A stretch of 64,000 nt of DNA from Terriglobia bacterium. GTDB taxonomy: Bacteria > Acidobacteriota > Terriglobia > Bryobacterales > Bryobacteraceae. A model generated the notes under the pieces. That model was not told the DNA's origin. It saw only the letters and a program-made list of their open reading frames with translations, and made no database searches. Location: positions 1 through 64,000 of the forward strand of contig JANXYJ010000172.1 in the NCBI GenBank assembly GCA_025350105.1. The letters are read 5' to 3'. Shown piece after piece: positions 1 through 64,000 of the stretch (position 1 is its first letter; every line of letters starts with the position of its first letter). The position numbers were made by a program, and so were the translations under genes.

Positions 1-1
1 A

Positions 2-145
2 TTGTTCACCGCGCTGCAGCAGCAGAAAGTTCCGTCCAAGCTCCTGGTATTTCCCGACGAAGGCCACTGGATCCTGAAACCGCAAAACAGTTTGCTATGG
101 TACCGGACGGTGCTCGAATGGCTGGGCGAATATCTTAAGAGATAG
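2..145 (+). CDS. C-terminal end of an S9-type prolyl oligopeptidase (partial)
   Basis: The window opens inside an open frame that ends at a TAG at 143-145 and has no start here. The 47 visible residues include FPDEGHWILKPQN, which resembles the catalytic-histidine loop of S9 acyl-peptide hydrolases (a DEGH motif followed by a tryptophan-rich helix). The tail YRTVLEWLGEYLK is typical of the end of that fold. The family hydrolyses short peptides, often in the periplasm. The signal sequence and catalytic Ser and Asp lie outside the window. The gene converges on the permease gene at 171. The call rests on the His loop only. Confidence 0.7.
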   Translation: MFTALQQQKVPSKLLVFPDEGHWILKPQNSLLWYRTVLEWLGEYLKR

Positions 146-149
146 CGAT

Positions 150-185
150 CATTATTCGTCGCGCAAGACATTATTCGTCGCGCAA
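150..185. repeat. 17-bp perfect direct repeat copying the permease stop region
   Basis: The 17 bases at 150-166 recur exactly at 169-185, a 19-base period. The second copy holds the last codons and the stop of the minus-strand permease gene, so the gene's Arg-Asp-Glu-stop end is duplicated just downstream of itself. Confidence 0.9.
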
Positions 186-2741
186 TACTTCGAGCGGCTT
201 CTGACGCAGAATACGGAAGCTGGCCAGCCAGCCTGAGGCTTGCGCCAACACCGCGGTCAACCCCACCGCAATCACGCTGGCCTTCCAGTCCAAAGTAAAT
301 TTGGCGTCCAGCAGGCGGTTCAACAGCAGCGCCGCGAACGCCGACGCCAGCAGCGCGCCCATCACGCCGGCCACCGTCCCCAGCGTGATAAATTCCACGG
401 AAAAGATTCGCCCTACAGTGGCCCGCGTAGCGCCCAGCGTTTTCAGGATGACCACTTCACGCACGCGACGGAAGCGGGTTCCCGCCACGCTGGCCGCCAA
501 AATAATGGCGCCCGCCACAATCGCAAACGCCGATAGAAAACGAATCACCAGCGCCACCTGATCCACAACTTGTTGGACGATGGCCAGTGCCTCGGCTACG
601 TTGATCAGCGTGATGGTGGGGAAGGACTGATAGGCGGCGCGCTCCAGCGCACCCACGTCAGCCGGGCGCATGCGCACACCGCCATAAAACGTCGCGGGCA
701 ATCCTTCAAGTGCCGGCGGATTGAAGACAAACTCATTGGCCGCGCCCACCCGCATTTGTTCCACCCGGTGCAGCGCAACAACTTTGGCCGTAAATGTTTT
801 ACTGGCGCCGGAGAGTTCCATCTGGTCGCCGATCTTAATATTCAAGGTCCGTGCTGCTTCCTCATCCACCGAGACCACCGGCTGGGTTTCACCGTGAGCC
901 CACCATGCGCCCTGGCGAATCTTCAGCGCCGTGGGTTTGTCATCGGCCCACATCACCGATCGCGTGTTGGCATAGCGCCGCGCGGTGGCCGGCAAATTGC
1001 GTCGGTCCAACCCTTCGCCGTTGATCGATTCAATGTGCACCGGCACCGATGGCGCAAACTCCGGCGGCGCAGTAACTCCCTTCTGCCTGGCAACTACCGC
1101 CTTCAACGGCTCCACCTGCTCCGGCGTGATGCCGATGAAAAACACGTTGGGCGCATCCGGCGGAGCGCTCTGCATAATATCGCCCACCAGCGTATGCTGC
1201 ACCAAATAGACGGTAAGCGTGAACATCACGCCTAAACCCAGCGCCACCAAAATCGCCTGCGCCTGATTACCTTGGCGATACAAATTCGCCAGCCCTTGCC
1301 GCGCCAGCGTGGGTAGGCGGAACGGCGAATTTTTGACGAACGCCCGAATGGTGCGTAGAAACATCGTCGCCACCAGCGAAAGCAGCAGCAGCGCCACCGC
1401 CAACCCGCCCGCGAACAATCCTCCCACCTGCCTGGATTCGGCCAGCCATCCGGCAATGGCGCCCAGGCCGATCAAAATCAAAACACCACTGACAATCGCG
1501 GCGCGCGCTTCGCTCATCCGCGTGCGCCAGTTGCGTTGCGCATCCGGCATATCACGCCGCAAAATCAATGCCGGACGAATTTTGCGAATGGCCAGCAGTG
1601 GCGGCAAGGTGAACAGCAGCGTCGTGAGCACACCCACCACAATCCCCTGCACTGACGCCGCCATGTTCCAACTCTGCTTGAATTCCATGGCAAAGAATTT
1701 CTGGATCAAAATGGGGAACGTCCGTTCCACCACCCGGCCCACCAGGACGCCCGCCAATCCGCCAATCAAGCCCAGCAGCAGGGTTTGCAGGGCGTAAATA
1801 CCAATCACGTCACGCGAGGTTGCGCCCAGCGATTTCATTACCGCAATGTTGTCCATCTTCTGCTGCAGATGCGCGTGCATGGCCATCGCTACACCCAGCG
1901 CACCGACAATCATGGCGATCAAACTCACCAGGCTGAGGAATGTGGTCGCGCGATCGAGGCCACGCGTGATGATCGGATTCGATTCCCGAAAATCCGCGAT
2001 CAGCGCTTCGGGTAAAGCGCTTTTAATCGACGCCCTCAATTGATCCACCGCCGGCGACCCCACGCCCATCTTGAACAGATAGCGATACGCTCCCCGGCTG
2101 CCGAAGCCCATCAACCCCGTTTTTTCAAACGCCGCGCGCGACATCATCATGCGCAAACCCACGTTCATGCTGCCCGACATACGATCTGGCTCCGACAACA
2201 CCACCGCTGCAATCCGCATGGTCGCGGTGCCCACGCGCAGCGCGTCACCCACTTTTGCGTTGGTGCGCAATAAGACATCCTGCGCCACCGCCACGCTGTC
2301 GTCTTTCAAAGCGTCGCGCAGCGCCATGGGTGGATCCAACTTTACGTCGCCGTAGTAGGGATAGCGCGCCGGGTCCACGGCTTTGATCGAGACCAACAGT
2401 GGAGTAGCCGCGTCGCTATTGTGATCTGTTGTTTCACGAGCGGCCATCGAAATCGTCTCGGTGATCAGCGTGTGCTCCACGCCATGCTGGGCCAGCGCAT
2501 CGAGGGCCGCCGTCTCCTCGGCGCCTGCAGGGTTGAATTGCCGCGCGGTGAGATCCGCGGCCATCACCGTGCGCGATTCATCGAGCAGCGTTCCCTTAAA
2601 GCTCTGACTGAATCCCTGCACGCCCGACAGTGCGCCCACGCCGGCGGCCACGGCCAGAATCACGAACAGAAATTTGCTGGTGGACGCCCTGGTTTCGCGC
2701 CAGGCAATACGGGCCGCCGTGCGATAGGAGAGCCGCATCAT
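171..2741 (-). CDS. FtsX-type ABC transporter permease (YbbP-like)
   Basis: An 856-residue integral membrane protein. It has an N-terminal membrane segment (about residues 20-45), a large extracytoplasmic domain, and a three-helix FtsX core near 265-390. A second membrane pair (about 415-465), another soluble domain and a second FtsX core at the C-terminus (about 735-850) follow. This duplicated layout matches YbbP/LolC-like permeases that act mechanically on envelope lipids or proteins rather than importing solutes. The start overlaps the stop of the upstream ATPase by four bases (ATGA), so the two are translationally coupled and probably form one transporter. The substrate is not deducible. 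The 3' end is duplicated downstream. Confidence 0.88.
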   Translation of the reverse strand: MMRLSYRTAARIAWRETRASTSKFLFVILAVAAGVGALSGVQGFSQSFKGTLLDESRTVMAADLTARQFNPAGAEETAALDALAQHGVEHTLITETISMAARETTDHNSDAATPLLVSIKAVDPARYPYYGDVKLDPPMALRDALKDDSVAVAQDVLLRTNAKVGDALRVGTATMRIAAVVLSEPDRMSGSMNVGLRMMMSRAAFEKTGLMGFGSRGAYRYLFKMGVGSPAVDQLRASIKSALPEALIADFRESNPIITRGLDRATTFLSLVSLIAMIVGALGVAMAMHAHLQQKMDNIAVMKSLGATSRDVIGIYALQTLLLGLIGGLAGVLVGRVVERTFPILIQKFFAMEFKQSWNMAASVQGIVVGVLTTLLFTLPPLLAIRKIRPALILRRDMPDAQRNWRTRMSEARAAIVSGVLILIGLGAIAGWLAESRQVGGLFAGGLAVALLLLSLVATMFLRTIRAFVKNSPFRLPTLARQGLANLYRQGNQAQAILVALGLGVMFTLTVYLVQHTLVGDIMQSAPPDAPNVFFIGITPEQVEPLKAVVARQKGVTAPPEFAPSVPVHIESINGEGLDRRNLPATARRYANTRSVMWADDKPTALKIRQGAWWAHGETQPVVSVDEEAARTLNIKIGDQMELSGASKTFTAKVVALHRVEQMRVGAANEFVFNPPALEGLPATFYGGVRMRPADVGALERAAYQSFPTITLINVAEALAIVQQVVDQVALVIRFLSAFAIVAGAIILAASVAGTRFRRVREVVILKTLGATRATVGRIFSVEFITLGTVAGVMGALLASAFAALLLNRLLDAKFTLDWKASVIAVGLTAVLAQASGWLASFRILRQKPLEVLRDE

Positions 2742-3499
2742 ACGGCAACTTCCGACGACCGCATGTCGTCCCGCATGTTGTCCGCCACCACTTTGCCGTC
2801 GCGCAAAGTCACGATGCGATCCGCCCGCGCGGCCAGTGCCGGGTCGTGGGTCACCAACACAAGGGTGGTTCCTTCGCGTTGATTCAGTGACAACAGCAAC
2901 TCCAGCACGTGCGCGCCGTTCACGCTGTCCAAATTGCCTGTGGGCTCATCCGCCATCAGAATGGGGGGTTTCACCATAAACGCACGGGCCAGCGCAACAC
3001 GTTGTTGCTCGCCACCGGAGAGTTGCACGGGATAATGATCCATGCGATCCGCCAAACCGACGTTGGTCAGCAGCTCGCGGGCACGCGCCATACCGTTCTT
3101 CACGTCGCCGCCGGTCAGCTCATGCGGCAGTAGAACATTTTCCTCGGCGGTCAGCGTTGGAATCAGTTGATAACTTTGAAACACGAAGCCCAGTTTGCGC
3201 CCGCGCACCAGCGCCAAATCGTCTTCACTCAACGCGGTGATATCCACGCCGTCGATAATCACCTTGCCTTCGCTCGGCGCATCTAAGCCCGCCAGCAATC
3301 CCAGCAGCGTACTTTTGCCACTGCCGGAAGCTCCCATGATCGCCACAAACTGCCCGGCCGGAACGGCGAGGTCAACACCCCGCAGAATGTCGACACGGTG
3401 CGTGCCAGTATCGATGGTTTTCGTGATTCCGCTTGCTTGCAGAATCGGGGTTTTGGTAATTGCCATCGCTTGTAAGATCGGGGCCCGAGTTATCGCCAT
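2738..3499 (-). CDS. ABC transporter ATP-binding protein (YbbA/LolD-like)
   Basis: A nucleotide-binding subunit for the FtsX permease. Visible motifs are Walker A GASGSGKSTLL, the signature LSGGEQQRVALARA, Walker B ILMADEPTGNLD and the switch histidine in LVTHD, all typical of the LolD/MacB/YbbA group. An upstream start at 3583 is possible but would overlap the divergent esterase gene. I chose the ATG at 3499, which gives 253 residues and a normal family length after a short leader. That leader is an internal duplication (AITRAPILQ then AITKTPILQ) caused by a 33-base tandem repeat. Only 25 bases separate this start from the divergent gene. It is coupled to the permease by a 4-base overlap. 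Confidence 0.88.
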   Translation of the reverse strand: MAITRAPILQAMAITKTPILQASGITKTIDTGTHRVDILRGVDLAVPAGQFVAIMGASGSGKSTLLGLLAGLDAPSEGKVIIDGVDITALSEDDLALVRGRKLGFVFQSYQLIPTLTAEENVLLPHELTGGDVKNGMARARELLTNVGLADRMDHYPVQLSGGEQQRVALARAFMVKPPILMADEPTGNLDSVNGAHVLELLLSLNQREGTTLVLVTHDPALAARADRIVTLRDGKVVADNMRDDMRSSEVAV

Positions 3500-3500
3500 G
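3435..3500. repeat. 33-bp imperfect tandem duplication at the 5' end of the ATPase gene
   Basis: Units 3435-3467 and 3468-3500 align over 33 bases with several differences. Both are in frame and encode MAITRAPILQA and MAITKTPILQA, so the gene has two candidate start codons. A weaker third copy may follow (GITKT). Confidence 0.8.
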
Positions 3501-3524
3501 CTCTTTTTATTATGATGGCAACAG

Positions 3525-4232
3525 ATGACCTGCCATTCCATTTTACTTTCCAGCACACTGTTCCTCAGCACCTTGTACAGCAACGCTCAAACAAATCCGG
3601 CGGCGAAAGCCGTTGCAAAACCAGCCGCGACCAAACCAGCCGTTTCCTCGGAAACGGCGCATAAAGGAGATACGCGCAAAGTGCTGGTGGTGTTCGGCGA
3701 TAGTTTGAGCGCGGGCTACGGCGTCGCTCCTGGAAAGAGTTATCCCGACGATCTACAGCGCAAGATTGACGCCCTCCACTCTCCTTGGCGTGTGGTGAAT
3801 ATGGGCATCAGCGGCGACACCACGATGGGAGGCGTCGCCCGCATTAACAGCGCCGTGAAGCAAATGCCGTCGCTGGTGCTGCTGGAATTGGGCGGTAACG
3901 ATGGCCTGCGCGGCTTGCCACTTTCCATGACCCGCGAAAATCTGGAAAAGATGATTGTCGAGTTTCAAAACGCTGGCGCCCGCGTGGTCCTGGCCGGCAT
4001 GACCTTGCCCCCCAACTACGGTCCCGATTATGTGCAGGGCTTTCAGAAAATCTATAGCGATTTGGCGGTCAAGCACAAACTGAAGCTAATTCCGTTTCTA
4101 CTGAGCGACATCATCACACCGGACTTGCGCTATTTCCAGCGCGATGGTATTCACCCCACCGCCGAAGGCGCCGAGATCGTCTCGCGCACGGTACTGCGCA
4201 CGTTGCAGCCCCTGCTGCTAAACAAGAATTAG
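3525..4232 (+). CDS. Secreted GDSL/SGNH esterase (arylesterase, TesA-like)
   Basis: A lipase/esterase of the SGNH hydrolase family, like the multifunctional thioesterase I/arylesterase TesA. All four SGNH blocks are visible: block I FGDSLSAGYG with the nucleophilic Ser (near residue 60), the block II Gly in NMGISGDTT, block III GGNDGLRG, and block V DGIHPTAEG with catalytic Asp and His. The N-terminus (about 1-21) is a signal peptide followed by an Ala/Pro/Lys-rich linker, so the enzyme is probably periplasmic. It diverges from the ABC ATPase gene across only 25 bases and converges on hpt with a 2-base gap. Length (235 residues) is normal. Confidence 0.9.
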   Translation: MTCHSILLSSTLFLSTLYSNAQTNPAAKAVAKPAATKPAVSSETAHKGDTRKVLVVFGDSLSAGYGVAPGKSYPDDLQRKIDALHSPWRVVNMGISGDTTMGGVARINSAVKQMPSLVLLELGGNDGLRGLPLSMTRENLEKMIVEFQNAGARVVLAGMTLPPNYGPDYVQGFQKIYSDLAVKHKLKLIPFLLSDIITPDLRYFQRDGIHPTAEGAEIVSRTVLRTLQPLLLNKN

Positions 4233-4234
4233 CG

Positions 4235-4759
4235 CTATATTTCTTCGAGCACACATAAATCCCGCAGATTGCGATAATCTTCCGCGTAGTCCAAACCATA
4301 GCCCACCACGAATTCGTCGGGAATGGCAAAGCCCACGTAGTCCACTTTCACAGGAGCTTGCCGGCGTTCCGGCTTGTCAAGAAAAGTGGCGATGCGCAGA
4401 CTTTTGGGATGGCGCTGGGCGAGTAACTTTGCGAGATAGGTAAGCGTGTTGCCGGTGTCCAGAATATCTTCCACGATGATTACGTGGTGGCCTTCAATGG
4501 GCACGTCCAGATCCTTGGTCAACTGCACTTGGCCGGAGCTGGTCTTGCCGCGCCCATAACTGGATATGCCGATGAACTCCAGCCGCGTCGGCGTCTTCAT
4601 CGCACGGGCCAAATCCGCCAGAAAAATGCAGGCGCCCTTCAGGATGCCAATCAAGTACACCGGTTCGCCCGTGGTGTAATCGAGGTCGATCTCCCGTCCC
4701 ATCTCTTCCACCCGCGTCCGGATTTGTTCGGCGGACAGCAGCACGCGCAATTTAGACAT
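4235..4759 (-). CDS. hpt: Hypoxanthine phosphoribosyltransferase
   Basis: A purine-salvage enzyme converting hypoxanthine or guanine plus PRPP to IMP or GMP. The type I PRTase PRPP loop VEDILDTGNTL is present (near residues 95-107), as are the flexible-loop tyrosine in SSYGRGKTSSG and the early GILKGACIFLADL segment typical of Hpt. Length (174 residues) matches bacterial Hpt of about 175-180. It runs divergent to rsfS. A TACAAT hexamer ends seven bases before the ATG and no Shine-Dalgarno sequence is visible, so a leaderless transcript is possible (inference). The cytoplasmic assignment is secure. Confidence 0.95.
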   Translation of the reverse strand: MSKLRVLLSAEQIRTRVEEMGREIDLDYTTGEPVYLIGILKGACIFLADLARAMKTPTRLEFIGISSYGRGKTSSGQVQLTKDLDVPIEGHHVIIVEDILDTGNTLTYLAKLLAQRHPKSLRIATFLDKPERRQAPVKVDYVGFAIPDEFVVGYGLDYAEDYRNLRDLCVLEEI

Positions 4760-4829
4760 TAGCGAAATTGTAACCGGAACATGCGTTAAATGCTACGCGA
4801 AACACGTAAATTTGTAGTAGCATACAGGC

Positions 4830-4836
4830 AGGAGAG
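4830..4836 (+). promoter_or_regulatory. Ribosome binding site that selects a CTG start for rsfS
   Basis: AGGAGAG at 4830-4836 lies six bases before the CTG at 4843. No ATG, GTG or TTG lies in frame between the upstream stop (4807-4809) and the conserved domain, so this site decides the start. Confidence 0.7.
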
Positions 4837-4842
4837 CACACT

Positions 4843-5331
4843 CTGGCAATTAAACGCGCAACCCAACTCACAACCGGTGCCAAGAAAAAAGCGGCGGCCA
4901 AACGGCCCGCCAAAGTTTCCCCTTCCGCCGAAATCAAACCCCGCAAGAAACCCGCCAGCAAGGCCGCCCCGGCCGCTAAAGCAAGTGTTCCGCCCGAAAG
5001 CAAATCCAACTGGCAGATCGCAGCGCAAGCCGCCGACGCGAAACAGGCCAAGGACATCAAAGTCCTGGATCTGCGCGAAGTCACTTCCTTCACCGATACG
5101 CTGATCATCTGCGGCGCGACAAGTTCACGCCAGGCGCAAACCATCTCCAACGAAATTGAACAGAAGATGAGAGAATCCGGCGACTACGCGCTGAGCATCG
5201 AAGGCTATACCAACGGCGAATGGATTCTGCTTGATTTCGGCGATTGCGTGGTGAATGTGTTCACCGACAAATCGCGGGAATACTATGATTTGGAACGCTT
5301 GTGGCGGGATGCCAAGCCTTTGAGTTGGTAG
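4843..5331 (+). CDS. rsfS: Ribosomal silencing factor RsfS (non-ATG start)
   Basis: RsfS binds ribosomal protein uL14 and blocks subunit joining under starvation. The conserved domain begins near residue 54 (NWQIAAQAADAKQAKDI) and continues with KVLDLREVTSFTDTLIICGATSS, then EGYTNGEWILLDFGDCVVNVF and the closing REYYDLERLW, all hallmarks of the family. About 50 residues rich in Lys, Ala and Pro precede it, an extension not found in the 105-residue E. coli protein. The frame has no conventional start codon. CTG at 4843 follows a strong AGGAGAG at a good spacing, giving 162 residues. An ATT at 4849 is an alternative. Gene callers restricted to ATG/GTG/TTG would miss it. The usual neighbour rlmH does not follow. 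Confidence 0.88.
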   Translation: MAIKRATQLTTGAKKKAAAKRPAKVSPSAEIKPRKKPASKAAPAAKASVPPESKSNWQIAAQAADAKQAKDIKVLDLREVTSFTDTLIICGATSSRQAQTISNEIEQKMRESGDYALSIEGYTNGEWILLDFGDCVVNVFTDKSREYYDLERLWRDAKPLSW

Positions 5332-5471
5332 ATTTCAAAAAGCGTCGGATGGAATCGCGCTATGCTCAGGCCGCGAGGACGATGCTGAAGTACTTTCACC
5401 TCCAAACCGCAGATAAAGGTCTCTGTGGGTTTCCCCGATAGTTCGCTCATGCCGAAATCTTTATTGGCGGT

Positions 5472-5894
5472 GTGTTATTGGCAACTGGCATCATAAGCGC
5501 CCAAGCGCCCGGTTCAAATAAGCGAGCTCACACAATCTACGTTGACGAACTGCGATTTCCCTACAATCCGCATGAGAGCGATTTTATTCGTTCAAAGCTG
5601 ATTAGCTCTATCGTTCAGGCCTGTGACGCCAACTGTACGGTGATGGAAGCGGTTGACAAAGAAGGTGATGTCGCGGAAGCCATACTTACAGGCTCCATTC
5701 TCGTTGAGAATCTGCAATCCGGCCGCTATCGCGTACAGGGAGCCATGCGCCTGGTGGACAGAGATGGTGCTGTGCTTTGGACCGCTACAGTCTTTAACCG
5801 CCCTTTAGGGCGGAGTGCGACGTCAAGCTTTGCAGAAAACGTTGCAAAAAGGCTAAGCCGCTTTCTACGCCAGCAAGTAGGTTCTTCTACTTAA
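5472..5894 (+). CDS. Small exported protein of unknown function, signal peptide possibly broken by a 2-base insertion
   Basis: Not recognised. From the GTG at 5472 it has 140 residues: a truncated hydrophobic leader (LLATGIISAQA) and a mostly alpha/beta body with VDELRFPYNPHESDF, two Cys in ACDANCTV, and GAMRLVDRDGAVLWTATV. The body is reminiscent of small envelope proteins with a curli/CsgG-like or DUF4136-like fold, but I cannot assign it. An ATG at 5449 starts MPKSLLAV in another frame. Removing two bases from the GTGTG at about 5469-5473 would join them into a full n-h-c signal peptide ending at AQA. Either the gene is frameshifted, the sequence has an error, or GTG is used. The 3' end overlaps the convergent gene by 8 bases. 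Confidence 0.55.
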   Translation: MLLATGIISAQAPGSNKRAHTIYVDELRFPYNPHESDFIRSKLISSIVQACDANCTVMEAVDKEGDVAEAILTGSILVENLQSGRYRVQGAMRLVDRDGAVLWTATVFNRPLGRSATSSFAENVAKRLSRFLRQQVGSST

Positions 5895-6468
5895 ATTCCA
5901 TCGTCAAGTGCCCCGCCGGGCCCTTATAAACCAGCGCCAGATCCTTGCTCTTCAGCTTCTTGGTTTCGATGGCGAAATACATCAATCCGTTGCTCGATTG
6001 ATTCGGCTTCAGGTCGCCGTCAGGCAACAGCTTGGCTTTCAGCGCGGCAAGCAGTACATCGTCTTTCGGTTTGTCGGTTTTCGTCCCCGAAATACCCGTC
6101 CATCCCGGCGTGTTGGTTTGCTGGGCCCATTCGCGGCCAGCGGTATTTTTCTTGACGATCAGCGCGGTGCCGCCCGCCAACTGCCCCGGCTCCAGCGCCT
6201 CGGCGCGATCGCCATCCTTGCGCGACACCAGCGTAAAATCCGCCGGTCCCACCCGCAACGCCTCGCCGGTTTTGTTGGACGCGGTCACGCGCATCACCAC
6301 AATCCCCATGCCTAACTCGGAGCCCACTTCCTGCTTGATCTCCGCTGGCTCCAGGATCGCTTCGCCGCGCAATTCAATATTGTCGTTCCCGGCCTGGCCC
6401 GGAAAAGGCTTCGGATCGGCCGCAAATGCCACCGCACAAAAACACGCAGCTAGCCAGATATTCTTCAT
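5887..6468 (-). CDS. Exported protein of unknown function, cotranscribed with a TlpA thioredoxin
   Basis: A 193-residue protein with a clear signal peptide (MKNIWLAACFCAVAFAADP, cleavage near residue 17) and no other membrane segment. The mature part contains a stretch compatible with an immunoglobulin-like or DUF4352-like beta-sandwich: MGIVVMRVTASNKTGEALRV, then FTLVSRKDGDRAEAL. It ends in GPAGHLTMEFK. Its start overlaps the stop of the upstream TlpA-like gene by four bases, so the two are probably made together and act in the periplasm. No catalytic motif is visible, and function is unknown. Confidence 0.75.
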   Translation of the reverse strand: MKNIWLAACFCAVAFAADPKPFPGQAGNDNIELRGEAILEPAEIKQEVGSELGMGIVVMRVTASNKTGEALRVGPADFTLVSRKDGDRAEALEPGQLAGGTALIVKKNTAGREWAQQTNTPGWTGISGTKTDKPKDDVLLAALKAKLLPDGDLKPNQSSNGLMYFAIETKKLKSKDLALVYKGPAGHLTMEFK

Positions 6469-6995
6469 AAAAGTGACTTTACATGCGCGATGAACTCAGG
6501 CTCCATCCAATTCCGCGCCGCGATGATTTTCTCCACCACTTTGCCCGAACGGTCGATGATGTATGTCTCTGGAAACTGGAAGGTCCCGTAGTTCGAACTA
6601 ATGTTCCACTCCGGGTCACGCCCGGTGGCGAAGTTCACCCGAAACCTTTTCAGGAACTCTTTGTATTGCTTTTCGTTGGTGTCTACGCTCACGCCCAGCA
6701 CCACCACGCCATCCGTACCCAACTCCTTTTGAAACGCGGCCAGTGACGGCACCTCCTGCACACAGGGCGCGCACCAGGTGGCCCAAAAATTCAGCACCAA
6801 AAGCTTGCCGCCAAAGTCGGCCTTGGTATAAGTGCGGCCGTTATCGCCCACGATCTTGAATTCCGGCGCTTTGTCGCCCGCGTTCACGACCGGATCCGAC
6901 AGCGTGCCGGAAACAATCCACACCAGCCCGACCGCCATGGCGACGATCAGCCCCAAAATCCCGTAATCGAAATTCCCCTTGGCTGACTGGTTCAT
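6465..6995 (-). CDS. Membrane-anchored TlpA/ResA-type thioredoxin
   Basis: A periplasm-facing thiol-disulfide oxidoreductase. It has one N-terminal membrane anchor (about residues 11-31), the entry GDKAPEFKIVGDNG typical of the AhpC-TSA/Redoxin fold, the active site FWATWCAPCVQEVPSL (WCAPC) and the cis-proline segment TYIIDRSGKVV. This matches ResA/TlpA proteins that reduce apocytochrome c or other exported cysteines. Length (176 residues) is normal. It overlaps the downstream exported gene by four bases. Since the c-type cytochrome at 23255 needs such chemistry, a role in cytochrome maturation is possible but only inferred. Confidence 0.92.
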   Translation of the reverse strand: MNQSAKGNFDYGILGLIVAMAVGLVWIVSGTLSDPVVNAGDKAPEFKIVGDNGRTYTKADFGGKLLVLNFWATWCAPCVQEVPSLAAFQKELGTDGVVVLGVSVDTNEKQYKEFLKRFRVNFATGRDPEWNISSNYGTFQFPETYIIDRSGKVVEKIIAARNWMEPEFIAHVKSLL

Positions 6996-7098
6996 GCTGC
7001 CATTTTACCGCTATTATCTAGGATGGGGTGGAGGCGCTGTTTGCAGGGGAAAGCATAGTAATGAATCCCTCGCCGCGTTTCCGCATCTCTACTATTTC

Positions 7099-7563
7099 AT
7101 GCAGCTTACTCGCAGAGCGGAATTCTCCGCGTCACACGTTTGCCGTAATCCGGCCCTTAGCGATGCCGAAAATCAAGCCCTTTACGGCACCAACGCCAAT
7201 CGCAACGGCCATGGGCACAACTTTATCCTGGAAGTAACCATTGAAGGCGAACCCGATCCGGTCACCGGGATGGTTTTCGACCTGCGGGCACTGAAGGAAA
7301 TCATCAACGCCGAGGTGGTGGATCCCATGGACCATCGCTTCCTGAATCATGAGGTTCCACCCTTCGATCAAGTAATCCCAACTACCGAAAACATCGCGGT
7401 GGAAATCTGGAGCCGGTTGCAGCGCCGTATCCATCCGCGCAACGGCGTAGCCAACGCCAGGCTGAAAAATGTGCGTTTATTTGAGACGGCGGATCTGTAT
7501 GTCGACTACAGCGGGGAGGAAGCGGTTGACGAGGCTCGCCAGGGAACGGGCGGACGATCATGA
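7099..7563 (+). CDS. PTPS/QueD-family pterin synthase, paralog 1 (Cys absent from usual position)
   Basis: A member of the 6-pyruvoyl-tetrahydropterin synthase / 6-carboxytetrahydropterin synthase family, acting on dihydroneopterin triphosphate. Zinc ligands are the His of FSASH and both His of NGHGHNF. The catalytic Asp-His pair is in PMDHRFLNHEV, and the substrate Glu is in TTENIAVEIW. The cysteine normally found in the GKCNNP segment before GHGH is missing: here it reads GTNANRNGHGH. A Cys does occur just after the first zinc His (SHVCRNP). The frame is open upstream, but homology begins at the ATG at 7099, giving 154 residues. It overlaps paralog 2 by four bases. Confidence 0.88.
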   Translation: MQLTRRAEFSASHVCRNPALSDAENQALYGTNANRNGHGHNFILEVTIEGEPDPVTGMVFDLRALKEIINAEVVDPMDHRFLNHEVPPFDQVIPTTENIAVEIWSRLQRRIHPRNGVANARLKNVRLFETADLYVDYSGEEAVDEARQGTGGRS

Positions 7564-7967
7564 TGACGCTCACCCGCCGCTACCGCTTCGCCGCATCGCA
7601 CCGCTTGAATACGGACGCGTTGACGCCTGAACAAAACGCACGCCTGTACGGCAAGTGCAATAACCCTTTCGGCCACGGCCACGATTATGTTCTGGATGTG
7701 ACGGTGGAAGGAGCGCCCGGCGCCTCCGGTCAAATTGTCCAGCGTGAAACTCTCGACCAGTGTGTCTCCCAACAGGTGCTGCGGCATTTGGACCATCGTA
7801 ATTTAAACTGCGACGTGCCAGAACTGCACGGCAAAGTAGCCACCACCGAAAACCTGGCGCTGGCCATAGAAAAGATGTTGAAAGCCAGTTGGACCCTGCC
7901 GGCCAAACTGGCGCATGTGCGGATATCCGAGACCGATCGCAACGCGTTCCTGCTGGAAACCCGTTAG
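7560..7967 (+). CDS. PTPS/QueD-family pterin synthase, paralog 2
   Basis: A second tandem member of the same family, 135 residues. It keeps the complete active site: zinc His in FAASH, the catalytic Cys in YGKCNNPFGHGHDY, the two His of GHGH, the LDHRNL Asp-His pair and TTENLALAIE. This is closer to mammalian PTPS than paralog 1 is. It starts inside the end of paralog 1 (ATGA overlap) and is followed after 78 bases by folE, which makes its substrate. The product could feed tetrahydropterin, folate or queuosine synthesis. No queC, queE or queF is nearby, so the branch is undecided. Confidence 0.9.
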   Translation: MMTLTRRYRFAASHRLNTDALTPEQNARLYGKCNNPFGHGHDYVLDVTVEGAPGASGQIVQRETLDQCVSQQVLRHLDHRNLNCDVPELHGKVATTENLALAIEKMLKASWTLPAKLAHVRISETDRNAFLLETR

Positions 7968-7978
7968 AAGAACCGGAC

Positions 7979-8023
7979 CACAAAGAACCAAACCAAAAAG
8001 AAACCAACCAAGCAGAAACCAAC
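7979..8023. repeat. Three 15-bp degenerate tandem units before folE
   Basis: Units 7979-7993, 7994-8008 and 8009-8023 are A/C-rich and share a core near AAAGAAACCAAC. They lie between the stop of the second PTPS gene and the folE start, and no open frame crosses them. Confidence 0.7.
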
Positions 8024-8045
8024 CGGGGAGAAAATCAAAATCAAC

Positions 8046-8645
8046 ATGGGAAGCCTAAAGCATAAAGCCACGGTGGAAGTGATTCCGGGCGGCACTGGAG
8101 TCATTGCCACGCACATGAAAGACATTCTGGGCCTGCTGGGCGAGGACGCCTCTCGCGAGGGCTTGCAGCGCACCCCCGAACGCTATGAGAAAGCCATGCG
8201 CTATCTCACCAGCGGCTATCACACCAATCTCGAAAGCATCGTCAACCGCGCCCTGTTCACCCAGAAATGCGACGAAATGGTGGTGGTAAAGGGCATCGAG
8301 TTTTTCAGCCTGTGCGAGCACCACCTGCTGCCGTTCTACGGCAAAGTGCACATTGCCTACTTGCCCAACAACAAAGTCATTGGCCTGAGCAAACTGCCGC
8401 GCATCGTCGATATGTTCGCCCGCCGCATGCAATTGCAGGAACGGCTTACCCAGCAGATCGCCGAAGCCATCACCACCGCCGTCGCGCCCCGGGGCGTGGC
8501 CGTGCTGTGCGAAGCGCAACACTTTTGCATGATGATGCGCGGCGTGGAAAAGCAGCACTCCGCTACCGTCACCTCCACCATGCTGGGCAGCTTTCGCAAG
8601 AACAAAGCCACGCGGGACGAGTTTTTGTCGCTGGTAAGGGGCTGA
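8046..8645 (+). CDS. folE: GTP cyclohydrolase I
   Basis: FolE converts GTP to dihydroneopterin triphosphate, the entry step for folate and tetrahydropterin synthesis. The zinc ligands are visible in [17 protein letters not shown] (Cys and His) and in [13 protein letters not shown] (second Cys). The signatures [18 protein letters not shown] and the closing [13 protein letters not shown] are diagnostic of the zinc-type FolE1. Length (199 residues) is normal. It lies on the same strand as the two PTPS paralogs that would use its product, an arrangement that supports one pterin operon. It converges on the methyltransferase gene with a 12-base gap. Confidence 0.96.
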
Positions 8646-8657
8646 AGGTAAGGCTTC

Positions 8658-9323
8658 CTATTCCACCACGCAGCTCCATTCGCCCCGTTCGTCTTGAAAA
8701 CCGGATAGAATCCGCCGCCGCGCCACGCGCTCCAAATCCGGATGCAGCTCATGCAGCACGATGTCGCTGATGTTGGCCACCACCACATCAAAAGCCCCCG
8801 TGCGCACCGCATCCGCGCTTCCCATAAAGAACGGCACCACCCGCGAACTCTCCCAATCGATGTCGCAGGCGATGACCACGCCGGCGCCCAGCAGCTGCGC
8901 GGCGAGCGACAGAATGCCGGACCCGTTGCCTACGTCTAAAACGCGATCACCAGGTTTGACGACCCGCTCCATCGCCTCTAAACACAAGCGCGTGCACGGG
9001 TGCTGACCGGTGCCGCATTGCATACCAGGGTTGATCTCCAGACGAAACCGGCCCGGCGGAGTCAGCTCCGTCCTCCACGGCGCCACGACAAAAAACTTTT
9101 CGCCCACCAGAATCGGGGGCCAGGCGTCTTCGGTGGTCCGCACCCAATCGGTTTCCGCCGAGGCAATCGGCTCACCAAACCGCGCCGCCGTTTCGCGGTC
9201 GCCGAAAAACGCATCCACGAAACCGTCGCCCTCAATCACACCCCGTGTGCCGGCGTCGTTCAGATTGGCAATGAGCTTGTCGAAAGACGAGGGACTGTCA
9301 GGAGCAATACGCACCGAGTACAT
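8658..9323 (-). CDS. PrmA-like class I SAM-dependent methyltransferase
   Basis: Resembles ribosomal protein L11 methyltransferase. The PrmA-type substrate/SAM entry GTGQHPCTRLCLEAM and SAM motif I VLDVGNGSGILSLAA are present, followed by an acidic ACDID and VANISDIVLHEL in the place of the catalytic loop. The protein is short (221 residues against about 290), and it has PCTR where PrmA usually has PTTR/PTTA. It may therefore be a divergent PrmA or a relative with another target. It follows the TPR gene with a one-base TAATG overlap, so the two are cotranscribed. Confidence 0.75.
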   Translation of the reverse strand: MYSVRIAPDSPSSFDKLIANLNDAGTRGVIEGDGFVDAFFGDRETAARFGEPIASAETDWVRTTEDAWPPILVGEKFFVVAPWRTELTPPGRFRLEINPGMQCGTGQHPCTRLCLEAMERVVKPGDRVLDVGNGSGILSLAAQLLGAGVVIACDIDWESSRVVPFFMGSADAVRTGAFDVVVANISDIVLHELHPDLERVARRRILSGFQDERGEWSCVVE

Positions 9324-10102
9324 TAGTGTGCAACCGCCGCGCCCGCGCCTGTTACTGTGCTGAAGCCCGCATTGCCGGTCTCCGTCGACAACGCCATGGC
9401 CCGTGCACGATCCGCCTTGCTGCCTTCCTCGTCGCCCAGCTTTTCCCGCGTGACTGCCCGGGCGAAATAGATGTAGGGCGCGTCGGTCAACTCCGCAATC
9501 GCCAGGTTGAAATCCTCCAGCGCCTTTTCGTGCTCGCCGGTTCTTTCGTAAATCTCCCCGCGCTGATAGTAGCCATTGGGCGTGGCCTGGGTCTTGATCG
9601 ACTGCGAAAAGTGTTCGAGCGCCTTCTTTGTATCGCCGCGTGTGGCGTAAATCTGTCCCAGCTCATCATGCGCTGGCGTCAGACTGGGGTCCAGTTCCAG
9701 CGCCTTTTCGAAATCGATCGATGCCCGTTCCACCAGCGCCAGGTCACCTGCGGCCAGCGCCCTCTCCGCTAATCCCCGGTTCAAGTAGGCGGCCGCCAGA
9801 CCCGGCGCAATTTCAATCGCCCGGTCAAAATATCCCAGCGCGTCTTTATAGCTGTTGGGGCGCATCTTCTGTTTGCCCAACTCCAGCGCCGCCAGCGCCC
9901 GCTGGGGGGCGCCCAGGACATAGTAAGCTCCATACCCACCCACCGCCAACAGCAGCACCGCCGCCAACATAAAGGACGCTACCCTCTTTTGTTTCCGCTT
10001 TTGTACCTGCGCTGGAGTGATATCTTGCGGCGCAACCCGGACTGGGCCCGCCTGCGAAACCGGTGGAGCCGCCGGCCCGCGCGAAAAAGAATTTTCGGCC
10101 AT
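9323..10102 (-). CDS. Membrane-anchored TPR protein
   Basis: A 259-residue protein. An N-terminal cytoplasmic tail (Pro/Gln-rich, about 1-38) ending in Lys/Arg residues is followed by one membrane segment near residues 42-65 and then four or so tetratricopeptide repeats. Examples are KDALGYFDRAIEIAPGLAAA, then an ASIDFEKALELDPSLTPA unit, then KKALEHFSQSIKTQATPNG. The repeats probably sit in the periplasm and act as a docking scaffold; the partner is unknown. The downstream methyltransferase starts within its stop codon. An isolated TPR scaffold of this kind is common in Acidobacteriota. Confidence 0.8.
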   Translation of the reverse strand: MAENSFSRGPAAPPVSQAGPVRVAPQDITPAQVQKRKQKRVASFMLAAVLLLAVGGYGAYYVLGAPQRALAALELGKQKMRPNSYKDALGYFDRAIEIAPGLAAAYLNRGLAERALAAGDLALVERASIDFEKALELDPSLTPAHDELGQIYATRGDTKKALEHFSQSIKTQATPNGYYQRGEIYERTGEHEKALEDFNLAIAELTDAPYIYFARAVTREKLGDEEGSKADRARAMALSTETGNAGFSTVTGAGAAVAH

Positions 10103-10150
10103 CGAACAGTGTTGATTATAGCAACTGAGCCGGGTCTGTCACTGTGCTGC

Positions 10151-10196
10151 GTTTATAACTGCACGGCGTTTACAACTGCGCTAAATTTACAACTGC
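10151..10196. repeat. Three 17-bp tandem units including the MFS stop codon
   Basis: A 12-base core recurs at 10151-10162, 10168-10179 and 10185-10196, a period of 17. The last copy contains the final codons and the TAA of the minus-strand MFS gene; the other two lie downstream of it. Confidence 0.8.
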
Positions 10197-11521
10197 GCGA
10201 CTTTGCGATGCACCAACAGAAAGTATAATCCCAGCGTGGCCAGCAGCGCCCCGGTCCAGCCCATAATCACCGGCGCCGAATAGATGGGGATCAGTTTTCC
10301 CAGAATCAAACTGCCCACCGGCATGCCGCCGCGAAAAGCCACGTTGAAAACGCTCATCACCCGGCCCCGCATTTCATCGGACGCCACCGCCTGCACCAGC
10401 GAACTTACCGACGACAGCGAAACCATCATGGCCGCACCTGAAAAGAAAATCAAAATGCAGGAAAGCCATAACACCTTGGACATGGAAAATAAAACCATCA
10501 CACTGCCCATGGCGACCAGCACCAAAAGCGCCAGCCGGCCCTGACGCTTCATCTTTCCCATGTAGGCTACCGTCAAAGCTCCGCAAATCGAGCCGACACC
10601 CGACGAACTCAGTAGCTTGGTGAAGTCCTTGGCGTCGCCGTGCAAAACATCCTTGGCAAAAACGGGCAGAAAGGTTAACAGCGGGACGCCCAACAGCGTC
10701 ATGCAAAACGCCAGGATGATGAGCGAATCCATTCCTGGCTTACTGCGAATGAAGCCAATGCCCTTGCCCATGCTCTGCAGGATCGGCTCACTGGACTTCG
10801 CCGGAATATATTTCACCTGAATCATGTACAGCGAAATAATCACGGCGATAAAGGAAACCCCGTTGAAGCCAAAGCACCACGCCGCGCCAAAGGTCAGCGC
10901 GATGCCGCCAATCGTCGGCCCAATCGCGCGCGCCAGGTTGAATTGAATCGAGTTCATGGCGATGGCGTTGGGAATATCGTCCTTGCCAACCAGGGTGGGC
11001 AGCAGCGCCTGATACGCCGGCCCTCCGAACGCCTGCGCGCAGCCCACCACGAAGCTCAGCAACAGAATGTGCCAAACCTGCACCGCCTTGAAGTAGATCA
11101 GCGCGGTGAGAATGAACGCGGTGGTCATTTGGACATACTGCGAACCTAACAGGAGATTGCGGCGGTTCATACGGTCGGCAATCACTCCGCCCACCAGCGA
11201 AAAAAGGATAATCGGCACCTGGGCCAGAAACGTGTCCAGCCCCAGGTAAAAGGAATTCTTGGAAAGATCGTAAACCAGCCACGCTTGCGCGGTGGACTGC
11301 ATCCAGGTGCCGATGGTGGAGACACACGCGCCAGTCCACATCAGCCGGAAATCGCGATATTGAAAGCTTTTGAAGACGCGCCCGAATAGTTTCGACCCGA
11401 GCGAGGCGGCTGGCGCGGGTAACGGTGGATCGGGTTCAGCGGTTTGCGGGGCGGGTGACCCAGAGCGCGGAGCGGCAGGCGGTACCTGGTGCCGATTAAT
11501 AGGGATCGGATTTTTTTGCAC
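10187..11521 (-). CDS. MFS transporter (EntS-like, MFS_3 group)
   Basis: A 444-residue carrier with about twelve membrane segments after a Pro/Ala-rich cytoplasmic tail of roughly 45 residues. The first loop signature VGGVIADRMNRRNLLLG (the MFS motif A) and the second-half equivalent AVASDEMRGRVMSVFNVAFRG match the enterobactin-exporter-like group, usually drug or siderophore exporters. The ordered segment QYRDFRLMWTGACVSTIGTWMQ is typical of the group's N-terminus. The start is a GTG at 11521. The TPR gene lies 85 bases downstream. The substrate cannot be read from sequence. The 3' end is triplicated as a 17-base repeat. Confidence 0.88.
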   Translation of the reverse strand: MQKNPIPINRHQVPPAAPRSGSPAPQTAEPDPPLPAPAASLGSKLFGRVFKSFQYRDFRLMWTGACVSTIGTWMQSTAQAWLVYDLSKNSFYLGLDTFLAQVPIILFSLVGGVIADRMNRRNLLLGSQYVQMTTAFILTALIYFKAVQVWHILLLSFVVGCAQAFGGPAYQALLPTLVGKDDIPNAIAMNSIQFNLARAIGPTIGGIALTFGAAWCFGFNGVSFIAVIISLYMIQVKYIPAKSSEPILQSMGKGIGFIRSKPGMDSLIILAFCMTLLGVPLLTFLPVFAKDVLHGDAKDFTKLLSSSGVGSICGALTVAYMGKMKRQGRLALLVLVAMGSVMVLFSMSKVLWLSCILIFFSGAAMMVSLSSVSSLVQAVASDEMRGRVMSVFNVAFRGGMPVGSLILGKLIPIYSAPVIMGWTGALLATLGLYFLLVHRKVAQL

Positions 11522-11589
11522 GCGTTTTGGGGCCGGCGAATGCTGCGCCAGCAGAATCTTCGATTCTAGCAGTAGATCGGCTGGCCCGG

Positions 11590-11700
11590 CTGTGCCGTTT
11601 AGCCGGAAAGTTCTGCCGCTTAGCGGAAAACGTTTAAAAAGCCGCGCCGATCGCTGCCTCGCTCGGCGTCGATCAGAAGGGTTCGGCGTCGATCACAACA
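11590..11700. repeat. Two adjacent pairs of 20-21-bp tandem duplications
   Basis: Units 11590-11610 and 11611-11631 resemble each other (21-base period). Units 11661-11680 and 11681-11700 share a GGCGTCGATCA core (20-base period). They fill the gap between the MFS start and the end of the next gene. Confidence 0.65.
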
Positions 11701-11740
11701 CGGACCCAGCCTGTAGCACCCGCGACGAAAAACCGCGCCT

Positions 11741-12253
11741 TCAGTACACCTCGAACGCAAACACTTTATTCGAATCATTGGGGGAAAGCGAATACTCGCC
11801 GTTGTCCAAAGGCTCCGCGGCTTCAATCTTGTACAGATTGCCGTCCAGTTTGGCCACCGACAGATGCAGCACCTTGGCCCCCTTGCGCCGGCCCTTGGAC
11901 ATCACCAGTTCGCGATGCCCGTTCTTCACGTCAAACCTGTACAGCTCAATGCGGTCGGGTAGAATTTTTTCGCTTTGCAGCAGAAAAATCGGCTCGCTCA
12001 ATGGCGTCCGCGCCGTCGACGCCGGCCCGGGCAGCATATAGGTAGTCTCGTCCTTCTTGTTCTCCTCCTTGGCCTCGGTGGCTTCGGTGGGAATCAGATT
12101 GTCGGCGTGCAGCAAATACAACATGTCCGGCTTGGGCGGACGAGGGCCGCTATATTTCTCGGCGCCCTGCATCGCCACACTCGCCGTCCCCAGCAGCGCG
12201 GGCAACAAGAAACTGGCTAACATCTTCACATGACTCCTTTTCATACGCCTCAT
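11741..12253 (-). CDS. Exported protein of unknown function downstream of an S24 peptidase
   Basis: A 170-residue protein with a signal peptide (about 1-30: basic start, LASFLLPALLGTASVAMQGA). A conserved-looking region PKPDMLYLLHADNLIPTEA then a Glu/Lys-rich linker, then SEPIFLLQSEKILPDRIELYRFDVKNG follow. The two LL-HA/QS-pattern segments look like an internal duplication around hydrophobic strands. It overlaps the S24-type gene by four bases (ATGA), so the pair is one operon. No enzyme motif is visible and I do not recognise the family. Confidence 0.7.
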   Translation of the reverse strand: MRRMKRSHVKMLASFLLPALLGTASVAMQGAEKYSGPRPPKPDMLYLLHADNLIPTEATEAKEENKKDETTYMLPGPASTARTPLSEPIFLLQSEKILPDRIELYRFDVKNGHRELVMSKGRRKGAKVLHLSVAKLDGNLYKIEAAEPLDNGEYSLSPNDSNKVFAFEVY

Positions 12254-13110
12254 TCTAAAACTTGCACGAACTCCGCCAGAATCCGGTAACGGTCTTCTTC
12301 CGGTTCCAGATACCAGGCTTCAAATTCCGGATTGAGCGGCTCCAGCCGAATGCGTCCGTGCCGCCAACTGTCGTCATCACCAGTTGCGCCCTCACTCTGC
12401 ACTTTTTCACTCGAATAGCGTTTGACGGTATAACGGTCGTTCCCGCTCCCCAGCGCTTCCACCAACACCAGCTTCCCTTGGCGCGACCCGGCCAGCGCGC
12501 CGCCCTGCCCGCCGCCACGGAACACGCAAAGTGACCCATCCGGGATCAGAGGCTCCATACTCCGGCCGGTCACCGTGGCCACAAACATACCCTTGCCCAG
12601 CCGTAGGCCAACGGGCGCTTCCACCCAGCCTTGGCTTTCGATCTCCGGATTTTCCAAAAACGGTCCGGCTGCCGCCGCCAGGGAATAGCGCGGCAAATGT
12701 GTGACGTACTCGCGCACCTTTACGGATACATGCGACGACACATGCTCGCGATACAACCGTGACAGACCACGCTCAAAATCCGCCACCATGGCATCGCGCC
12801 GGTCGCTGACGCGCAAAGTGTTCGATAGCGTCGTTTCCAAATGCTCAAAAAAGGCGGCCGCTCCCATGCGGGTGGCGGCGCTCGCCAAGTCCGCTTCCAG
12901 CAGACTCAGCACTTCGCTTTCCTCGCCCGCTACCTGGTCCCAGTCCCGCCGCAGCCGCAAGTAAACACGATCATCCGCGGGATCTTCCAACAGCACTCCC
13001 GCGGGAAACTGAGCTTCCGGCAGCACCACCGATAAGATGGAGTAGCGCGCCAGTTTGGTGGTAACCGGCTTAGTCCTCAGTGGTGTCGCTGCGCGGAGGG
13101 GCTCAGGCAT
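12250..13110 (-). CDS. S24-family peptidase-like protein with an unrecognised N-terminal domain
   Basis: The C-terminal 130 residues form a LexA/UmuD-type S24 domain: the nucleophile segment VTGRSMEPLIPDGSLCVFRGG and the general-base lysine in YTVKRYSSEK, both intact. The spacing and the RQGKLVLVEAL strand resemble the S24 domain found at the end of DUF3427-type helicases. The first about 150 residues (ARYSILSVVLPEAQFPAGVL onward) are not a helix-turn-helix and faintly resemble DUF3037. Without DNA binding, the domain may sense or signal by self-cleavage, or be a degenerate peptidase. It is coupled to the exported gene downstream by a four-base overlap. Confidence 0.72.
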   Translation of the reverse strand: MPEPLRAATPLRTKPVTTKLARYSILSVVLPEAQFPAGVLLEDPADDRVYLRLRRDWDQVAGEESEVLSLLEADLASAATRMGAAAFFEHLETTLSNTLRVSDRRDAMVADFERGLSRLYREHVSSHVSVKVREYVTHLPRYSLAAAAGPFLENPEIESQGWVEAPVGLRLGKGMFVATVTGRSMEPLIPDGSLCVFRGGGQGGALAGSRQGKLVLVEALGSGNDRYTVKRYSSEKVQSEGATGDDDSWRHGRIRLEPLNPEFEAWYLEPEEDRYRILAEFVQVLE

Positions 13111-13135
13111 CGGGGCTCCAACTCAGCTTAGCTTA

Positions 13136-13180
13136 TCGGATCAGGTCTGGTCGGATCAGATGGGGTCAGATCGAATCAGT
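13136..13180. repeat. Three 15-bp tandem units in the VWA-S24 gap
   Basis: Units 13136-13150, 13151-13165 and 13166-13180 all begin TCGGATCAG or TCAGATCGAA. They sit just downstream of the VWA gene stop and before the S24 gene start, where a promoter or RNA end would lie. Confidence 0.7.
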
Positions 13181-13190
13181 GCCGAAAAGC

Positions 13191-14351
13191 TTACTGCAGG
13201 GTCGGATAATATCCTCGCCTCGCCCTCACTTTTACGTCCGGCAGTTCGACTTTTACCACCAATTCGCGCAGCTTGTTGGTGGTGGGCATCTCGTTGGGGG
13301 TGTAACGCAGGATGTATTGCGTGGTCACCTCGCCCGCCACGTTGGCGATGGCCTTGAACACCGCGCTCGAAATAGCGGAGGCAAATCCACCGCTGCCCGC
13401 CTTAAACGCCAGGTTGCCCTCGTCGGACGGTTTGGAAAGATAGCCCGATACGTCTTTGTACACGTCCTGCAGTGGATACTCCACCCGCCCGCCGGTCTCC
13501 TCGGCCAGCTTGACCAGATTGGCGTCACCGTCGCTGGTGAACCCGTACGACAACGTACTGATGCCGTAGATGGTCACCAGATTTTTTTGCGCCACCTCCA
13601 GAACCTCTGCCAGAGTCTTCTTGCTGGTATTATCGTTGCCGTCGCCGATCACAATCAGCACCCGGCGCGGCTCGAAAGGTTCTCCCGGCACCAGCGTGCG
13701 ATTGGTGCAGGCCATAAAGATGGCATCGTACAGCGCGGCTCCGCCGCCCGGTTTCAGGGTACGAATTTTGCTGACGATAGGCTCCGGGTCACTGGTGGTA
13801 TTCACCAACAGTTCGGCCTGATTGCCGTAACCAATCAGATACGTCGAAAACCGGGGTTTTCCTTGTGGCAGTAGAGTCAGCGCCAGTTCTTCCGCTGCGC
13901 CCTGGAAACTCTTCCATTGCGTGCGGCTGCTGTTACTCAAATCAATCAACAAACCTGAGACGACCGGCTGATTACGCTCGCGCGAAAAGAAACTGATTTC
14001 CTGTTTTTTGCCCTGATCGTAGACCGAAAAATCACGCTGTTCCAGATTCGAAACAAAGCGGCCCTTTTCGTCGGTCACCGTCACCGGCACAATTACTTCG
14101 TTGACGAAGGAGGTAAAATCAGGTTTTTCGGGCTTGGTTTCAGACTTAGCGATGTTGGCGGGTGCCGCAGGCACCTCCGTAGCCGCGCTGGCAGGCGCAT
14201 TTTGTCCCCAGGCCAGCACCGCGCTCACGCCCAGCAATGCCGCCAACGCGCAAAATCTCGCGTACCTTCCGGCTCGATCTACACGGCGAACCCGATTTGC
14301 ATTTTGCAAGCGCTGCAAGCGCCGCGAGCGATCATTGAGACAAGCTGCCAT
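13191..14351 (-). CDS. Exported VWFA-domain protein of the acidobacterial type
   Basis: A 386-residue protein with an N-terminal basic stretch and a signal peptide (about residues 33-50, ending AWGQ). The segment VNEVIVPVTVTDEKGRFVSN then RDFSVYDQGKKQEISFF is the leader of the acidobacterial VWFA-related family. A von Willebrand A domain follows with the metal site DLSNSSR, GGGAALYDAI and IGDGNDNTS. The tail RYTPNEMPTTNKLREL... RARRGYYP is also typical. Such proteins are secreted or periplasmic and bind divalent metals and protein partners; the partner here is unknown. The start could be an internal one nearer the signal peptide. Confidence 0.88.
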   Translation of the reverse strand: MAACLNDRSRRLQRLQNANRVRRVDRAGRYARFCALAALLGVSAVLAWGQNAPASAATEVPAAPANIAKSETKPEKPDFTSFVNEVIVPVTVTDEKGRFVSNLEQRDFSVYDQGKKQEISFFSRERNQPVVSGLLIDLSNSSRTQWKSFQGAAEELALTLLPQGKPRFSTYLIGYGNQAELLVNTTSDPEPIVSKIRTLKPGGGAALYDAIFMACTNRTLVPGEPFEPRRVLIVIGDGNDNTSKKTLAEVLEVAQKNLVTIYGISTLSYGFTSDGDANLVKLAEETGGRVEYPLQDVYKDVSGYLSKPSDEGNLAFKAGSGGFASAISSAVFKAIANVAGEVTTQYILRYTPNEMPTTNKLRELVVKVELPDVKVRARRGYYPTLQ

Positions 14352-14400
14352 AAGACAATCCTGCCCTGATTATACTCGCATCTTGCTAGGCAAGTTGCTG

Positions 14401-14456
14401 GAGCAAAGTCACCTGAGCAAAGATACCAGCCCCACCGCTTTGGCCCCACCGCCTTC
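14401..14456. repeat. Two pairs of 14-bp tandem duplications
   Basis: GAGCAAAG-type units at 14401-14414 and 14415-14428 are followed by GCCCCACCGC-type units at 14429-14442 and 14443-14456. All lie in the gap between the VWA gene and the small protein gene. Confidence 0.65.
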
Positions 14457-14466
14457 TTCCGGGCGC

Positions 14467-14700
14467 CTAGCGCTCGATCAGGTGTTCGATTTCGGCAATC
14501 TGCCGCGAGACCATCTGCCCCACGCGCACGTCTTCCTGCGGACCTTGTTCGTGTCCGGCTTCGTAGCCAGGCCCGCCATCGAGTGACCCATGATAGACCA
14601 GACGCAGCAGACTCACCTGAAAACGCAGTTCCTGGTGGGGATTTGCTAAAGATGAATTTACTAAGGATGGATTCGCTGAAGAAGTGAAGTCTCGTTCCAT
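14467..14700 (-). CDS. Small acidic protein of unknown function
   Basis: A 77-residue frame starting at ATG 14700, six bases after GAGGAT. The N-terminus is a 5-residue repeat (SANPS, LVNSS, LANPH) encoded by a 15-base tandem duplication. The rest (QVSLLRLVYHGSLDGG, then DVRVGQMVSRQIAEIEHLIE) looks like a genuine soluble helical protein with bacterial third-position GC bias. It lies upstream of the VWA gene on the same strand, 115 bases away. No homologous family comes to mind. It may be a real small gene or a lucky open frame. Confidence 0.5.
   Translation of the reverse strand: MERDFTSSANPSLVNSSLANPHQELRFQVSLLRLVYHGSLDGGPGYEAGHEQGPQEDVRVGQMVSRQIAEIEHLIER
14639..14683. repeat. Three 15-bp tandem units inside the small acidic gene
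   Basis: Units 14639-14653, 14654-14668 and 14669-14683 are in frame and give the SANPS/LVNSS/LANPH peptide repeat. Confidence 0.75.
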
Positions 14701-15158
14701 GCTTATCCTCATCGGCTTCCGCTAGGCCGCGCTTTACAGGATTTAACGGAAAGGCAAGAAATTGAACCGTAAACCCCAGGAGGCTCAAGGACCCAGTCGG
14801 GTAGGGTACTAGGGGTTTGTCAGGAGGATAGGGGTTGTGGAGACACTTGCAGAGTTAACAGAGTGGAACAACCGGAATCCTTGAGCCTTCAGTTTTTCAT
14901 TACAGCCAAGGTACTGCAATCGCCGTGCCAACTTTGCGGTGCCGGCCCCAATCCCAGGCCCAAGCCAATATTAGAACCCTATCTGCTTGAAAAGGAAACC
15001 ACTGCTGGAAAAAAGCCGCTTGCTAGAAAAGACGCGGGCCGGCCGGCCTACGCCAGCCCCGGTAAAACCGAATATCCCCCCGGTACCTCCGGTACGGAAA
15101 ATGTTACTGCGGTATTTGCACGAACCACCAGCCAGCACACGACCACGGCTGGAGCGCA
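14701..15158. other. Intergenic stretch between TolC 3' end and small acidic gene
   Basis: About 460 bases without a convincing gene. It holds two AGGAGG/AGGAGGAT-like purine tracts near 14780 and 14823. It also holds a degenerate 17-base duplication of a CTGCTnGAAAA core at about 14983-15035. Open frames on both strands here have no family resemblance and no coherent start, so I do not call them. Confidence 0.5.
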
Positions 15159-17117
15159 CTAGCGCGGCTTGGGATCGGTCAACGGCAACGGTTGCGGTGC
15201 AGCGCCCACCCGCCCCGTCTTGGCCTCGTCGAACTGGACCCGATTGTTGGAGAGGGTCGTTCCCGTGGCCACATCCAACTGTACCCGCGCCGCCGCATAG
15301 GCCGCCTGGGCCGACACTTCCGACGCCGCCGCGTTGGTCAAATCGCGCTGGTCCTGAATTACCTGATACACCGTGGTCGCCCCCAGCGCCAGTTTCTTTT
15401 GATCCGCGTCCAAGGTCTGCTCCTGCAAAACCCGGCCCTTCACCGCCGCCTGATACTGCGCCCGCGCCTGATTCACCGCGATCAGCGCGTTCTGGACATC
15501 CACGCGAATCTGATTGATCTGCCGCTGTACCTGCAGTTGATTCATCCGCAAATTCAACGTGGCCGTTTCCAGGTTCGCCTGCGCCGCGCGATTATGCAAG
15601 GGTATATTTAGCGTTGCGCCTACCGAATAGGTCGGAAAGTTACCCTGAAAAATCTGCCCCAACCCAAACGGGTAGCTGCCAATCAACCCAGGATCAGCCA
15701 CCGGCGCCGGTTGGCCCAAGGGGAAGGCGGTGCTGGCCGGACCCAGCAACGTGTTCTGCCCACCAATCAAACCGTTACTGCGCAGGTCGCCGGTCAAGTT
15801 CAGCGTCGGACGCAAAGCGTTCTTGGTTCCCGTCAACGCAATCTGAGAGTTGTCAATTTGAATCCGGCTCTGCGCCAGATCCGGCCGGTTATCAATGGCC
15901 CGCGACATCAGGTCCTGCACCGGTTCAATGGCTTCCACTTCCGGAATGCGAATCGGATCGGTAGGCACCACCCGCGCCTCCAGCACCGGCGACCCGGCCA
16001 AACCATTCCGGCTCAACGCGCTTTTTAAAATTGATTCCTGCTGCAGCACCGCGGACTGCGCCGCCACCAGCGCCTGTTGGGCCGTCGCCAACTGCGCTTC
16101 CGCGCGAACAATTTCAATCGGCGCCAGCGTCCCAATGTCCACTTGCTTCTTGTTGTCGTCGTACAGCTTCTGCGCCACCGCTACCGCCTGTTGCCGCACG
16201 TCCACCGTGGAAATCGACGCCACCAGATTCCAATACAACTGCACTACGTTGGCCACCGTGTTGGTGAGCTGTTGTTGAAAAACGTAATCGGCGGCTTTCA
16301 AATTATTCTTTGCGATCCGAATCGTCCGGTTATTCAGCGCAAATCCAAAGCCCTGCAACAGCGGCTGGGTAATCTGCAAATCCAGATTCGACTGGGTAAA
16401 CGGGTTGATGGCATTGCGAAACGAATTCTGATTCTGCGTAATGTTATTGAACAGCAGACTGGCCGTGCCACCGGTTAAAAACGACTGCGTAATGCCAAAG
16501 TTCGCGGTGCGGTTATCGGTGGTCAAGGCCTCGGTACCGGTGGTGACCGTATTGGCCTGTGGCGTGGTGGTATGGCCGAAGTTCAACGTGCCCGTAATGG
16601 CCGGATCCAAACTCGCGTTTGGGCCCAGTGGACTCGCCGAGTTCACGCTCGCCAAACCAGTGCTCACGCCCCCCAGCAGCGCGCCCGCGCCATTGGAAAT
16701 TCCCGGCTGCACGGTGGTGGGTATTCCCTGAATCGCCGCACCGGCTTGGGCACGCAGCAGGTCGGCTCGCGCTAAACCAAATTCATAGCGTTCCAATTCC
16801 ACGTCCAAGTTGTTCTCAAGCGCCAAGGCAATCGCATCCTGCAAAGACAGGTACAAATTCCCCGCCCGCATCAGTGAATCGATCCGGCTGGAATTGGAAA
16901 CGTTCACCGGCGCCACCACCTGTGGCCGGTACGGCTGGGTGGCGGGGTTGTACCAATGCGGCCGCTGGCCACTATCGATGCGCGGCAATCGGGGGTCATC
17001 GGCATTCTGCGCGGCCGGTGCACTCGCATTCTGCCCACTGCTACTCTGCCCATAAGCGCTGGGGCCCGCCGTCAACATCGCGCACAAAATCGCTACGTAG
17101 GATTGAACTGTTCTCAT
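15159..17117 (-). CDS. TolC-family outer-membrane efflux porin
   Basis: A 652-residue outer membrane factor, the exit duct of tripartite efflux or type I secretion systems. It has a signal peptide (about 1-24), a Gln/Asn/Pro-rich region, then the two outer-efflux repeats. Typical helices and strands are LSLQDAIALALENNLDVELE, then QTQNQ-like strands, LDLQITQPLLQGFGFALN, and in the second half YSVGATLNIPLHNRAAQAN with the long heptad-rich coiled coil. It is larger than E. coli TolC (493) because of a Gly/Asn-rich insertion around residues 120-200. No pump genes adjoin it. The start ATG at 17117 lies well away from divergent pyrE. Confidence 0.9.
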   Translation of the reverse strand: MRTVQSYVAILCAMLTAGPSAYGQSSSGQNASAPAAQNADDPRLPRIDSGQRPHWYNPATQPYRPQVVAPVNVSNSSRIDSLMRAGNLYLSLQDAIALALENNLDVELERYEFGLARADLLRAQAGAAIQGIPTTVQPGISNGAGALLGGVSTGLASVNSASPLGPNASLDPAITGTLNFGHTTTPQANTVTTGTEALTTDNRTANFGITQSFLTGGTASLLFNNITQNQNSFRNAINPFTQSNLDLQITQPLLQGFGFALNNRTIRIAKNNLKAADYVFQQQLTNTVANVVQLYWNLVASISTVDVRQQAVAVAQKLYDDNKKQVDIGTLAPIEIVRAEAQLATAQQALVAAQSAVLQQESILKSALSRNGLAGSPVLEARVVPTDPIRIPEVEAIEPVQDLMSRAIDNRPDLAQSRIQIDNSQIALTGTKNALRPTLNLTGDLRSNGLIGGQNTLLGPASTAFPLGQPAPVADPGLIGSYPFGLGQIFQGNFPTYSVGATLNIPLHNRAAQANLETATLNLRMNQLQVQRQINQIRVDVQNALIAVNQARAQYQAAVKGRVLQEQTLDADQKKLALGATTVYQVIQDQRDLTNAAASEVSAQAAYAAARVQLDVATGTTLSNNRVQFDEAKTGRVGAAPQPLPLTDPKPR

Positions 17118-17511
17118 GTCTGATTCGGTCTTCTTACTTGTTCGCTTAAATCTGGCTTCTTAACTAAAATCTGGCTGCCGGTGAAGCTTGGGATAGCCGC
17201 TTTGGAATCCCATCGTCAGTCCGTGAATCGTCCGGCGGCATTCCCGGGTAAAGCTCACGAGCATTCGTGTTCCTGGTTGACGTTAACGCCAGCGCATAGG
17301 TTTCCGCCACTGCCCGAATGGCAGGGATCACACGGCACACATCACCGTCTTTTTAGTTTCGCACGGATGCTTTCGTGCTATTTCCACCAGATGCTTCGCT
17401 GCGAGATGCATCCGCGGCGTGTGGCTGCGCCCGCTTCCATCCTGCTGCTATATTTAGTTTCGACTTCATCTTTCAACAACCAGAACTTCCAACCGCCAGA
17501 TCTTTTAGAAT
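17118..17511. other. Divergent intergenic region between tolC-like gene and pyrE
   Basis: About 394 bases presumed to hold both promoters. An AAATCTGGCT core is repeated at about 17148-17158 and 17166-17176. A TAGAAT hexamer abuts the pyrE ATG. I see no riboswitch or attenuator signature. Confidence 0.45.
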
Positions 17512-18132
17512 ATGCCTGAAACCGCCCCCTCATCCTCCGTCATCCAAGTCTTCCGCGAAACCGGAGCCTACTTGGCGGGCCACTTCCGCCTGACCAGCGG
17601 ACTCCATTCTTCCGAATACTTGCAATGTGCCCGCGTGCTGCAACACCCGGCGATTGCCGAAAGCTTCGGCCAGCAACTGGCCGGGCAACTCCCTGCCTGC
17701 ACTGTCGTGGTCGCGCCAGCTATGGGAGGCCTGATTATTGGCCATGAAGTCGCGCGAGCGGCTGGCCGGATGGCCGATACAAAAACGCCCGTCCGCTTCA
17801 TCTTCACCGAGCGCGATACGGCGAATAGCAACAAGATGACCCTCCGCCGAGGCTTCGGCATCGAGCCCGGCGAAACGGCTCTGGTGATTGAGGACGTGAT
17901 CACCACCGGTGGCAGCACGCGCGAAGTCATCGAACTTCTGCAATCGCTGGGCGCCAAAGTCGCCGGCGCCGGCTCGGTGATCGACCGCAGCGGTGGCCGC
18001 GCCGACGTCGGGGTTCCCCGCGTAGCCCTGGCCACGCTGAACGCCATCACCTATGAACCTGACGACTGTCCGCTGTGCCAGCAAGGCGTGCCGGTGCTGA
18101 AACCCGGCTCGCGGCCCGCAGAACAGACCTAA
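17512..18132 (+). CDS. pyrE: Orotate phosphoribosyltransferase
   Basis: PyrE makes orotidine monophosphate from orotate and PRPP in pyrimidine synthesis. The PRPP-binding loop VIEDVITTGGSTREVIE (near residues 120-137) is canonical. The N-terminal AGHFRLTSGLHSSEYLQCARVL carries the lysine/arginine and substrate contacts of the short PyrE class. RFIFTERD and MTLRRGF are the flexible loop. Length (206 residues) is normal. It is followed after ten bases by truA on the same strand, an arrangement seen in several phyla, so they are likely cotranscribed. No other pyrimidine genes are nearby. Confidence 0.93.
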   Translation: MPETAPSSSVIQVFRETGAYLAGHFRLTSGLHSSEYLQCARVLQHPAIAESFGQQLAGQLPACTVVVAPAMGGLIIGHEVARAAGRMADTKTPVRFIFTERDTANSNKMTLRRGFGIEPGETALVIEDVITTGGSTREVIELLQSLGAKVAGAGSVIDRSGGRADVGVPRVALATLNAITYEPDDCPLCQQGVPVLKPGSRPAEQT

Positions 18133-18142
18133 GTCTGTGGTG

Positions 18143-18916
18143 ATGCCATCGAACCGTACCCGCCGCATCCGCCTGCTGCTCAGCTACGACGGCACCGAAT
18201 ATCATGGCTGGCAAATTCAGCCCAATTTGCCTACCATTCAGGGCGAAATCGAAACTGCGCTGGCCCAGATTGAAGGGGAAAGGATTCAGCTTCACGGCTC
18301 CGGCCGCACCGACGCCGGAGTGCACGCTGTGGGACAAGTGGCTGCCTTTGACTTGCGCAATCCTATCCCCGCCGGCAACCTGCGCCGCGCCCTGAATCGC
18401 CTTCTGCCCCGCGACATTCGCGTGCTGGAAGTGACCGAAGCGCAGACCGATTTCCATCCGCGGTTTAACGCCAAGCGAAAAACCTATGAATATCGCATGC
18501 TGCGCGCGGAGGTCTGCCCGCCTTTCCTGCGCCGCTATGTACATCACCATCCTTATCCTTTGAACGAAGAAGCTATGATCGCGTTTGCGCCGTTACTGGA
18601 TGGCGAGCACGACTTCTCCATCTTCGCTGCGGCTGATGAGAAAGACGAACTCGGTCACTCAAAGGTTCGGACAATCTTTTCTTCGCGGGTTTATAGACAA
18701 GGTTCTAGCGAGGACGACCTGCTGATCTACCGCGTCACCGGCTCCGGTTTCCTGAAGCACATGGTGCGCAATATTGTCGGCGTGCTACTCGAAGCTGGCA
18801 AAGGAAATTTGACGCAAGCGGATTTTCTGCGGAGATTAGATCCCTATTGCCAAATTCCCTGCGGCCCAGCGGCCCCGGCGCGCGGATTGTTCCTGATCAA
18901 CGTCGAATACGAGTAG
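18143..18916 (+). CDS. truA: tRNA pseudouridine(38-40) synthase
   Basis: TruA isomerises uridines 38-40 in the anticodon arm. The catalytic Asp is in GSGRTDAGVHAVGQVA. The opening RLLLSYDGTEYHGWQIQPN, the KRKTYEYRM segment and the late VTGSGFLKHMVRNIVGVLLE are all diagnostic. GTG codons at 18137 and 18140 precede the ATG at 18143; I chose the ATG, and none has a clear Shine-Dalgarno sequence. Length about 257 residues is normal. It follows pyrE by about ten bases. An insertion of charged residues around YRQGSSEDDLL is minor. Confidence 0.95.
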   Translation: MPSNRTRRIRLLLSYDGTEYHGWQIQPNLPTIQGEIETALAQIEGERIQLHGSGRTDAGVHAVGQVAAFDLRNPIPAGNLRRALNRLLPRDIRVLEVTEAQTDFHPRFNAKRKTYEYRMLRAEVCPPFLRRYVHHHPYPLNEEAMIAFAPLLDGEHDFSIFAAADEKDELGHSKVRTIFSSRVYRQGSSEDDLLIYRVTGSGFLKHMVRNIVGVLLEAGKGNLTQADFLRRLDPYCQIPCGPAAPARGLFLINVEYE

Positions 18917-19019
18917 GCGAATGCTTCCGCGCATCGGCTGAGGAATCCGACCCGGCAGCGTGCGAACTGGGCTCGGTATTGGGAAGAATGAGGGTTAGTA
19001 GCACCCAGCCGGCAGAGCG

Positions 19020-21806
19020 CTACTTCGCCAATGTCGCCGTAACCGGATTGGGGTTGACCGGAGCCGCTCGCGGGACGACGGTGAAGTCCGGCAGGGCAAT
19101 TTTGTGCAGGGTTCCGCTGACATTCATATCAATGAATGCTTGATTCAGCTCGATCACGCTGGCGGGAGGCAAATCCAGGGAATGCTCTTCCAGCTGATAG
19201 GTGGTGCCACGCGGATAGTCAACGTAGGGCGTGGTGGTTTGTTCGATGTGCGTGCCCAAAACGTGCGCCACCGGATGCGCCCCCACAAAATCCGCCAACC
19301 GTTGTGCGCTGGCAGTGAAAGCAGCTAGATCCGCCGCACCTACCGACAACCTGCCGGGATACAGACTGTCGCCGGTGAGCAGGTTTCCGGTCCGCCGGTC
19401 GTAGAGTGTGATACTGGCGTCGTTGTGGCCGGGAATCGGAATGATGTCGACGACGCGCCCGCCCAAATCGATCTGGCCGATATCAGCAGGCCAGTTGGTG
19501 ATCGCCGCCGCTTTTTGAATCTCGGCAGGACTAGCCGCAATGAACTGAGTATCCGGCCGTGAAGTGAATTGCGCGTCACCGGCAATGTGATCGCCATGTG
19601 CGTGCGAGTGGATCACAATCAGCGGAACTGGTGTCCGCTGGTTGCGCATGGCCCATTTGGCCATCAGCTCGGTGACAATCGGTGCGGTTTGCACATTACC
19701 GGCCCCGGTGTCTTCCAGCAGGGCTTTTTCTTTGCCGAAGATCAGATAAAGAAACGGTTTTTCAAAATGCGTGCAGCCGGATTCGCGGAGAATGTAGAAG
19801 TCCGGATTGTATTCGTGCACCTGCCAGTCGGGAACAGAGACGCAGTTGGGTCCGCCGGTCATCCATTTGCCGGGCAGAACCCCGGCTTCCAAGCCCATGT
19901 TGTTACCAGCTTGAATGGAAGGCGACATGGTAACACCAGGAACGCGCACGACGATTGAAGTTTCCGGCATCAGGACGGTTTCGTTATTCTTCATTTTCAG
20001 AAACGCCTGATTCAGTTCCAATACATTAGCTCGGGTGAGTTCCAAAGTGTGTTCCTCAGGCTGAGGAGCCGCACGGGGATAGTCCACATAAGGCACCTGG
20101 GACTGTTCAATATGTGTGCCCAGCACGTGCGCGATAGGACGGTCCTTTACAAAATCGACCAGGCGTTGCGCACTGGCGGCATAAGTGGGAACTTCCTTCA
20201 GCGGAACGTAAAGGCGGCCGGGATAAAGGCTATCGCCGGTCATCAAATTTCCAGTCAGTCGATCATAAAGCGCGATGCTCGCTACGTCGTGACCGGGAAT
20301 CGGAAGTACATCGACGATGCGGCCGCCTAAATCGATGGTTCCCTTATCGGCAGGCCAAGTGGTAATACCCGCAGCTTTTTGAATCTCCGCAGGTTTCGCG
20401 AAGATCATTTGGACGTTAGGCATGCCCTGGAACCCGGCATCGCCTGCGGTGTGATCACCATGGCTATGCGAGTGAATCACCACCAACGAAACCGGCGCGT
20501 GATTTTTCTTCTTGGCCCATTTGGCCATCAGATCCATCACAACAGCCGCGGTCTTGACGTCGCCGGAGCCAGTATCTTCCAGCAGGGCTTTTTGCTCGCC
20601 GAATATAAGGTACAAAAATGGCTTTTCGGAATCGATACAACCACTTTCGCGCAGAATGTAGAAGTCGTCATTGTAGGGGTGAATTTCCCAATCGGGAGTG
20701 GTCAGGCAATTCGAAGTGCTGGTCTTCCAAAAAGAAGGAAGAGTTCCTACCTGCAGAACCTCGGGCGGCCCCACAACTGCCTTGCTGGCCAGAAAGCGCC
20801 AGACGGTTCCTTCATTCCCGTTGGAGAGCCAAACGTAGCCGTGGCCGATGCGCATGGCGTCTCCGCCTGGGCCAACAAATTGGGCCATGACTTTATTGGT
20901 GGCAGGATCGATGCGTGTGATGGGTATGGTTTTCTGCGTGACCCACAGCGAGCCTTCCCCCGTGGCGATATCGCCACCGGGTCCGGGAGCGCCGGTTTCG
21001 ATGGTGGCGACTACTTTCATCGTCAGGGGATCTATCTTGCTGACAGTTCCCTTCCCCTGATTCAGAGTCCACACGAAACCTTCGCCGGCGGCCATGAACC
21101 GGGGGTTGGCGTCCACCGGAATTTCGGCAATCACCTTGTTGCTGGTGGGTTCGATCACACTCACCACGCTTTTCTCGGTGCTGGAGACCCACACGCGGTT
21201 GTAGCCATAGACCGCGGTATAGGAACCCGGGGGCACAGCAATGGACGCAATCACTTTATTCGTCTCGGGATCGATGCGCGAAACCACGCCGGGCTTGGCG
21301 ACATCGCTTTCACTGGGCATCCAAGCCGACCCTGCTCCAAACGCAATGCCGCCTTCCGAGTTGGCAGGACCCACAGCGACCTTTCCCACAATTTTGTTCG
21401 TGATCAGATCGATGCGATAGATCATTTTGTCGCCGCAACTAGGGGCCCAAAGCGTTCCCGCCGCCACCGCGAAACCCGAACACGGTTTGGGAATGGGGAC
21501 GGTGGCCGTAACTTTATCGGAACCCGCGTCCATACGGAAAATAGTGTCGGTACCCCTGCTGTTGGTCCAGGCGGAATCTTCCGTTATGGCCTGCCAATCC
21601 GGTCCGCCCTTAATTCCGTTGGCTTCGATTTTGTAGACCGCATCCGGCGTCAGAGAAGACATCGGCGCCTGCACGCCGGGAACTCCGGGTTTTTGGGGAT
21701 TTGGAGTTCGTGCGGGCTGCTGCCCAAAAGCGCAACAGCCCACAGCAAGCCACCCGGCGATCAGGTACCGAAGGTGGCAAGATTTTTGCTTAAGCAAGGA
21801 TGTCAT
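19020..21806 (-). CDS. Exported fusion of a YncE/Vgb-type beta-propeller and two metallo-beta-lactamase domains
   Basis: A 928-residue exported protein from the ATG at 21806, chosen because GAGG precedes it; an earlier in-frame start would overlap the upstream gene more. A signal peptide (about 1-28) is followed by a seven-bladed propeller (about 40-345) with repeated segments such as SKIDPLTMKVVATIETG and TRIDPATNKVMAQFVG. Then come two near-identical metallo-beta-lactamase domains with intact zinc motifs HSHSHGDH (His445 onward) and HSHAHGDH (His733 onward). Later ligands are in IPIPGHDVAS/IPIPGHNDAS, MTGDSLYPGR/LTGDSLYPGR and VLGTHIEQ. The domain pair looks like a recent internal duplication. 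It is the last gene of the cluster and overlaps the DUF1501 gene by 17 bases. Substrate unknown. Confidence 0.85.
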   Translation of the reverse strand: MTSLLKQKSCHLRYLIAGWLAVGCCAFGQQPARTPNPQKPGVPGVQAPMSSLTPDAVYKIEANGIKGGPDWQAITEDSAWTNSRGTDTIFRMDAGSDKVTATVPIPKPCSGFAVAAGTLWAPSCGDKMIYRIDLITNKIVGKVAVGPANSEGGIAFGAGSAWMPSESDVAKPGVVSRIDPETNKVIASIAVPPGSYTAVYGYNRVWVSSTEKSVVSVIEPTSNKVIAEIPVDANPRFMAAGEGFVWTLNQGKGTVSKIDPLTMKVVATIETGAPGPGGDIATGEGSLWVTQKTIPITRIDPATNKVMAQFVGPGGDAMRIGHGYVWLSNGNEGTVWRFLASKAVVGPPEVLQVGTLPSFWKTSTSNCLTTPDWEIHPYNDDFYILRESGCIDSEKPFLYLIFGEQKALLEDTGSGDVKTAAVVMDLMAKWAKKKNHAPVSLVVIHSHSHGDHTAGDAGFQGMPNVQMIFAKPAEIQKAAGITTWPADKGTIDLGGRIVDVLPIPGHDVASIALYDRLTGNLMTGDSLYPGRLYVPLKEVPTYAASAQRLVDFVKDRPIAHVLGTHIEQSQVPYVDYPRAAPQPEEHTLELTRANVLELNQAFLKMKNNETVLMPETSIVVRVPGVTMSPSIQAGNNMGLEAGVLPGKWMTGGPNCVSVPDWQVHEYNPDFYILRESGCTHFEKPFLYLIFGKEKALLEDTGAGNVQTAPIVTELMAKWAMRNQRTPVPLIVIHSHAHGDHIAGDAQFTSRPDTQFIAASPAEIQKAAAITNWPADIGQIDLGGRVVDIIPIPGHNDASITLYDRRTGNLLTGDSLYPGRLSVGAADLAAFTASAQRLADFVGAHPVAHVLGTHIEQTTTPYVDYPRGTTYQLEEHSLDLPPASVIELNQAFIDMNVSGTLHKIALPDFTVVPRAAPVNPNPVTATLAK

Positions 21807-23238
21807 GCACCACCTCGCCAGCTGTATCGGTAAGCCGGAATTCGCGGCCACTGTAGGGATAGGTAAGCTTCAAGTGATCGATGCCCAGCAAATACAAAAT
21901 GGTGGCATGCAGATCGTGTACATGCATCGGTTTCTCAACCGCCTTATAGCCGAAATCGTCGGTTGCGCCGTGCGTAATGCCCCCTTTTATGCCGCCGCCG
22001 GCCATCCACAAACTGAATCCATAGTGATTGTGGTCGCGTCCGTTCACCACGCCGCCGCCCACTGCTTCATTGGCGGTTTGAATAGCCGGCGTGCGGCCAA
22101 ATTCCGTGCCGCCAATCACCAGAGTGTCGTCCAACATGCCGCGCTGTTTCAGGTCCTTCACCACGGCCGCAAAGGGCTGGTCGGAGTCTTTCGCCAGTTT
22201 GCGATACGACAAAATATCCGCGTGCGCGTCCCAGGGATCACCCTTACTGTAGTAGACCTGTACCATGCGCACGCCTTTTTCGGCTAAACGCACGGCCATC
22301 AGGCAACCGAGCGCCGTGCTACCCGGGCCGTACATATCCAGAATGGCTTTACTTTCCTTACTGACGTCGAAGACTTCCGGCGCTTCGGTTTGCATGGCGA
22401 AGGCGGTCTCCATGGTTTTGATGGAGGCTTCCAGTTGCGAATCTTTCTCGCCGGCTTTTTCCAGATTCATTTCGTTCAGCTTGCGGAGAAATTTCAAGTC
22501 GCGCTTCTGTACCACTGCTTCCACATCCGCGTTGGTGACGTTGGGAATGACCTTGGCGGCCTGGAAAGGTTCGCCCTCAATCCATTCGTTCTTGACGTAA
22601 GTCCCCTGGTAGATTGCCGGCAGAAAAGCCGAACTCCACAGAGGACTGCCGATGGTGATGGGCTGCGACGGGCACAAAACCACATAGCCGGGCAGATTGG
22701 CATTTTCACTACCCAGGCCATAGGTGATCCACGAACCCATGGACGGCCGGCCGATGACGTTGCTGCCGGTGTTCATCATCGTGATACTGGGTTCGTGATT
22801 GGGGATATCGGCGTACATGGAGCGAACGACGCAGATATCTTCGGAGATGCCGCCGACGTTTTGCCACAGTTCGCTGACTTCGGTGTCGGCTTTGCCGTAG
22901 CGGGCGAATTTGAAGGGCGACTTCATCAGGTTGCCGGTCTTCCGCTGGGTGAGAATTGCCCCGCCGGGAAGGGGCTGGCCGTCGTATTTTTCCAGCATCG
23001 GCTTGGGGTCGAAGGTATCCACATGCGACATGCCACCGTTCGAAAACAGAAAGATGACCCGTTTTGCCTTAGGTTTGAAGTGCAACTGCTTCAAAACGCC
23101 AGGCGTGCCAGTGGCTGGCGAGGCCGCCTGCATTGAATTGCTGATCATGTTCGCGAAAGCGACCATGCCGAAGCCCCCGCCCACCTGGGCAAGGGCTTCG
23201 CGGCGTGTAAAGGGACGCGGTTTGAGATTGCAAGACAT
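21790..23238 (-). CDS. DUF1501 protein (sulfatase-like fold, exported)
   Basis: A 482-residue member of DUF1501, related to the alkaline phosphatase/sulfatase superfamily, usually encoded beside DUF1549/DUF1553 cytochromes in Planctomycetes, Verrucomicrobia and Acidobacteriota. The N-terminus TRREALAQVGGGFGMVAFAN is a Tat-like signal with the arginine pair shifted. Family blocks include RVIFLFSNGGMSHVDTFDPK, GSWITYGLGSEN, VYYSKGDPWDAH and the closing GGTEFGRTPAIQ, then GRDHNHYGFSLWMAGGG. It sits 16 bases after the cytochrome gene. The biochemical role of the pair is not established; degradation of sulfated or complex polysaccharide is often guessed. Confidence 0.9.
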   Translation of the reverse strand: MSCNLKPRPFTRREALAQVGGGFGMVAFANMISNSMQAASPATGTPGVLKQLHFKPKAKRVIFLFSNGGMSHVDTFDPKPMLEKYDGQPLPGGAILTQRKTGNLMKSPFKFARYGKADTEVSELWQNVGGISEDICVVRSMYADIPNHEPSITMMNTGSNVIGRPSMGSWITYGLGSENANLPGYVVLCPSQPITIGSPLWSSAFLPAIYQGTYVKNEWIEGEPFQAAKVIPNVTNADVEAVVQKRDLKFLRKLNEMNLEKAGEKDSQLEASIKTMETAFAMQTEAPEVFDVSKESKAILDMYGPGSTALGCLMAVRLAEKGVRMVQVYYSKGDPWDAHADILSYRKLAKDSDQPFAAVVKDLKQRGMLDDTLVIGGTEFGRTPAIQTANEAVGGGVVNGRDHNHYGFSLWMAGGGIKGGITHGATDDFGYKAVEKPMHVHDLHATILYLLGIDHLKLTYPYSGREFRLTDTAGEVVHDILA

Positions 23239-23254
23239 GTTTTTCTAAGTCCTC

Positions 23255-26170
23255 CTAATTCAAGAACAGGAATTCGTTGGAGCTGAGAACTGCCCAGCAC
23301 AGCGCCTGCAGCGGTGTTTCCGTTTTCTTGGCTTTGATTTTTGGCGCTGCTTCCGCCGGGGCGTCCATAGCGCCGGGCGGGGTCTCCGGCTTCGCGGCGA
23401 ACGCAACCGGTTGCATCACCGTCGCGGCAGTGGTGGCCGATGGCTCAATGTTTTCGTGAAGCAGGGCAACCGAGGCACTGAGTTCCTCGGTTGTTGGATC
23501 GCGTTGATAGACGATCTGAAAGACCTTGCGGACTTGCGCGTCGTCGTTTGTTGGAGAAGCGGTTTCCGATTTCACACGCTCCGCCAAGGCTTCTGCTTGC
23601 TTGTGGACGAATTCGTTGTTCAGGAAGAACAAACGTTGCAGGGCCACGTTGGTGGTGTAGCGGCGTTCGGCCGAAAGCGTGGGGAGGGGATAGTCGAACA
23701 GAGTTTGAAACTCGTTCGGAAAGACGCGACTGACAGCGCCGTAGATGCCGCGACGGGTCATCTTCGCGTCCAGTTCCTCGCTGGCACCGCCGATTTTGCT
23801 GGCATCCAATTTAGCGGAAGCGGTGAGCAGGCCGTCCCAGATTCCTTCAGCCTCCAGCCGGCGGCGATTGGCCCGCCAATAATAGCGGTTGTCACCATCT
23901 TTAGCAAGGTTAGGTGCCACCGTAGCTGAACTGAGCTGGAAGGTCTTCGACATCACAATTTCTTTGATCAATTTCTTGGACGACATGCCTTCGTCGATAA
24001 ACTTCGTCGTCAGATATTCGAGCAAAGCCGGGTTGGTGGGGCGGTCTCCAGCAAAACCGAAGTTATTGGGCGTGTCGACGATGCCGGTTCCCATAGCCCA
24101 TTTCCAGATGCGATTCACGAACACGCGCTGCGCAATGGGTTGCTTCACGACATCTTCTGCGAATTCCAAACGGCCGCTGCCTTGCGCGTAGGGCTTCTGA
24201 TCGGTACTAAGAATTTGCAGAAACGCACGCGGTGCGTCATCGCCGAACGCGTAAGGATTGCCGCGGAGGAAGATTTTGAGATCCGACGGCTGCTTGTTGT
24301 CCGCCAAGCCGGCGGCGATGGGGTACTCCGGCGGCATGGCTTTCTTAGAGGCTTCGATGTCGGCCTTGCTGCGGTCTATATAAGACGCCATATCGGGGCT
24401 CAGGCGGCGCTGCAGGGCCCAATCGGTGAACTTGAATAGACCTGGGCGCTTTTCGTCTTCCGCATTCTCGTTGATGGGACTGTCGGAGAGATCCTTTTCA
24501 AACATGTCGCGCCACAAATAGCTGGCTTCGCGATCCATGCCCTTCAGGTCGATTTGATGTTGAATCAGTTTACGCTTGATGCCGTTGGGCAGAGGATCGA
24601 ACTGTTCGTTGGGATCCTTCATCTTGGCCAACTGCTCTTCGTTTTCGATCTTCAGTTTGGCGTGTTCTTTGTCGACTTCGACGGCTTTGTCAAAGAATTT
24701 TTTGGCGAGGGTTTTGGCCTGATCGGCGTCACCGCCGCTGGCCACCATCTGTTGCCAGGGAACCAGGAAGCTATAGTTGGCGGGCTTTTTCTTCAGGAAC
24801 TTGGTCCAGCGATCAAGCAGTTCCGGATCCAGCTTGTACTTCTCTGCGATGCCAGCAACCGTGGCATGTTTTTCGGATCCCACGCGCCAAGCACCCACCA
24901 TGTAGTCCTCGGTTTGGGAAAACAACACCTGCGCCTGCAATTCGGATAGCTTCTCCTGGAATTCTTTGAACTTCTTTTCTTTTTCTTCCAGCTCTTTCTT
25001 TTTTGCGTCGTAAGCTTCCATTTCAGCCTTGGGCACCAGCGGATAAGCGTGGTAGCTGGTACTGGCGAACATGCCGGCCATGCGGTAGTAGTCTTTTTGC
25101 GGGATGGGATCGTACTTGTGATCGTGGCAGCGGGCGCAACCAACGGTCAGTCCCAGCAGAGCTTTTGAAGTGGCGTCCACTTTGTCGTGCCATTCGTCGG
25201 CACGTTCCTGCGCGGGTGGGCTATCGTTCATCTGCCACATGCCGAGGCCGTTCAGGCCCAGGCCGGGGATCATTTTGTCACGGACTTTTTCGTCCATTTG
25301 ATCGCCAGCCAGCTGGGCTTTGACGAAAACGTCGTAGGGCATGTCGTTGTTGAAGGAATTGATTACCCAATCGCGATAGGTGTAGGCGAATTTGTATTTC
25401 TCCTTGTGCATGTCCTTTTGCGCGATGCGGTAATCGTCTTCGGCGTAGCGCACGACGTCCAGCCAGTGACGGGCCCACATTTCACCGAAGTGCTGAGACG
25501 CTAGCAGCTTGTCGACGGCTTTTTCGTATGCATTGGGGGATTTATCGGCTTCAAAAGCCTTCACTTCTTCATAAGTAGGCGGCAGGCCAGTTAGGACGTA
25601 ATTGACCCGACGCAACAACGTCCGGCGATCGGCCACCGCCGTCGGCTTCATGCCTTCGTTTTCGAGCTTGGCAAGCACAAACCTGTCAACGTTCGTCGCG
25701 GGCCAGGCGGCGTCCTTCACTTTGGGCGTTTCCGGCTTGGCCAAAGGTTGGAAGGACCAGAACTTCTTCTGCTCCGGGCGGATCACGTAGCCCTTCGCGT
25801 CCGCTACTTTAATTTCCGCGGGCCAGACCGCGCCGTCCTTCACCCAGTTGGCGATGTCGTCCACTTGCGCCGTGGTCAAGTGCCCGTTCTTCGGCATCTT
25901 GATTTCTGTGGTTTGGCGGATGGCCGTCACCAGCATGCTTTTTTCGGGAGCGCCGGGCACCACGGCTGGACCGGACTTGCCTCCTTTCAAAAGACCGTCC
26001 AGCGAATCCAGCCGCAATCCGCCCATCTGGGAATTGGTGTGACAGGCAAAACAATTCTGTGCCAGCACGGGCCGGATGCGGTTCTCGAAGAAGTCTCTCT
26101 GTTCTTGTGTAGGCGTCTGTCCGTAAAGCGAAATCGATAGTAATGGGATCCCAAGCAGAAGATGTTTCAT
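23255..26170 (-). CDS. DUF1549/DUF1553 Planctomycete-type cytochrome c protein
   Basis: A 971-residue exported protein with start at ATG 26170, preceded by GAGAGGA at good spacing. After a signal peptide (about 1-18) comes a PSCyt1 heme segment NCFACHTNSQMGGLRLDS (CxxCH). DUF1549 follows, with WPATNVDRFVLAKLENEG, LTGLPPTYEEVKAFEAD and a second CxxCH, VGCARCHDHKYDPI. Central coiled coils are rich in Lys/Glu. DUF1553 holds RVFVNRIWKWAMGTGIV, TPNNFGFAGDRPTNPALL and LEAEGIWDGLLTASAKLD. Predicted periplasmic and redox active. It is the second gene of the TonB-receptor cluster. Confidence 0.92.
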   Translation of the reverse strand: MKHLLLGIPLLSISLYGQTPTQEQRDFFENRIRPVLAQNCFACHTNSQMGGLRLDSLDGLLKGGKSGPAVVPGAPEKSMLVTAIRQTTEIKMPKNGHLTTAQVDDIANWVKDGAVWPAEIKVADAKGYVIRPEQKKFWSFQPLAKPETPKVKDAAWPATNVDRFVLAKLENEGMKPTAVADRRTLLRRVNYVLTGLPPTYEEVKAFEADKSPNAYEKAVDKLLASQHFGEMWARHWLDVVRYAEDDYRIAQKDMHKEKYKFAYTYRDWVINSFNNDMPYDVFVKAQLAGDQMDEKVRDKMIPGLGLNGLGMWQMNDSPPAQERADEWHDKVDATSKALLGLTVGCARCHDHKYDPIPQKDYYRMAGMFASTSYHAYPLVPKAEMEAYDAKKKELEEKEKKFKEFQEKLSELQAQVLFSQTEDYMVGAWRVGSEKHATVAGIAEKYKLDPELLDRWTKFLKKKPANYSFLVPWQQMVASGGDADQAKTLAKKFFDKAVEVDKEHAKLKIENEEQLAKMKDPNEQFDPLPNGIKRKLIQHQIDLKGMDREASYLWRDMFEKDLSDSPINENAEDEKRPGLFKFTDWALQRRLSPDMASYIDRSKADIEASKKAMPPEYPIAAGLADNKQPSDLKIFLRGNPYAFGDDAPRAFLQILSTDQKPYAQGSGRLEFAEDVVKQPIAQRVFVNRIWKWAMGTGIVDTPNNFGFAGDRPTNPALLEYLTTKFIDEGMSSKKLIKEIVMSKTFQLSSATVAPNLAKDGDNRYYWRANRRRLEAEGIWDGLLTASAKLDASKIGGASEELDAKMTRRGIYGAVSRVFPNEFQTLFDYPLPTLSAERRYTTNVALQRLFFLNNEFVHKQAEALAERVKSETASPTNDDAQVRKVFQIVYQRDPTTEELSASVALLHENIEPSATTAATVMQPVAFAAKPETPPGAMDAPAEAAPKIKAKKTETPLQALCWAVLSSNEFLFLN

Positions 26171-26251
26171 ATTCCTCTCTCTTTCTTGTGTCTCCACCGC
26201 AACAGAGCGGGGAGCGGAACAGACTTGGTTCCGCTTGGGTTATGGCCGTTT

Positions 26252-29200
26252 CTAAAATTCGTAACGCAAGCCGAACTGCATGACGCGTGGACTAGCGGCT
26301 TGCGTATATTCACCGAACGTCGACGGACTGGACGCATCCACCGAAGGGTTGGAGAAGTTGGCATGATTGAAGGCGTTGAAGGCCTCACCCCGCAGCTGGA
26401 TTCGTTGTCCTTCAAACGGAAGCCGGAAAGACTTGGCCACCGAGAGATCGAAGTTGATGGAGCCAGCCAAGCGGGTTGCCGCACGGGCACCCACCGAACC
26501 GGCATACATCGGCAGCCAGTTGGCCGCCGCAGCGGAGGGACTGGAGAAGATTCCGGGGTTGCCTTTGCTGTCAATCCCGTTGCTGGAATCAAACGATGGA
26601 TTGATGGGATACGCAATGGCGCCAAACGAAAAGTTAGTGGGCCAGACGCCGCCATAGAAAATGGAGGTTGGCAGTCCAGAATGGTAGCGGGCGATGGTGG
26701 AAATCTGCCAGCCACCCACCAGTTCGTCCATCAACCAGCCGCTGTTCTTCAGCATCATCTTGCCTTTGCCAAACGGCAACTCATAGAGGAAGTTGGCGTT
26801 GATGTTATGGCGGGCATCGAAGTCCGACGAGCCGCGGAAGGCCTTGTTGTCATATGGATTCAGCATGAGACCGCCATAGGCGCCGCGTCCGGACTCCGCT
26901 CCGCCGCCCCGATCGATGGAATGCGAAAGCGTGTAGTTGAAATCAAACGCGAAACCCTTGGTTAAAGCATGGCGTAGCGTAACCGTCCCGCTGTTGAACA
27001 TGGAAGCGCCGTTGTTGGTCCAGGCGTTCAGGCTGCTTTGCTGAGGGGCGTAAAACGTCCAGCAACCCGTGGAGCTGATACAGTTGGGGAACGATTTGCC
27101 GTTGACGCTTTTCAGGCGATCAGCTTGATTGAGTGCGTCAGTGTCACTCATACCGTTGCTCATCAGCAGGTAAAGATAGTTGGCGGAGGTGGTGCCGGGA
27201 AAATACAGGTTCTTGATCCCGCTGAAATATTTTTCCGCAAAGGCGTTGGTGGGAACCAACCCGGGGTTGGCCGCAACCTGCTTAGAGACGCTGGCGGTGG
27301 CGCCAATATTGTTTCCCGAGAGCTGCAGGTAGGTGTTGCGCATGGACTTTTCGAGATCCGCCAGGGTGGTCCCGCTGGCAGGATCCTTGAAGTTCCAATT
27401 CACGCCGCCGATGTCACTTTGAATCAGTAGTGAATGCGCGAAGCGGCCCTGGTAGCCGACCTCAAGAGTCATTCCGCCTTTGAGTGGGCGCGCGGTGGAA
27501 GCGTTCAACACATAGGCATACGGTGTTTTGAGATTGGAATTGATTCCCACATAAGTGCAGCACACCGCCGCCACGTTGGGCGGAGTGAAGGGGAAGGTGT
27601 GAGTGGAAGCCGCCGGAAGTGACGGAAAGGCGCCGTTATACCGATTCGCGGTCGTGAAGTTGAAGGAGCCCAGAATGTCGTTCTCCGTCAAACCAAAGGA
27701 GTTGGCCGTGTCATACTGCACGGCCATGTCGGAACCAAAACGGTCGTAAGCAAGTGAGCCGCCTACGCGGAGCACACCGCCTTTACCCAGAATCTTACCG
27801 GCCAGGCTAGCGTCGTCTTTAGGGCTGTACGCCAGAGCCAACCGCGGAGCAAAATTCTTGTTGTTACGAGCAAACCAGCTGTCCTTGCCGTTGGAGGGCC
27901 CGTTGAAATCGTAGGAGACAACCGGGGTTGACTGGAAGGACGGAATGCCGGCATTGGCGCCAGCAACCCGCGCCGCCCAGTAATCCTGCAGACCCAAGGT
28001 TGGTGCCACCTGAAGACCGTTGGTCTCCCAAGGCGGGCTGTTGTTTTCATAGCGCAGACCAACGGTGACCGTCAGGCCGGGCCGGACGCGCCAGCTGTCC
28101 GATACGTAAAAGCCGTATTCATTACTGGCGAAATTGCGGACGGCGGGCGCTCCGATGGACAGAGCCTTGCCGTCATGTCCGTAGATGTAGTTGATGGAAC
28201 CGCTGGAAATAAGCCCCAGCAAGTCGCCACCGGCACCGACCACGGCTTGACTGTTTTGCATCGTAGAATTGCCACCAGCACCGGCCAAATAGGATTGCAC
28301 CGATGCCAGCCAGTCTGTCCCCAAGCCCGTGAGATTGCCGCGGCCAAATGAATAGCTGGGCCAGGAGTTCGTGAAATTGCTATAGCCGTTGCGGACAAAC
28401 CGGATATTCGTTCCTGCAGTGATGGTGTGCGCACCTTTGGTCCACGTCAGATCGTCGTTCCAGTTATAAGTTGGCGCGATGCGCACGTAGCCGCGCGTAG
28501 TGTAGCCTTGCAGGGGATCAATACTATCGATACTGAATGCGGTCCCCGTGGGGCCGGTTTGATTAAGGCCAATGCGAGTCAATCCAAATGACGCGACATT
28601 CACCAGTGAAGGCGTGATCACGCCGGTATACAGAACCGAAATTCCGCGGCTGTTATTAAGCTGAGTATTGTTGATGGGCTGGCCGGGATAGGATTGGGGA
28701 TTCAGCGTTTCACTATTTCCAGCCAGGCTGCCGCGAACCGAAAGCGTATGACGCCCCGCCGGATCGATGTGGAAATCCATCTTGCCGACGTAAGCATTGT
28801 AGGTGAGATTTTGCGGAGCATTGAAACGGAAGCCCGAGAAATTCAAGCCGGAGTCATAGCCGGTGGAGGCGTCATTGCCCTGCTGGAATTGATTCAGGTA
28901 GGTGAGCATGGCCGGGCTGACGCCGATGTGAAGGGGATCGATCGCCTTTAGGTCCGCCGGGCTCAGCGTGGTGATCTGTCCGTTGGTGTTGGCGAATAGC
29001 AGAGAGCCCTGGCGCATGCTGGCCGTGGGCACGTGAGCCAATTGCGTATTGGCACTGCGATCCAGGCGGCGTTCGTAGTTGAAGAAGAAGAACGCGCGGT
29101 CCTTCTTAATGGGGCCGCCAGTTGAGAATCCAAACTGGTTGCGGTTCAGCGGCTGACGGGCTACGCCCGAACGATTATTGAACCAGTCATTTGCGGAGAA

Positions 29201-30064
29201 GAACGTGTTGCGGTTGAACTCGTAGGCCGACCCGTGAAGCCGGTTGGTGCCACTCTTCGTAATCAGCGTTACTTGACCGCCCGAGCTGCGGCCCTGTTCG
29301 GCTCCCTCACCGCCGACGGTGACGCGAAACTCCTGCACCGAATCCAGTGGCACGGGTAGGGCCGCATTAAAGCCGGCCTTGCGATCGATGCCATTTCCAT
29401 TCAAGCCGGGCAATGCCGTTTTGGTGCTGGTGCCCAGGCCACCCAGGCCGGAGTTCTGATTGTCGTTGGCATCCACGCCGTCAAGCGTAACGTTGTTCTG
29501 ATCGCGCCGGGAACCCAGCACCTCGCCGGTCTGCGTCACGCCCGGTTGCAGACTGAGAAGCTCCACAACGTTGCGTGTCTGCAGCGGAAGTTGGCGGACT
29601 TGCGTTTGCGTAAAGGCATTACCAATGGCGGCGTCCACGGTGTTGAGGGTTGCCACCTCGGCCTCGACGTTCACACTTTGATTGACCGAGGCAACCTCTA
29701 GCGCGATATTTAAAGTGGCTGGCGTATTCACCGCTAAGCGGACGTTTTGTTGCGTGGCGACCGAAAAGCCGGGCTTTTCAATGGAAATCCTATAGGTGCC
29801 GGGCGGAACCTGAACGAACTGGTAGCTGCCGGTCCCATCGGAGACGACGCTCCGCGAGAATCCGGTTTCCGAACTCTGCAGGGTCACGCTGGCGGAATCG
29901 ATGGAGGCACCCTGAGGGTCGCTGACTACGCCCCGCAGGGATGAGGTTGCTTGGCCCCAAGCCGCAATGGCACTGACTAAAACAGCCAGAGTGACGAATA
30001 AGGTTGATCGGATCGTTTGCGCAAGAAGCGAACGACGAAGATTCGAGCACGAATAATTAGACAT
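26252..30064 (-). CDS. Oar-type TonB-dependent receptor with N-terminal carboxypeptidase-regulatory-like domain
   Basis: A 1270-residue outer membrane receptor of the type expanded in Acidobacteriota. A signal peptide (about 1-40) precedes a CarboxypepD_reg-like/CNA-B domain (SSLRGVVSDPQGASIDSASV, then YQFVQVPPGTYRISIEKPGF). The plug follows, with QVRQLPLQTRNVVELLSLQP and GQVTLITKSGTNRLHGSAYE, then a long beta-barrel ending in MQFGLRYEF with terminal aromatic. It probably imports large saccharides or peptides; which one is unknown. AGGAG lies ten bases before the ATG chosen, and a GTG two codons earlier is an alternative. It heads the cluster with the cytochrome, DUF1501 and metallo-beta-lactamase genes. 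Confidence 0.9.
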   Translation of the reverse strand: MSNYSCSNLRRSLLAQTIRSTLFVTLAVLVSAIAAWGQATSSLRGVVSDPQGASIDSASVTLQSSETGFSRSVVSDGTGSYQFVQVPPGTYRISIEKPGFSVATQQNVRLAVNTPATLNIALEVASVNQSVNVEAEVATLNTVDAAIGNAFTQTQVRQLPLQTRNVVELLSLQPGVTQTGEVLGSRRDQNNVTLDGVDANDNQNSGLGGLGTSTKTALPGLNGNGIDRKAGFNAALPVPLDSVQEFRVTVGGEGAEQGRSSGGQVTLITKSGTNRLHGSAYEFNRNTFFSANDWFNNRSGVARQPLNRNQFGFSTGGPIKKDRAFFFFNYERRLDRSANTQLAHVPTASMRQGSLLFANTNGQITTLSPADLKAIDPLHIGVSPAMLTYLNQFQQGNDASTGYDSGLNFSGFRFNAPQNLTYNAYVGKMDFHIDPAGRHTLSVRGSLAGNSETLNPQSYPGQPINNTQLNNSRGISVLYTGVITPSLVNVASFGLTRIGLNQTGPTGTAFSIDSIDPLQGYTTRGYVRIAPTYNWNDDLTWTKGAHTITAGTNIRFVRNGYSNFTNSWPSYSFGRGNLTGLGTDWLASVQSYLAGAGGNSTMQNSQAVVGAGGDLLGLISSGSINYIYGHDGKALSIGAPAVRNFASNEYGFYVSDSWRVRPGLTVTVGLRYENNSPPWETNGLQVAPTLGLQDYWAARVAGANAGIPSFQSTPVVSYDFNGPSNGKDSWFARNNKNFAPRLALAYSPKDDASLAGKILGKGGVLRVGGSLAYDRFGSDMAVQYDTANSFGLTENDILGSFNFTTANRYNGAFPSLPAASTHTFPFTPPNVAAVCCTYVGINSNLKTPYAYVLNASTARPLKGGMTLEVGYQGRFAHSLLIQSDIGGVNWNFKDPASGTTLADLEKSMRNTYLQLSGNNIGATASVSKQVAANPGLVPTNAFAEKYFSGIKNLYFPGTTSANYLYLLMSNGMSDTDALNQADRLKSVNGKSFPNCISSTGCWTFYAPQQSSLNAWTNNGASMFNSGTVTLRHALTKGFAFDFNYTLSHSIDRGGGAESGRGAYGGLMLNPYDNKAFRGSSDFDARHNINANFLYELPFGKGKMMLKNSGWLMDELVGGWQISTIARYHSGLPTSIFYGGVWPTNFSFGAIAYPINPSFDSSNGIDSKGNPGIFSSPSAAAANWLPMYAGSVGARAATRLAGSINFDLSVAKSFRLPFEGQRIQLRGEAFNAFNHANFSNPSVDASSPSTFGEYTQAASPRVMQFGLRYEF

Positions 30065-30070
30065 AAGCAC

Positions 30071-30459
30071 AAGACTCCTGATCTGAAGTTTTGAATTTTC
30101 AAAGTCTTGGGCGAGCAGAGCCCGTTACGTGAGACAAGCGTGGTTGCGCCTGAGGTGTAAGGCTTCCAGGATTAAAGGGATGAAGAATGACTGCAGCGCA
30201 GGCACACGACCAACCTTCCATGCCGGAAGCTCGTCGCGCTGACTGAGCGCATATTGCGACCGCTGGGCCGCCAGAGAAACTACAGGGGAGAAAAACAGCT
30301 ACAACAGAGTGTTTCTAGGATCATAGCACGGCCACCAACGCAAATCAACATTTTTTTTGGGATTGCTGGCTGGCGCGGGTACTGGGTGGAATCCCTCTTG
30401 GACACTACCGGCCAGCGCGAGCGGCAGCATTTCCTGTATACTTTGATTCGGTTGGCGCT
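30071..30459. other. Divergent intergenic region (TonB receptor / HEFYH protein)
   Basis: About 389 bases holding the presumed promoters of both neighbours. A run of eight Ts lies at about 30350-30358. No small gene, riboswitch or repeat stands out apart from the -10 element at 30437. Confidence 0.45.
30437..30442 (+). promoter_or_regulatory. Putative -10 element (TATACT) for the HEFYH gene
   Basis: TATACT is followed 17 bases later by the ATG at 30460. The same hexamer at the same distance precedes the cupin gene at 52291, and both are followed by a TGATTCG-like string. No good -35 box is visible. The 5' leader would be only about 11 bases. Confidence 0.4.
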
Positions 30460-31152
30460 ATGTTCGCGCATCTTACGGCACTGTTTTGCCTCTTCGCTGT
30501 TACCCTGTCCGCGGCTCGGCCGGGCGTAACCAAACCGGATCAAGCCCAACTGGACGTGTATATAAAAGGGGATGCGGGCGGTTTGTCGGCAACGATGGCA
30601 CCGGCGGCCTTCATGGCGATGAAGGGGGAATTGGATTCACTCTTGCAACCGGCGAGCGTTCACGTAGTGATACACGGCGGTGAGTCAACCACCTCGACTG
30701 AATACACCGGTTACCTAAGGCAGGTGGTGGTTCAAGTGGATTTCCGTGGCACCTGTCAACCGGCGGCAGCGGACCAGCGCGAACCATTGATTCGGACCGC
30801 GATACCATTGGCGTCCACCGATGTGGCGAATGGCCAGGTGCTGCCTTTTAGTTGGGTGGACTGCTCAGCGGTCAATCGATTCGTGGGGCCCTGGCTCGCA
30901 AAACTCAGTGATTCCGGCCGGGCACCCGCCTACGGACGAGCGTTGGCCCGCTTACTGGCGCATGAGTTCTACCACGTGCTGACCCACAGTGAGTCGCATC
31001 AAGAAACTGGAGTTGCCAAGCCGCGGTTTTCCGCCGAGGAACTCTTGGCGAATCACTTCGTGTTTGACGCAGCAGCTATCTCGAAGCTGCTGCCGCAGCA
31101 GGCTCCTTTGGAATCTTTCGAGTTGGATAACATTCTTGTTGGCGGCCGCTAG
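30460..31152 (+). CDS. Exported putative zinc metalloprotease-like protein (HEFYH motif)
   Basis: A 230-residue protein with a signal peptide (about 1-19). The late segment ALARLLAHEFYHVLTHSESH carries an HExxH zinc motif. A downstream Glu-rich stretch (FSAEELLANHF) could supply the third ligand. Two Cys (in FRGTCQP and WVDCSAVN) could form a disulfide. Early parts (YIKGDAGGLSATMAP) match no family I know. Similar HEFYH proteins occur in other Acidobacteriota; none that I know has a proven substrate. It converges on the ABC ATPase gene with a 5-base gap. Confidence 0.75.
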   Translation: MFAHLTALFCLFAVTLSAARPGVTKPDQAQLDVYIKGDAGGLSATMAPAAFMAMKGELDSLLQPASVHVVIHGGESTTSTEYTGYLRQVVVQVDFRGTCQPAAADQREPLIRTAIPLASTDVANGQVLPFSWVDCSAVNRFVGPWLAKLSDSGRAPAYGRALARLLAHEFYHVLTHSESHQETGVAKPRFSAEELLANHFVFDAAAISKLLPQQAPLESFELDNILVGGR

Positions 31153-31157
31153 ATTTC

Positions 31158-32024
31158 TCATCCGGCCCGTCGAATTCCGCTGGCCCCGATGTTCACATTT
31201 TGGATGTTCACATTTTGGATGATCTCAGTTGGGATGATCTCATTCTGCGAAGCGGCCTCTAATCGAGTGATCAGGCGTGGGATTTCTTCTTCCCTGCACG
31301 GCGAAGGAACAGGAAGATCCAGTGCCACGCATGAGCCTTCGCCGGGGCGCTGAGCCGTCTTTGCCAAGACAATCACTCGCGTGGCTAGGCGCAAAGCTTC
31401 ATCCGTGTTGTGCGTGACGAAGATCACCGTAGTCCCGGTGTCGCGCCACAGTTCACGAAGCAGCCGTTGCATATCGGGGCGAGTTCCGGGATCCAACGCG
31501 CTGAAGGCTTCATCCATAAGGAGAATGCGCGGTTTGGTCATCAGCGATTGCGCAATGGCCACGCGCTGCTGCATGCCTCCGGAAAGTTGATGTGGGTATT
31601 TGGCGCCATCGGATTCCTGCAGACCGATGCGCTGGAGATAGCCCAGCGCCTCGGATCGAAACTGGCGGCGGCGCTGGCGGCCGCGCCCAATCAGGCGCGA
31701 GAGGAAATTCGCATCATGAACTTCCGCGCCAAAGGTAATGTTGTCCAGAACCGTTTTGTCCGGAAACAAGGAGTATCTTTGCGGTACATAACCGCAGGTG
31801 GCGTCCGGGCGAGTGTGCCTGCGCCCTTCTATTCTCACTTCACCAAGCAACGGCTGTTCCGAACCCAGGACCAGGCGTAGCAAGGTAGATTTGCCGCACC
31901 CGGTTTGGCCCAGCAGGCAAACGAATTCGCCCTGGCCGATTCGCAGATCGACACCGCGCAAGATGGTGCGAGGGGGTGTGCCGTAGGCGACCTGAACCGA
32001 ATCGATCTCAATTTGCGTGGGCAT
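31158..32024 (-). CDS. ABC importer ATP-binding subunit of the urea/guanidine locus (SsuB/TauB-like)
   Basis: The ATPase of the nitrate/sulfonate/taurine-type importer encoded with the urea-carboxylase genes. Walker A LLGQTGCGKSTLLRLVL, signature LSGGMQQRVAIAQSLM, Walker B ILLMDEAFSALDPGTR and the switch His in FVTHNTDEAL are intact. About 288 residues. The C-terminal 20 residues before the last ten are a 5-residue repeat (NEIIP, TEIIQ, NVNIQ, NVNIG) created by four 15-base tandem units, not part of the normal family. The ATG at 32024 overlaps the permease stop by one base (TGATG); a GTG one codon earlier is possible. Confidence 0.9.
   Translation of the reverse strand: MPTQIEIDSVQVAYGTPPRTILRGVDLRIGQGEFVCLLGQTGCGKSTLLRLVLGSEQPLLGEVRIEGRRHTRPDATCGYVPQRYSLFPDKTVLDNITFGAEVHDANFLSRLIGRGRQRRRQFRSEALGYLQRIGLQESDGAKYPHQLSGGMQQRVAIAQSLMTKPRILLMDEAFSALDPGTRPDMQRLLRELWRDTGTTVIFVTHNTDEALRLATRVIVLAKTAQRPGEGSCVALDLPVPSPCREEEIPRLITRLEAASQNEIIPTEIIQNVNIQNVNIGASGIRRAG
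31188..31247. repeat. Four 15-bp tandem units at the 3' end of the ATPase gene
   Basis: Units 31188-31202 and 31203-31217 are identical; 31218-31232 and 31233-31247 form a second, related pair. All are in frame and add repeats to the C-terminus of the ATPase. Confidence 0.85.
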
Positions 32025-32905
32025 CACCCGGCTCCGCCTTCCCGCAGCCCACCTTCTTCAAACCAGGGATGCAACCGCCGATTCAGCAGGCGCATGCTCA
32101 GATCGACCAGGAACAGGAGCAACGCCGTCCACAACACGTACGGGATGATCAAATCCATGCCCATGTGGCGGCGCAGAAGCGCGATGCGGTAAGCCAGTCC
32201 ATCGGTCGAGGCGATCATTTCTCCGGCGAACAGGAATAGCATGACAGCCTTCAAATTCAGCCGGATGCTATTCAACACGCGGGGCCAAATTTGTTTTAGC
32301 ACAACGCGATACGCGACATCGAAATCGCTCGCGCCAAGGGTAAACGCTTTGACGATTTGTTCGCCGGGAACGCCGCGGGTGAGATTGAACGTATCCAGAA
32401 TGATGGTGGGCGCGACACCCACCACGATCAGCATGATTTTGGAAAGCTCATCAATGCCGAAAACGATAAACAAAATGGGCAGAAGCGAAAGCGCCACGAT
32501 TTTATCGAAAAACAAAACAAAGCGCAGAAACAAGGCGCCCACGTAAGGAAACAGGCCCATATGCAAGCCCAGCATCACAGCAGGAAGCAGCAATGCCATG
32601 CTGTAGAAGAAGCGCAGACCGGAAGCTTTCGTATCTTTCCACAACATGCTGCGGCTGAGCCGCGTTACCCAGGAGGCGCCTTCGGGCAGAGCTTCGTCGT
32701 CCTCAGCTGGCGACAGTACCGCCTTGGTCATGCCGGTGACCATTTGCGCGACGGTAGGAGTGACGCGTTCTTCGGGATTATCGCGGTGCCGTGCCGCGGC
32801 CGTGATCAGATACGCGACAAGGCCAGCGGCAAACAGGAACCAGGACAACGTCACCGTCACGCTTTTCCCTGGCTTGGCGTGGATGGAAGTGATACCAGGC
32901 GTCAC
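32024..32905 (-). CDS. ABC importer permease of the urea/guanidine locus
   Basis: A 293-residue inner membrane subunit with about six membrane segments and the binding-protein-dependent EAA-like loop TLGASDFDVAYRVVLKQIWPRVL. It resembles SsuC/TauC permeases. An unusual N-terminal region (about 30-95) with one membrane helix and a charged stretch (RHRDNPEERVTPTVAQMVTG) precedes the core, as seen in the versions linked to urea carboxylase. GTG start at 32905; it overlaps the binding-protein stop and the ATPase start by 4 and 1 bases. Confidence 0.88.
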   Translation of the reverse strand: MTPGITSIHAKPGKSVTVTLSWFLFAAGLVAYLITAAARHRDNPEERVTPTVAQMVTGMTKAVLSPAEDDEALPEGASWVTRLSRSMLWKDTKASGLRFFYSMALLLPAVMLGLHMGLFPYVGALFLRFVLFFDKIVALSLLPILFIVFGIDELSKIMLIVVGVAPTIILDTFNLTRGVPGEQIVKAFTLGASDFDVAYRVVLKQIWPRVLNSIRLNLKAVMLFLFAGEMIASTDGLAYRIALLRRHMGMDLIIPYVLWTALLLFLVDLSMRLLNRRLHPWFEEGGLREGGAG

Positions 32906-33978
32906 AATTTTCCCTCCGCCGCCATTTTCATGTAGGTGGCTTCAAAGCGAAGACGGACGTGATCGCCTTTGCCTTGCGCCGACCCATCGGGATAGCCGAT
33001 GGCGATGTCGTCCACCGATTTTGTGTTGGTGCCCAGCAGACCATGGTCAAAACAAAACTGGCGGACCAGCGCCATTTTCTGTTTGATTTCCGCAGAGGTG
33101 GTAAAGACCAGGGCCGATTGCGGCGTGTAGAACATCTTGGTGGTACCGAGCTGCTCCTTGTACGATTCGAGCGAGTCTTCCGATCCGGCGCCAATGGCGC
33201 GAAGGATCTTGTCGGCTTCCGGTCCGGGCACCGACATCTTCGCTATCAATTCATACCAGGCACCCGCCAGCGCTTTCGCAAACAGCCGCCCGGAGCCGTC
33301 AGGGCGATTCAACACTTCCGTTCGCACCACAGTCAGATCCAGAATCTCCCCGGGAACTTGCGAGGAGTTAAACAACGAAGTGATGCCTTTTTGTTTTCGG
33401 ATTTGCGATACCAGCGGTTTCCAGGTGACGGTTGCGGTGACATTGGTGTCGCTCAAGAATGCCGTCGCGATATCGGAATCCGAGGTGTTGACCAACTTAA
33501 CCTGCTTGATCTGGTCCTTCAAACCGTTCATGGTCATCGCCCGGTCAAAAAGATATTCGGAAACCGTCTTCTGCACCAACAACAGTCTCTTGCCCGGCAA
33601 ATCCTTCAACTGCGCGCCGTTGCGGACCAGCAAAGCGTCGTTGCCATTGGAATAGTCACCAACGATGATGGCCGTGGTCGGCACGCCGGAGGCGGCGGGC
33701 ATATCCAGTGCCTCCATATTGGTCATGGTGCAAGCGTCAATCGTCTTGGAGACGAAGGCGTCCAGAGACGGCGCGTAGTCGAAGCGCTGAACCTTGATCG
33801 TGATGCCGTATTTATCGGCCCACTTGCGCATGATGCCGGATTGTTGCAGGTAGTGATAGGGCGTCCAACCCGCATAAACGGACCAGCCCACGGTAAAGCT
33901 GGGTTTGGTTTGGGCTGCCGAGGTGCTGGCGGCAGCAAGCAGCATCGCGATGGATGAGAATACAGTTCTTCGCAGCAT
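32902..33978 (-). CDS. Periplasmic binding protein of the urea-carboxylase-linked ABC importer
   Basis: A 358-residue substrate-binding protein with a signal peptide (about 1-22, ending STSAAQ). The mature sequence (FTVGWSVYAGWTPYHYLQQS, then CTMTNMEALDMPAASGVPTT, then DYSNGNDALLVRNGAQLKDL) matches the NMT1/SsuA-like binding proteins that sit in urea-carboxylase regions (the TIGR03427 group). The ligand was annotated as urea, but guanidine fits the locus better (see findings). The gene begins 146 bases after the allophanate hydrolase stop on the same strand, so the importer may have its own promoter. Confidence 0.88.
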   Translation of the reverse strand: MLRRTVFSSIAMLLAAASTSAAQTKPSFTVGWSVYAGWTPYHYLQQSGIMRKWADKYGITIKVQRFDYAPSLDAFVSKTIDACTMTNMEALDMPAASGVPTTAIIVGDYSNGNDALLVRNGAQLKDLPGKRLLLVQKTVSEYLFDRAMTMNGLKDQIKQVKLVNTSDSDIATAFLSDTNVTATVTWKPLVSQIRKQKGITSLFNSSQVPGEILDLTVVRTEVLNRPDGSGRLFAKALAGAWYELIAKMSVPGPEADKILRAIGAGSEDSLESYKEQLGTTKMFYTPQSALVFTTSAEIKQKMALVRQFCFDHGLLGTNTKSVDDIAIGYPDGSAQGKGDHVRLRFEATYMKMAAEGKL

Positions 33979-34124
33979 TTGTCGTTACCGGCTTTCGCAA
34001 AACGATTGGCAAACAGGAAGCGGCAGGGCCGTGAGGGCGACGAGGCCGGAGAGGATTGTGCGTTGCAGGTAATCGCTTAGCGTCGCGGCTATGCGATTGC
34101 CTTGATTATACACCGGCCTGAGCT

Positions 34125-35900
34125 TTATCCACCGGCCGGGGCCGCCAGCGACCGCAAATACTTGCGCCATCCGCCAAAATCGGTGATCTCGGTAGCGGTC
34201 TCCAGCGCACAAGGCTCGCATATGAACCCTTTCACCCAACTGCCGTCGGCCAGTTCAACACTTCCGATGCCCAGCGGCGGCGGGATCGCGGCAACGAAGC
34301 TTCCGAACTGATTTTCCGGCACAGCCCACACTTCTACCTCCATTCCGGGGCCTTCAAATTGTAGATCGCGAAACAATCCCGGCTTCAGAGGTTTGGTGCC
34401 CGCTAGCGCATAGAAACGATAATTTGCACTAGTGCGGGTTGTCTTCATCAAGCGCGCTCTGCGAACCGTTAACTGGTGATTGAGCGGCTGGCCAGAAAGA
34501 TGCGCGCCTACCACCGCGACGGCAATGCAACCTGGAGTTCCCATCGCGCTTGCGGGCAAACTCCGGAAGCGTTCCGCCAACGCAAGCAAGGCCTCGTCGC
34601 TGAACGCGGGACCGATCAAACTGACGCCGAACGGGAGTCCATTGTTCCGCCGAAAGCCCGCCGGCACCGCAATAGCCGCCAGATCCAGCAGGTTCACAAA
34701 GTTGGTGTAGTAACCAAGCCGGGAATTCAAGCCTACGGGATCGGCCTTCACTTGTGCGTGCGTGTAGGTGGTGGGAGCGGTCGGCAGCAATATGACATCC
34801 ATACCTTCCCATTGCTGTTCGGTGAGCCTGCGCAACTCGCGCAAGCGATACTGGGCGCGGAAGGTTTCGATCGCGCTGTATTTCGCTGCGCCCGTAATGA
34901 TGGAGGCAACCACCGGGTCCATTTCGCTGGCATGATCGCGCGCAAAGGTTTCGATGGCAGCCAAGCGCTCGGCTACCCATGGACCGGCATACAGTAACTC
35001 CGCCGTGGCGCGGAAAACCGAAAAATCAATCTCGATCTGAACTCCGCCAATGCTTTCCATCTGTTTCACGGCAGCGGAAAACAAAGCGGCGGCTTCGGTG
35101 TCACCGAAAAATTCCAACTTCCCTGGCGCAGGCACGCCAAAGCGAAATGGACCGCTGTGAGTTTGCCAAGGCGCAGCGCCCTCGCCCGGCATGGGCACGC
35201 GCGAATACGGATCAATGGAATCGAAACCCTTGGCGACTTCAAACACAGCGCAAGCATCCGCTTCAGTTTGGGCAAAGATAGAAACGCAATCGAGCGACCG
35301 GCACGCGGGCACCACGCCCGATGTGCTGAGCAGCCCGCGCGTGGGCTTCATGCCAATCAAGTTATTGAATGCCGCGGGTACGCGTCCAGAGCCAGCCGTG
35401 TCCGTGCCCAGCGAAAAGCTCACCAGTTTCTTCGCCACCGCCACGGCTGAACCGGAACTGGATCCGCCGGAAATAGAGCGCGGATCAAACACACTGGAAC
35501 ACGCCCCGTAGGGCGAGCGCGTGCCCACCAAGCCAGTGGCAAATTGATCCAGGTTGGTTTTACCAACGCAAATTGCACCGGCAGCAACAAGTTTTTCCAC
35601 CACGCTGGCGGAAGCAGCTGGCCTGTAGGAGAACGCGGGGCAGCCAGCGGTGGTGGGCAAACCGGCCAGATCGATATTGTCCTTAATCGCAAAGGGAATT
35701 CCATAGAGCGGGAGCGCAGCGGGTGGCCGCTGGTCTAACTCCTGCGCCTGTGCAAGCGCGGTTTCGCGTGGGACCAATGAGATCCAAACCGGCCGCTCAC
35801 CCGCGCGCGCGATTTGTTCGTAGACGAAGGAAATCACCTCGGAGGGTTTCGCCAAGCCTTGGCGATAGGCCGTAAGCAGCGGAATGATTTCCAGGTTCAA
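34125..35900 (-). CDS. atzF: Allophanate hydrolase (TTG start)
   Basis: Hydrolyses allophanate to ammonia and CO2, the last step of the urea-amidolyase route. The amidase-signature Ser-Ser-Lys site is visible: Lys in PFAIKDNIDLAG and the two Ser in ISGGSSSGSAVAVA with TDTAGSGRVPAAFNN. The C-terminal about 120 residues (after RARLMKTTRTSANY) form the second, allophanate-specific domain. An ATG-type frame extends to 35981, but the first 27 codons duplicate the end of the carboxylase gene in another frame. The TTG at 35900 follows GGGAGG at seven bases and overlaps the carboxylase TGA by four bases, so I chose it (591 residues). Confidence 0.93.
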   Translation of the reverse strand: MNLEIIPLLTAYRQGLAKPSEVISFVYEQIARAGERPVWISLVPRETALAQAQELDQRPPAALPLYGIPFAIKDNIDLAGLPTTAGCPAFSYRPAASASVVEKLVAAGAICVGKTNLDQFATGLVGTRSPYGACSSVFDPRSISGGSSSGSAVAVAKKLVSFSLGTDTAGSGRVPAAFNNLIGMKPTRGLLSTSGVVPACRSLDCVSIFAQTEADACAVFEVAKGFDSIDPYSRVPMPGEGAAPWQTHSGPFRFGVPAPGKLEFFGDTEAAALFSAAVKQMESIGGVQIEIDFSVFRATAELLYAGPWVAERLAAIETFARDHASEMDPVVASIITGAAKYSAIETFRAQYRLRELRRLTEQQWEGMDVILLPTAPTTYTHAQVKADPVGLNSRLGYYTNFVNLLDLAAIAVPAGFRRNNGLPFGVSLIGPAFSDEALLALAERFRSLPASAMGTPGCIAVAVVGAHLSGQPLNHQLTVRRARLMKTTRTSANYRFYALAGTKPLKPGLFRDLQFEGPGMEVEVWAVPENQFGSFVAAIPPPLGIGSVELADGSWVKGFICEPCALETATEITDFGGWRKYLRSLAAPAGG

Positions 35901-38900
35901 GTAAGCACCTCCCGCTGATGCCCGCTGTAACGCATGACGATCAAATGTTGGCCGCCGGTCACCATAGCACCGGGGGTGCAATGGAGCTGTTCGATCACGC
36001 CGCCGCGCGGCGCCGCGACCGCAATTTCCATTTTCATCGCTTCCAGAATCACTAGACTGTCACCGGCGCGGACCGTTTGCCCCGTTTCCACGACCACTTT
36101 CCAGACATTGGCAGTGACCGGCGAACGCACGGCGCTGCAACCTTCGGGAATGCTGGCGCTGATGGGTGGCGGTTGTGCCTCCTCAGTTTCGATCGTGCGG
36201 TCCATGCCCGCTGCAGCCCAACGTTCACGCTCCGCCACAAATGCGGCGTGCTGGTGCTGCTTGAACGCACTCGCACTGCTGGAAATCGATTGCAGAAATT
36301 CGTGATAGTCCTTTAGCCCGAAGCTTCGTTCCTCCATGCGCAGCGGGTAGCCGCCGTACGGGAAGTCCTCGCGAATCTCCAGCAGCTCAGCGGCGGAAAC
36401 CGGGTAGAAATGAATCTGGTCGAAAAAGCGCAACAGCCAGGGTGAACCGGGAGCAAATTCCTTGGTGATGTGGAAGGTATGCCACATCTGCAAGGTGCGG
36501 CCAACGAACTGATATCCGCCGGGCCCTTCCATACCGTAGACGCACATGTAGGCGCCGCCAATGCCCACGGCGTTTTCGGGAGTCCAGGTGCGCGCGGGGT
36601 TATATTTCGTTGTCACCAACCGGTGCCGTGGATCTAGCGGCGTAGCGACCGGCGCGCCCAGATAAACATCGCCCAATCCCAGCACCAGGTAGTTGGCCGC
36701 AAACACAATGCGATGCACATCGTCAATGGAATTGAGGCCATTAATGCGCCGGATAAATTCAATATTGCTGGAACACCAGGGGGCGTCCGGCCGCACCGAT
36801 TGCATGTATTTTTGAATCGCCAACTGTGTACTAGGGTCATCCCAGGAAAGCGGCAGATGGACCACCCGTGACGGCACGGTGATGGCATCTGAATCCGGGA
36901 TCGACGCTTCACAGTGTGCGAGCGCATCCAACAAATGCTGCCTCGAAAGACGATGGGCATCGTAATGGATTTGCAGAGATCGCACGCCTGGTGTGACGTC
37001 GATAATGCCGGGCAAATCAGACAGCCGCAGTTGCTCCTGCAGCGCCTGCACGCGCAGGCGCAGACTCAGGTCGAGAATATTCTCACCGTATTCGATCAGC
37101 AGATGCCGGTCACCATCGGCGCGCCGCGCAACGCTGACTGGCCCGGCGGAAGATCGCGAAAGGACGGGCTCTTCCCGTAGCGGCGCTTCGGGCAAAGCCG
37201 GCAACTCCGCAAGTTGGTCGTTACTTACGTCGTTACTTACGTCGTTACCTATATCGATACACCAACTCAACTGCCGGTCCATATTCAGTGCTTGCTCTTC
37301 GCTCACTGGGTGAAAACGGACCAGATCACCGGGCCGCAATTGGCCGATTTTCCAAAGCTCAGCGTGAATGATGGTGGCCGGACACACGAAGCCGCCCAGG
37401 CTGGGTCCATCGGGACCGAGGATGACGGGCATATCGCCGGTGAAATCCACGGTGCCCACGGCGTAGGCATTGTCGTGAATATTGGAAGGATGCAAACCCG
37501 CTTCTCCCCCATCCTTTCGCGCCCACACAGGCTTGGGGCCGATCAAGCGAACGCCTGTGCGATCAGAATTGTAGTGGACCTTCCAATCGGTGGCGAAGAA
37601 CATTTCGATGTCGCCGGGCGTGAAGAAATCGGGCGCGCCGTGCGGACCATAAAGCGCGCCGATTTGCCAGTGATTGGAATAGCGGGGAATGGCGGCGGCG
37701 GAGAGACCGAATAACGTCTGCGATTCTTGCGTGGGATTCACCAAGTGCAAAACATCCCCAGCCCGCAACGCTCTACCGGCATGACCTCCGAACTTGCCCA
37801 GAATAAAGGTGCTGCGGCTGGCCAGGTATTCAGGAACATCCACTCCACCGGCGACGGCCAGGTACGCCCGCGTGCCTGAGCTTGGGGCACCCGTCATTTC
37901 CAGGACCGATCCGGCGGAAACGAAGATGGCTTGCCAAAGCCCCACGGATGCACCGTCCAGCGTGGCCGCAAAATCCGCACCGGTAACCGCGATGGTTACA
38001 TCGCAACTGAACCGTAAGCTTGGCCCAGTCACCGCAATCTCCAGCGCCGCCGCAGATTCCGGATTGCCCACCAATCGATTGGCAATGCGGAAAGCCAGGG
38101 AGTCCATAGGCCCCGAAGGCGGCACTCCAACGTGCCAGTATCCCAGCCGGCCTGGATAATCCTGAACCGTAGTTTGCGTGCCGGATTCGATCACTTCAAT
38201 CGTACTGCGCCGGTAATCAAATGCATTGAGAAATGCCGTGGAGATCCCACCAGCACAAAATTGCGGATCGGCCACCAGTTGCCGCAAGTAGGCCAGATTG
38301 GTTTCAATGCCAGCGATCTCACATTCACGCAGCGCAACGTCCATTTTGCGCAGCGCATCGGCGCGGTTAGCGCCATGCACAATGATTTTCGCCAGCAGAG
38401 GATCGTAGAACGGCGTGATGTCCGTGCCCGGCTCCACCCAGGTTTCAACGCGTGCATTCGTTTCCGGTTGGGGCCACTGCAGATGAGTGATCCTTCCGGA
38501 ACTTGGTTGAAAGTTCTTGGCTGGATCCTCCGCATAAACGCGCACTTGCAGCGAGGAACCCGCCACTTCCACCGACCCGGGCAAAACCAATTCACGCGCG
38601 GCCTGGCGGATCATCCACTCCACTAAATCGATGCCGGTAACCTCTTCGGTCACTCCATGCTCCACCTGTAAGCGCGTGTTCACTTCCAGAAAGTAAAAGG
38701 CCTGGGTAGCGCCGTTATAGATATATTCCACCGTACCCGCCGATTGATAACGAACGGCTTTTCCCAAGCGAACCGCGGCGGCTAACAGCTTTTCACGGGT
38801 GAGTTTCGGCAACAATGGCGCGGGCGATTCCTCCATCACTTTTTGATGGCGGCGCTGGGCGGAACAATCACGTTCACCCAACGCCAGAACCGCGCCGGCG

Positions 38901-39547
38901 CCATCGCCAAAGATCTGCACTTCAATATGGCTGGCATTGGTGACAAACTTTTCGATGTACAACCCGGCGTGGCCGAAATTCGCGCGGCTCAATCGGTCCA
39001 CTGCCGCATAGGACTCGCGCAACTCTTCCGGGGAACGGCACAGCCGCATACCAATCCCGCCACCGCCGGCCGTACTTTTCAGCATGATGGGATAGCCGAT
39101 TCGCGCAGCTTCCCTCTCCGCCTCTATCACGCCCGGAAGCAATCCCGTTCCCGGCAGCAGAGGAACATCCGATTCGCTGGCGATTTGCCGGGCCGTGTGT
39201 TTCAGCCCGAACACCCGCATTTGCATTGGCGTGGGACCGATGAAGACGATTCCCTGCTCCGCACACGCCTGCGCGAAGTCGGCATTTTCACTCAGGAAAC
39301 CGTAGCCTGGATGGATGGCCTGCGCACCGGTTTTACGGGCCGCCCTCAAAATTGCCGTCGTGGAAAGATAGCTTTGCTGCGCGGGCGGCGGGCCCAGCAA
39401 AACCGCTTCGTCAGCCTGCCGCACATGCAGGGAATGACGATCCGCCTCCGAATACACCGCGACCGACGCTACGCCCATCTTGCGCAACGTGCGAATCACA
39501 CGGCATGCGATGGCCCCGCGATTGGCGATCAGCACTTTGTCAAACAT
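35897..39547 (-). CDS. uca: Urea/guanidine carboxylase, biotin-dependent
   Basis: A 1216-residue biotin enzyme with domains in order. Biotin carboxylase spans about 1-450, with VEVNTRLQVEHGVTEEVTG and the ATP-grasp IMLKSTAGGGGIGMRLC. The KipA/AHS2 carboxyltransferase half spans about 455-780 and the KipI/AHS1 half about 800-1080. The biotinyl domain has the site EAMKME with the acceptor Lys near 1172. It carboxylates urea, or in many bacteria guanidine, with bicarbonate and ATP. An odd NDVSNDVSND tract at about 764-775 is a 12-base tandem duplication. The gene lies three bases after the second DUF1989 gene and overlaps atzF by four bases. Confidence 0.93.
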   Translation of the reverse strand: MFDKVLIANRGAIACRVIRTLRKMGVASVAVYSEADRHSLHVRQADEAVLLGPPPAQQSYLSTTAILRAARKTGAQAIHPGYGFLSENADFAQACAEQGIVFIGPTPMQMRVFGLKHTARQIASESDVPLLPGTGLLPGVIEAEREAARIGYPIMLKSTAGGGGIGMRLCRSPEELRESYAAVDRLSRANFGHAGLYIEKFVTNASHIEVQIFGDGAGAVLALGERDCSAQRRHQKVMEESPAPLLPKLTREKLLAAAVRLGKAVRYQSAGTVEYIYNGATQAFYFLEVNTRLQVEHGVTEEVTGIDLVEWMIRQAARELVLPGSVEVAGSSLQVRVYAEDPAKNFQPSSGRITHLQWPQPETNARVETWVEPGTDITPFYDPLLAKIIVHGANRADALRKMDVALRECEIAGIETNLAYLRQLVADPQFCAGGISTAFLNAFDYRRSTIEVIESGTQTTVQDYPGRLGYWHVGVPPSGPMDSLAFRIANRLVGNPESAAALEIAVTGPSLRFSCDVTIAVTGADFAATLDGASVGLWQAIFVSAGSVLEMTGAPSSGTRAYLAVAGGVDVPEYLASRSTFILGKFGGHAGRALRAGDVLHLVNPTQESQTLFGLSAAAIPRYSNHWQIGALYGPHGAPDFFTPGDIEMFFATDWKVHYNSDRTGVRLIGPKPVWARKDGGEAGLHPSNIHDNAYAVGTVDFTGDMPVILGPDGPSLGGFVCPATIIHAELWKIGQLRPGDLVRFHPVSEEQALNMDRQLSWCIDIGNDVSNDVSNDQLAELPALPEAPLREEPVLSRSSAGPVSVARRADGDRHLLIEYGENILDLSLRLRVQALQEQLRLSDLPGIIDVTPGVRSLQIHYDAHRLSRQHLLDALAHCEASIPDSDAITVPSRVVHLPLSWDDPSTQLAIQKYMQSVRPDAPWCSSNIEFIRRINGLNSIDDVHRIVFAANYLVLGLGDVYLGAPVATPLDPRHRLVTTKYNPARTWTPENAVGIGGAYMCVYGMEGPGGYQFVGRTLQMWHTFHITKEFAPGSPWLLRFFDQIHFYPVSAAELLEIREDFPYGGYPLRMEERSFGLKDYHEFLQSISSSASAFKQHQHAAFVAERERWAAAGMDRTIETEEAQPPPISASIPEGCSAVRSPVTANVWKVVVETGQTVRAGDSLVILEAMKMEIAVAAPRGGVIEQLHCTPGAMVTGGQHLIVMRYSGHQREVLT
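37218..37253. repeat. Three 12-bp tandem units inside uca
   Basis: Units 37218-37229 and 37230-37241 are identical and 37242-37253 is a degraded copy. In frame, they encode the NDVSNDVSND tract in the linker between the two halves of the carboxyltransferase. Confidence 0.8.
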
Positions 39548-39550
39548 CAG

Positions 39551-40237
39551 CTAATCGCCGCCATTCCAAATCAACACTTCCACCGGCGTAGGGTTATAAG
39601 CATTGCACGGATTATTCAACTGCGGACAATTGCTGATCACCGTCAGCACATCCACTTCTGCGCGCAATTCCACGTATTTGCCGGGCGCGGACACGCCGTC
39701 TTCAAACGTCAGCTTGCCCTCCGGCGTCACCGGAACATTCATAAAGAAATTGATGTTGGCCGTAAGATCGCGTTTACCGAATTCCCGGCCGGTGGCGTGG
39801 CTCCATACGGTGGCCGCACGAACAAAGCTTTGCCGGCACGCATGCATGAAGCGCTTTTCCATTCCGTAGCGGACCATATTGCTTTCGCAGGAACAGGCGC
39901 CGCCCAAGGTGTCGTGACGGCCGCAGGTATCGGCAACGATCGTCAAAAGCACGTCGCCCGCGGTGGACAACAAGCGCGTTCCCGTAGTCAGATAAATGTT
40001 GTTCTGTTCGCGAATGGTATCTTGCGCACTGTAGCGGTCCGCATAGTTGCGCGCGTTGTAGAACAGCGTATCTACAGCCTGGTTCCCTTTCAGATCCACA
40101 ATGCGCAGAATCTGTCCTCGCTTCACTTCGTGGACCCAGGCATCGCCCGCCGGAATAACCTTGCGATAGTTCGCATTAGTGGGATTCAGAGCGCTCACGG
40201 TAATTTGCCCGTGACCTATAAGTTGGCCTGTACTCAT
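39551..40237 (-). CDS. DUF1989 protein (urea-carboxylase-associated; carboxyguanidine deiminase subunit)
   Basis: A 228-residue DUF1989 protein, one of the pair long called urea carboxylase-associated proteins 1 and 2 and later shown in other bacteria to be carboxyguanidine deiminase (CgdA/CgdB). Visible blocks are [24 protein letters not shown], a cluster with Cys/His residues in [18 protein letters not shown], then [21 protein letters not shown] and [26 protein letters not shown]. The Cys/His pattern suggests a zinc or thiol site. It overlaps the upstream DUF1989 gene by four bases and precedes uca by three. Which of A or B it is cannot be fixed from sequence alone. Confidence 0.9.
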
Positions 40238-40950
40238 GCGAAGTATCGCTCCGTCAGCGTGAAGCCACGCATGTTTTCTGGACGCGAAATACGGCAGCAG
40301 TCATCGGCCAATACGGGGGCCCCTCTTCGAACCGATAGCCGCACCGGCTTAGGGCTGTATCGCGGGTTGGGATCTAGCGGATGCGGACAGGTGTTCAAGA
40401 TCGCCAGCACATTCATTTCCGCACGCAACTCCACCGTACTGCGCGGCAGGGAATTGCGTTCGTGGAAACCCATCGCCCCGTTTGGGTCCACATTCACACG
40501 GCTGAAAAAATTCACATTCGGCACCAGATCACGAGTTCCCAGCCCCCACTTTTCCAGCTCGATCAAAAAAGAATCAAGCCCGTTCTTATGAAACAGGTTG
40601 CGCTGCTCCTGATAGGTGGACTCGCCATACTTCGCCGCCACCAGGCTGGCGCTGGAGCAACCGCCCAGCGGATCATGCCAGCCCACCGAATCGTCCGTGA
40701 TAGAGCACAAGATTCGCCCCATATCGGAATACAGCACGCATCCCTTGGTGAGCCGGCCAACGTGCTGCGCCTTTAACGTATCCGGCAGATTCAGCCGTTC
40801 CACTGGACATTCAAAGTTGTAAAAAAGAACCCCGACATTGGATCCACCTTCAATGTCGGTAAGGCGCAGCGCCGTACCGCGCTTCAAAACGTGAGACCAA
40901 GCCGCACCCGGCTCGACGGTCTCCTCCCACAAAATTTGAGATTCAGTCAT
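40234..40950 (-). CDS. DUF1989 protein (partner of the preceding gene product)
   Basis: First gene of the carboxylase operon: 238 residues, the second DUF1989 paralog. It shares the same blocks: [64 protein letters not shown], and [22 protein letters not shown]. The Cys/His positions of its partner are partly replaced here (SVGWHD for TCGRHD), as expected for a heterodimer with one lead active site. The ATG at 40950 is preceded by GGGGAGGG at six bases. The operon continues through the second DUF1989 gene, uca and atzF. Confidence 0.9.
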
Positions 40951-41266
40951 CGATTGCCCTCCCCGGACAAATTAGACAAATCCGCAGACACAGCACGGGC
41001 ACCAAAAGCACCCATGGCCGGTACAGCGGCGGGTTGTTAACGAGACAGCGAAGGAGCAGAGGAAGGCGGGCCGCAGCAAACGTCCATGGCAGTCAGGCGC
41101 AGAAACACTTGGATCGCGATGTGCGCACGGACAAGACGCGGCGTGTTCGCCATGGACATGGCCGTAGTATGGCAGCGAAGCGCAACCAATGCGAGAAGAA
41201 AGTTTTTATCGACCCCATAAAGCTTCGCAACTTGGCATAGAATGAAGCCGAGTGAGCCGCATACCG
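40951..41266. other. Upstream region of the carboxylase operon; no guanidine riboswitch seen
   Basis: About 316 bases. It holds the Shine-Dalgarno sequence of the first DUF1989 gene. On the minus strand I searched by eye for the conserved strings of guanidine-I, -II and -III riboswitches and found none. A GGACAAGACG string at about 41128-41137 on the plus strand matches part of guanidine-III but has the wrong orientation and lacks the other half. Confidence 0.4.
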
Positions 41267-41482
41267 ATGGATCAACCTGGAATAACCGGCTGCGAAAAAG
41301 CAATGCTGGGAGCGATGACCCTGGCAGCGCTGCTGATGCAAACCGACACCGCGCCAGTTCAGGGTACCACCGCCAGAGCGAAAGACGTGCCAGTTCCCAC
41401 AAACAAGCTTCGCCCCAACCGGGAACTCGGCGAAATTTCCTGCTCGGGTGACTATCTGGACTTCAGCGAATTCGGAAAATAA
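41267..41482 (+). CDS. Small unassigned open frame
   Basis: A 71-residue frame from ATG 41267 (GTG 41252 is an alternative). A short hydrophobic part (MLGAMTLAALLM) is followed by TNKLRPNRELGEISCSGDYLDFSEFGK, with a single Cys and an aromatic, acidic tail. This distribution recalls short peptide precursors with a leader and a C-terminal core, but there is no modification enzyme nearby. It may equally be spurious. Convergent with the metallo-beta-lactamase gene, 18 bases apart. Confidence 0.3.
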   Translation: MDQPGITGCEKAMLGAMTLAALLMQTDTAPVQGTTARAKDVPVPTNKLRPNRELGEISCSGDYLDFSEFGK

Positions 41483-41500
41483 GCGCCCGGTGGCGGCAAG

Positions 41501-43045
41501 TTAGCTCTTAGGCTTTTCCGGCAACGGCTTGCCCAGGAACTTCAGCAGGTCCGCCATCGTCACTAAACGCCCGTGAATGGGGGCAATCTTGTTCACATCC
41601 AGCTTCAAACGCTGAATGTTGTCGTACAGGTTCACGGTCGCTGCTGAAGGCGTACCGGTGGGCGACTGCACCTCACCCGCAGGCGTGTTCCATTCATCCG
41701 CTTCCACCAAAATCTTGCCCGAGGGAATGTAGACAATCAGCATTCCTTCATTGTGGTTGTCGTCCTTCATGGCATACAGATCGATTCTCTGCGTGCCGTC
41801 ACTCAGAACAAAATGGTCTTTTTCCACCCAAGGAGCAAACACGGCGGCTTTGGGTGCCTTGGCAAGCTTATCGGGAGCCAGCGTTGCTTTCGCCTTGAAA
41901 GTCTGCTCGTAAAACGCTTTGTTCAACGGTGAAGTCACAATGGTTACGCCCTCGGCAACGTACGTTCGCAGCCCGCCGGAATGATCGAAGTGATGATGCG
42001 TATTGATTAAAAACTTCACCGGCTTGTTGATCACCAGCCGTTTCGCTTCCGCCAGCACGGCGCTCGAGCGCTCTTCATTCAAAGGCGCCTCGATGATGGC
42101 CATGTAATCCTTAAACTCCACCACCAGACTGTGATGTGTGCCGCCCGTCAAAAACCAGACCCCGTCACTCAACAGCTGCACGTCTACGCGCGGGGATGGC
42201 GTCTCGGCGGTACGCACCTCGTTCGGCACCGCCAAGTCGGCCTTTTCGTTCGGCTTTACATCGGTGACGTTCAACTCAAACATCAACCACCCACCCTGCA
42301 ATTGCGAAATCTTGGCCGGAAACTTGACCCCGTTATAGTCCTTATACGGACCAAACGTCGTCACAATCGGCATATCGCCCAACACCGGATTGGGGAACTT
42401 GGTCTCTAACTTGGTGATCAGGTTGTGCTCGTCCACAGTCGCGTCCACCGCATACTTGCCCGCCACTACCGCCGTGATCACGTTGATCTTCTTGCCGCCT
42501 TCGGTTCTGGAGTTCAACTTGGCCTCGCAATCCCAATTGATCGCGCAACCATTGCCCTGCTTTGCGGCTTTCACAAATCCTTGCGGCGTCAACCAGATTT
42601 GCAGGCGGCGCTCTTCCAGCGTCAACCCAAACTGCGCCACCGGTCCAGCGCCGGTAACGTTCCAGGCATTGGTTCCCACCACTTCCGCGTTCTGTTTCTG
42701 CTCACCCATGATCGGCGCGCCACCGCCGCGCACTGGGTTGTTTCCTTGAATCCGGGTCCATTCTTCCTTCGATGACTGCGCCCCATAGTTGATGCTGCGC
42801 GTGTAACTGGTCACGTCAAATTTAGGCCAGGCAGCCGAAGGGTTCACGCTTTGGCCCAAATTCGCACTGAAACCAGTACCGGAATATTGAATGGACTGCA
42901 AATCCTTTGATCCCAAGGCGGTCTCCATCGCCTGTAAAACGGCCTTCGCGTCCTGCGCCTTGGCTTCGAGTGCACCCAAGCTCGCAGCAAACATAACCCC
43001 CGTCGCCAGAGTGGCAATTGGTCTGGCCGCGCTTTTTCTCCCCAT
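41501..43045 (-). CDS. Exported metallo-beta-lactamase-fold hydrolase
   Basis: A 514-residue exported protein with a signal peptide (about 1-30). The N-terminal half (about 35-270) contains an outer membrane lipoprotein-carrier-like sheet region (VLQAMETALGSKDLQSIQYSG, NVITAVVAGKYAVDATVDEH). The C-terminal half is a metallo-beta-lactamase domain with LINTHHHFDHSGGLRTYVAEG. Weaker later zinc-ligand segments are DDNHNEGMLIVYIPSGKILVEAD and IAPIHGRLVTM. The later Asp/His pattern suggests two metals. The substrate is unknown. It is the nearest gene to the carboxylase operon but on its own transcript. Confidence 0.85.
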   Translation of the reverse strand: MGRKSAARPIATLATGVMFAASLGALEAKAQDAKAVLQAMETALGSKDLQSIQYSGTGFSANLGQSVNPSAAWPKFDVTSYTRSINYGAQSSKEEWTRIQGNNPVRGGGAPIMGEQKQNAEVVGTNAWNVTGAGPVAQFGLTLEERRLQIWLTPQGFVKAAKQGNGCAINWDCEAKLNSRTEGGKKINVITAVVAGKYAVDATVDEHNLITKLETKFPNPVLGDMPIVTTFGPYKDYNGVKFPAKISQLQGGWLMFELNVTDVKPNEKADLAVPNEVRTAETPSPRVDVQLLSDGVWFLTGGTHHSLVVEFKDYMAIIEAPLNEERSSAVLAEAKRLVINKPVKFLINTHHHFDHSGGLRTYVAEGVTIVTSPLNKAFYEQTFKAKATLAPDKLAKAPKAAVFAPWVEKDHFVLSDGTQRIDLYAMKDDNHNEGMLIVYIPSGKILVEADEWNTPAGEVQSPTGTPSAATVNLYDNIQRLKLDVNKIAPIHGRLVTMADLLKFLGKPLPEKPKS

Positions 43046-43270
43046 GACAAAACTCTCCTGTTATTTCACGCAAGCGCGGAAGGCTTCCCCGGTCACAACC
43101 GGCCCGCGCTTCCTTAAAAAGCGCGAAGAACTAGCTTTCCGAAAACCGTTCAGTCAAAACCAGCTTCGTGAGAAATGATACAGTTAGCCCCGAGGGTGAG
43201 TCAAGTCGCGAGCCGGCCGTGTGTCGCCAACAGCCGCGCGCTCAACACTTTCGACAAAGAACCCAGACGA

Positions 43271-43320
43271 GTCAGGTTAGGTTAGGCAGGTCAGGTCAGG
43301 TCAGGTCAGGTCAGGTCAGT
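43271..43320. repeat. 5-bp tandem tract (AGGTC) next to the zinc-finger gene end
   Basis: About ten units of a pentamer, AGGTT in the first part and AGGTC in the second, end 11 bases before the stop of the minus-strand zinc-finger gene. Confidence 0.9.
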
Positions 43321-43331
43321 CAAGCTTGAGC

Positions 43332-44168
43332 TTAGTCCAGCTGAAGCGCAAATTCCCGGACCAGCTCACCATTGCCCGAATACAGCCGCACCCAGTAGCC
43401 GCCTGCCTGCAGAACCGAATGCAGATGCGCTGATAAATATTTTGCTTCTACCTGCAGCTTGCCGGACCAAACTTCGCCGCCGGACGCGTCAACCAGCTGG
43501 ATCCTTGGTTCACCCAAGTCCCCTAACGTGGTTCGGTCCACCCTGAGCTCGAGTGGTTTGCCAGCGCGGCCACGATTGCGACCCGTCGTTTCTTTAGCCG
43601 TCGTTTCTTTAGCGGTAGTTTCTTTAGCCATCGTTTCTTTAGCGGTGGTTTCTTTAGCGGTAGTTCCTTTAGCCATCGTTTCGATGGCCGGCGCCTTGTC
43701 GCCGATCGAGACCGGATCCGCTTCGACACCACCCCGTAGGGCCCTCAGTTCAACTACAACCGGCGATACCGACGCCATTTGTAGCTGCCGGGAAGGCAAT
43801 GCTTGCCAGCCCCATATCCCAGCGAGCAGCAACCCAGCGGCCACTATCCCCATGCCAATCAAGCGGGGATATAGTGGACGGATCGGCAAATCCAGCCAGG
43901 GCTGCACTACCGCTCTGGCCTTAACTTTGGAGCCCCGTTTTGATGGACTAGTCTTACTCGGCATTCCGTCCGCAAGCACACCGGACCCCAATGCCGACTT
44001 CAGTTGCGCAATATAGGCGTCCAAACCCGCCACTTCCGTCTGGCAGGCCTCGCAGACTAGCAGGTGTTCTTCTAATACAGATAGAGCGGGCTCGGGGACC
44101 CTCCGAAAACAATACTCCTCCAGCAACTCCTCCGTGGGATGCACGAAGTCCAGCGACATTACTTCCAT
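43332..44168 (-). CDS. Membrane zinc-finger anti-sigma-like protein with a pentapeptide repeat tract
   Basis: About 278 residues from ATG 44168; an earlier in-frame ATG at 44204 and a later one at 44159 are possible. Residues 1-60 hold an anti-sigma zinc-finger pattern: EYCFRR, then LEEHLLVCEACQTE (His-x3-Cys-x2-Cys). A membrane helix lies at about 103-122 (LIGMGIVAAGLLLAGIWGW). Outside it are seven 5-residue repeats (MAKGT, TAKET, TAKET, MAKET and so on) and a beta-rich C-terminal domain (LELRVDRTTLGDL, then LHSVLQAGGYWVRLYSG). This is the layout of a membrane anti-sigma factor with an extracytoplasmic sensor. It lies 92 bases after the sigma gene. Confidence 0.8.
   Translation of the reverse strand: MEVMSLDFVHPTEELLEEYCFRRVPEPALSVLEEHLLVCEACQTEVAGLDAYIAQLKSALGSGVLADGMPSKTSPSKRGSKVKARAVVQPWLDLPIRPLYPRLIGMGIVAAGLLLAGIWGWQALPSRQLQMASVSPVVVELRALRGGVEADPVSIGDKAPAIETMAKGTTAKETTAKETMAKETTAKETTAKETTGRNRGRAGKPLELRVDRTTLGDLGEPRIQLVDASGGEVWSGKLQVEAKYLSAHLHSVLQAGGYWVRLYSGNGELVREFALQLD
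43583..43687. repeat. Seven 15-bp tandem units (TTAKE-type) in the zinc-finger gene
   Basis: A run of 15-base units with core TTTCTTTAGC, in frame, encoding alternating MAKET and TAKET pentapeptides. It ends at a GRNRG sequence. Confidence 0.9.
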
Positions 44169-44260
44169 CCTGCCCTCTATCCTCCGCCGCCACAATGGCG
44201 GCATCGTAGTACCAATTCGAAACGCGTTCCGATGCGGTACGCTTTTCGACTACTGGTTCG

Positions 44261-45214
44261 TTAGTGGGACAGACTGGCAGAAGTTCTCAAAAAAACCGCT
44301 TGTAGGTCCCCGTGAGCCAGTTTTTTCTTACCCAATTCCCCGAAACGGCTCTTAGCACGGGACTTAAGCAAACGAAATTGGGTCGGAGACAGTCCCATTT
44401 CGGTACAGATCTGCTCCTGGGTCTGTTCCTGCAGATAGAACCGTGTCAGTATTTCTCTGTCACGCACAGGTAATTCCTCAAGAACCCGCTCGATCAGGGC
44501 CGTCCTTTGCCGGAAGATTGCCTCTTCTTCGGGATTTCCCCGGGGATCAGCAACCTTGGTGGTGGTGTCCATGTCCATCTGTTCGCGGCGCGAATGGACC
44601 ACTCTGTCGATGTGTGCCGCCACTTGCCGCCGGACGATCGTTCGCACAAAACCCATCAGCCGTTCCGGTTCGCGTAACTCTCCCCGCCGGATCGCCTGCA
44701 CCACCACAACAAAGGTGTCGTGCACTTTGTCGTCCAGTTCCTGGGCACCCAGCTGGCGGCAAAGGTAGAAGCGGATTCCCTTCGAAAACAACTGGTACAG
44801 TTCCGACATTCCGTCGGTTTGGCCCGCGCGAATCCGCTCCACCAATTCTACCCAGGCGGCATAATTCTCCTGGCCAATACCAGCCGAAGTGCTCGGCCCT
44901 ATGGGCGAGTTGGAGGCATCCGGGGAACCCTCAGTAGCACTCTGCATCGAACCCGCAACTTTCAGGTCTGCCCCGCCCTGCAGCCCCGCTTCTAGTCCGT
45001 CCGCCAGCCGTCCCAACCCACCGCTGCGGTGCTCCTCGGCCTGGGCCGGGCTGGCGGCGCTTATCAAGGCAAGATTTGCCACCGTATTCGAGCCCATGTC
45101 ATGGGCTGTTTCCGGCCTGATGAATTCCGATACCATATTCTCCGATCCTCCGATTTCCCCTGCCCCTGCATCGCCCGGTAATCCGGGTTTAGAAACGATT
45201 GTCTTGGGTGTCAT
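44261..45214 (-). CDS. ECF-type sigma factor with a long N-terminal extension
   Basis: A 317-residue RNA polymerase sigma-70-family protein of the extracytoplasmic group. Region 2 (DGMSELYQLFSKGIRFYLC, then LDDKVHDTFVVVVQAI) starts near residue 117. Region 4 is VLEELPVRDREILTRFYLQ then QEQICTEMGLSPTQFRLLKSRA. The first about 115 residues (Gly/Ala/Ser-rich, NTVANLALISAA, LADGLEAGLQGG) are unusual for ECF sigmas. The ATG at 45214 overlaps the stop of the CHAT gene by four bases and is preceded by a GGGGG tract. An earlier start (45268) would overlap more. Confidence 0.88.
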   Translation of the reverse strand: MTPKTIVSKPGLPGDAGAGEIGGSENMVSEFIRPETAHDMGSNTVANLALISAASPAQAEEHRSGGLGRLADGLEAGLQGGADLKVAGSMQSATEGSPDASNSPIGPSTSAGIGQENYAAWVELVERIRAGQTDGMSELYQLFSKGIRFYLCRQLGAQELDDKVHDTFVVVVQAIRRGELREPERLMGFVRTIVRRQVAAHIDRVVHSRREQMDMDTTTKVADPRGNPEEEAIFRQRTALIERVLEELPVRDREILTRFYLQEQTQEQICTEMGLSPTQFRLLKSRAKSRFGELGKKKLAHGDLQAVFLRTSASLSH

Positions 45215-47751
45215 CGCGCCCCCCCGGTCAATTGATAAGAAGCCCAAATTGCCGGCGCGGACCGCCATGTCCCCTCCTGCGCCAATTCAATTTGTGTCTG
45301 CCGCAACGCCTCCGCCGGGGAACTGGTTCTCAGCCGGCGATAGAAGCCGGAAAATATTTCTCCCGAGGTATCCTCAACTGGCCACGCCGTTGCCACAACA
45401 CCGCTGGCCCCAGCCATCAGCCAGGCACGAGTCAGACCAAGCAGGCCGGCGCCAGCACTCACCTGCCCGGTGGCCGTCGCGCAACCGCTCATCACCACCA
45501 GCGAATGTGGAACGCGAAGCATCGCGATTTCTGGCGCAGCCAGAAACTGAGAACCTGGCTTTTCGCCCATACTAAAGGCAACCCTTCCCTGTTCCCGGTC
45601 GGCCGGAGGAATGATGGCGTGGGTGGCCAAGTGGATGATCTTAGGACCGCCCCCAAGCAGTTTTAAAAACTGGTCCCGTTCGGCATGGACGCCGGTCAAT
45701 ACCGTCGCTGTTCCATTGTCTTCGCCCCACGCCGACGCGCTGTTCTCAACCTCCCTGCCGCTACCCACCAGCCGTTCCATCTGCTCATTCTGCGGCAAGT
45801 CCTCGCCGAATTCTGAACCGGCCGTTGAGGTTTCGCCGAACGCTGATTTCAGGACAGAAGGCCAGAAAGTCGCCCGGAACATCTCTTGCGGTGCCGCATG
45901 CCATCGAGGGTCAGCCCGGTTGTAGACCGGATCCCCCACGCCCAGAAACCAGCCCTGAGCAAACACCGCGGTCGCCGGGTTCCCAGCTTTCCCCTGTGCT
46001 TGCAGGACCAGCGCCCCGGGGACGATTTGTAAGGAATGTTGTTCGACTAGATACACAATTTTGCCGCCCTGCTGCTCCGTCACCAGTGCCGCGAATGGAA
46101 CATCAAACAGCGGGCCGTCTAACGACAAAAGCCACGCAGTTTTGCTCTTTTCCTCAAACCCCAGCTGTCCAAACAACCGCTGGTACAATTGCCCTCCGGT
46201 CCGAACCGCCTCTGCAAGGCCGCGCTCGGAACCGCTTGACTGAAGCGCCTGACGATAAGACTGCACATCTTTCGCCAAATTCCCCGCCAAGTCCCCCAGA
46301 CGAAACATGCGTAACGAGGTCCGGGTAACAGCCCAAAGATACGATTCGCCCTTTCCCAAAAAAAAGCTGAGAAATAATTCCGAATCGCTTAACCCATCTT
46401 GAAAATGTATAAGTGAAGCCCGGGTGGCAAAAATCTCGTCTTTCTTCGCCGTAAATCCGAATCCTGCCCTGCCTTCCATTTCGGTAATTTCCAAACGGAC
46501 ACGATTGAGGCGCGCCTGCTGTTGTGGGCGAATTCGGGAAAGTCTCTCCATTTCTGCGGCTTGCCCTAATAATTCCCAGTATTTCGGTGGCAATTTTTCG
46601 CGCCATACGGGTGCCAGCGCCAAGCTCTGCCGGAGATTTGCAGCACGATTCAGCTCAACTGCCTGGAACGCCCGGGCCGCCAGCTCCGGATTTTTCCTAT
46701 TCAGTTTGTGCTCTGCCACAAAGTGACCGGCTGCTTCGACGAAGGAATCGAAAATCTGATTCTCCAGGGCGATGTTGGTCGCGGTAAGTGAAGATCGAGC
46801 TGCGGGCACCTCCGCACGCCAGGCGGTAGCGGCCTCCAGCGCTGCGGAAAGGTCCTCCAGCGCCCCCTCCGTCTGGCCCAATTCCAGACGAATTCGTCCT
46901 CGCTGCGCCAGCAGTACATGGAGTGGCCAAGTGGCGGTGTTGCGTGCCAAGGCCCGATCGGTGAACCGCATCGCCGTTCGCAAATCGCCTTGAGCCAGCT
47001 TCAAGGCCCCCAGGCGAGCATAGGAAAGCGGCAGTTCATCGTGAAGCTTTTTTGGCGAGATCGTTCGCAAACGGTACGCCTGCCCAAGGGCTTGTTCAGC
47101 GCGATCCCAATGCCGCTGAAACATGCGCTGCTCAGCCAATAGATCCCAGCCAATCGCTTCCACTGAATCCATTCCCTCAGCCCGTGCTGCTTCAATCCCG
47201 CCCAGAAAAAAAGGTTCGGCGTCGCCATCCTTTAAGAAGGAATGAAGGCGGCCAATCTGCAGCAACAAGGGCGCGCGGTGGTTGTTGCTCCGGGCTCGAT
47301 TTAGGGCAGCGATGCCGTCCTGAGCAGCGTGAACCGCCGACGGTAAATCCCATACTTGAAGATAAATACTGGAAAGATTGAACGCGATCACGCCCGCGTC
47401 CTCGCTATCGCCGGCCGATTCCGCCAGATCGCGGGTTCGTAAAAAGGTAGCCAGCGCCTGCGCGTAGTGATAGTCAAGAAACTGACAAGCACCTGCACTC
47501 ATCAGATAACGAACCGCGGACACATCTTGCCGCTGAGCCATTGCGGAGTCATAGCCCTGCAGATAGAGCAGCTCCGCTGCCTGGTTAGCACCGGCCTTGC
47601 GAAAAGCCAGCGCACGTTTTCCGATGTTCAGTGGATCCCGATCCCAGAACAAGCTGGAACCAGGCGATTCCGACCGGATGACAAGCGCAGAACGCGAACC
47701 CGTCATCCACAGTGAGAGGATCAGGAAAAGGCTACAGATAATTCCAGCCAT
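45211..47751 (-). CDS. TPR-CHAT protease-like protein
   Basis: An 846-residue protein. An N-terminal hydrophobic segment (IICSLFLILSLWMTG, about 4-18) acts as signal or anchor. Many tetratricopeptide-like helical repeats follow (about 60-420), e.g. ATFLRTRDLAESAGDSEDAG, then a linker and a C-terminal CHAT domain (about 540-846). The CHAT catalytic dyad is intact: His711 in IIHLATHAIIPP and Cys757 in LVVMSGCATATG, followed by GLTRAWLMAGASGVVATAWP. CHAT peptidases are caspase/separase relatives. The gene heads an operon with the ECF sigma and zinc-finger genes. If exported, its protease side would face the same compartment as the zinc-finger protein's sensor part. Confidence 0.88.
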   Translation of the reverse strand: MAGIICSLFLILSLWMTGSRSALVIRSESPGSSLFWDRDPLNIGKRALAFRKAGANQAAELLYLQGYDSAMAQRQDVSAVRYLMSAGACQFLDYHYAQALATFLRTRDLAESAGDSEDAGVIAFNLSSIYLQVWDLPSAVHAAQDGIAALNRARSNNHRAPLLLQIGRLHSFLKDGDAEPFFLGGIEAARAEGMDSVEAIGWDLLAEQRMFQRHWDRAEQALGQAYRLRTISPKKLHDELPLSYARLGALKLAQGDLRTAMRFTDRALARNTATWPLHVLLAQRGRIRLELGQTEGALEDLSAALEAATAWRAEVPAARSSLTATNIALENQIFDSFVEAAGHFVAEHKLNRKNPELAARAFQAVELNRAANLRQSLALAPVWREKLPPKYWELLGQAAEMERLSRIRPQQQARLNRVRLEITEMEGRAGFGFTAKKDEIFATRASLIHFQDGLSDSELFLSFFLGKGESYLWAVTRTSLRMFRLGDLAGNLAKDVQSYRQALQSSGSERGLAEAVRTGGQLYQRLFGQLGFEEKSKTAWLLSLDGPLFDVPFAALVTEQQGGKIVYLVEQHSLQIVPGALVLQAQGKAGNPATAVFAQGWFLGVGDPVYNRADPRWHAAPQEMFRATFWPSVLKSAFGETSTAGSEFGEDLPQNEQMERLVGSGREVENSASAWGEDNGTATVLTGVHAERDQFLKLLGGGPKIIHLATHAIIPPADREQGRVAFSMGEKPGSQFLAAPEIAMLRVPHSLVVMSGCATATGQVSAGAGLLGLTRAWLMAGASGVVATAWPVEDTSGEIFSGFYRRLRTSSPAEALRQTQIELAQEGTWRSAPAIWASYQLTGGAR

Positions 47752-48117
47752 TTTCCAAACAATCCCTTACGATTATGTCTGGAATCATACCACAATTATT
47801 ATGAGGCACCAGCTTACGCCGGTGCCCGCATTGCAGAGCCGCCAGGAATTCGCGGCCGCGCCGCTAACTTTAGCGGCATCGATGCTCCGCAACTAGTCGT
47901 CCCCAACTAGTCACCCCCCCACTAGTTACCCCAGGGAGAAGTAGGAAAAATCACGATAGGTTCGCCCATTTTGTCGTTACCCCTTTCTGTCCGATTGATC
48001 GGTGCCAATCAGTCTCGTTGAAACCTGCCGGAAGTATCCGGCTGATCAAACAGTAAGCAGCAATCGCAGCACCAGCCGGGCCTGAAATGCGTAACCGCCA
48101 CTGCGCACGGGAGTTGT
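47752..48117. other. Intergenic gap with a 14-15-bp tandem repeat
   Basis: About 366 bases between the CHAT gene start and the permease end. Three CAACTAGTC-type units lie at 47890-47903, 47904-47917 and about 47918-47932. CCGGCTG and CAGCCGG arms about 28 bases apart near 48032-48075 could be a weak hairpin. Nothing else is evident. Confidence 0.55.
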
Positions 48118-50583
48118 TCATTGTTCGCGCAGGGCGACAGCGGGATCCACACGGGCTGCTGCCCATACCGGAACGAAACAGGCAACCAAATTGGCAACGA
48201 GAATCCCCAATACGGCACAAAGATGGGGCCCAACGATAACGGGGAAATGGCCCATTGCAGCGCTCCCCGCGCCGAATTTGCCCAGCAGCGGAATCCCGCC
48301 CACGGCCATCAACAACCCCCATCCTTCGCCGGCCAAGGTAAGCTGCAGCCCAAAACGCAATCCCAAGCGAAGCACCGCTTTATGGTCGGCTCCCAAAGCC
48401 TGACGGATCCCGATTTCCTTCCTGCGCCGCCGCATGGCCGCCGCCATCACCGCGTAAATTCCGGCCACCGCGAGCAACAGAATACAGCTGCCCGCGATGA
48501 AAGCCACCGCGATTCCCAGGCTCGTAATGAAGAGCGCTCCGCCAGTCACGTGAGTCTCGAGTGAACGGATTTCGCTCACCGGCTGCGCGCGGTCAATCGC
48601 ACGGACTTGCGCGAGAACCGGGGCGATCGCTCTCTCCGGTGAATCCGCTGTTTCCACGTGCAAGCTCATTCGCGAAACGTAATTTTGCGAAAAAGGGACA
48701 TATAAAGAAGATTGTGGGGACTCACTTACTTGAAAAAGCTTGCTGGCATGCACCACTCCCACCACCTGCAATGGCTTGCCGTTCACCTTCAAGGTCGCGC
48801 CCAATGCCCGCCCTTCGGCAAAAGTTTTCGCCAGCGTTTCGTTCACGATAACGACTGGTAATGCAGTGGAACTATCGGACTCGTTGAAATCGCGGCCAGC
48901 CAGCAACGCCATGTGCATGAGGCTGAAATACCCAGGAGTAACGGTGTTGCTCCAAACGGCGCTGTGGGTGCCTTGCAGCTCGATTTGTTTTTGGGCAATC
49001 GCGGTGCCCATGGGGATGGTCTGCGCAAGTACAGCGTTCTTCACATTGGGAAGCGTCCGAACTTGCTCCAGTAATTCGCGATAGAACTCGCGGGCCTGCC
49101 TTTCATCGACCCGGACCTGCGAGGGATCGAATGCCATCAGCAGAACGTGATCCAACCGGTAGCCCAGCTCCACCTGCCGCGCCGATTGCAATGGGCCCAA
49201 CATCTGAGCGCCCACAGCGACGGCGGCCGTTGCCAAAGCCACTTGTAGAATCACCAGGCGCGCCCGCCATTTTCCATTGCTCGTTACACGCAAAGCAGAC
49301 CGATGAACCTGGCCAAAGCGTGAAATCCAAAGTGGCACCAGCCCACAGATCAAGGCAGACAAGAGCGCGGCCGAAATGGTCACCACCATCATTCGTGCGT
49401 CCAGCCGGGCATCGATGGCAATCGGTAAGTCGGTAGGAAGCGTCACGGCACGAAGCAATAGCTTGCTGGCGAGCATGGCCACCGGAAGGCCCATCGACGC
49501 GCCAAGTGCGCCTACCAGAAGGCTTTCGGTGATCGCCTCGCGCAGAAGCTGCAGTGTTCCTGCCCCCAGCGCGATGCGCAATTGGATCTCTTCTGCGCGG
49601 TCTTCGGCTCGCATCAACGAAAGGCCGGCGGCACTGGAACAGGCGGCAATAAACGCAATGGCGGCCAGTAGAAGCAGCGTCGCGGCAAGAGCCGGGATGG
49701 AACCGTTGTCGTGCATGCGGGCATTGAATTCGCTGAGCACCAGCGTTTTTGATCCGCGGTTGGTCTCCGGATAGGAGGCTTCCAATTGCGCGGTAATCGC
49801 GCTCAATTCAGCTTGCGACGCCGGAACCATCGCCTTACTTCGACCCGCTTTGCTCCGACCATAGACCGACAAAAACCGCACAGCCCGATTCGGCAAAGGG
49901 TTGCGGGTAGATGCTTCCGAGCTGGAATAAAGCGCTGCGGCATAGGTCTCGATGGGAATATAAAACCCTTCGTGTAAAAAGCGGCTGAGCCCGAAACCAG
50001 GCGGAGCAATCCCCACCACCAGGTACGGCGTCTTGGCGATCTCAATCGATTGCCCCACTAGGTGCGGGTCACCGCCGAAACTGGATCGCCATAACGAATC
50101 CGAGAGAACAATAACGCGCGAGGTGCGGTCATCATCATGGAACGTCCGCCCCCGTTGTGCCGAAACGGCCAAGACGTCGAAATAATTTGGCGACACCGCC
50201 AGGCCCATCCGAATGCGCGGAACTCCTCCCATAGAACCGTCCATGGAACCGCCAACGGCAGCCAGAATCTGGGTCTGTGCCACCAACCCGGTGACGGTTC
50301 GCGCACTACGGGCGATGTCGCGGTAATCCAAAAACGAAGTGTAGCCGCGCGAAGACTGTTTGGAAGTGGTAAAGACCTGCACAATCTCATTTGGCGCGGG
50401 TACAGGCAGCGGGCGAAACAGAATGGCATCCGCCACGCTGGTTAGCGCAACCGCCATACCGATTCCTGCGGCCAGCGAACCGGTGATGGACAGCGTGAAT
50501 GCGAGGTGTTGAAAGGAACGGCGAAGGCAGAAAAGCATCAGCATCGGGCCGAGGGTATGCCGCGACGCCGGGAAAACGCACAT
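48118..50583 (-). CDS. Orphan MacB/FtsX-type ABC permease of the acidobacterial kind
   Basis: An 821-residue membrane protein with one early helix (about residues 25-50), a MacB-like periplasmic core, an FtsX domain with helices near 285-440, a second periplasmic domain and a C-terminal FtsX domain (about 690-815). The ending PVWAAARVDPAVALREQ is typical. No ATPase gene adjoins it. Such duplicated orphan permeases are very abundant in Acidobacteriota and their roles are not known. The first codon is uncertain: an in-frame TTG lies at 50589, ATG at 50583 (chosen) and ATG at 50544, none with a good Shine-Dalgarno sequence. Confidence 0.85.
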   Translation of the reverse strand: MCVFPASRHTLGPMLMLFCLRRSFQHLAFTLSITGSLAAGIGMAVALTSVADAILFRPLPVPAPNEIVQVFTTSKQSSRGYTSFLDYRDIARSARTVTGLVAQTQILAAVGGSMDGSMGGVPRIRMGLAVSPNYFDVLAVSAQRGRTFHDDDRTSRVIVLSDSLWRSSFGGDPHLVGQSIEIAKTPYLVVGIAPPGFGLSRFLHEGFYIPIETYAAALYSSSEASTRNPLPNRAVRFLSVYGRSKAGRSKAMVPASQAELSAITAQLEASYPETNRGSKTLVLSEFNARMHDNGSIPALAATLLLLAAIAFIAACSSAAGLSLMRAEDRAEEIQLRIALGAGTLQLLREAITESLLVGALGASMGLPVAMLASKLLLRAVTLPTDLPIAIDARLDARMMVVTISAALLSALICGLVPLWISRFGQVHRSALRVTSNGKWRARLVILQVALATAAVAVGAQMLGPLQSARQVELGYRLDHVLLMAFDPSQVRVDERQAREFYRELLEQVRTLPNVKNAVLAQTIPMGTAIAQKQIELQGTHSAVWSNTVTPGYFSLMHMALLAGRDFNESDSSTALPVVIVNETLAKTFAEGRALGATLKVNGKPLQVVGVVHASKLFQVSESPQSSLYVPFSQNYVSRMSLHVETADSPERAIAPVLAQVRAIDRAQPVSEIRSLETHVTGGALFITSLGIAVAFIAGSCILLLAVAGIYAVMAAAMRRRRKEIGIRQALGADHKAVLRLGLRFGLQLTLAGEGWGLLMAVGGIPLLGKFGAGSAAMGHFPVIVGPHLCAVLGILVANLVACFVPVWAAARVDPAVALREQ

Positions 50584-50709
50584 GCCCAAATGGGCATCAC
50601 GTTCAAAGCTGGTGTCTTAGATTTTTGGCTGCACTATTTTTGCCTTCAGCATAAGGTGTGCTTGTTGCCGCCTCAAGTTGCGGCATCGGCTGGGGGTGCA
50701 GTGAAAAGT

Positions 50710-51438
50710 TCAGGAAGCGCTGGCCACAATAATCGGCGTTGATGTGGGTGCGGCGGAACCGGCTTCGGGTTCCAGCGTCACGGCAATGGTGCCTAGCGCG
50801 GCCATGTCGATGGGGCCGCTGAGAATATGCAGGCCGCGCCTACCGTCGGATTGGAACAGGCCCGCAGGACGGGGTGTGCCGCCTTTGGGAATCACCCACA
50901 TCTCGTAGGCTTTGCCCGCCCCAGCCGCAGGAAGGTTGGAGGCGATCAGCAGCACTCCCATTTGCGGATGCAGGAAGACGTAGCCGCGCGGAGGAGCGTT
51001 GGTACCTCTGCCGAAACTGGCCGGTTGCGTTTGCGGATCGGACAAAAACTGCAGCGCCTGATTCAAACGGTCACGCTGGCCCTGGGTGTTCATCAGTTGA
51101 TTGCGCGCGTCCGCCAGTTCATTGGTGCGGGTGCGTTCCTGCAAACCCAACCAAAGCGACAGGATCAGCAAGCCCGCGGCCGAAAGGGCCCACACCCAGC
51201 CCCAGCCGGGCTTTTCTACACCAATCGAAGCCAGCACTCGCCGTTTCAGTCGCGACGGCGGCGATTCGATTTCGACCAGATTCAGAATACCCACGTTCAG
51301 TGCCGTCGCATCGGCCAAGCCCAGGCGGCAGGTTTCGCAACCGCGGGCGATATGCGCTTCCATCTCGATTTTCTCATCGTCTTCGGCCACTCCGAGCGCA
51401 TAGAGCTCGTAAATGTCGCTGAGTTCGGCGCACGTCAT
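50710..51438 (-). CDS. RskA-type anti-sigma factor
   Basis: A 242-residue anti-sigma-K-like membrane protein. The N-terminal domain has ELSDIYELYALGVAEDDEK and HIARGCETCRLGLADATAL, resembling the SigK-inhibitor helix bundle. A membrane helix lies at about 82-99 (WVWALSAAGLLILSLWLGL). The RskA C-terminal domain has GYVFLHPQMGVLLIASNLPA, AYEMWVIPKGGTPRPAGLFQ and GTIAVTLEPEAGSAAPTS. It follows the sigma gene at 51488 by 49 bases and probably holds that sigma at the membrane until regulated proteolysis releases it (known for the family, inferred here). Confidence 0.9.
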   Translation of the reverse strand: MTCAELSDIYELYALGVAEDDEKIEMEAHIARGCETCRLGLADATALNVGILNLVEIESPPSRLKRRVLASIGVEKPGWGWVWALSAAGLLILSLWLGLQERTRTNELADARNQLMNTQGQRDRLNQALQFLSDPQTQPASFGRGTNAPPRGYVFLHPQMGVLLIASNLPAAGAGKAYEMWVIPKGGTPRPAGLFQSDGRRGLHILSGPIDMAALGTIAVTLEPEAGSAAPTSTPIIVASAS

Positions 51439-51487
51439 ATGGATATGCGCTCCCTATGGTCGCGCTGTACAAAATTGTAATTCAGCC

Positions 51488-52108
51488 TCATGCGATGGCT
51501 ACTCCCGCCAATTCGTCGCGCAGAAGCTTCAACGCGCTACGCGTCCAGGTTTTCACCGTGCCTAGCGGCTGCTTCAAGCGCTCGGCCATTTCGGTCTGCG
51601 AAAGGCCCTCATAGTAGGCCAGATCGATCACTTGACGCTGGGTGGGAGTGAGTTTCTGGAAGGCTTCCTGCAAGCGCCGCATGCGGTCGAGGGAGAGCGC
51701 ATCGGTACCCAGTTGGGCAAACAGCGAGGTATTTTCCAGACGGTCCAAGTCCATTGCGCCCGCCTGCAGCCGTCCGTCCGTGGAGCGCACATGATCGATG
51801 GCGCGGTTGCGGGCAACGGTCAAAACCCAGGTGCCGATCGCGCCCTTTTCGGCGTCGAAGGAAGCTGCGCGGCTCCAAATACGCAGGAAGGTTTCCTGCA
51901 CCAGATCCTCGGCCAGGGACGGATTGCGCACGATGCGATAGATGATGGAATAAACGAGCCGCCCATAGCGGTCATAGACTTCCGAAAGTGCTTTGGGGTC
52001 GCGTTCCTGCAGGCGGCGGATGAGCGTAGAATCGCCGGCCGCGCGCATCACCACTTGCAAGGCGGCGAACGCCAGGCTCGCTAGCGACATTTTCAGGAAT
52101 AAAGTCAT
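51488..52108 (-). CDS. ECF sigma factor (SigK-like)
   Basis: About 206 residues. Region 2 is ALSEVYDRYGRLVYSIIYRIV and AEDLVQETFLRIWSRAASFD; region 4 is RLQEAFQKLTPTQRQVIDLAY and GLSQTEMAERLKQPLGTVKTW. These are hallmarks of SigK-like ECF sigmas. The start is uncertain: the N-terminal stretch LFLKMSLASLAFAALQVV is hydrophobic and odd for a sigma factor. The ATG at 52048 (MRAAGDSTLI) may be the true start, giving 186 residues. It is paired with the RskA-type gene downstream and diverges from the cupin gene. Confidence 0.92.
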   Translation of the reverse strand: MTLFLKMSLASLAFAALQVVMRAAGDSTLIRRLQERDPKALSEVYDRYGRLVYSIIYRIVRNPSLAEDLVQETFLRIWSRAASFDAEKGAIGTWVLTVARNRAIDHVRSTDGRLQAGAMDLDRLENTSLFAQLGTDALSLDRMRRLQEAFQKLTPTQRQVIDLAYYEGLSQTEMAERLKQPLGTVKTWTRSALKLLRDELAGVAIA

Positions 52109-52267
52109 TGCGTTCAATCGCCTACACTCTTCTATACGGCGAAACAGCAGTTTTGGATTTCGCCAGCCTGCCCGCGCGAATCGTTATGTAGAATCATCGC
52201 AAACACTGACGGCATTCGCAACGCCACGACTTTTATGTGGGACGTATCGGTTCTGCGCCGCACTGTG

Positions 52268-52273
52268 TATACT
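52268..52273 (+). promoter_or_regulatory. Putative -10 element (TATACT) for the cupin gene
   Basis: TATACT ends 17 bases before the ATG at 52291 and is followed by GATTCG, the same arrangement as at 30437. No clear -35 box. Confidence 0.4.
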
Positions 52274-52290
52274 GATTCGTCAAGGTGACA

Positions 52291-53004
52291 ATGCGACGCT
52301 ATTTACTCGCGGCTGTGCTGCTTAGCGCGGCGTTTGTTTGGTTGGGTCTAATGATCGCGGCTGGCCCGATGGACCCACTGACGGTTGACCCGCCGCACTA
52401 CACTTTGCAGGTGGAGAACCAATTCACGCGCGTGTTTCTGGAACACATGACACCTGGCGACACCATGCAGATGCACCAGCATCCGGCACCGGGTTCCGTC
52501 CTCGTGTTCTTCACCGATCGCCATAATCGGCTGACCTATGCCGACGGAACCTCCAAGGAATTCCGCAATCACGCGGGCGATGTGATGTGGGCAGCGGCAA
52601 CCGCTCACCGGAGCGAAAATCTGGACCCGATCAACTTCGCGGCGCTGCAAATTGAACCGCGCGCAAATTCCACCACGCCGGCACCCGCAGAAGAACTGGA
52701 TCCCGTGGTGATCGATGCGAAACATTATCGTGTGGAGCTGGAAAATGAATTTGTGCGCGTGCTACGTGTGAAAATCAGCCCACATGAAAAGCTGGCTTTG
52801 CACAAACATCCGGACACCAAAGCGGTGATTGTTTATTTGAGGGATGGAACCGTGATGACAACCGATGCGAACGGCAAACCTGCTCCGCGGCACGTGAACG
52901 CCCGGCAGGTGCGGTTCTCTGACGCCAGACCCGCGCATCAGGATGAAAATCCCGGCGATACTCCGATGGAGTTGGTCCGGGTGGAACTGAAGCAGGCCCG
53001 CTAG
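52291..53004 (+). CDS. Exported bicupin protein
   Basis: About 237 residues. The N-terminus (LLAAVLLSAAFVWLGLMIAA) is a membrane anchor or signal. Two cupin-like halves follow: HMTPGDTMQMHQHPAPGSVL, then KISPHEKLALHKHPDTKAVIV, each preceded by VENQFTRVFLE and LENEFVRVLRV. Each half has metal-type His residues (MHQHP, LHKHP), so this is a duplicated single-domain cupin, probably periplasmic. Substrate unknown. The ATG at 52291 is preceded by AAGG at close range; a GTG two codons earlier is possible. The gene converges on the GT39-like gene at a 7-base gap. Confidence 0.8.
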   Translation: MRRYLLAAVLLSAAFVWLGLMIAAGPMDPLTVDPPHYTLQVENQFTRVFLEHMTPGDTMQMHQHPAPGSVLVFFTDRHNRLTYADGTSKEFRNHAGDVMWAAATAHRSENLDPINFAALQIEPRANSTTPAPAEELDPVVIDAKHYRVELENEFVRVLRVKISPHEKLALHKHPDTKAVIVYLRDGTVMTTDANGKPAPRHVNARQVRFSDARPAHQDENPGDTPMELVRVELKQAR

Positions 53005-53011
53005 CTTTGGC

Positions 53012-55294
53012 TCAGTCAAACGCGCACAGCAGGTATCCGTCGCGCTCGGCCAATAAATGCATGCCCCATTCCTGAGGATTACGCCGCAGATCTTCGTAGC
53101 CAGGGATGCCCTGCCTCATGGTGAGATGCGTGTAGCCTTGGTCTTTGAACTCCTTCCCGATTAAGGCGCGATAGCCCACCGGAAGTGGAGCGTTTTGCTC
53201 GTTTGCGTCCACGAAAACCGACAGGCGCCCGGCGGCATCCTCACCACGAATCATCAACGGGATGTTTTTTTGCTCGGCGGGGGCGTCGATTTCCAGGTCG
53301 CTGATTTCCAGCGCGCCGGGCAGCGTACATTCCACGAACATGCCAGGAACCGTGGGCTGCCAAGCGTGCCAACTGGTGGCCAGACTGCCGTCGGAAGCGA
53401 AGCGACTATCGGAGTTGAAATACGGGGAGCGCCAACACGCGCTGGCCGGCAGTCGAAGGCCGTTGCTTGAGAGCCTGAGTTCGGAAAGGGCCCAGACGAT
53501 GTCGCTGGCTGCGGTGGTCTCAAGGCGAATGCGCTGCAAGCGTGTGGCCGGGAAATGAAACACTCGCCGCAGCGTAGGAGCCCAATCCGGAAAAGCATCC
53601 ACGCCGCTGAAGAAGACGTAATAGAGCCGCTCGCCCAGCGCGCTTTCGTAATAGCCGTCGACGCGGCGGGCCACGTAGGCCAAAGGGAATTCGCCAATTT
53701 CGTAAACGCGAGCATTGGGGGGCAAGTTTTGATTGATGTATTGAGCGATACCATAGCCTCCGACGTGCTGACGGAGCGTATCGGCCTCCGGGCGAATGCG
53801 CAGGGTTTCTTTCCAATTTCGACGGATGGTCTCTGCCTGCGAATACTTGCGGACAATCCAGGGCTGGGTGGTGGCGAAGTGAACCAGCAGGGCCAGAATC
53901 AATAGCGGTGGAAACCGTGGGAGCCATCGGGCCACCACCATGCTCAGGGTCAGACTGAGAAACGGCAGGGCGGGCAACAAAAATCGCGTGCCGATATTGC
54001 CGGGATAAGGCAGCAGAAAACACAGCAAAGCGAACAGCGCGGGCCTGCCCAGCGGATCCCCAAAACAGAGCAACGCCAGCGGAGCCAGCAGAAAAACGGG
54101 ACCAACCATGCCCTGCAGACGGCCGCCGACGATGGTGACTTCCCACGGCACCTCCGGCCAAGTGACGCCATTCCAGTGGCGCAGACGGGCAAGGTAGGTT
54201 TCTTCGAAAGAAATATGGATGGCGTGATTGGGGAAGATGCGATTGGCAAATGGCGTGACCGGATTGCCGGTAACCATTGCGTTTTTAACCAGCCAGGGAA
54301 CCACCAGTACACAGGCGAGCAACGTCACCAACACAAATGGGCGCAGTATACTCACCGGCCGCTTGCGAAGCGTGAAGATGACCACGGCCAGCGCATAAGC
54401 AACAGCGATGAGGCCGGGATATTTGATCGCCGCCGCAAAACCTGCCAGGATTCCGGCGATCACCAGCAGATGATCGTTTCTGGGTTCAGGCTTTTCGCCA
54501 TTTTCGGGTTCTGCGACGCGCCAAATTTCCAGCGCATAGAACAATCCAAAGCAAACACTGGCCTGGCCGGCATCCACATATGCCGTAGACGCATCCCAGC
54601 CGGCAACGGGCGCCAAGAACATCAGCACCGCCGCGCCGATGCCAGCCTGCGGACGCCCAATGCGGGCACCGTACCCGGCCACACCCAGTGCCGCCGCAAA
54701 CCAGAACAACAACTGCGTCATGGCGGCAGCGGAGTGCTGGCCAATACTGAAGGCGAACAGGTACAACATCTCTAAACCTTGCGGAAAATTCGCGTAAAAA
54801 TTTTCCGTGATGGCCGGCAGGTGATGTTCCCGCAAGTAGCGCGCGACAAATCCCAAATGATACGTGGTCCCGTCATAACTGTATTCCGGACCGAGCGCAT
54901 GTCCCAGATAGAGCTCAATGAAAGGCGCAGCCAACACGCCGCCGAATACCAGCCACAGCCAGGGGATGGCGAAAGTTGGAGAATGTTGCAGGGGGCGGCG
55001 ACTTCGCGCCGATGCTAGAGACGCGAGAGCAATCATCGCCACGCCGGTAAGCACAAACACTCCGGTGAAAGCCAAATGCGCGGCCGTTAACAGGAAAACC
55101 AATAGGCTGAGGGCCGCGCTGCCGGTGAGGAAGCTGAAGTACCAGAACTCCAAATGAGTGAGAGGCAGGCGCGTGACAGAACCGCCCAGACGCGCCAGCA
55201 TCAGCCGGCCCAAAGCCGTGCCAACAGCGCCGGTAAAAACAGCGCCAACAGCGGCGCGCAAAACCGGATGATTCAAAATGTCTAATAGCGCCAA
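53012..55294 (-). CDS. Large integral membrane protein of the GT39/ArnT-like glycosyltransferase type
   Basis: A 760-residue protein with about ten to twelve membrane helices in the first 490 residues and a soluble C-terminal domain. The early loop GPEYSYDGTTYHLGFVARYL, with a conserved acidic residue followed by Y/H, resembles the catalytic loop of dolichol- or polyprenol-phosphate-dependent transferases (PMT/ArnT family). Later loops (RNWKETLRIRPEADTLRQHV) precede a C-terminal beta-rich carbohydrate-like domain ending near AERDGYLLCAFD. It probably transfers a sugar from a lipid carrier at the outer face of the inner membrane; acceptor unknown. Confidence 0.72.
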   Translation of the reverse strand: MALLDILNHPVLRAAVGAVFTGAVGTALGRLMLARLGGSVTRLPLTHLEFWYFSFLTGSAALSLLVFLLTAAHLAFTGVFVLTGVAMIALASLASARSRRPLQHSPTFAIPWLWLVFGGVLAAPFIELYLGHALGPEYSYDGTTYHLGFVARYLREHHLPAITENFYANFPQGLEMLYLFAFSIGQHSAAAMTQLLFWFAAALGVAGYGARIGRPQAGIGAAVLMFLAPVAGWDASTAYVDAGQASVCFGLFYALEIWRVAEPENGEKPEPRNDHLLVIAGILAGFAAAIKYPGLIAVAYALAVVIFTLRKRPVSILRPFVLVTLLACVLVVPWLVKNAMVTGNPVTPFANRIFPNHAIHISFEETYLARLRHWNGVTWPEVPWEVTIVGGRLQGMVGPVFLLAPLALLCFGDPLGRPALFALLCFLLPYPGNIGTRFLLPALPFLSLTLSMVVARWLPRFPPLLILALLVHFATTQPWIVRKYSQAETIRRNWKETLRIRPEADTLRQHVGGYGIAQYINQNLPPNARVYEIGEFPLAYVARRVDGYYESALGERLYYVFFSGVDAFPDWAPTLRRVFHFPATRLQRIRLETTAASDIVWALSELRLSSNGLRLPASACWRSPYFNSDSRFASDGSLATSWHAWQPTVPGMFVECTLPGALEISDLEIDAPAEQKNIPLMIRGEDAAGRLSVFVDANEQNAPLPVGYRALIGKEFKDQGYTHLTMRQGIPGYEDLRRNPQEWGMHLLAERDGYLLCAFD

Positions 55295-55491
55295 ACCCGG
55301 TCCTCTGGTTACTGCAGCAGCCAGCCTTCCTCAAGTCAACGACAAAAGCGATTCTTAAACGACAAGCTACTATACTTGAAGACATTTGCGAACGGATTGT
55401 CAACCGGCGCAAAACCTGACACAAACCCAACATCCGCGCGCGCTTTCGCCTGTCCAATCGTCGCTTGCAGCGCCGCGGTATGGAAACGGCG

Positions 55492-56469
55492 CTACTTTAA
55501 CCCCGCACCCTGCAGAAATTCTGTGGCGACTTCGTTAGCCTGGCGGTGGCCGATTTCCACTTGCGCATTCAACTGCCGCATCTTTTCCACCGACAGTTTA
55601 CCGGTAAGCTCGGTCAACGCGGCTTGCAAACCGGCCTGCTTCATCAACAGGTCCTGGCGCACCAGCACCACCGCGCGCTCCGGGGTGAAGCGATTACGTG
55701 AGTCCTTGAGAATCAGCCAGTCCGCACTGGTCAACGCGGCGTCCGTGGCACGGGCGGAAACCATGGTCAGATCTCCACGCTCAAGCGATGGATAGAGCAA
55801 GCTGGAGTCCATCCCACGGATCGCCGCGCGCATCGGCAATTTGTAAGTGGTTAGGGCCGACACGCCATCGGCGCGCTGCTGAAACTCGTAGCTTACGCCA
55901 ATCTTCCAGCCCTCTTTGATTTTGGCCGCGTCTTCCAGTGTGTCAATCACCGCGGATTGGGGGCTAAGGTGGCGGACCACCATCACCACAGGGTTATCAA
56001 ATCCCAACACGTCCAGCAGTTCCAATTGTGCAACCCGGCGCATCTCGCCACGGGCCCGCTCCAGAACCTGATTGGGATCCGCCGCCGCCGGTTCCTTCAA
56101 AATATTGGTGACAATGTCGCCGCTGTATTCTGGATAGAGACTCAAATCACCGGATTGAAGTTGTTGGTAGGCCGCATTGCCTCCATTGATGCCCAGGCGC
56201 CGTTCAATCTTTTTACCCAGCCGGTGTTCCAGGTGCTGAGCCAGGATTTCTCCCAGAACAAGTTGCTCGGTTGAATTGGTGGAGCCTATCACCAAGGGCT
56301 TTTCCGTTTTACATCCCGCCAGGAACAAACTAGCGGTTAAAGACATCAGTAGCCACAATGGGCGTGATGGAGGAAACAAGGGGAGCCCAGTCAACCTAGC
56401 GATGACTTGAGGTGGAACGGCAGCGAGGCCCGCAAGGTGGGCCGGCCGCGGCGAACGGTTTAGATTCAT
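55492..56469 (-). CDS. Betaine/choline-type ABC substrate-binding lipoprotein
   Basis: A 325-residue OpuAC/OsmF-like binding protein. The lipobox LFLAGCKTEK (about residues 48-51) makes it a lipoprotein. Family features are VIGSTNSTEQLVLGEILAQH, then GGNAAYQQLQSGDLSLYPEY, and SYEFQQRADGVSALTTY. The start at 56469 is chosen because the frame before it is an unrelated 15-base repeat; a later ATG at 56346 is less likely. No permease or ATPase gene lies nearby, so it may serve an importer encoded elsewhere. It diverges from the phosphorylase gene. Confidence 0.82.
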   Translation of the reverse strand: MNLNRSPRPAHLAGLAAVPPQVIARLTGLPLFPPSRPLWLLMSLTASLFLAGCKTEKPLVIGSTNSTEQLVLGEILAQHLEHRLGKKIERRLGINGGNAAYQQLQSGDLSLYPEYSGDIVTNILKEPAAADPNQVLERARGEMRRVAQLELLDVLGFDNPVVMVVRHLSPQSAVIDTLEDAAKIKEGWKIGVSYEFQQRADGVSALTTYKLPMRAAIRGMDSSLLYPSLERGDLTMVSARATDAALTSADWLILKDSRNRFTPERAVVLVRQDLLMKQAGLQAALTELTGKLSVEKMRQLNAQVEIGHRQANEVATEFLQGAGLK

Positions 56470-56478
56470 TGGGTCTTT

Positions 56479-56508
56479 GTCAAAGTAGCAGGGTTTAAAG
56501 TAGCAGGT
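56479..56508. repeat. Two 15-bp tandem units upstream of the binding-protein gene
   Basis: Units 56479-56493 and 56494-56508 share AAAGTAGCAGG. They lie just before the chosen start and produce the CYFKPCYFDK pattern in the frame that reads through. Confidence 0.7.
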
Positions 56509-56700
56509 GTGGACAAACCAGTCTCCTGATCCGGGTTGGCAACCCTTGTTCAGGATAGCGCGATGCCTGGGGTAGAAGCGGCGAAGCAAAAGCAGCACCG
56601 GAAAAGGGAAACAGAAAAGCATGAAAGGATAGGAATTCGCCTCTTCGGTTTTCCCCCTGGGGGGCCGATAGATGAGTGAACCGAGTAGAAACCATCAACC

Positions 56701-59271
56701 ATGTCATTTCAGATCCGACCATTAAAAGAGATTTTAGTGCGTCCGGCGTTGCCGGCCGCGCTTTTGCGTCTTCCTGAGCTTGGACTCAACATCATGTGGA
56801 GTTGGAATCACCCGGTGCGGGCGGTGTTCCGCCGCCTGGACCCGGTAAGCTGGAAAGCCAGCAATCACAATCCGGTGGTGATGCTGGGGCGGGTGCCCCA
56901 AGCCGCGCTGGAACGTGCGGCGGGCGATCCCCGGTTTCTTGCGCTCTACAGACGCGCCTGCGAGTCCCTGGATGCCTACTTGGCCACCAAGCCGGATTCC
57001 AGCATGTTAGTGGCGTACTTTTCTATGGAGTATGGGCTGTTGGACTGTCTGACCATTTACTCCGGCGGCCTGGGCATTCTGTCAGGCGATCACTTAAAGG
57101 CTTCAAGTGACGTATTGATGCCCCTGGTGGGGGTAGGGTTGCTGTATCAAAACGGCTACTTGCAGCAGCGGCTGGATCCGGACGGATGGCAGCAGGAACA
57201 CACGCCGGTGAACGATTTCTATTCTTTGCCGGTGACGCCGGTGACCCGCGACGATGGCAGCGAAATGCTGGTGAGCGTGAATCTAACCGGCACGGAAGTC
57301 TTCCTGAAAGTCTGGCGTATCGACGTGGGCCGGGTAAAACTGTATTTGCTGGACAGCAACATTCCGCGGAACGCGCGCGCCGATCATCGGGAGATCACCA
57401 ACCAGCTGTATGGCGGCGACGATCACAAGCGCATCCACCAGGAGGTTGTCCTGGGTGTGGGTGGATTGCGGGCGCTGAAGGCGCTGGGCCTGAGTCCCAC
57501 GGCCTATCACATGAACGAAGGTCACTCGGCCTTCCTGGCCGTGGAACGCATTCGGGTTCTGATGGCTGAGCAGGGCTTGAGCTTCGAAGAAGCCCTGACC
57601 GCGTCACGCTCGAATAACATTTTCACCACCCATACTTCGGTCCCCGCAGGGTTGGACCGCTTCGATATTGGGCTGGTGCGCGAGCATTTCGAGACGTATT
57701 GCCGTGAATCCGGTATTCCCTTCGATGCGTTTCTGGCCTTGGGCCGGTTCCCGGGCGCGCATGATCATGAGCCTTATTCAATGGCGGTGCTGGCCATGCA
57801 GACCTCGGCGTATCGCAATGCGGTCAGCCAGCTGCATCGCCGCGTCTCGCAGGAAATGTGGGAAGGATTGTGGCCCAACCTTCCGGTTTGGGAGGTGCCG
57901 ATTACGGGTATCACCAACGGGGTGCATTTGACATCATGGATCAACGGTGACCTGGCCGGACTGTATGATCAGTATCTACGGCCAGATTGGCGCGAAGGGC
58001 ACGGTGAGCCGGAGACCTGGCAGCAGAGCGGCGAAATTCCCGCCAGTGAATTGTGGGAAGCGCACCGCCGGCGCAAACGCCGTCTGGTAGCTTTTGTGCG
58101 CGAACGGGCCGTGGCTAGCGCAATGGCCCGCAATGCGCCCGCGGCGGAAGTGGAGCGCGCCCGCGGCGTTTTGGATCCCGACGCGTTCACCATCGGCTTC
58201 GCCCGGCGCTTCGCCACGTATAAACGCGCAACTCTGGTATTTCGCGATCTGGAGCGTCTGAAGAAGATTTTGGCGAACACCAAGATGCCGGTGCAGATTG
58301 TCATCAGCGGCAAAGCCCATCCCAAGGATATTCCAGGCAAAACCTTCATTCGCGATATCGTGCAATTTTCGCGTGATCCGGAGCTGGCCGGGCGGGTGGT
58401 GTTCGTGGAGGACTACGGTATTGAAGTGGCCGGCGAAATGGTTCAAGGCGTGGACCTGTGGCTGAATACCCCGCGGCGCGGCGAAGAGGCCTGCGGCACC
58501 AGCGGCATGAAGGCCGGCATCAACGGAGTTCTGAATCTAAGCGTATTGGACGGCTGGTTCGACGAAGCAGCGGAACAGTCCGGCGGTTGGGCCATTGGAG
58601 CGCGCGAGGCCTATTCGGCCGACCGCGACGATGCGCACGCCGCCAGCATTTACTCGTTGCTCGAAAATGAAATCGTCCCGATGTACTACGCCGACCGCGA
58701 ACAAGGCGTTCCCAAACAATGGATGAAACGGGTGCAACAGTGCCTGCATTATGTGAGTACGCATTTCAATTGTCAACGCATGATTGGAGAATACCGGGCG
58801 GAGTTGTACGAACCCGCGCATCGTGCGTTCCAGCGCATGTCCGCGAACCAGTTCACCGTAGCCCGCCAGCAGGTGGAGTGGAACGGGAAGGTGAAGGCCC
58901 GCTGGCCCGGCGTACGCTTTACGGGAGCCAGTTTTGGGAACGGTGGACCCGGTACGGTAAATCCGGAAATGCTAGCCGGCACGTCCATTCCCTTGCAGGC
59001 CAGTCTGGATCTTGCGGGGTTGTCAGCCAAAGACGTACGCGTAGAGGCACTGGTAGGACGCATCGGCCCGGACGGCGAACTGGAGGAAACAGAGGTATTG
59101 ACGCTTTCGCCGGTCTCCCCATTGCAAGAACAAGATTCACATGTTATGTTTGGACGAGATTACACGCCCGTGGTGACTGGACGCTTGGGCTTCTCCGTAC
59201 GTGTAAGCCCGAACCATTACGATGATCCTTTGAATCGGCCATGCAGCGCACCGATCAAATGGGTTGGATAG
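56701..59271 (+). CDS. Alpha-glucan phosphorylase (glycogen phosphorylase family)
   Basis: An 856-residue GT35 enzyme releasing glucose 1-phosphate from alpha-1,4-glucans. The N-terminal DUF3417 helical domain (about 1-115) has LGLNIMWSWNHPVRAVFRRL. AYFSMEYGLLDCLTIYSGGL follows, the opening of the short, TIGR02094-type phosphorylases. GFARRFATYKRATLVFRDLE supplies phosphate-binding residues. The pyridoxal phosphate lysine is in ACGTSGMKAGINGVLNLSVL (near K604). The C-terminus carries a beta-sandwich. It diverges from the binding-lipoprotein gene and ends at a TAG that is duplicated 12 bases later. Confidence 0.93.
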   Translation: MSFQIRPLKEILVRPALPAALLRLPELGLNIMWSWNHPVRAVFRRLDPVSWKASNHNPVVMLGRVPQAALERAAGDPRFLALYRRACESLDAYLATKPDSSMLVAYFSMEYGLLDCLTIYSGGLGILSGDHLKASSDVLMPLVGVGLLYQNGYLQQRLDPDGWQQEHTPVNDFYSLPVTPVTRDDGSEMLVSVNLTGTEVFLKVWRIDVGRVKLYLLDSNIPRNARADHREITNQLYGGDDHKRIHQEVVLGVGGLRALKALGLSPTAYHMNEGHSAFLAVERIRVLMAEQGLSFEEALTASRSNNIFTTHTSVPAGLDRFDIGLVREHFETYCRESGIPFDAFLALGRFPGAHDHEPYSMAVLAMQTSAYRNAVSQLHRRVSQEMWEGLWPNLPVWEVPITGITNGVHLTSWINGDLAGLYDQYLRPDWREGHGEPETWQQSGEIPASELWEAHRRRKRRLVAFVRERAVASAMARNAPAAEVERARGVLDPDAFTIGFARRFATYKRATLVFRDLERLKKILANTKMPVQIVISGKAHPKDIPGKTFIRDIVQFSRDPELAGRVVFVEDYGIEVAGEMVQGVDLWLNTPRRGEEACGTSGMKAGINGVLNLSVLDGWFDEAAEQSGGWAIGAREAYSADRDDAHAASIYSLLENEIVPMYYADREQGVPKQWMKRVQQCLHYVSTHFNCQRMIGEYRAELYEPAHRAFQRMSANQFTVARQQVEWNGKVKARWPGVRFTGASFGNGGPGTVNPEMLAGTSIPLQASLDLAGLSAKDVRVEALVGRIGPDGELEETEVLTLSPVSPLQEQDSHVMFGRDYTPVVTGRLGFSVRVSPNHYDDPLNRPCSAPIKWVG

Positions 59272-59295
59272 TGAGTTGAATAGAAGGGTTGGACT
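59261..59295. repeat. Three 12-bp degenerate units over the phosphorylase stop codon
   Basis: GGGTTGGATAG at 59261-59271 ends with the stop. GAGTTGAATAG at 59273-59283 repeats it with a second TAG, and AGGGTTGGACT at 59285-59295 is a third, degraded copy. Confidence 0.7.
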
Positions 59296-59325
59296 CGGTA
59301 TGACGGTCGTGTACCCAGCTGTCAT

Positions 59326-59370
59326 ACATTTGGCTGACATAAATTTGGCTGTCGTAAATTTGGCTATTGG
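59326..59370. repeat. Three 15-bp tandem units (ATTTGGCT core)
   Basis: Units 59326-59340, 59341-59355 and 59356-59370; the 8-base core is exact in all three. Confidence 0.85.
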
Positions 59371-59726
59371 ATGTAGGGTTACGCCAGGCTGGGGATGTGC
59401 CGCTTGACAGCCAACCCAAGGGCCGTGAAAAATTTCTCTGGATTCTTCAGCCGATCCGTGTTACATACTAGGGTACAGGACATAGGTTGCAATCGAAGTC
59501 CGGCGGCAACAGGTTTGAGGGAAAGGGCCCTGCAACTCCTTTGAAGTCTCAGCTTGGTCGCAAAAGCCTGTGGAACGGTAAGCGGTAACAGGTGAATGAA
59601 CGGCCTGATAGGGTTTGAATGCGGCGCAGCCACAGCTTCATTTGACGGAGAGACCCTGAGAGGACCGTTTTATCCCAAATTTGAATTGATTCTTAGATTG
59701 GGACCGATACTATAGGTATGACTCCG

Positions 59727-59780
59727 GATCGAATCGATCCTGGGCCGCAACCAGATCGAATTGATCCTGGGTCGCAAAAT
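59727..59780. repeat. 27-bp tandem duplication
   Basis: Units 59727-59753 and 59754-59780 differ at only a few positions and share GATCGAAT and GATCCTGGG. Confidence 0.85.
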
Positions 59781-59928
59781 GCTAGGCGCAAAATCCCACC
59801 GGGTTATGCGGTTTGAAGCGAGCAAATTCCAACTAAAGCGAGCGCAAACAGCGACTTGTCACGCCAACTCCCCGTTGAGGTGGATACCGGTAGCTAATAT
59901 GGCCGCGAAGTAATTGGGCGCTACCGGC

Positions 59929-60029
59929 TGTGGCGGATAAAGATGTGGCGGATAAAAATGCGGCGGATAAGCTACGGAGCTAAGATGCTACGGAACTAAG
60001 ACGCGACGAAGCGTAAAAGAAGCGTAAAA
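59929..60029. repeat. Chain of three different tandem duplications (15, 16 and 11 bp)
   Basis: Three GGCGGATAA-type units (59929-59943, 59944-59958, 59959-59973) are followed directly by two ACGGAnCTAAGA-type units (59974-59989, 59990-60005). Two GAAGCGTAAAA units (60008-60018, 60019-60029) come next. Confidence 0.85.
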
Positions 60030-60147
60030 GAGGACGAGAACTCAGTAAAGCCACAGCCTAAGGCAGACGGCCCCTGCCATTCACCCCACCCCAGACAGGT
60101 CCAAACCTGAACGGAATCCACATTTGAGGAGTACTTCCATTAGTTTT

Positions 60148-60654
60148 ATGGATGGCGAACGCAAGTACAAACAACACGGCTATAACGAAAGTGGCCGCGA
60201 TCACAACTTCCAGGGGCAGAATCGGGACGACCGCCCCCGCCCGCAAGGGCCACGGCCTCCCATTGACGTAACCGGCCCGCGCCTGCCGCGGCTGGTGCAA
60301 GCAGTAGCCGCTTCGCGCTGCTACAACTGTGCCTCTACCCTGCCGCCGGGCGTCGACTTTAAAGGTGCCTGCCCGAAGTGCAACGCGGCGCTTCATTGCT
60401 GCAAGCAGTGCGCCTATTTTGAGCCCGCTACCCGCTTTCAGTGCTTGAAACCGATTCCGGTGCGCATGGCGGGCAAGGACCTGGCAAACGAATGCGATCA
60501 GTTTAAGGCTCGGGTGACGGTGGCGCGCGATGCGCCAAACGCCGCGCCTGCGCCGGTGGCCCCGACCGCGGGAAATGGTTTCGGGGGAAACGGGCAGGCT
60601 CCCCGCAACTCGGAAGGCGCCCGCGCGGCTTTCGATAGTCTGTTTAAAAAATAG
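60148..60654 (+). CDS. Cys-rich (zinc-ribbon-like) protein of unknown function
   Basis: A 168-residue soluble protein. The N-terminus (MDGERKYKQHGYNESGRDH) is charged and probably disordered and Pro-rich to about residue 55. The core has CYNC (near 63-66), CPKC, CCKQC and later FQC and ECDQ, a spacing compatible with one or two zinc sites. An Ala/Pro tail follows. I know no characterised family member. The ATG at 60148 lies 16 bases after GAGGAG, too far. An ATT at 60139 is at the ideal distance, so a rare ATT start is possible. Confidence 0.78.
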   Translation: MDGERKYKQHGYNESGRDHNFQGQNRDDRPRPQGPRPPIDVTGPRLPRLVQAVAASRCYNCASTLPPGVDFKGACPKCNAALHCCKQCAYFEPATRFQCLKPIPVRMAGKDLANECDQFKARVTVARDAPNAAPAPVAPTAGNGFGGNGQAPRNSEGARAAFDSLFKK

Positions 60655-60695
60655 CCTTTACACCGGCCTGTTCACGACGGGCGGTACTTTCGTAC

Positions 60696-60701
60696 GATAA
60701 T
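60696..60701 (+). promoter_or_regulatory. Putative -10 element (GATAAT) for a leaderless DUF1330 transcript
   Basis: GATAAT ends six bases before the ATG at 60708, so RNA starting at the usual distance would begin at or next to the start codon. No Shine-Dalgarno sequence is present. Confidence 0.4.
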
Positions 60702-60707
60702 ACCCCC

Positions 60708-60995
60708 ATGCCCGCCTTCATGATCGTTGACATCGACATCCACGACTTGCCCGCCTACGCCGAATACGCCAAACAAGTTCCCACTATCGTGCAAAAGCAC
60801 GGCGGCTCCTATTTGGCCCGCGGCGGCAAAACGGAAGTGATGGAAGGCGATTGGACTCCGCACCGCATTGCCCTGTTCCAGTTTCCCGACGTCGCTGCGA
60901 TTCACGCGTTTTTGAATGATCCGGAGTATCAGCCGCTGAAGGCCATCCGGCATCGCGTCGCCAAGACCAATGCCATAGCCGTTGAAGGCGTGTAG
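60708..60995 (+). CDS. DUF1330 protein (dimeric ferredoxin-like fold)
   Basis: A 95-residue DUF1330 protein. Hallmark segments are LPAYAEYAKQVPTIVQKHGG, SYLARGGKTEVMEGDW, RIALFQFPDVAAIHAF and EYQPLKAIRHRVAKTNAIAV. The family has the dimeric alpha/beta-barrel fold and its reaction is unknown. Length is normal. It ends three bases from the convergent DUF72 gene. A GATAAT element just upstream and the lack of a ribosome site suggest a leaderless message. Confidence 0.92.
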   Translation: MPAFMIVDIDIHDLPAYAEYAKQVPTIVQKHGGSYLARGGKTEVMEGDWTPHRIALFQFPDVAAIHAFLNDPEYQPLKAIRHRVAKTNAIAVEGV

Positions 60996-60998
60996 AAC

Positions 60999-61934
60999 TT
61001 AGCCGGTGATTGCCTCAATCGTCGTTGGGGCGTTGCCCTCAAAACGATTGTTGACGAAAATCATAGCGGCGCGGCGCTCTTCTTTCATGCGCTGAATCAT
61101 GCGGCGCAAGGCTTCCCGGCCCTCCGGGTTTTCGTCCTGGACATGATCGTAGGGCGCGAACTTCTCGACCGCCTGTTCGTAGGCCCGGCCTTCGCGCAAC
61201 AGCACGCGGGAGACGGTGAAATCCGCGGTGAAGATGCCGGGAATCAGCAATTGCTCCTGCAGAGGAGGCATGCGCGACCATGCGTTCAGCACATGCGCGA
61301 CGTTATGCTGCGCTAAGCAAGCCAGATAAGGCTGCGCTAAATATGTCCGGTTGCGGATCTCCACGGCGTAGTTACAATCCTTTGGCAGCACCTTGAGAAA
61401 CGGATTCAGCTGCTGAATGAATTCGTTCACCGGTGTCGCCCGCGCACCGAATTCGAAAATCAACGCCGAGATCCGTTCGCGAAACGGAGCCAACACTTCC
61501 AGAAACATCGCTGAGAACAAGTCGGCGTTCAAGAATGATTCATTGCGAAAGCCTGCCCGCGGACCGTAGCGGGCATGCACCGGGAACACCTCCGCCGTCA
61601 CTTCCTCTGGCACCTTCAACGCAAACTTCAAGGCCGGCGGAGCGGAGGCGAACAGCTTCTGCCAATACTCCGGCGTGGGAAATTGATAGAACGAAAAATC
61701 GCCGCACACGATGGGAAACGTTTCGGCGTACTCGGCCAGACATTCGGCCTCGAAACGCTTCTTGGAGATTTTGTTGCGGGTGAGATAGCGGTCGCGCGTG
61801 TAGATCTGATCCAGCCAGCCTTCATATTTCCAAGAACTGGTTCCGATCCAAATGTTTTCCTTCGCGAGCGCTCTTAGTCGCGTGGCCAATCCGGCGCGAT
61901 CAAATGCCGACGGTTCGTCGAAGAGGGGGAGCAA
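60999..61934 (-). CDS. DUF72 protein (YecE-like)
   Basis: A 311-residue DUF72/YecE-family protein with a TIM-barrel-like fold and no established activity. Blocks include NIWIGTSSWKYEGWLDQIYT, RFEAECLAEYAETFPIVCGD, FYQFPTPEYWQKL, FALKVPEEVTAEVF, NYAVEIRNRTYLAQPYL and the closing MIFVNNRFEGNAPTTIEAI. The Trp/Tyr-rich entry and the NNRFEGNAP ending are typical. It follows the gamma-glutamyltransferase gene closely in the opposite direction of reading order (10-base gap, same strand, upstream gene ends at 61945), so both may share a transcript. Confidence 0.92.
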   Translation of the reverse strand: MLPLFDEPSAFDRAGLATRLRALAKENIWIGTSSWKYEGWLDQIYTRDRYLTRNKISKKRFEAECLAEYAETFPIVCGDFSFYQFPTPEYWQKLFASAPPALKFALKVPEEVTAEVFPVHARYGPRAGFRNESFLNADLFSAMFLEVLAPFRERISALIFEFGARATPVNEFIQQLNPFLKVLPKDCNYAVEIRNRTYLAQPYLACLAQHNVAHVLNAWSRMPPLQEQLLIPGIFTADFTVSRVLLREGRAYEQAVEKFAPYDHVQDENPEGREALRRMIQRMKEERRAAMIFVNNRFEGNAPTTIEAITG

Positions 61935-61944
61935 GGGTTACCAT

Positions 61945-63840
61945 TTACCAGGCATGCGCCGAGCGCCCATAGAACGGGTCCGCGCCCACTTCAATCGCAC
62001 CGCCGTCCAGGACGCGAATCAACACCGGCGCGGTGCCATTGGCGTATTTCGACATCATGCTGACTTTGTGCCCGCGTGCCAGCAGATCCTGCGCCACCGC
62101 CATCGGGATGCGATCGTCGAGCTGTAAATCGCCGCGGTTCCAGGCGTGATTATCAAAGCTGGAAACCAGGTGCCGGGTGCCAAAACGCGGAGCCTCAATT
62201 GCGTTTTGGGCGTTCATCCGGTATTGAATGGAGTTAAACAGCACCTGCAGCAGCCCCTGCTCCTGCGTATCGCCTCCGGGAGTGGATAGCACCGCCACCG
62301 GCTTGCCATCGGCGGAGGTGACGAGCGTTGGGCTCAAGGTCACACGCGGGCGCTTACCCGGAGCCAACTCGTTCGGATGACCTGGAATCAGCACAAAACT
62401 TTGCGCGCGCACACTGAGCGGAATGCCCGTGTCGCCAGCGATCACACTGGGCAGCCAGGCACCTGACGGGGTGGCCGAAAACATGATGCCATCTTTGTCG
62501 ATGGTATCGACGCAAGTGGTATCGTGCGCCATCAGGATCGGATCCAGCGGAACGTGCGCCATCTCTTCTTCACTGGGATGATGCCCCGCTTTGCCGTGAA
62601 TCATACCCGGAACAAAATCCTGGGAAGCTTTGTCGGTGATCAGCTTGCGGCGCTGGGCGGCGTATTCTTTCGACAGCAAAACATCGCTGGGAATCTGATT
62701 GAATTTGGGATCGCCATAGTAAGTGTCACGATCCGCGTAGGCCAACTTCAACGCCTCCGCCACCCGATGAATATACGCGGCGGAATTGACGGCCGGCTGA
62801 TCTTCGTAGCCTTCCAAAATATTCAGCGTTTCCAACATGGCCGGACCTTGACTCCAGAATCCGGTCTTGTAAACCCGATAGCCTTTGTAGACGGTCGAAT
62901 ACGGTTCCTCCACCTGCAGCTTGAACGCAGCCATGTCTTCGTAGCGCAACAAGCCGCCATTGGCTTTGCTAAATGCGTCAATCTTCTTGGCCACTTCGCC
63001 TCGATAAAAATAATCGCGGACCGCATCGATGGCCATCACCCGCGATTTCCCGCTGGCCAACGCCTTTTTTTCCTCCTCGGCCATCGCCCGCAGCGTGCGA
63101 GCCAAATCCGGCTGGCGGAAAATTTCCCCGGTTCGCAGCGCCTTGCCATTGGGTAGAAAATGGGCCTTCGATGTCGGCCACATGTTGAAGAACGGCTGGC
63201 TGTAAGAAATCGATGTTGCGCGGAGTTCGTCCAGCGCAAATCCGTCCGCCAGATCAATCGCCGGCGCGATGATGTCCTGAAAATTCATGGTTCCGAATTC
63301 GCGTAAGGCCAGCAGCGCGGCGTCCACCATGCCGGGCACCAACGCTGGCATCAACCCGGCGCCGGGAATAATTCCCTTCAGCCCGCCCGGATCTTTCTCC
63401 ATCACTTCGAAGGGCTGGAGAGGGCGTTTGCGGAACGTTTCGGCAGAGGCCATCTTGGGCATGGTGCCAACCCCGGCAATGGCGTAAACCTTGCCGTCTT
63501 TGGTGCGGATGAGAATGGGCGCTTCGCCGCCCATTCCGTAATGCGAAAGCTCTGTCACGGAGGCAGCCAGCATGGTGGCCACGCCGGCATCAACGGCATT
63601 GCCGCCACGATAATAGGTGCGCATGCCCGCTTCGGTGGCGTAGTCACTGCCCGCAGCAACGGCAGCGTGCACTCCGCGGACTGGTTGGCGAACGGGCCGC
63701 TCCGGCTCACGGCGCGTTTGCGCGGCAGCCATCAGCACGATCGCAATACTTGCCGTTGCCAGCGTGACCCTCTGCAGCGTGCGCCGAAGCGATGAGGTCC
63801 ACTGCATTCGACTTCCAGGCACTGCCAAAATCTTTCGCAT
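61945..63840 (-). CDS. ggt: Gamma-glutamyltransferase (exported)
   Basis: A 631-residue N-terminal nucleophile hydrolase that removes gamma-glutamyl groups from glutathione-like substrates. A signal peptide lies at about 1-40 (ATASIAIVLMAAAQ). ATEAGMRTYYRGGNAVDAGV and LSHYGMGGEAPILIRTKDGK open the large subunit. The autocleavage site and nucleophile Thr are in AHDTTCVDTIDKDG, an altered form of the usual TTH motif. The small subunit has LSPTLVTSADGKPVAVLSTP and GGDTQEQGLLQVLFN. ATG 63840 follows GGAGGAG at a fair distance; an earlier in-frame ATG at 63873 is less likely. Cytoplasm-exported, periplasmic. Confidence 0.9.
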   Translation of the reverse strand: MRKILAVPGSRMQWTSSLRRTLQRVTLATASIAIVLMAAAQTRREPERPVRQPVRGVHAAVAAGSDYATEAGMRTYYRGGNAVDAGVATMLAASVTELSHYGMGGEAPILIRTKDGKVYAIAGVGTMPKMASAETFRKRPLQPFEVMEKDPGGLKGIIPGAGLMPALVPGMVDAALLALREFGTMNFQDIIAPAIDLADGFALDELRATSISYSQPFFNMWPTSKAHFLPNGKALRTGEIFRQPDLARTLRAMAEEEKKALASGKSRVMAIDAVRDYFYRGEVAKKIDAFSKANGGLLRYEDMAAFKLQVEEPYSTVYKGYRVYKTGFWSQGPAMLETLNILEGYEDQPAVNSAAYIHRVAEALKLAYADRDTYYGDPKFNQIPSDVLLSKEYAAQRRKLITDKASQDFVPGMIHGKAGHHPSEEEMAHVPLDPILMAHDTTCVDTIDKDGIMFSATPSGAWLPSVIAGDTGIPLSVRAQSFVLIPGHPNELAPGKRPRVTLSPTLVTSADGKPVAVLSTPGGDTQEQGLLQVLFNSIQYRMNAQNAIEAPRFGTRHLVSSFDNHAWNRGDLQLDDRIPMAVAQDLLARGHKVSMMSKYANGTAPVLIRVLDGGAIEVGADPFYGRSAHAW

Positions 63841-63916
63841 AGGCTGCTCTCCTCCGGCAAAAGCTGGCTCCATTATACCCGCCCAGAGGAGGGTTCGTTC
63901 GGTACTGGATTTTTTA

Positions 63917-63944
63917 TTGTGTTGCCATGGAATGGTCGTATACT
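63917..63944 (+). promoter_or_regulatory. Putative promoter near the right edge
   Basis: TTGTGT at 63917-63922 and TATACT at 63939-63944 are 16 bases apart and point to a rightward gene beyond the window. Confidence 0.45.
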
Positions 63945-63980
63945 AGATGAACTATAGAGGACAAAATCACAAACTCCGCG

Positions 63981-64000
63981 ATGTTGGGTGAGCTGGCCGG
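63981..64000 (+). CDS. Possible 5' end of a rightward gene (partial)
   Basis: An ATG at 63981 opens a frame (MLGELAG) to the window edge. It lies 37 bases after the -10 element of the preceding promoter. No Shine-Dalgarno sequence is close (AGAGGA is 19 bases away). Too short to identify. Confidence 0.25.

Follow-up and report, generated by a model that had tools for sequence, protein, structure and literature searches.

A conserved operon of a TPR-CHAT protein, an ECF sigma factor and a zinc-finger membrane protein that looks like a split counterpart of DdvA

We analysed a 64,000-nucleotide stretch of a Terriglobia bacterium contig (JANXYJ010000172.1; hereafter, the window), whose minus strand carries adjacent genes for a TPR-CHAT protein, an ECF-type sigma factor and a zinc-finger membrane protein. 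The linkage of the three genes is real and tight, and the operon is a conserved unit of soil bacteria that combines a probably exported caspase-like protein with an ECF sigma factor and its likely membrane inhibitor. Judged by its domains, the operon looks like a split counterpart of DdvA, a natural fusion of both partners. We consider the chances evenly balanced that this is an envelope-signalling operon, the two-protein counterpart of DdvA, in which the CHAT dyad makes a site-1-type cut.

The operon and its conservation

A sequence-only reading of the window had proposed that three minus-strand genes form one unit. The open reading frames for the TPR-CHAT protein (45211..47751), the sigma factor (44261..45214) and the zinc-finger protein (43332..44204) were found at the positions it gave, with the ATG of the sigma gene overlapping the stop codon of the CHAT gene by 4 bases (ATGA). 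Linkage was surveyed in 80 named loci selected through the CHAT protein only; these do not amount to 80 species, as some come from one genome, and a number of the contigs also went into the sigma and zinc-finger profiles. The sigma gene follows the CHAT gene in 76 of the 80 loci, or in 76 of 77 once loci with at most one downstream base are set aside. Among the remaining four, three end at a contig edge and one (L072) lacks the gene, with neither a sigma nor a zinc-finger match in 5.8 kb downstream. Where 1.5 kb or more of downstream sequence is available (71 loci), the gene for the zinc-finger membrane protein comes next in 69; L079 has the sigma gene and no zinc-finger match in 2.7 kb downstream. 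Synteny in other genomes, on which the sequence-only reading had made its proposal depend, is therefore conserved rather than lost, at a CHAT identity across the linked family loci of 29–52%. When only the window proteins served as queries, 29 family loci with flanks of 1.5 kb (shorter in some) yielded the sigma factor in 27 cases and the zinc-finger protein in 23. One relative that seems to be an isolate, Bryobacterales bacterium F-183 (L093), carries the CHAT, sigma and zinc-finger genes together with the micro-ORF described below.

No other cluster of neighbours (ORFs of at least 110 aa, E ≤ 1e-10) occurs in more than 13 of the 80 loci, and PADLOC returned no match for the CHAT, sigma or zinc-finger protein. 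The ADOP permease gene upstream of the window micro-ORF described below was rejected as a general part of the system: it lies upstream of CHAT in only 4 of 61 other loci, all in the group nearest to the window. Beyond the family, 40 regions with CHAT proteins of other families were compared, namely 35 of the 36 best-scoring (one was skipped) and L208–L212, which were picked because a zinc-finger gene had already been seen nearby. Neither a sigma nor a zinc-finger gene is near CHAT in 19 of those 35 top loci.

Domain layout of the three proteins

The TPR-CHAT protein (846 aa) consists of a hydrophobic N-terminus (residues 2–18), a TPR-type helical array (about 40–430) and a CHAT domain (517–843) that matches PF12770 at E 4.5e-46 (158 bits against a cut-off of 24), the only protein of the genome assembly to do so. 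The AF2 model (pLDDT 88) shows a clear array, which aligns with the LGN TPR chain 3ro2_A in VIA-align (Z 24.1, rmsd 6.0, 304 aligned residues); Pfam TPR models stay below their cut-offs. The predicted catalytic residues His711 (codon 45619..45621, minus strand) and Cys757 (45481..45483, minus strand), already described as an intact dyad, are invariant in all 74 aligned CHAT proteins (the window and 73 of the 80 loci, seven partial or masked ones being left out), which suggests that catalysis is under selection. A single-sequence search of the PDB with the CHAT protein returned separase only, at E 0.67 or worse. The nearest solved folds to the model are Csx29 of Craspase and DdvA, and the relation to both came from the structure model and from profiles.

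A strongly hydrophobic N-terminal core is present in 68 of 74 family CHAT proteins (six fall under the hydropathy threshold), a set from which six of the 80 loci and the window's own protein were left out. The median charge is +2 before and +1.5 after the core in the family, and +2 and 0, respectively, in 39 CHAT proteins from other families, 26 of which have such a core and 13 of which are under the threshold. The CHAT protein contains 0.39 cysteines per 100 residues versus 1.08 in the sigma factor (65 loci). Judging from the signal-like N-termini of its relatives, CHAT probably has an extracytoplasmic location, which would make cleavage of the zinc-finger protein on that side possible. The signal or anchor noted earlier on this protein thus corresponds to an export- or anchor-like segment, and a cytoplasmic CHAT domain, with which the original proposal would fall, is disfavoured by prediction from the N-terminal core and its charges. 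However, in the N-terminus of the window protein (MAGIICSLF...) the core is preceded by no charged residue and followed by an Arg, and the family is also positively charged after the core, so that the anchor may face inside.

The sigma factor matches Sigma70_r4_2 (E 2.5e-9) and TIGR02937, the sigma70-ECF superfamily (E 6.2e-15, residues 138–290), over their cut-offs, and Pfam sigma region 2 below its cut-off (E 0.047). Conservation begins at about residue 119; residues 1 to about 118 form a variable extension, which makes the true start uncertain.

The zinc-finger protein (Hx3Cx2C), a predicted anti-sigma factor, probably starts at the ATG at 44168, which is preceded by GGAGG/GAGGG. The window protein falls short of the zf-HC2 cut-off (E 0.011), while 54 of 67 alignment members, the window counted, match this domain at E ≤ 0.1. 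Hydropathy and a model helix at about 119–134 (moderate confidence) predict one transmembrane segment, followed by an AKETT-repeat linker and a C-terminal Ig-like β-sandwich (about 210–289) that is confident in the model. This agrees with the single-pass anti-sigma layout of the sequence-only reading. Outside the family, each of the 27 best zinc-finger relatives listed as loci adjoins a sigma-like gene (E ≤ 1e-3), and the zinc-finger profile matches the solved anti-sigma factor ChrR (E 5.9e-5). These matches support placing the protein in a sigma-linked anti-sigma class, as a member of which it would bind the sigma factor. The suggestion of a repeat-bearing sensor part survives in a different form: the AKETT linker was found in none of 16 aligned relatives, whereas the β domain is the extramembrane part that the relatives have in common. 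The Ig-like domain diverges more in step with the TPR part (r 0.57) than with the zinc-finger domain of its own chain (r 0.29), although alignment length and common ancestry both confound this comparison.

Known relatives, proposed mechanism and alternatives

The zinc-finger profile matches one end of DdvA weakly (residues 7–88, E 0.006), which fits a common class but a weak tie to DdvA itself, and the CHAT profile matches the other (832–978, E 1.5e-9, the best match of the search), where the corresponding His and Cys are present. DdvA thus looks like a one-chain counterpart of the two proteins, and the earlier claim that no such system had been described needs correcting, all the more as the CHAT protease of Craspase also relieves an ECF sigma factor. 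The DdvA/DdvS system of Myxococcus xanthus (PDB 8rot, 8rw5, 8rlz) combines a zinc-finger anti-sigma end, a CHAT end and an ECF partner, and DdvA is among the top Foldseek matches by overall fold. In contrast to this single chain, the window and all 69 loci that have both the CHAT and the zinc-finger domain encode them in different genes; the zinc-finger protein also has an Ig-like outer domain of its own, and a micropeptide gene is often found upstream. DdvA is transmembrane by PDB title; if it is single-pass, its CHAT end lies outside. DdvS is active once DdvA is inactivated, by a signal not known in that account (PMC4374960), and controls an antiphage island with two cyclic-oligonucleotide systems and a III-B CRISPR-Cas system (PMC12288465).

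Three further systems bear on the comparison. Craspase (CASP, type III-E), to which the fold match to Csx29 leads, also pairs a TPR-CHAT protease with a sigma inhibitor, Csx30, and an ECF sigma factor, CASP-sigma; Csx29 is reported to cleave Csx30 (PMC10028731). Craspase is RNA-guided via Cas7-11 and has Csx30/Csx31 genes beside it, whereas the putative inhibitor in the window is a zf-HC2 membrane protein and most of the 80 family loci have no further recurrent neighbour. CalpL/CalpT/CalpS is likewise a relay of protease, anti-sigma factor and ECF sigma factor but, unlike the window system, relies on a protease of the Lon type whose SAVED sensor responds to cA4 (PMC11417357). ECF54 sigma factors also have CHAT-domain genes in their genetic context, and a review relays proposed control by these proteases; however, it describes the group as acting without an anti-sigma factor, and its model member is actinobacterial (PMC8999054).

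The RseA/DegS and RsiW-type systems use different first proteases. Their release of an anti-sigma factor by proteolysis is the borrowed model (PMC10028731) that we apply to the window system. On the cytoplasmic side of the single-pass membrane protein, its zinc-finger domain would bind the ECF sigma factor and keep it inactive, while the exported or anchored TPR-CHAT protein would engage the linker or Ig-like domain of that protein outside the cytoplasm. A signal received by the TPR superhelix would lead the His/Cys dyad to make the first, site-1-type cut, upon which general proteases would complete degradation of the anti-sigma factor and free the sigma factor. Cleavage of the zinc-finger protein by CHAT is plausible, and we would not lean either way on it.

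An extracytoplasmic TPR-CHAT protein could also act without proteolysis, as a sensor or clamp that binds the Ig-like domain and, through a conformational change, alters how the sigma factor is held. DdvA could do the same in cis, and the dyad would then serve another substrate or self-processing. The presence of both parts on one DdvA chain and the conservation of the Ig-like domain and its co-divergence with TPR-CHAT fit this reading, but the invariance of the dyad suggests selection for catalysis, and we give it a minor though appreciable share of the probability. CHAT proteins are often effectors, and sharing an operon with the sigma gene would also suit a CHAT protein that is an output turned on by the neighbouring sigma factor rather than its regulator. 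The gene order kept across the family, the joining of CHAT to an anti-sigma domain in DdvA and a housekeeping-like extended -10 before the CHAT gene (from motif counts that lack a shuffle control) speak against such an output role, which we regard as improbable. The fold match to Csx29 and its precedent (PMC10028731) would allow a CHAT domain that faces the cytoplasm and cuts the zinc-finger protein between its zinc-finger domain and the membrane, releasing the sigma factor in one step. The charges around the N-terminal core in the window protein and after it in the family favour this arrangement; the export-like charge pattern of relatives, the low Cys content and an outside CHAT end in DdvA, if that protein is single-pass, make it very unlikely in our estimate.

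A micropeptide gene upstream of the CHAT gene

Upstream of the CHAT gene lies an unannotated micro-ORF, MGEPIVIFPTSPWGN (47922..47969, minus strand), which the sequence-only reading had missed. It is a member of a previously unnoticed micropeptide family (M-x-[DE]-P-I-I-I-I..., 9–26 aa), a candidate part of the system and its most novel element. A micro-ORF of this kind is found in 51 of 77 upstream regions versus about one in shuffles (4 of 81 regions, L045, L056, L100 and L109, had less than 150 bases upstream and were left out). The upstream motif, found without coding assumptions, contains 3-periodic information, an unbiased sign of coding; synonymous and non-synonymous counts on the core (1777 to 516) are biased, since cores were picked by their residues. 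Among the closest relatives of the window locus (group L032–L047) the gene occurs patchily, in 4 of the 15 loci tested, with one lying 2 kb away in L037, and it is absent from 36 CHAT loci of other families. At genus level, 9 of 23 genomes have a single pattern match, six of which precede CHAT, and the matches in L248, L253 and L254 do not do so in the stretch read; those in L248 (30 aa) and L254 (52 aa) may be due to chance. An early search that omitted GTG, the window's own codon, was uninformative (1+1 matches versus 1+1 in the control), and Rfam returned one sub-threshold match on 13 micro-ORF loci.

Between the micro-ORF and the CHAT gene, a fitted-motif score marks an extended -10-like motif, TGGTATGAT (47784..47792, minus strand), that looks like a housekeeping extended -10. 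Scores above 6 occur upstream of CHAT in 31 of 48 loci (the window counted) and in 20 of 28 regions, neither count having a shuffle control, and motif-fitted shuffles of another set exceed 6 in 26 and 32 of 49. A further element, some 112 nt ahead of the micro-ORF, is a candidate for the micro-ORF promoter. The upstream position and Ile run of the micro-ORF would suit attenuation of the CHAT operon by translation of a leader with Ile-rich codons. Such attenuation is disfavoured, and we think it quite unlikely: 11 of 30 examined copies of the pattern have no CHAT gene within 1.5 kb downstream (L236 has just 308 bases there), six of these 11 have a sigma28-like promoter (L243, with a long ORF, was dropped from this check), L077 has two copies, Ile is replaced by Val, Leu or Phe in family members, and the promoter-like motif lies downstream of the micro-ORF. 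The DPIIII core is similar to the short hydrophobic pheromones that TPR receptors recognise. More speculatively, the micropeptide could be a trans-acting ligand, pseudo-substrate or inhibitor of TPR-CHAT, such that a peptide-gated CHAT protease would set the ECF sigma factor and extra copies made from sigma28-like (flagellar) promoters would link it to motility; we hold this to be doubtful.

Thus, the pairing of CHAT, anti-sigma factor and ECF sigma factor seen in a Myxococcus defence regulator and in Craspase appears to be a recurrent module of Acidobacteriota, here in split form. The question of proteolysis, awkward to ask of the fused DdvA, can here be put directly to two separate proteins, and a micropeptide family acting on the TPR-CHAT protein would, if confirmed, be a new kind of input.

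Operon architecture and linkage within the family

The three minus-strand genes proposed by the sequence-only reading were recovered among the window ORFs by domain searches. The TPR-CHAT protein (45211–47751) matches the CHAT domain profile with E 4.5e-46, and PF12770 has a single match in the whole genome assembly, which is 96% complete. Its gene shares an ATGA overlap with the gene for an ECF-type sigma factor (44261–45214), followed by the gene for a zinc-finger single-pass membrane protein, here the zf protein (43332–44204). In the predicted structure of the CHAT protein (pLDDT 88, pTM 0.87), a TPR superhelix precedes a caspase-like domain. For the zf protein, the AF2 model has a mean pLDDT of 74, with values of at least 90 in blocks for residues 21–70 and 211–290. 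It contains the zinc-finger helices (residues 25–79), a moderately confident helix read as the transmembrane segment, in agreement with hydropathy (119–134), and a C-terminal Ig-like sandwich (210–289). An in-frame AKETT repeat lies within the zf gene (about 43580–43680), and a tandem CCTGA/ACCTG pentanucleotide repeat directly follows it (about 43270–43320). Elsewhere in the window, two DUF1989 genes stand side by side (39551–40950, minus strand; E 1.7e-67 and 5.3e-57).

CHAT protein matches occur in 147 of the 150 Bryobacteraceae genomes, the weaker ones likely being CHAT-domain relatives only. Conserved synteny, proposed earlier as a check, was found among the best 80 of 168 confirmed loci, which were named and picked by CHAT patterns only: sigma follows CHAT in 76/80 and the zf protein is present in 69/80. 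Three of the four loci without sigma stop at a contig edge and one, L072, lacks it; nine of the eleven without a zf protein end within 1 kb, and the remaining two, L072 and L079, have room and no match. When only the window proteins served as queries, sigma was found in 27/29 and the zf protein in 23/29 family loci. Among neighboring ORFs at least 110 aa long, no other cluster is shared by more than 13 of the 80 loci. Because an ECF sigma gene follows CHAT in 76/77 cases at 29–52% identity, this linkage is, in our judgement, far beyond chance. The predicted catalytic dyad, described as intact in the window protein, is indeed invariant: His711 and Cys757 are unchanged in 74/74 aligned CHAT proteins. 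The operon also appears in L047 and L095, whose public records bear the titles Bordetella parapertussis and Acidimicrobiia, respectively; the former title is probably a mislabel.

Occurrence in other Acidobacteriota families

Outside the family, zf relatives were matched in 227/396 genomes. In the best 27, given as loci (L117–L143), a sigma-like gene always adjoins (27/27, E ≤ 1e-3), which supports the predicted anti-sigma role of the zf protein. Sigma and zf neighbors of CHAT are repeated in these families, though not constant, among 35 of the 36 top CHAT matches (L154, L174–L207). The CHAT-sigma-zf order is found at L180 (with a weak sigma), L181, L187, L189 and L197; a sigma-like ORF lies between CHAT and zf at L183, L194 and L198; other arrangements occur at L175, L179 and L206; and a sigma-like gene near CHAT with no zf match is seen at L188, L191, L193, L200 and L203. 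Neither gene is close to CHAT in 19/35 loci. In L180, L183, L189, L194 and L198, Pfam gives the sigma-like protein a sub-threshold sigma match at best, so we regard these as looser cases. A sigma-like family with a cysteine near the C-terminus follows CHAT at L180, L183, L189, L191, L194, L197 and L198; a Pfam scan of six members (all but L197) gave sub-threshold sigma matches in two and none in four.

Relation to DdvA and predicted topology

The top Foldseek ranks for the CHAT model are Csx29 (8eex, E 2.1e-13) and DdvA (8rw5, E 2.3e-13; 8rot, E 4.8e-13). VIA-align to Csx29 chains gave Z up to 25.2 (rmsd 9.4, 587 aligned), a score that alone cannot separate Csx29 from others because TPR proteins alone reach Z 24. 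The CHAT-domain profile search placed DdvA residues 832–978 first (E 1.5e-9), with separase (E 3.3e-6) and then Csx29 (E 0.0018) behind it. DdvA retains the His and Cys aligned to the dyad. The zf profile matched ChrR (E 5.9e-5) and, weakly, DdvA residues 7–88 (E 0.006). DdvA thus carries both ends of the two-gene pair in one chain: it is a single-chain transmembrane anti-sigma factor, whereas the window has separate CHAT and zf genes. Published accounts describe DdvS, the sigma factor of DdvA, as active once DdvA is inactivated, by a signal given as unknown (PMC4374960), an antiphage island under DdvS control (PMC12288465), and, in Craspase, cleavage of Csx30 by Csx29 that relieves an ECF sigma factor (PMC10028731). 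In a literature search that mostly excluded subscription papers, no title or abstract opening described the split operon or the micropeptide considered below.

The sequence-only reading had implied that the CHAT protein and the sensor part of the zf protein lie on the extracytoplasmic side. A strongly hydrophobic N-terminal core is present in 68/74 family CHAT proteins (window protein excluded), the median net charge being +2 ahead of the core and +1.5 behind it. In other families (n=39) the medians are +2 and 0, and 26/39 have the core, which is the usual export pattern. The window protein has a hydrophobic core preceded by no charged residue and followed by Arg, and this N-terminus taken alone would not favor export. 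Cysteines are scarce in the CHAT protein. The Ig domain is expected outside because sigma binding requires the zf domain inside and there is one transmembrane segment. The earlier topology therefore stands as a prediction rather than as a certainty. Divergence of the Ig domain follows that of the TPR part (r 0.57) more closely than that of its own zf domain (r 0.29); given sigma, the partial r between Ig and TPR is 0.49, with 0/300 permutations as high, which we take as suggestive only.

A micropeptide family upstream of CHAT

In 76 upstream regions, a motif search free of coding assumptions picked out a 3-periodic element that reads M..[DE]PIIII. Matching ATG micro-ORFs are present in 51/77 regions upstream of CHAT (reverse strand, 0/77; 50 shuffles, mean 0.92, maximum 4; control strand-regions, 0/120). 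The window copy, in front of the window CHAT gene (47969–47922, minus strand), is MGEPIVIFPTSPWGN. These micro-ORFs make up a micropeptide family missing from the annotation, M-x-[DE]-P-I-I-I-I..., whose members frequently lie before CHAT genes (window; L213–L247). Upstream of the window copy, a second predicted anti-sigma gene (50710–51438, minus strand; RskA_C, E 2.4e-21) lies just upstream of the ADOP permease gene. Genome-wide, the pattern has 32 matches in 24/150 family genomes (reversed pattern, 0). Among the 30 given as loci, CHAT lies within 1.5 kb downstream in 19, and 11 are stand-alone (L236 has only 308 bases there). A further pattern that accommodates the window copy has 5 matches in 5/150 genomes (reversed, 1), four before CHAT and one a long ORF. 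Since the micro-ORF is patchy in the window's nearest group (4/15 tested loci in L032–L047) and found in 0/36 CHAT loci of other families, it is not required everywhere.

The motif TAA[AG]GT-N14-[GC]CCGATC, which we take to resemble the sigma28/FliA consensus, ends 8–11 nt before the ATG in 6/11 stand-alone copies (L220, L224, L230, L234, L236 and L242), in 0/23 CHAT-linked copies, and before 8/2242 ATGs in these loci, the six included. Another conserved element lies ~112 nt before the micro-ORF (log-likelihood 310.7 vs 131.8 and 125.5 for two shuffled sets). The interval from the micro-ORF to CHAT holds an extended -10-like motif, TGGTATGATTC; -10-like sites scoring over 6 number 31/48, and 20/28 where the micro-ORF was not found, both soft counts obtained without a shuffle control. 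The micropeptide is therefore probably a separate gene. At L225, L231, L239 and L240, the micro-ORF is preceded by a recurrent stretch resembling GAAATTGAAAGGATCGC...GCGGTCA; it looks like a hairpin by eye, has no Rfam match and could be a cis RNA element.

Judged from sequence and predicted structure, the CHAT, ECF sigma and zf anti-sigma genes form a conserved operon that represents the DdvA type in split form, and cleavage of the zf protein by CHAT is a plausible but unproven candidate mechanism. The micropeptide is the lead with the most novelty.
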